NCBI GenBank assembly: GCA_016284975.1
Contig: JAEEPV010000154.1
Location: 1 to 9,885 of the forward strand
Reading direction: 5' to 3'
Source: Solobacterium sp.
GTDB lineage: Bacteria > Bacillota_I > Bacilli_A > Erysipelotrichales > Erysipelotrichaceae
DNA length: 9,885 bases
This document shows positions 1 to 9,885 of the stretch, in pieces. Below the pieces are notes generated by a model that saw only the letters and a program-made list of their open reading frames with translations, was not told where the DNA came from and did no database searches. Each line of letters starts with the position of its first letter. Position 1 is the stretch's first letter. The position numbers and the translations under genes were made by a program.

Positions 1-2
1 AA

Positions 3-803
3 GATAACCGGGTCGTTTCCACACTGGTCACGGATTCGGAAGGACAGGGACATGGTGCACTGGCAGGTGTGCTTGCCAATAAGGGAGTTGATCTTCTGAT
101 CTGCGGCGGGATCGGAGAAGGCGCGCGTGAAGCACTGGCGGACGCAGGCATTCAGGTCGTTGCCGGAGCAGAAGGAAAGGCAGATGACGCAGTAGCGGAA
201 TATCTTGCCGGAACTCTGAAAGGATCCGATGAAAACTGCGATCATCACCATGAAGACGGTGAGGGATGCGGTCATCATGAAGATGGCGAAGGATGCTGTT
301 CGGATGACGGTGTCTGCGGAGACAGCTGTGACCAGTCTTCCTGCGGCGGATGCTGTGGAAGGATGAATCCGGTAGAAGGAAAGAATGCCGGTAAGAAATG
401 TACCGTGCATTACCGTGGTACCTTCAATGACGGTACACAGTTTGATTCTTCCTATGACCGCAACGCACCGCTGGAATTCGTCTGTGGTGCAGGTACGATG
501 ATCCGGGGCTTTGATCAGGCGGTTGCAGATATGGAACCGGGTCAGATCGTTGATATTCATCTGATGCCGGAAGAAGCATATGGCATGCCGAACCCCCTGA
601 TGGTCATGGTTGTTCCGTTTACCGAACTTCCGGGTTCGGAAGAACTTAATATCGATGAACGTGTCGTTCTTGGGGATGAGATGGGAAGACAGTTCCCGGT
701 ACGTGTTGTTGCCAAGGATGACCGTACCGTTACACTGGATGCCAACCATGAAATGGCAGGAAAGGAACTGAACTTCCGAATTGAACTGATTTCCGTAGAT
801 TGA
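3..803 (+). CDS. NifX-like domain / Cys-His-rich linker / SlyD-type FKBP prolyl isomerase fusion (5'-truncated)
   Basis: The frame is open from the first bases, so the gene begins upstream of the window; a GTG at 69 is internal, because recognisable domain sequence (GHGALAG) precedes it. 266 residues are visible. Residues about 1-70 match the C-terminal half of the dinitrogenase FeMo-cofactor binding fold (NifX/NafY/NifB C-terminal type), with GVDLLICGGIGEGAREAL. A linker of about 41 residues follows with nine Cys and five His, including two tandem HHEDGEGC units, and looks metal-binding. The rest is an FKBP domain of the SlyD subfamily: GTQFDSSYDRNAPLEF, IRGFDQAV, EEAYG at the flap, then an insert-in-flap region, and the signature NHEMAGKELNF near the C-terminus. 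SlyD proteins are cytoplasmic prolyl isomerases and metallochaperones, so a role in metal handling or metalloprotein maturation is likely but inferred. Domain identities are confident; substrate and metal are unknown. Confidence 0.85.
   Translation, partial: DNRVVSTLVTDSEGQGHGALAGVLANKGVDLLICGGIGEGAREALADAGIQVVAGAEGKADDAVAEYLAGTLKGSDENCDHHHEDGEGCGHHEDGEGCCSDDGVCGDSCDQSSCGGCCGRMNPVEGKNAGKKCTVHYRGTFNDGTQFDSSYDRNAPLEFVCGAGTMIRGFDQAVADMEPGQIVDIHLMPEEAYGMPNPLMVMVVPFTELPGSEELNIDERVVLGDEMGRQFPVRVVAKDDRTVTLDANHEMAGKELNFRIELISVD
246..299 (+). repeat. Two tandem 27-bp units encoding HHEDGEGC(G/C)
   Basis: Positions 246-272 and 273-299 encode HHEDGEGCG and HHEDGEGCC. The units differ mainly at third codon positions, so the duplication is old or kept by selection on the protein. 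They form the start of the metal-ligand-rich linker between the NifX-like and FKBP domains. Confidence 0.8.
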
Positions 804-809
804 TCCGAT

Positions 810-840
810 CCGGCCGGGAAAAAACCTGGCCGGTTTTCTT
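810..840 (+). terminator. Rho-independent terminator of the FKBP-fusion gene
   Basis: The stem CCGGCCGGG (810-818) pairs with CCTGGCCGG (825-833) over nine pairs including one G-U. The loop is six A residues, and a TTTTCTT tail follows from 834. It starts six bases after the stop codon. Confidence 0.9.
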
Positions 841-860
841 TACTCGCTTCCAGAAGATGA

Positions 861-904
861 AAACAATGCCCCTGTCGGGGTTGACCTGACACAGGGCATT
901 GTTT
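861..904 (-). terminator. Terminator hairpin of the STAS/MATE/SdpI operon
   Basis: The arm AAACAATGCCCCTGT (861-875) pairs with ACAGGGCATTGTTT (891-904) apart from one bulged C. Read on the minus strand it lies just after the SdpI-family stop codon and ends in a short TTGTTTTC tail. The A-rich and T-rich ends suggest it could work in both directions between these convergent genes. The T tract is short, so efficiency is uncertain. Confidence 0.75.
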
Positions 905-906
905 GA

Positions 907-1557
907 TTACGATTCTTTTTTTGAAGAAGTCTTCTTATGAAGTCGGTAGGAGTATACCGAAGGAACCACGACGATCAGCAGGAGTACAAATACCAGAAAG
1001 TTGGTGCTTGTGATGCGAAGGAATGCCGTGAGAATCATGACGATTCCGCCTGCGATCCAGAGCGGTCCTGCAAACTGATGCGTCTTTTTCCAGTTCGCTT
1101 CATCTGCCAGAGTCCATGGAATCCGTAAACCGATCGATTGGTTCTGCGGGCATTCCGGCAGATAACAGCCGATGCTTACAAGAAGCAAACCTATGAACAC
1201 ATTCGTGATCAGAGAAAGGTTCATGGAATCGCCAAATACCGCCGAATAGGTCAGTACTGCAATAAACAGGCTGATGATCGGAAAGATCCAGAGTAACAGA
1301 CGAAGGATCTTCATATTGGATTTGGTGTTATCCGATTTCCGGAAAATCAGAAATGCACAGAGAAGATGCAGCGCGGTAATCAGCAACGGAGCACCGAAGA
1401 CAGCTATGGGTTTGCCGGCGTAACGGTCGACTCCACCCTGGGCATTCCAGATGATCGGAATCTGATCCGGAATCCGGTTCCACATCAGGATACCGACAAA
1501 TGCCGGTATAAGACAGATGAGCGTGGTGATGAAGATCAGCCGTTTCTTTTCGTTCAT
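907..1557 (-). CDS. SdpI-family membrane protein (DUF1648 + SdpI domains)
   Basis: 216 residues, predicted six-helix membrane protein with hydrophobic stretches near residues 7-26, 51-72, 84-108, 114-133, 163-181 and 186-204. The DUF1648 motif is visible as IPDQIPIIWNAQGGVDRY after the first helix. The SdpI signature lies between helices 4 and 5: IGLRIPWTL (142-150) followed by W156 and KKTH. In Bacillus subtilis, SdpI gives immunity to the SdpC toxin and helps signal by sequestering the SdpR repressor; most homologues are uncharacterised, and no toxin or SdpR-like gene is visible here. The start is set by AAAGGA eight bases before ATG. That site directly follows the upstream MATE-HATPase stop codon (11-bp gap), so the two genes are probably translationally coupled. 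The tail is Lys/Ser-rich. The family call is strong; the immunity role is not established. Confidence 0.88.
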   Translation of the reverse strand: MNEKKRLIFITTLICLIPAFVGILMWNRIPDQIPIIWNAQGGVDRYAGKPIAVFGAPLLITALHLLCAFLIFRKSDNTKSNMKILRLLLWIFPIISLFIAVLTYSAVFGDSMNLSLITNVFIGLLLVSIGCYLPECPQNQSIGLRIPWTLADEANWKKTHQFAGPLWIAGGIVMILTAFLRITSTNFLVFVLLLIVVVPSVYSYRLHKKTSSKKES

Positions 1558-1568
1558 ACCGATTCCTT

Positions 1569-3353
1569 TCAGATCCGGATCGTCAGAACATTCAGACCAA
1601 GAATATTCTGATAGGAGACATCCCGGGCGATCCTGGAAACCATACGGATGCCGATGTTTTTGGTGATATCTTCCGGATCAAAGAGTTTTGCCCGCTCCAG
1701 CGGATCAAATGGAACACAGTCATCCTTGATGCGCAGGATAATATCATCATTTTTATGAACAACGCGTACATCCACGGAATGTTTTTTATTGTCTTTGGGG
1801 AATCCTGCTTCAATAACGTTGCCGGCCATCTCTTCCAGGAACAGACCGGACAGATAGGAACGGCGTTCATCCACACCGCGCTCCGTACAGAAATCCTGGA
1901 TCCTCTGAGAAATGTTGACGACATCATCCAGACTCTTCAGGGAGATATCCATACGTTCATTTTCCGCAGCACCGAAATCCTTCGGGATCATCAGCAGCTG
2001 ATCCATATTCTTCGGGAATCTCCTGTTGTAAATGATGGAGTAGATCAGCGGATAGACTGCGGTAACGATACCGTTAAGAATTACCGAAGCATAAACACCG
2101 TTCATACCAAAGGCAGGAACCAGAAAAACGGCTGAAACACAGATAACGACTGCACCGTCGAGCGCTGCCTCGGTGTGAACGAGCAGCTGTTTCTTGGTGA
2201 CCTGTCCATAGTTGAGAGCGGTCTGACAGATCAGTCCCAGCGGCATGGCGAACGGAATCACACGGAAACCGGTGAGGGTCATCTGATAGATCAGTTCAGA
2301 GGGATCCCGATAGAAGATATGGGTAAACGGAACTGCACAGAGGATCAGTACAGTTATGACGCCGAATTCCGCCAGCATACACTTGGTAAGCAGGAGCTTC
2401 ACAATATCTTTGAGTGACTGCCGGTCTTCTTCACCAACCGCAACGCTCATCATCATCCGGCCAACTGCAGCCATACCGAGCGGAATCGCCCAGAAAACGG
2501 AAAACAGGCAGTCTGAAGCCTGAAACGAAGAAAGTGCTGCGGATCCGATATAACGAATCATCAGACTGTTCAGTACCTGTCGGCGGACTGCCATATACAG
2601 ACTCACCAGAGCACCAGGGAAACCGATCAAAACAATTTCCCAGATATCGGACAGATGCATGTGAACCAGTTTTAACTTCAGGATGGATTTGCCTTTGAAG
2701 TAATAGATCATCTGATAGATCAGATATACCCAGTATCCGATCGCGGAAGCCAGTGCAAGACCGAATGTCTGCATGCCCAGAACGCCGAGGAACAGCAGGG
2801 TCAGAATCAGGTTGGTGATTACGAATAATATTGTTGCGACGGTGGAACGCTTTCCCTGCATTTCCATGGAAAGGAAAGCCGAGAGCTGGTTTCCTAACAC
2901 CATCGGAAAGATACCGATTGCCATACCGAGCAGATAACGGTTGAATACCGCACGCACCACAGTGTCGGGGCTCATAAAGACAGCCAGATCAAACGTACCG
3001 GTGATCAGCAGAATGGAAGCGATGATCAGTGAAACGACGGTGGCAAGTGTCAGATCAAGACTGAAGATTTCCTGTGTCCGCTCGACCTGATTGGAGCCCA
3101 TGTATTTTCCGCAGAGGATCTGGGACCCACCCATCAGCATCGTGCTCATGGCTGCCGTAAATGACGTTATCGGGGCGTACAGGCCGATGGCGGAAAGGGC
3201 TGTTTCGCCTAACAGGTTCGAGCCGAAAATACTGGAGATGATTCCATTGAGCGAAGGAATCGCTACCAGCAGGATCTGCGCCGGAAGTAAACGAAAAAAT
3301 ACTTTCGAGATAACCTTGTCATTGGCAAGGGTCTGCGTAGCTGTATTGTTCAT
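1569..3353 (-). CDS. MATE-family transporter fused to C-terminal RsbW/SpoIIAB-like HATPase domain
   Basis: 594 residues, about 140 longer than a usual MATE exporter. Residues about 12-445 form a MATE-type multidrug/metabolite antiporter with around twelve helices; typical features are the early NLLGETALSAIGLYAP, GGSQILCGKYMG and the GMNGVYAS motif near helix 11. After a short linker, residues about 470-594 form a GHKL/HATPase domain of the anti-sigma kinase kind: N-box LFLEEMAGNVIEAG (E508, N512), a G1-like box DDCVPFDP (544-551) and a G2-like NIGIRMVSRIA (566-576), ending in GLNVLTIRI. RsbW/SpoIIAB enzymes bind ATP, phosphorylate a STAS partner and hold a sigma factor. A STAS gene lies 15 bp upstream in the same operon, so the fused domain probably acts on it at the membrane (inference). 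The ribosome binding site before ATG 3353 is weak (GGGA), suggesting dependence on upstream translation. The G1 position that is usually Gly is Cys546. Transport substrate unknown. Confidence 0.9.
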   Translation of the reverse strand: MNNTATQTLANDKVISKVFFRLLPAQILLVAIPSLNGIISSIFGSNLLGETALSAIGLYAPITSFTAAMSTMLMGGSQILCGKYMGSNQVERTQEIFSLDLTLATVVSLIIASILLITGTFDLAVFMSPDTVVRAVFNRYLLGMAIGIFPMVLGNQLSAFLSMEMQGKRSTVATILFVITNLILTLLFLGVLGMQTFGLALASAIGYWVYLIYQMIYYFKGKSILKLKLVHMHLSDIWEIVLIGFPGALVSLYMAVRRQVLNSLMIRYIGSAALSSFQASDCLFSVFWAIPLGMAAVGRMMMSVAVGEEDRQSLKDIVKLLLTKCMLAEFGVITVLILCAVPFTHIFYRDPSELIYQMTLTGFRVIPFAMPLGLICQTALNYGQVTKKQLLVHTEAALDGAVVICVSAVFLVPAFGMNGVYASVILNGIVTAVYPLIYSIIYNRRFPKNMDQLLMIPKDFGAAENERMDISLKSLDDVVNISQRIQDFCTERGVDERRSYLSGLFLEEMAGNVIEAGFPKDNKKHSVDVRVVHKNDDIILRIKDDCVPFDPLERAKLFDPEDITKNIGIRMVSRIARDVSYQNILGLNVLTIRI

Positions 3354-3368
3354 TTCAAATCCCGGTTA

Positions 3369-3671
3369 TTATTTCGCTTTAATGTCGATTGCGTCAGAGA
3401 ATCCGGTTACTTCAAAGATTTCCATAATAACCGGGCTGGCATTAATGATGCGCATTTCTCCCTGTTTCAGCATCTTCTTCTGTGTGGAAAGAAGCACACG
3501 CAGACCGGCAGAAGAAATATAGTCCAGTTCATCAAAATCAAATGTCAGATCGGTGATGCCATCCAGCTCTTTCTGAAGAACTGCTTCAAGATCCGGTGAA
3601 GTGACCGTGTCCAGACGCTCTGTCAGTTTGATGGTAAGCGCAGAATCTTTTTTGTCCAGTTTGATTTCCAT
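3369..3671 (-). CDS. STAS-domain anti-sigma factor antagonist-like protein
   Basis: 100 residues, a complete single-domain STAS protein of the SpoIIAA/RsbV type and size. The landmark is LDYISSAGLRVLL (49-61); Ser54 aligns with the serine phosphorylated in RsbV/SpoIIAA, with Ser53 adjacent. The C-terminal helix EIFEVTGFSDAI is also typical. Such proteins bind their kinase/anti-sigma partner when unphosphorylated. It is first in an operon whose next gene carries an RsbW-like kinase domain, so that domain is the obvious partner. The start is supported by AGGAGG (3677-3682) five bases before ATG. No PP2C-type phosphatase or sigma factor gene is visible in the window, so any output is unknown. 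Confidence 0.9.
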   Translation of the reverse strand: MEIKLDKKDSALTIKLTERLDTVTSPDLEAVLQKELDGITDLTFDFDELDYISSAGLRVLLSTQKKMLKQGEMRIINASPVIMEIFEVTGFSDAIDIKAK

Positions 3672-3720
3672 TTTGGCCTCCTTGGTTGTACAAAGGGCAT
3701 AAGCCCCGTGATTGATCTTA

Positions 3721-3760
3721 ACTATATAATTTTATAATCCGTATTCCATTTTGTGAATAA
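3721..3760 (-). promoter_or_regulatory. Candidate promoter of the STAS operon
   Basis: The minus strand is AT-rich here, with overlapping -10-like elements TATAAA (3736-3731) and TATAGT (3726-3721). TTCACA (3757-3752) resembles a -35 but would sit only 15 bases from TATAAA. The region is the only upstream space for the leftward operon. The exact start point cannot be fixed by reading. Confidence 0.4.
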
Positions 3761-3776
3761 ATATCCGAAATCCGCA

Positions 3777-3803
3777 TTCCCGGGTTCATGAACTATTCGG
3801 GAA
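3777..3803. promoter_or_regulatory. Nested inverted repeat, possible operator between divergent genes
   Basis: TTCCCG (3777-3782) is mirrored by CGGGAA (3798-3803). Inside lies the perfect 10-bp palindrome GTTCATGAAC (3784-3793). It sits between the leftward STAS operon and the rightward lipoprotein gene, where a regulator could control both. It may equally be an RNA hairpin if transcribed. No regulator is assigned. Confidence 0.45.
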
Positions 3804-3819
3804 AACAGGGGGTGTAATA

Positions 3820-3839
3820 TTTCCGGAAACGGCTATAAT
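3820..3839 (+). promoter_or_regulatory. Lipoprotein gene promoter: TATAAT -10 preceded by a palindrome
   Basis: A perfect -10 box TATAAT lies at 3834-3839. No good -35 box is found at the expected distance (GGTGTA or GTGTAA near 3811-3817). The spacer instead holds the perfect palindrome TTTCCGGAAA (3820-3829), placed where a bound protein would overlap RNA polymerase. This suggests a regulated promoter, but no binding protein is known. Confidence 0.5.
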
Positions 3840-3841
3840 GG

Positions 3842-3868
3842 GTAATGCCGTTTTTTCGGCAGAATTAC
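3842..3868 (+). promoter_or_regulatory. 5'-end mRNA stem-loop ahead of the lipoprotein ribosome binding site
   Basis: GTAAT (3842-3846) pairs with ATTAC (3864-3868), and GCCG (3847-3850) with CGGC (3857-3860), enclosing six T residues, with an AGA bulge on the right side. Transcription from the TATAAT box would begin near 3846, so at least the inner stem would lie at the extreme 5' end, directly before AGGAGG (3869-3874). It could stabilise the mRNA or affect ribosome access. Confidence 0.45.
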
Positions 3869-3880
3869 AGGAGGTTACTG

Positions 3881-4648
3881 ATGATGAAGAAACTGATTCA
3901 TATACTGAGCGCAGCCCTTCTGGCCGTTTCCATGGCCGGCTGCAGTTCCAACGCCATCTTTTCCGATGAGATAGCGGAAAACGGAGATCTGATCGTTACC
4001 GCAGAGAATGCGGATATCAAATCCGCTGTTGCGACGGAGTATGATATTGCGGAAGGCGATACGGTCACGGTCACTTCGGAAGTGACCAAGGGCGGCATTA
4101 CCGTTAAGATGATCCGGGGCGGTTCGTCCGCCGAAACGCCGGCGGTAAGCTGGGAGTTCACGGAAGCCGGTACAACCGACTATCAGGTCGATCCGGGTTC
4201 CTACCTGGTTTCGTTTGAATCAACACAGAAACACACGACCGGCAAAATCACTTTCCATATCACCCATTCCGAAACAAAGGCTGAGGATGAAGGAGACACA
4301 CAGAATCCGACCATGAACTTTGTCGGCACCTATGCAAAAGACAGATGTTCCATTCTGGTTGAGGCACAGGGTCAGAACAACGCGAAGTTCACGGTTATGT
4401 GGGGATCCAGTGCGGCGGAACATTCCGAATGGACCATGAGCGGAAAGCTGGATACCGAAACGCTGACCGTTGATTACACAGACTGTGTAAAGAAGGATGT
4501 TGTATTCAAGGAAGATGGTACCATCGATACCGAGACTGTAATCTATGAGAACGGTACCGGCACCTTCAAGTTTGACGGTTCAACACTGACCTGGACCGAC
4601 AACAACGAGAACGCTGCCGACGGCATGGTCTTCGAATACGCAAATTAA
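3881..4648 (+). CDS. Two-domain secreted lipoprotein of unknown function
   Basis: 255 residues from ATG 3881, chosen because AGGAGG (3869-3874) lies six bases upstream; the adjacent ATG at 3884 is also possible, and longer in-frame starts precede the ribosome binding site. The N-terminus MMKKLIHILSAALLAVSMAGC is a lipoprotein signal peptide with lipobox MAGC, so Cys21 should be lipidated and the protein anchored outside the membrane; Met at the -3 position is slightly atypical. Residues about 24-130 look like an all-beta domain containing VDPGSYLVSFES. After an acidic linker, residues 145-255 form a second beta-rich domain starting NFVGTYAKDRCSILVEA, with WTMSGKLDTETLTVDY and ending DGMVFEY. 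It resembles small beta-barrel lipoprotein domains of gut Bacillota, but I know no function. It is divergent from the STAS operon. No intrinsic terminator is seen after the stop codon, so read-through into the L10 leader is possible. Confidence 0.8.
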   Translation: MMKKLIHILSAALLAVSMAGCSSNAIFSDEIAENGDLIVTAENADIKSAVATEYDIAEGDTVTVTSEVTKGGITVKMIRGGSSAETPAVSWEFTEAGTTDYQVDPGSYLVSFESTQKHTTGKITFHITHSETKAEDEGDTQNPTMNFVGTYAKDRCSILVEAQGQNNAKFTVMWGSSAAEHSEWTMSGKLDTETLTVDYTDCVKKDVVFKEDGTIDTETVIYENGTGTFKFDGSTLTWTDNNENAADGMVFEYAN

Positions 4649-4656
4649 AAAAAGAA

Positions 4657-4685
4657 TTGACATTGAATTCTGCCAGCGGTAATAT
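4657..4685 (+). promoter_or_regulatory. Strong promoter of the rplJ-rplL operon
   Basis: TTGACA (4657-4662) is a perfect -35 box. After a 17-base spacer comes TAATAT (4680-4685), a five-of-six -10 box. The start point should be near 4692, just ahead of the L10-binding leader. The -35 begins nine bases after the lipoprotein stop codon. Confidence 0.85.
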
Positions 4686-4691
4686 ATTGTA

Positions 4692-4806
4692 CGTTATCGA
4701 TTACCATAGACAGTAACGGCGTAAAGCTTAATCATGTTACCGAGGTAGAAAGTTTCATGTCTTTTAAGAACTTTTGAGCCCTTGCTGTCTGCGAGGGCTT
4801 TTATAT
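4692..4806 (+). promoter_or_regulatory. Ribosomal protein L10 leader RNA with attenuator
   Basis: The leader contains the conserved L10-leader core: TACC (4702-4705) pairs with GGTA (4744-4747), GTAAC (4713-4717) pairs with GTTAC (4736-4740), and the ATAGACA / CGA internal loop separates them, consistent with a kink-turn that binds L10-L12. In this known RNA family, excess L10 complex binds its own leader and lowers expression. Downstream, AGCCCTTGC (4777-4785) pairs with GCGAGGGCT (4791-4799) and is followed by a T-rich tail, forming a terminator-like hairpin before rplJ. Control by premature termination is therefore likely. An alternative antiterminator pairing was not resolved by eye. Confidence 0.85.
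4777..4805 (+). terminator. Attenuator hairpin within the L10 leader
   Basis: A nine-pair stem (4777-4785 with 4791-4799, one G-U pair) with loop TGTCT is followed by TTTATAT. It lies about 40 bases before the rplJ start codon and inside the leader, so it should act as a conditional terminator. Confidence 0.75.
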
Positions 4807-4844
4807 ATCAGGTAGGCGATAACAGGAAAGGTGAAGGTGAAGGA

Positions 4845-5432
4845 ATGAATCAGGCGGTATTAGAAAGTAAAAAGAACGTTGTCACTGAGATTTCTGACAA
4901 GTTCAAAAATTCCGGCTCGACTGTTGTCGCAGAGTACCGTGGTCTGACCGTTGCCGAAGTTACCGAACTCCGCAGAAAGCTGCGTGAAGAGGGTGTTGAG
5001 ATGAAGATCTACAAGAACACACTCGCTTCCCTTGCGGCAGATGCTGCAGATTTGGGTGATCTCAAAGACGTTCTGACCGGTCCGAATGCGCTCGTGTTTG
5101 GCAAGGATGAAACCGCAGCGAGCCGTGTTCTCGCACAGTTCGCGAAAAAGCACAAGGCACTGGTTCTCAAAGGCGGAATCGTCGAGGGAAAGGTTGTTGA
5201 CATCGCAACCATCAAGGAACTCTCTACACTTCCGAACCGTGAGGGCATGCTGTCAATGCTGCTTTCAGTATTACAGGCACCTGTCGCTCAGTTCGCACGC
5301 GCTGTAAACGCAGTCGCAGAGGCGAAACCGGCAGACGGTGCACCTGCAGAGGCTGCTGCCCCTGCAGAAGAGGCGAAGCCTGCAGAGGCTCCGGCTGAAG
5401 AAACAAAACCCGCTGAAGAGGCGGCTGCCTAA
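4845..5432 (+). CDS. rplJ: 50S ribosomal protein L10
   Basis: 195 residues. L10 sits at the base of the ribosomal stalk, binds 23S rRNA and carries L7/L12 dimers on its C-terminal helix. Family landmarks are the N-terminal [34 protein letters not shown] (27-46), [12 protein letters not shown] and [11 protein letters not shown]. The L12-binding helix spans about 133-158 ([21 protein letters not shown]). From about 160 a 35-residue tail of Ala/Pro/Glu/Lys repeats ([17 protein letters not shown]) extends beyond the usual end near 165-170. ATG 4845 is chosen because an AAGGTGA-type site precedes it and the L10 homology starts there; in-frame codons further upstream lie in the leader hairpin. It is the first gene of the leader-controlled operon, two bases plus a ribosome binding site from rplL. 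Confidence 0.96.
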
Positions 5433-5446
5433 GGAGGAAAAATAAA

Positions 5447-5818
5447 ATGGCAAAGTTAACTAAGGATGAAATTCTTGCTTATCTCGATGAAGCTACTATT
5501 CTTGAGCTCAAGGAACGCGTAAAGGCAGTTGAAGAGAAGTACGGCGTAAGCGCTGCTGCTCCGGTTGCTGTTGCAGCTGCTCCGGCGGAAGCTGCTCAGG
5601 AAGAGGCTAAGAACGTTACTGTCGTTCTGACCAGCGTTGGTGATGCCAAGGTCGGCGTTATCAAGGTTGTTCGTACTATCACTGGTCTTGGCCTTGTTGA
5701 GGCTAAGAAGCTTGTTGATGCTCTGCCTGCAGAGATCAAGAAGGATGTACCGGCTGAAGAAGCTGACAACATTAAGAAGCAGCTTGTTGACGCAGGTGCA
5801 ACTGTTGAGTACAAATAA
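5447..5818 (+). CDS. rplL: 50S ribosomal protein L7/L12
   Basis: 123 residues, normal family length. L7/L12 dimers form the flexible stalk that recruits translation GTPases. The N-terminal dimerisation domain is [20 protein letters not shown], followed by [18 protein letters not shown], an Ala-rich hinge and the C-terminal factor-binding domain with [20 protein letters not shown] (82 onward) and the end [15 protein letters not shown] (5432-5437) overlaps the rplJ stop codon and lies nine bases before ATG, giving strong translation suited to the excess of L12 over L10. Codons favour GCT and GTT, as expected of a highly expressed gene. Confidence 0.97.
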
Positions 5819-5845
5819 TCGCCTGCTAAACAATTCACTTGAACA

Positions 5846-5876
5846 GCCGAGGGTATATTTATGACCCTTGGCTTTT
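5846..5876 (+). terminator. Hairpin terminator/attenuator after rplL
   Basis: GCCGAGGGT (5846-5854) pairs with ACCCTTGGC (5864-5872) over nine pairs with one G-U, followed by TTTT. It lies 27 bases after the rplL stop codon and 25 before the next start. It probably lowers transcription into the methyltransferase gene and rpoB relative to the ribosomal genes. Confidence 0.8.
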
Positions 5877-5900
5877 CGCCCCTTTGAAAGGAGTACACGG

Positions 5901-6503
5901 ATGGAAGCGAAGCACTATTTCACAGACAACCGGGATCTCCCATCACACCGACGGGAATTAAAGTATTTCTTTCAGGGGGTGAATTATGTATTCACCGTGG
6001 ATGACGGCGTCTTCTCAAAAAGCGATGTGGACTACGGTACCCATACGCTTCTCAAAGACGCGGTGAAGGAACCGATCTTCGGATCCGTGCTGGATCTGGG
6101 ATGCGGCTATGGCGTGATCGGAATCGTGCTGAAAAAGACCTTTCCGGAAATCACGGCAACAGCGGTGGATATCAATCCAAGAGCTGCAGAACTGACGGAA
6201 GCCAATAGTACGGCAAACGGAACACCCGTGGAAGTGCTGGTTTCGGATGGGTTTGAGGCGATCAAAGACCGGTCGTTTCAGGTCATTCTCACCAACCCGC
6301 CGATCCGGGCAGGCAAGCAGATAATTTACCGCATGTTTGAGGATGCGTATGCGCATCTGGAAAACGGCGGACTGTTTCTCGCAGTCATGCGCAGAAACCA
6401 GGGCGCCGAAAGTGCTATGAAAAAGCTTGCCGAACTGTTTGGTTCGTGCGATCTGGCTGACAGGGACCGCGGCTATTGGGTTCTGAAATGCGTCAAATTG
6501 TGA
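5901..6503 (+). CDS. Class I SAM-dependent methyltransferase, YbxB/RsmC-like
   Basis: 200 residues, like Bacillus subtilis YbxB, which lies in the same place between rplL and rpoB. It is a single RsmC-type methyltransferase domain without the duplicated N-terminal half of E. coli RsmC. Visible motifs are the family start EAKHYFTDN, the conserved DDGVFSKSDVDYGTHTLL (34-51), SAM-binding motif I VLDLGCGYGVIG (63-74), acidic D90 at the end of strand 2, and the catalytic-type motif TNPPIRAGK (131-139) characteristic of N-methyltransferases that modify RNA bases. RsmC methylates a 16S rRNA guanine; a similar rRNA target is likely but not proven for YbxB proteins. The start ATG 5901 has AAAGGAG seven bases upstream. 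The protein is complete and no motif is missing. Confidence 0.92.
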   Translation: MEAKHYFTDNRDLPSHRRELKYFFQGVNYVFTVDDGVFSKSDVDYGTHTLLKDAVKEPIFGSVLDLGCGYGVIGIVLKKTFPEITATAVDINPRAAELTEANSTANGTPVEVLVSDGFEAIKDRSFQVILTNPPIRAGKQIIYRMFEDAYAHLENGGLFLAVMRRNQGAESAMKKLAELFGSCDLADRDRGYWVLKCVKL

Positions 6504-6506
6504 AAA

Positions 6507-6536
6507 TTGACCCTATTATTACTACTATGTTAATAT
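6507..6536 (+). promoter_or_regulatory. Candidate rpoB promoter
   Basis: TTGACC (6507-6512) and TAATAT (6531-6536) each match the consensus at five of six positions, with an 18-base spacer. The predicted start near 6543 lies just before the leader hairpin. It begins four bases after the methyltransferase stop codon and would let rpoB be transcribed apart from the ribosomal genes. Confidence 0.65.
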
Positions 6537-6545
6537 TATAAGCTG

Positions 6546-6592
6546 ACACATTATCGAAAATGAGGGGTTCAAACCCTCTTTCGGTGTGTTTT
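6546..6592 (+). promoter_or_regulatory. Large stem-loop in the rpoB leader
   Basis: Three stacked stems are visible: ACACA (6546-6550) with TGTGT (6585-6589), CGAAA (6555-6559) with TTTCG (6579-6583), and GAGGG (6562-6566) with CCCTC (6574-6578), around loop GTTCAAA. Short bulges (TTAT, AT and one G) separate them. A TTTT run at 6589-6592 follows directly, as in an intrinsic terminator. It could be an attenuator of rpoB or a terminator for transcripts from upstream. Confidence 0.6.
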
Positions 6593-6620
6593 CAGCCCAG
6601 CAGGCGAAAGGATGGCAAAC

Positions 6621-9600
6621 ATGGAAAAAAAGCAATCGTACCACATTGTGAAGTACGGCAACAAAGCTGTCCGTCGTGACTATTCCAAAGTATCGGCGGG
6701 CCTGGATCTTCCTGATTTGACAGAGATCCAGACGGCATCCTTTGAATGGTTCCTGAAAGACGGAATCAGGGAAGTGTTTAACGACATTTACCCGATCTAC
6801 AACTTCGGCGGAAACATCAAGCTGAAGTTCATCGACTATGAATTTGGCGAGCCGAAATACAACATTTCGGAATGCAAGTACCGTGAGGTCAACTACTGTG
6901 CTCCGCTCAAGGCCAAGATGGAACTTGAGATGGTTGAACCGGAGACCGGTGAAGTTCTGACAAAGTGGGAAGAAGTCTTTCTTGGCGATTTCCCGCTCAT
7001 GACTCCGACCGGAACATTCATCATCAACGGTGCAGAGCGTGTTATCGTTTCGCAGATCGTCCGTTCCCCGGGTGCTTATTTTGACATCATTTCCGAAGAG
7101 CGCACCGGCCGTGACACCTATACCTGCGAACTGATTCCGAGCCGCGGTACCTGGCTGGAATTCATGTCGGACGACAAGAAGGCGGCGCTCGGCCGCATCA
7201 TGAACGTTTCGATCGACCGCAGAAGAAAGATCTTCTCTACGATTCTGTTCAAGGCGATCGGAATGTCTCTGAATACCGAACGCAATGAGGACGCTTTTGA
7301 CACCACAAAGATGGAAAAGCTGCTCAAGGCACTTCGGTTCGAACTGTATCCGGATGTCATCGTTCCGGAACAGGATACCGAGCATCTGAATGAATACATG
7401 ATGCTGTATACCAGTGTGTTCGGAAACTACGAAGAAATCTGCAACACATTGGATGCGGATAAGAAGATCAAGACGACAAAGGAAGCGCTCATGGCAGTTT
7501 ACATGAACCAGCGCGCGGACGAAATCGCAACCGAAGAAGGATCCCTCACAACGATGGATCAGAAGTTCTTCGATTACCGTCGTTATGATCTGACCAAAGC
7601 CGGCCGCTACAAGGTTCTCAAGAAGCTGAATGTGCTCGACCGTATGGAAGGCCATGTGCTCAAGAGCGACCTGATCGGAGCGGATGGAAAAGTGGTTTTC
7701 CGTAAGAACCGGCGGATCAATCAGGCAGAGCGTGACGCGCTGCGCCCGGAAATCAACAAGGGCATCAGCTGCCATGCACTGCCGTACAACTACCTGTTCT
7801 CGCATCCGGTAACCGCGGAAATGGAAACTTCCTGGACCGATGCCCTCGTCGGCCGTATTCTTGCGACGGATCTCGACGGCAAGAAGATCCATTATGAACA
7901 GGGAACCGTTCTGATTCCGGAAGATATCAAAAATATCGCAAAGGAATTTGACAAGGTTACGGTTTACGCAGGCATTATCGCAAGTGAGGCAAAGCTCACA
8001 AACGACAACGCTTCTGCGATCCTCGACCTTGGCTCCAGAATGTTCTCCATCGGCCGTGTAACGGAAAACGGCGCAGATCTTTGCCGTGAAGATGAGACGC
8101 TCATCGCTTCCCGTTACATCCCGGATGATGTACTCGTGCCGCTGACCACTGCGGATAAGGAACTGATCCAGCAGGAAGTCATGGAATCCGGCAACAAAGC
8201 CGTCAGCGTCTGGCTGGTCGGCGCATGCGTGCAGGAAGTAACGATCGTCACCGAGGAAGGTCATGAAGTAAAGGTTATCGGCGGTGACCCGCTGAACACC
8301 AAGCACACCATTACGATGTCCGACATGTACTCGCTGTACAGCTATGAGCTGAACATGCTTGACGGTGTCGGTACAGCGGATGATATCGATATGCTGGGCA
8401 ACCGGCGTATCCGTACCGTCGGTGAGCTGATCCAGAACCAGTTCCGGATCGGTCTTTCCCGTATGGAACGTACCGTTAAGGAGCGGATGTCCATTACCGA
8501 TTCCGCAGCCCTGACACCGAAGCAGCTGACGAATATCCGTCCGCTGACGGCAGCGATCAAGGAGTTCTTCTCCAGTTCACAGCTGTCCCAGTTCATGGAC
8601 CAGCAGAACCCGCTGGCGGAGCTGTCCAACAAGCGTCGTATTTCCGCGCTTGGTCCGGGCGGTCTCACCCGTGAGCGTGCCGGCTTCGAAGTACGTGATA
8701 TTCACAACTCTCACTATGGAAGAATCTGTCCGATCGAAACACCGGAAGGTCCGAATATCGGTCTGATCTCCTATCTCACAACGTATGCCAAGGTCAACGA
8801 GTATGGCTTCATTCAGACGCCGTATCGTAAGGTCGTAAACGGAAAAGTCACGGATGATATCAAATATATGTCCGCAGATGAAGAGAACGACCACGTGATC
8901 GCTCAGGCAAACGAGATCAAGGACGGAAAGCTGGTCGGTGACCGTATCGTCGCCCGTAAGGCCGGTGAAACCATCATGGCAGACCGTGACATGATCGACT
9001 ACGCGGACGTTTCGCCGCGTCAGATCGTATCGGTTGCGACCTCCTGTGTCCCGTTCCTTGAAAACGATGACTGTACACGAGCTCTGATGGGCGCGAACAT
9101 GCAGAGACAGGCAGTGCCTCTGCTTGATCCGCACAGCCCGTATGTCGGCACCGGCATTGAGCACCGTATCGCCCGTGACTCCGGCGCGGCCTGTGTCGCG
9201 ACCGCTCCGGGAACGGTAACCTATGTCGACGCAGACAAGATCATCGTTACCGAAGACAACGGAACCGAACATGAGTATCCGCTTACCAAGTTCCGCCGTT
9301 CCAACGCTTCGACCTGTCTGAACCAGCATCCGATCGTTCAGGATGGCGAGCGCATCGAACGCGGTGATATCCTCGCCGATGGTCCGGCCATGCAGAACGG
9401 TGAGCTGGCACTTGGTCAGAACGTGCTGATCGCGTTCATGACCTGGCACGGTTACAACTACGAAGATGCGATCATCATGAGTGAGCGCATGGTTCGTGAA
9501 GATGTCTATACCTCCATTCACATCGAGGAATATGACATTGAGTGCCGTGAGACAAAGCTCGGTCCGGAAGAAATCACACGTGATATTCCGAATGTTGCCG

Positions 9601-9885
9601 AGAGTGCATGCCGCAATCTCGACGGCCGCGGAATTGTCATGGTCGGTGCGGAAGTGAAGGAAGGCGATATCCTCGTCGGTAAAGTTACCCCGAAGGGGCA
9701 GTCCGAAGTCACTCCGGAAGAGAAGCTGCTGCTTGCGATCTTCGGTGAGAAGAGCCGCGAAGTACGTGACAACTCTCTGAAAGTACCGCACGGCGGTGCC
9801 GGTATCGTCCACAGCGTAAGAGTCTTCAAGCGCAAGGATGATCATGAGCTGCCGCCGGGAGTCAATGAAGTGGTCAAGGTCTACA
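6621..9885 (+). CDS. rpoB: DNA-directed RNA polymerase subunit beta (3'-truncated)
   Basis: 1088 codons are visible and the frame runs past the window end at GVNEVVKVY, just before the invariant QKRKI region, so the C-terminal part is missing. ATG 6621 is chosen over the in-frame ATG 6612 because AAAGGA (6607-6612) is eight bases before it and overlaps the other. Landmarks: [50 protein letters not shown] (from 316), [15 protein letters not shown], the rifamycin region [17 protein letters not shown] (about 652-668), [32 protein letters not shown], and catalytic-centre NYEDAI (E948, D949). The subunit forms one half of the polymerase active-site cleft. Compared from memory with B. subtilis RpoB it has about 50 extra residues before residue 316 and about 130 more between 316 and 596. 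At the E. coli His526 position it has Asn670, and the usual RPGEPPT motif reads RADEIAT. No frameshift is seen. Confidence 0.97.

What the first reader, a model, noticed from the sequence alone, without database searches (positions are those of the whole stretch)
1569..3671. STAS protein paired with a MATE transporter that carries its own anti-sigma-type kinase domain
Seen: a complete STAS protein with ISSAG at the phospho-serine site, and 15 bp downstream a MATE transporter with an extra C-terminal HATPase domain having E508/N512, DDCVPFDP and NIGIRMVSRIA. Established: RsbW/SpoIIAB kinases phosphorylate RsbV/SpoIIAA STAS proteins and switch partners. Inference: transport or substrate occupancy may control the kinase domain, or phosphorylation state may gate the transporter, giving a membrane-bound partner switch. 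I know of no described function for this arrangement, though similar fusions may exist unannotated in genomes.
Basis: partly seen in the sequence, partly recalled or inferred. Interest (0 to 1): 0.78.

Follow-up and report, generated by a model that had tools for sequence, protein, structure and literature searches.

The report
Transporter fused to partner-switch kinase domain
A relative of the gut bacterium Solobacterium encodes a membrane transporter of the drug-exporter (MATE) fold joined in one protein to a kinase-type domain of the kind that normally controls sigma factors, beside the small STAS protein that this domain is predicted to bind, so a phosphorylation switch likely acts directly on a transporter.

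Summary
A 100-aa STAS protein (3369-3671, -) lies 15 bp before a 594-aa protein with a MATE fold and a C-terminal HATPase_c_2 domain (1569-3353, -). It is no artefact: 1326 protein clusters match the C-terminal part and 556 genome stretches encode relatives. Pairing with partner-switch genes is real but not universal: of 80 loci kept, 24 have a STAS gene within about 6 kb, 22 a SpoIIE-type phosphatase, 16 an APH (mostly STAS-APH) gene, 48 none; 63 of 66 such neighbours are co-directional. In 49 of these genomes 18 loci have a STAS gene nearby, against 0.8 expected. Distant fusions in two genomes of the window's class sit in an ordered trio fusion, STAS, phosphatase-HATPase; one of them shows a single sigma-70 match, so an alternative sigma-70 target is unlikely there. 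In the window's subfamily the TM1 and TM5 aspartates of MATE pumps are replaced and one ATP-box glycine is cysteine. SDF symporters, also in this genome, carry a degenerate HATPase-like domain. I favour a membrane partner switch whose output is the transporter. Direction, kinase activity and substrate are untested. My searches of open-licence papers found no description.

The parts
3369..3671 (-). STAS-only protein, 100 aa, RsbV/SpoIIAA-like
   Evidence: Pfam STAS 56.3 bits; NCBIfam ant_ant_sig 65.3 bits, above cut-off
3510..3512 (-). codon of Ser54, predicted phosphorylation site in YISSAG
   Evidence: aligned with SpoIIAA/RsbV; invariant in 22 of 22 STAS-only proteins
3677..3683 (-). AAGGAGG, likely ribosome-binding site of the STAS gene, 5 bases before its ATG
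   Evidence: sequence
1569..3353 (-). MATE-HATPase fusion protein, 594 aa
   Evidence: AlphaFold2 model of the near-identical P0001, pLDDT 83.5, pTM 0.83
1989..3353 (-). MATE/MOP membrane domain, residues 1-455
3234..3236 (-). codon of Ser40, in place of the TM1 Asp of PfMATE (D41)
   Evidence: alignment of the family profile to 3vvn; S in 134, T in 8, A in 1 of 143 fusions
1572..1958 (-). C-terminal HATPase_c_2 domain, residues 466-594 (RsbW/SpoIIAB type)
   Evidence: Pfam HATPase_c_2 475-593; hhalign of the family to 16 canonical HATPases prob 97%, E 8e-11
1716..1718 (-). codon of Cys546, replacing the glycine of the DxG (G1) box
   Evidence: C in 142 of 143 fusions; G in 16 of 16 canonical HATPases of related loci and this genome
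907..1557 (-). SdpI/DUF1648 membrane protein, start 11 bases after the fusion's stop; likely third gene of the operon
   Evidence: Pfam SdpI 78.2 bits; same order in L001

Best explanation
The gene pair encodes a STAS protein and a MATE-fold transporter fused to an RsbW/SpoIIAB-type HATPase domain, and together with SpoIIE-type phosphatases they likely form a membrane partner switch in which the transporter takes the place that a sigma factor has in the classical system. Proposed cycle: sensor phosphatases of the SpoIIE/PP2C type (8 matches in this genome, on other contigs) would dephosphorylate STAS Ser54; unphosphorylated STAS would dock on the fused HATPase domain at the membrane and change the state of the MATE domain; a kinase, either the fused domain itself or a canonical solo kinase such as the one on contig C66, would rephosphorylate STAS and release it. 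Shown: the architecture, its conservation, its linkage and co-occurrence with STAS, PP2C and STAS-APH genes, and the residue changes. Inferred: every binding, phosphorylation and gating step, the direction of signalling, and the transported substrate.
For: Architecture real and widespread. Linkage in 80 loci: any STAS 24, PP2C 22, APH 16 (one cut by a contig end), further HATPase 15, any of these 32; 63 of 66 neighbours on the same strand, 57 of them upstream. Chance expectation 0.8 of 49 loci, observed 18 (relatedness of the genomes not modelled). Within 1.5 kb 26 of 80 fusion loci against 0 of 26 unfused MATE loci. Co-occurrence: of 79 genomes of one order 9 have a fusion and all 9 also have STAS-APH, which 16 of 79 have (Fisher p 5.6e-8; 2.7e-7 without the centre genome). 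Distant fusions L128 and L129 lie in a same-strand trio fusion, STAS, PP2C-HATPase with gaps of 4 to 11 bases. Against a sigma target: genome G073 (97% complete) has one Sigma70_r2 match, in a 439-aa frame. For the transporter as output: SDF symporters of fusion genomes, including this one, carry an N-terminal HATPase-like domain (hhalign prob 96.7%, E 3.4e-10; STAS and reversed controls 0.1-0.2%) in which none of 15 aligned shows the N-box Asn or G1 Asp (read by eye), so it is unlikely to be a kinase and may be a docking module. The 16 canonical HATPases examined keep DxG and GGLG while the fused domain does not.
Against: 48 of 80 loci have no partner-switch gene within about 6 kb, though 23 of the 80 have under 5.5 kb of upstream sequence. 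The window has no phosphatase or canonical kinase beside the pair. E508, N512 and D544 are invariant (143 of 143), which fits an active kinase better than a pure docking domain, and the distant fusions L097 and L099 keep DDG. In the window's subfamily the TM1 and TM5 aspartates are replaced, which could mean a sensor rather than a working pump. The SDF domain is below Pfam's cut-off wherever reported and was missed in two of the profile comparisons. No complex was modelled and no interface tested.
Confidence: 0.5

Rival explanations
1. Transceptor: the MATE domain is a sensor that has lost ordinary ion coupling, and substrate binding controls the fused kinase, whose phosphorylation of STAS is the output (acting on STAS-APH, other kinases or gene expression).
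For: TM1 Asp replaced by S, T or A in 143 of 143 and TM5 Asp by N, T or S in 137 of 143, while the 3 unfused MATEs compared keep the TM1 Asp; ATP-site E, N, D invariant; transporter-histidine kinase fusions such as CbrA set the precedent (search listing).
Against: Other fusion subfamilies keep acidic residues at both positions, so their loss is not needed for the fused system; at TM5 one of two unfused MATEs also has Asn; candidate sensors already exist as PP2C phosphatases with long N-terminal parts, HAMP in two of the 68 ORFs scanned; the SDF proteins carry a domain that looks kinase-dead.
Confidence: 0.3
2. Membrane-tethered anti-sigma factor: the fused domain sequesters an alternative sigma factor, and the MATE domain is mainly an anchor or a co-regulated pump.
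For: The domain belongs to the HATPase_c_2 family of RsbW/SpoIIAB, and a distant fusion matches the SpoIIAB and RsbW models, below their cut-offs; the window's genome has six Sigma70_r2 matches.
Against: G073 has the full trio but a single Sigma70_r2 match; no sigma family is among the 25 commonest Pfam families of 68 neighbouring ORFs from 19 loci (35 further families were not listed).
Confidence: 0.1
3. The fused HATPase domain only stabilises or assembles the transporter, and the STAS gene is there by operon shuffling.
For: 48 of 80 loci lack a nearby partner-switch gene.
Against: The HATPase part is more conserved than the MATE part (66% against 58% mean identity over 1500 random pairs); 18 of 49 loci linked against 0.8 expected; 9 of 9 fusion genomes also have STAS-APH.
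Confidence: 0.1

Closest known systems
RsbU/RsbV/RsbW-SigB and SpoIIE/SpoIIAA/SpoIIAB-SigF partner switches
   Same: PP2C phosphatase, STAS protein with the same serine, HATPase_c_2 domain with N-box Glu and Asn; co-directional gene clusters
   Different: the HATPase domain is fused to a transporter; no sigma factor found in the module; altered G1 and G2 boxes; extra STAS-APH protein
CbrA/CrbS SLC5-histidine kinase transceptors
   Same: a secondary transporter and a kinase domain in one polypeptide
   Different: MATE instead of SLC5; serine-kinase-type domain and STAS neighbour instead of a two-component phosphorelay
SLC26/SulP transporters with a C-terminal STAS domain; MlaFB with STAS protein MlaB
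   Same: partner-switch type folds used on transporters
   Different: there the STAS domain is the fused or bound part; here the kinase-type domain is fused and STAS is free (that no phosphorylation cycle is known there is recalled)
PfMATE and other DinF-type MATE transporters
   Different: TM1 and TM5 aspartates replaced in the window's subfamily; C-terminal HATPase domain

Membership tests
MATE (MatE, MOP superfamily) | MatE profile and MOP fold | tested here: met
MATE, DinF-type cation coupling | Asp in TM1 and TM5 of the N-lobe (D41, D184 of PfMATE) | tested here: not met
   TM1: S 134, T 8, A 1 of 143; TM5: N 129, T 7, D 6, S 1 of 143; window itself S40 and T185; role of the residues from passages of PMC12358922
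RsbW/SpoIIAB serine kinases (HATPase_c_2) | HATPase_c_2 profile | tested here: met
   37.5 bits, cut-off 27.4
RsbW/SpoIIAB serine kinases (HATPase_c_2) | N-box Glu and Asn, G1 Asp | tested here: met
   E508, N512, D544 in 143 of 143
RsbW/SpoIIAB serine kinases (HATPase_c_2) | G1 glycine (DxG) and G2 glycines | tested here: not met
   Cys546 in 142 of 143, Asn566 in 139 of 143; the last G2 glycine G568 kept in 143 of 143
RsbW/SpoIIAB serine kinases (HATPase_c_2) | phosphorylates the STAS partner | not testable with these tools
   needs biochemistry
RsbW/SpoIIAB anti-sigma factors | sigma factor encoded with it | tested here: not met
   no Sigma70_r2 match on the window's contig; a distant trio sits in a genome with one such match
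RsbV/SpoIIAA anti-anti-sigma STAS proteins | STAS-only protein with the conserved serine | tested here: met
   below the SpoIIAA equivalog cut-off (45.8 against 114.75 bits)
Transporter-kinase transceptors (CbrA type) | SLC5 domain plus histidine kinase with phosphoacceptor His | tested here: not met
   Pfam finds only MatE and HATPase_c_2 in the fusion at E<=0.01

The most novel reading that the evidence does not exclude
Gut Firmicutes run a sigma-factor-free partner switch that controls secondary transporters directly: PP2C phosphatases and kinases set the phosphorylation of STAS proteins, and these dock on HATPase modules fused to the transporters themselves, C-terminal on MATE proteins and N-terminal, kinase-dead, on SDF symporters.
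Probability: 0.4. Interest if true: 0.88.

Novelty: new variant of a known kind. Interest (0 to 1): 0.72.

Why it matters
Partner switching is known chiefly as a way to release sigma factors. Here its parts are fused to a transporter family, and a degenerate form to a second one, in gut and rumen bacteria, which makes it directly testable whether the switch can gate transport after translation. It would also give a function to a large family for which the names seen are mostly 'ATP-binding protein', and bear on why a genome keeps 8 SpoIIE-type phosphatases with apparently only two RsbW-type kinase domains.

Tried and rejected
Fold search with the whole fusion model is filled by MATE, MurJ and WzxE chains; the HATPase part was not searched alone, so nothing is claimed about its closest solved structure. 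The search with the SDF model is likewise filled by glutamate-transporter chains. Sequence search of the HATPase part against solved structures found only designed repeats and chance hits; the solo kinase L081 reaches RsbW and SpoIIAB weakly (E 0.019 and about 0.5). The SDF N-domain of L037 alone gave no hhalign match (0.4%), and the first SDF profile gave none against the fused-HATPase profile (3%) while matching the canonical HATPases at 93%; the wider set of 15 gave 97% and 96%. Pfam reports that domain only below its cut-off (3 of 10, E 0.02-0.03).

Considered and rejected: frame or assembly artefact (many independent homologues); a truncated histidine kinase (no phosphoacceptor domain); an ordinary SpoIIA or RsbVW operon (no sigma factor found). 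A complex of STAS and HATPase was not attempted, because the structure tool takes single chains and only unchanged sequences. Literature searches on this arrangement, none of which returned a description. The tree puts the MATE parts of 48 fusions in one supported group (99) and leaves it open whether the pair L128/L129 is a second origin (support 61).

Limits of the counts: the 80 loci are the best of 556 by similarity; 49 of their genomes were handed. The chance model treats STAS genes as scattered and the genomes as independent. The 26 unfused MATEs come from the window's class, the 80 fusions mostly from others. The 143 fusions are full-length rows under 95% identity out of 202 rows, after leaving out the second L064 fusion. 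The 16 canonical HATPases are those scoring over 80 bits without a MATE part in L001-L086; the weaker HATPase parts behind the phosphatases of L128 and L129 are not among them. 'WINDOW', and the modelled protein, are the near-identical P0001 (99% over residues 440-594), not the window's own letters. In the 79-genome set the centre genome G163 was chosen because it has the system; without it the table is 8 of 8 against 7 of 70.

Full report

How common it is. A search with residues 440-594 gave 1326 protein clusters at E<=0.001; the 120 listed all carry both domains. A scan of one genome per species found 556 stretches that encode relatives, of which 80 were kept, mostly rumen and gut Solobacterium, other Erysipelotrichaceae, Lachnospiraceae, Oscillospiraceae, Butyrivibrio and Sarcina; the nearest is a sheep-gut Solobacterium at 80% identity. 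Of the names shown, those from NCBI read 'ATP-binding protein', and one source names both halves.

The neighbours. Local profiles, seeded from proteins that Pfam had identified, were run over all ORFs of the 80 loci. Within about 6 kb: any STAS 24 of 80, STAS-only 19, SpoIIE PP2C 22, APH 16 (15 of them STAS-APH, some with a C-terminal HATPase; one cut by a contig end), further HATPase 15, none of these 48. Of 66 such neighbours 63 are on the fusion's strand, 57 of them upstream. Only 57 of the 80 have at least 5.5 kb upstream; of these 24 have a partner-switch gene. In 49 of the genomes there are 167 STAS matches in 125 Mb, so 0.8 loci are expected to have one within 6 kb by chance; 18 do. As a control, 26 unfused MATE genes from genomes of the window's class have no STAS, PP2C or HATPase gene within about 1.5 kb; at that distance 26 of the 80 fusion loci have one, 18 of them a STAS.

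Co-occurrence without linkage. In 79 genomes of the order of G163, 9 have a fusion and 16 have STAS-APH; all 9 are among the 16 (p 5.6e-8; 2.7e-7 without the centre genome). In 5 of the 9 the two genes lie within about 5 kb on one contig, in one of these on opposite strands.

Divergent fusions. Several subfamilies exist. In two genomes of 1.1 and 1.3 Mb of the window's class (G073, G056) a distant fusion, with an acidic residue at both MATE positions and a canonical DDG box, is followed by STAS and a PP2C-HATPase gene with gaps of 4 to 11 bases. G073, 97% complete, has one Sigma70_r2 match, in a 439-aa frame that I take for the primary sigma factor by its size, so the switch is unlikely to serve an alternative sigma-70 factor there; sigma-54 was not tested. 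G056 has two such matches.

What changed in the window's subfamily. Among 143 non-redundant fusions the TM1 residue that is D41 in PfMATE is Ser 134, Thr 8, Ala 1; the TM5 residue (D184) is Asn 129, Thr 7, Asp 6, Ser 1. R257, R299 and D399 are nearly invariant (141, 143, 141). In the HATPase domain E508, N512, D544, F549, P551 and G568 are invariant, but the G1 glycine is Cys546 in 142 and G2 starts with Asn566 in 139. Sixteen canonical HATPases from related loci and this genome keep DxG and GGLG. Three unfused MATEs compared keep the TM1 Asp; at TM5, where two could be read, one has Asp and one Asn. The two aspartates serve proton-coupled switching in DinF MATEs (passages of PMC12358922), and the NorM counterpart D36 matters for ion coupling in NorM-VC whereas D38N in NorM-PS had no noticeable effect (passages of PMC8113278). 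So ordinary N-lobe coupling is doubtful here, but transport is not excluded.

A second transporter family. SDF symporters upstream of the fusion in L002, L003 and L037, and elsewhere in fusion genomes including this one (L150:1750-3357), carry an N-terminal domain whose profile, built from 15 of them, matches the canonical HATPases (hhalign 96.7%, E 3.4e-10; controls 0.1-0.2%). The predicted order of strands and main helices is that of the fused HATPase domain, though parts of the SDF model are of low confidence. Read by eye, none of the 15 has the N-box Asn or the G1 Asp, so it is likely kinase-dead. Of 40 fusion genomes searched, 21 have a match to the SDF alignment at E<=1e-30; in 12 of them, G000 included, a match begins before position 40 and so takes in the extra domain.

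This genome. G000 (70% complete) has STAS proteins on C212 (this one), C314 and C284 (fused to a HAD hydrolase), RsbW-type HATPases here and on C66, eight SpoIIE matches and six Sigma70_r2 matches. The three other HATPase_c_2 matches (C283, C201, C87) look like sensor histidine kinases by size and context; that is by eye.

Interpretation. The anatomy is that of a partner switch with the kinase-type domain fused to a transporter. I favour the transporter as output because candidate sensors exist elsewhere as phosphatases, no sigma factor was found in the module, and the SDF proteins carry what looks like the docking part alone. The sensor rival stays open because the ATP-site residues are invariant and the N-lobe aspartates are replaced. 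All protein-protein and phosphorylation steps are inferred from the RsbU/V/W and SpoIIE/AA/AB systems (passages of PMC8256260).

Known or new. Transporter-kinase fusions exist as CbrA and CrbS (abstract starts in the listing), and STAS parts act on transporters in SulP (passages) and MlaFB (abstract start in the listing). A partner-switch kinase domain fused to MATE or SDF transporters was not found in print, which search open-licence papers only. It is a new variant that combines two known kinds.

Noticed in passing
L150:1750-3357 (-); L002:2244-3890 (+); L003, L037, L140, L142, L144, L145, L147-L149, L151-L154: SDF (dicarboxylate symporter) proteins with an N-terminal degenerate HATPase-like domain, also in the window's own genome; Pfam reports the domain only below its cut-off.
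   Followed up: partly
L005:2709-4286, L022:3552-5132, L040:4404-5957 and others: STAS-APH and STAS-APH-HATPase proteins: a STAS domain fused to a phosphotransferase-type domain and sometimes to a canonical RsbW-like domain. The APH part may be a second kinase of the switch.
   Followed up: partly
L083:5814-6908 (+), own genome contig C284: STAS domain fused to a HAD hydrolase; in other loci a HAD gene stands just before the MATE-HATPase gene (L005, L010, L030).
   Followed up: no
own genome G000, contigs C165, C9, C269, C99, C82, C6, C60, C97: Eight SpoIIE-type phosphatase matches in one genome that seems to have only two RsbW-type HATPases: many inputs, few kinases.
   Followed up: no
L006:5073-5732, L008:7815-8471, L009:7818-8474, L044:5275-5976, L067:5326-5985: D-Ala-D-Ala dipeptidase (Peptidase_M15) genes recur beside the fusion (Pfam for L044; the others by clustering and the tally), and DUF218 genes such as L024:4695-5957; a hint at cell-envelope substrates.
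   Followed up: no
L064:3771-5543 and 5563-7359: Two MATE-HATPase fusions of different subfamilies in tandem in one cluster.
   Followed up: no
L065:7785-10016 (+): SpoIIE phosphatase fused to a GNAT acetyltransferase domain directly after the fusion gene.
   Followed up: no
window 3845-4648 (+): Divergent lipoprotein-like gene without a Pfam family, kept in the same place in L001.
   Followed up: no
L082:1840-6816 (-), own genome contig C314: A second STAS gene followed by a 977-aa protease-like and a TIR-like protein (judged by eye from the sequence only).
   Followed up: no
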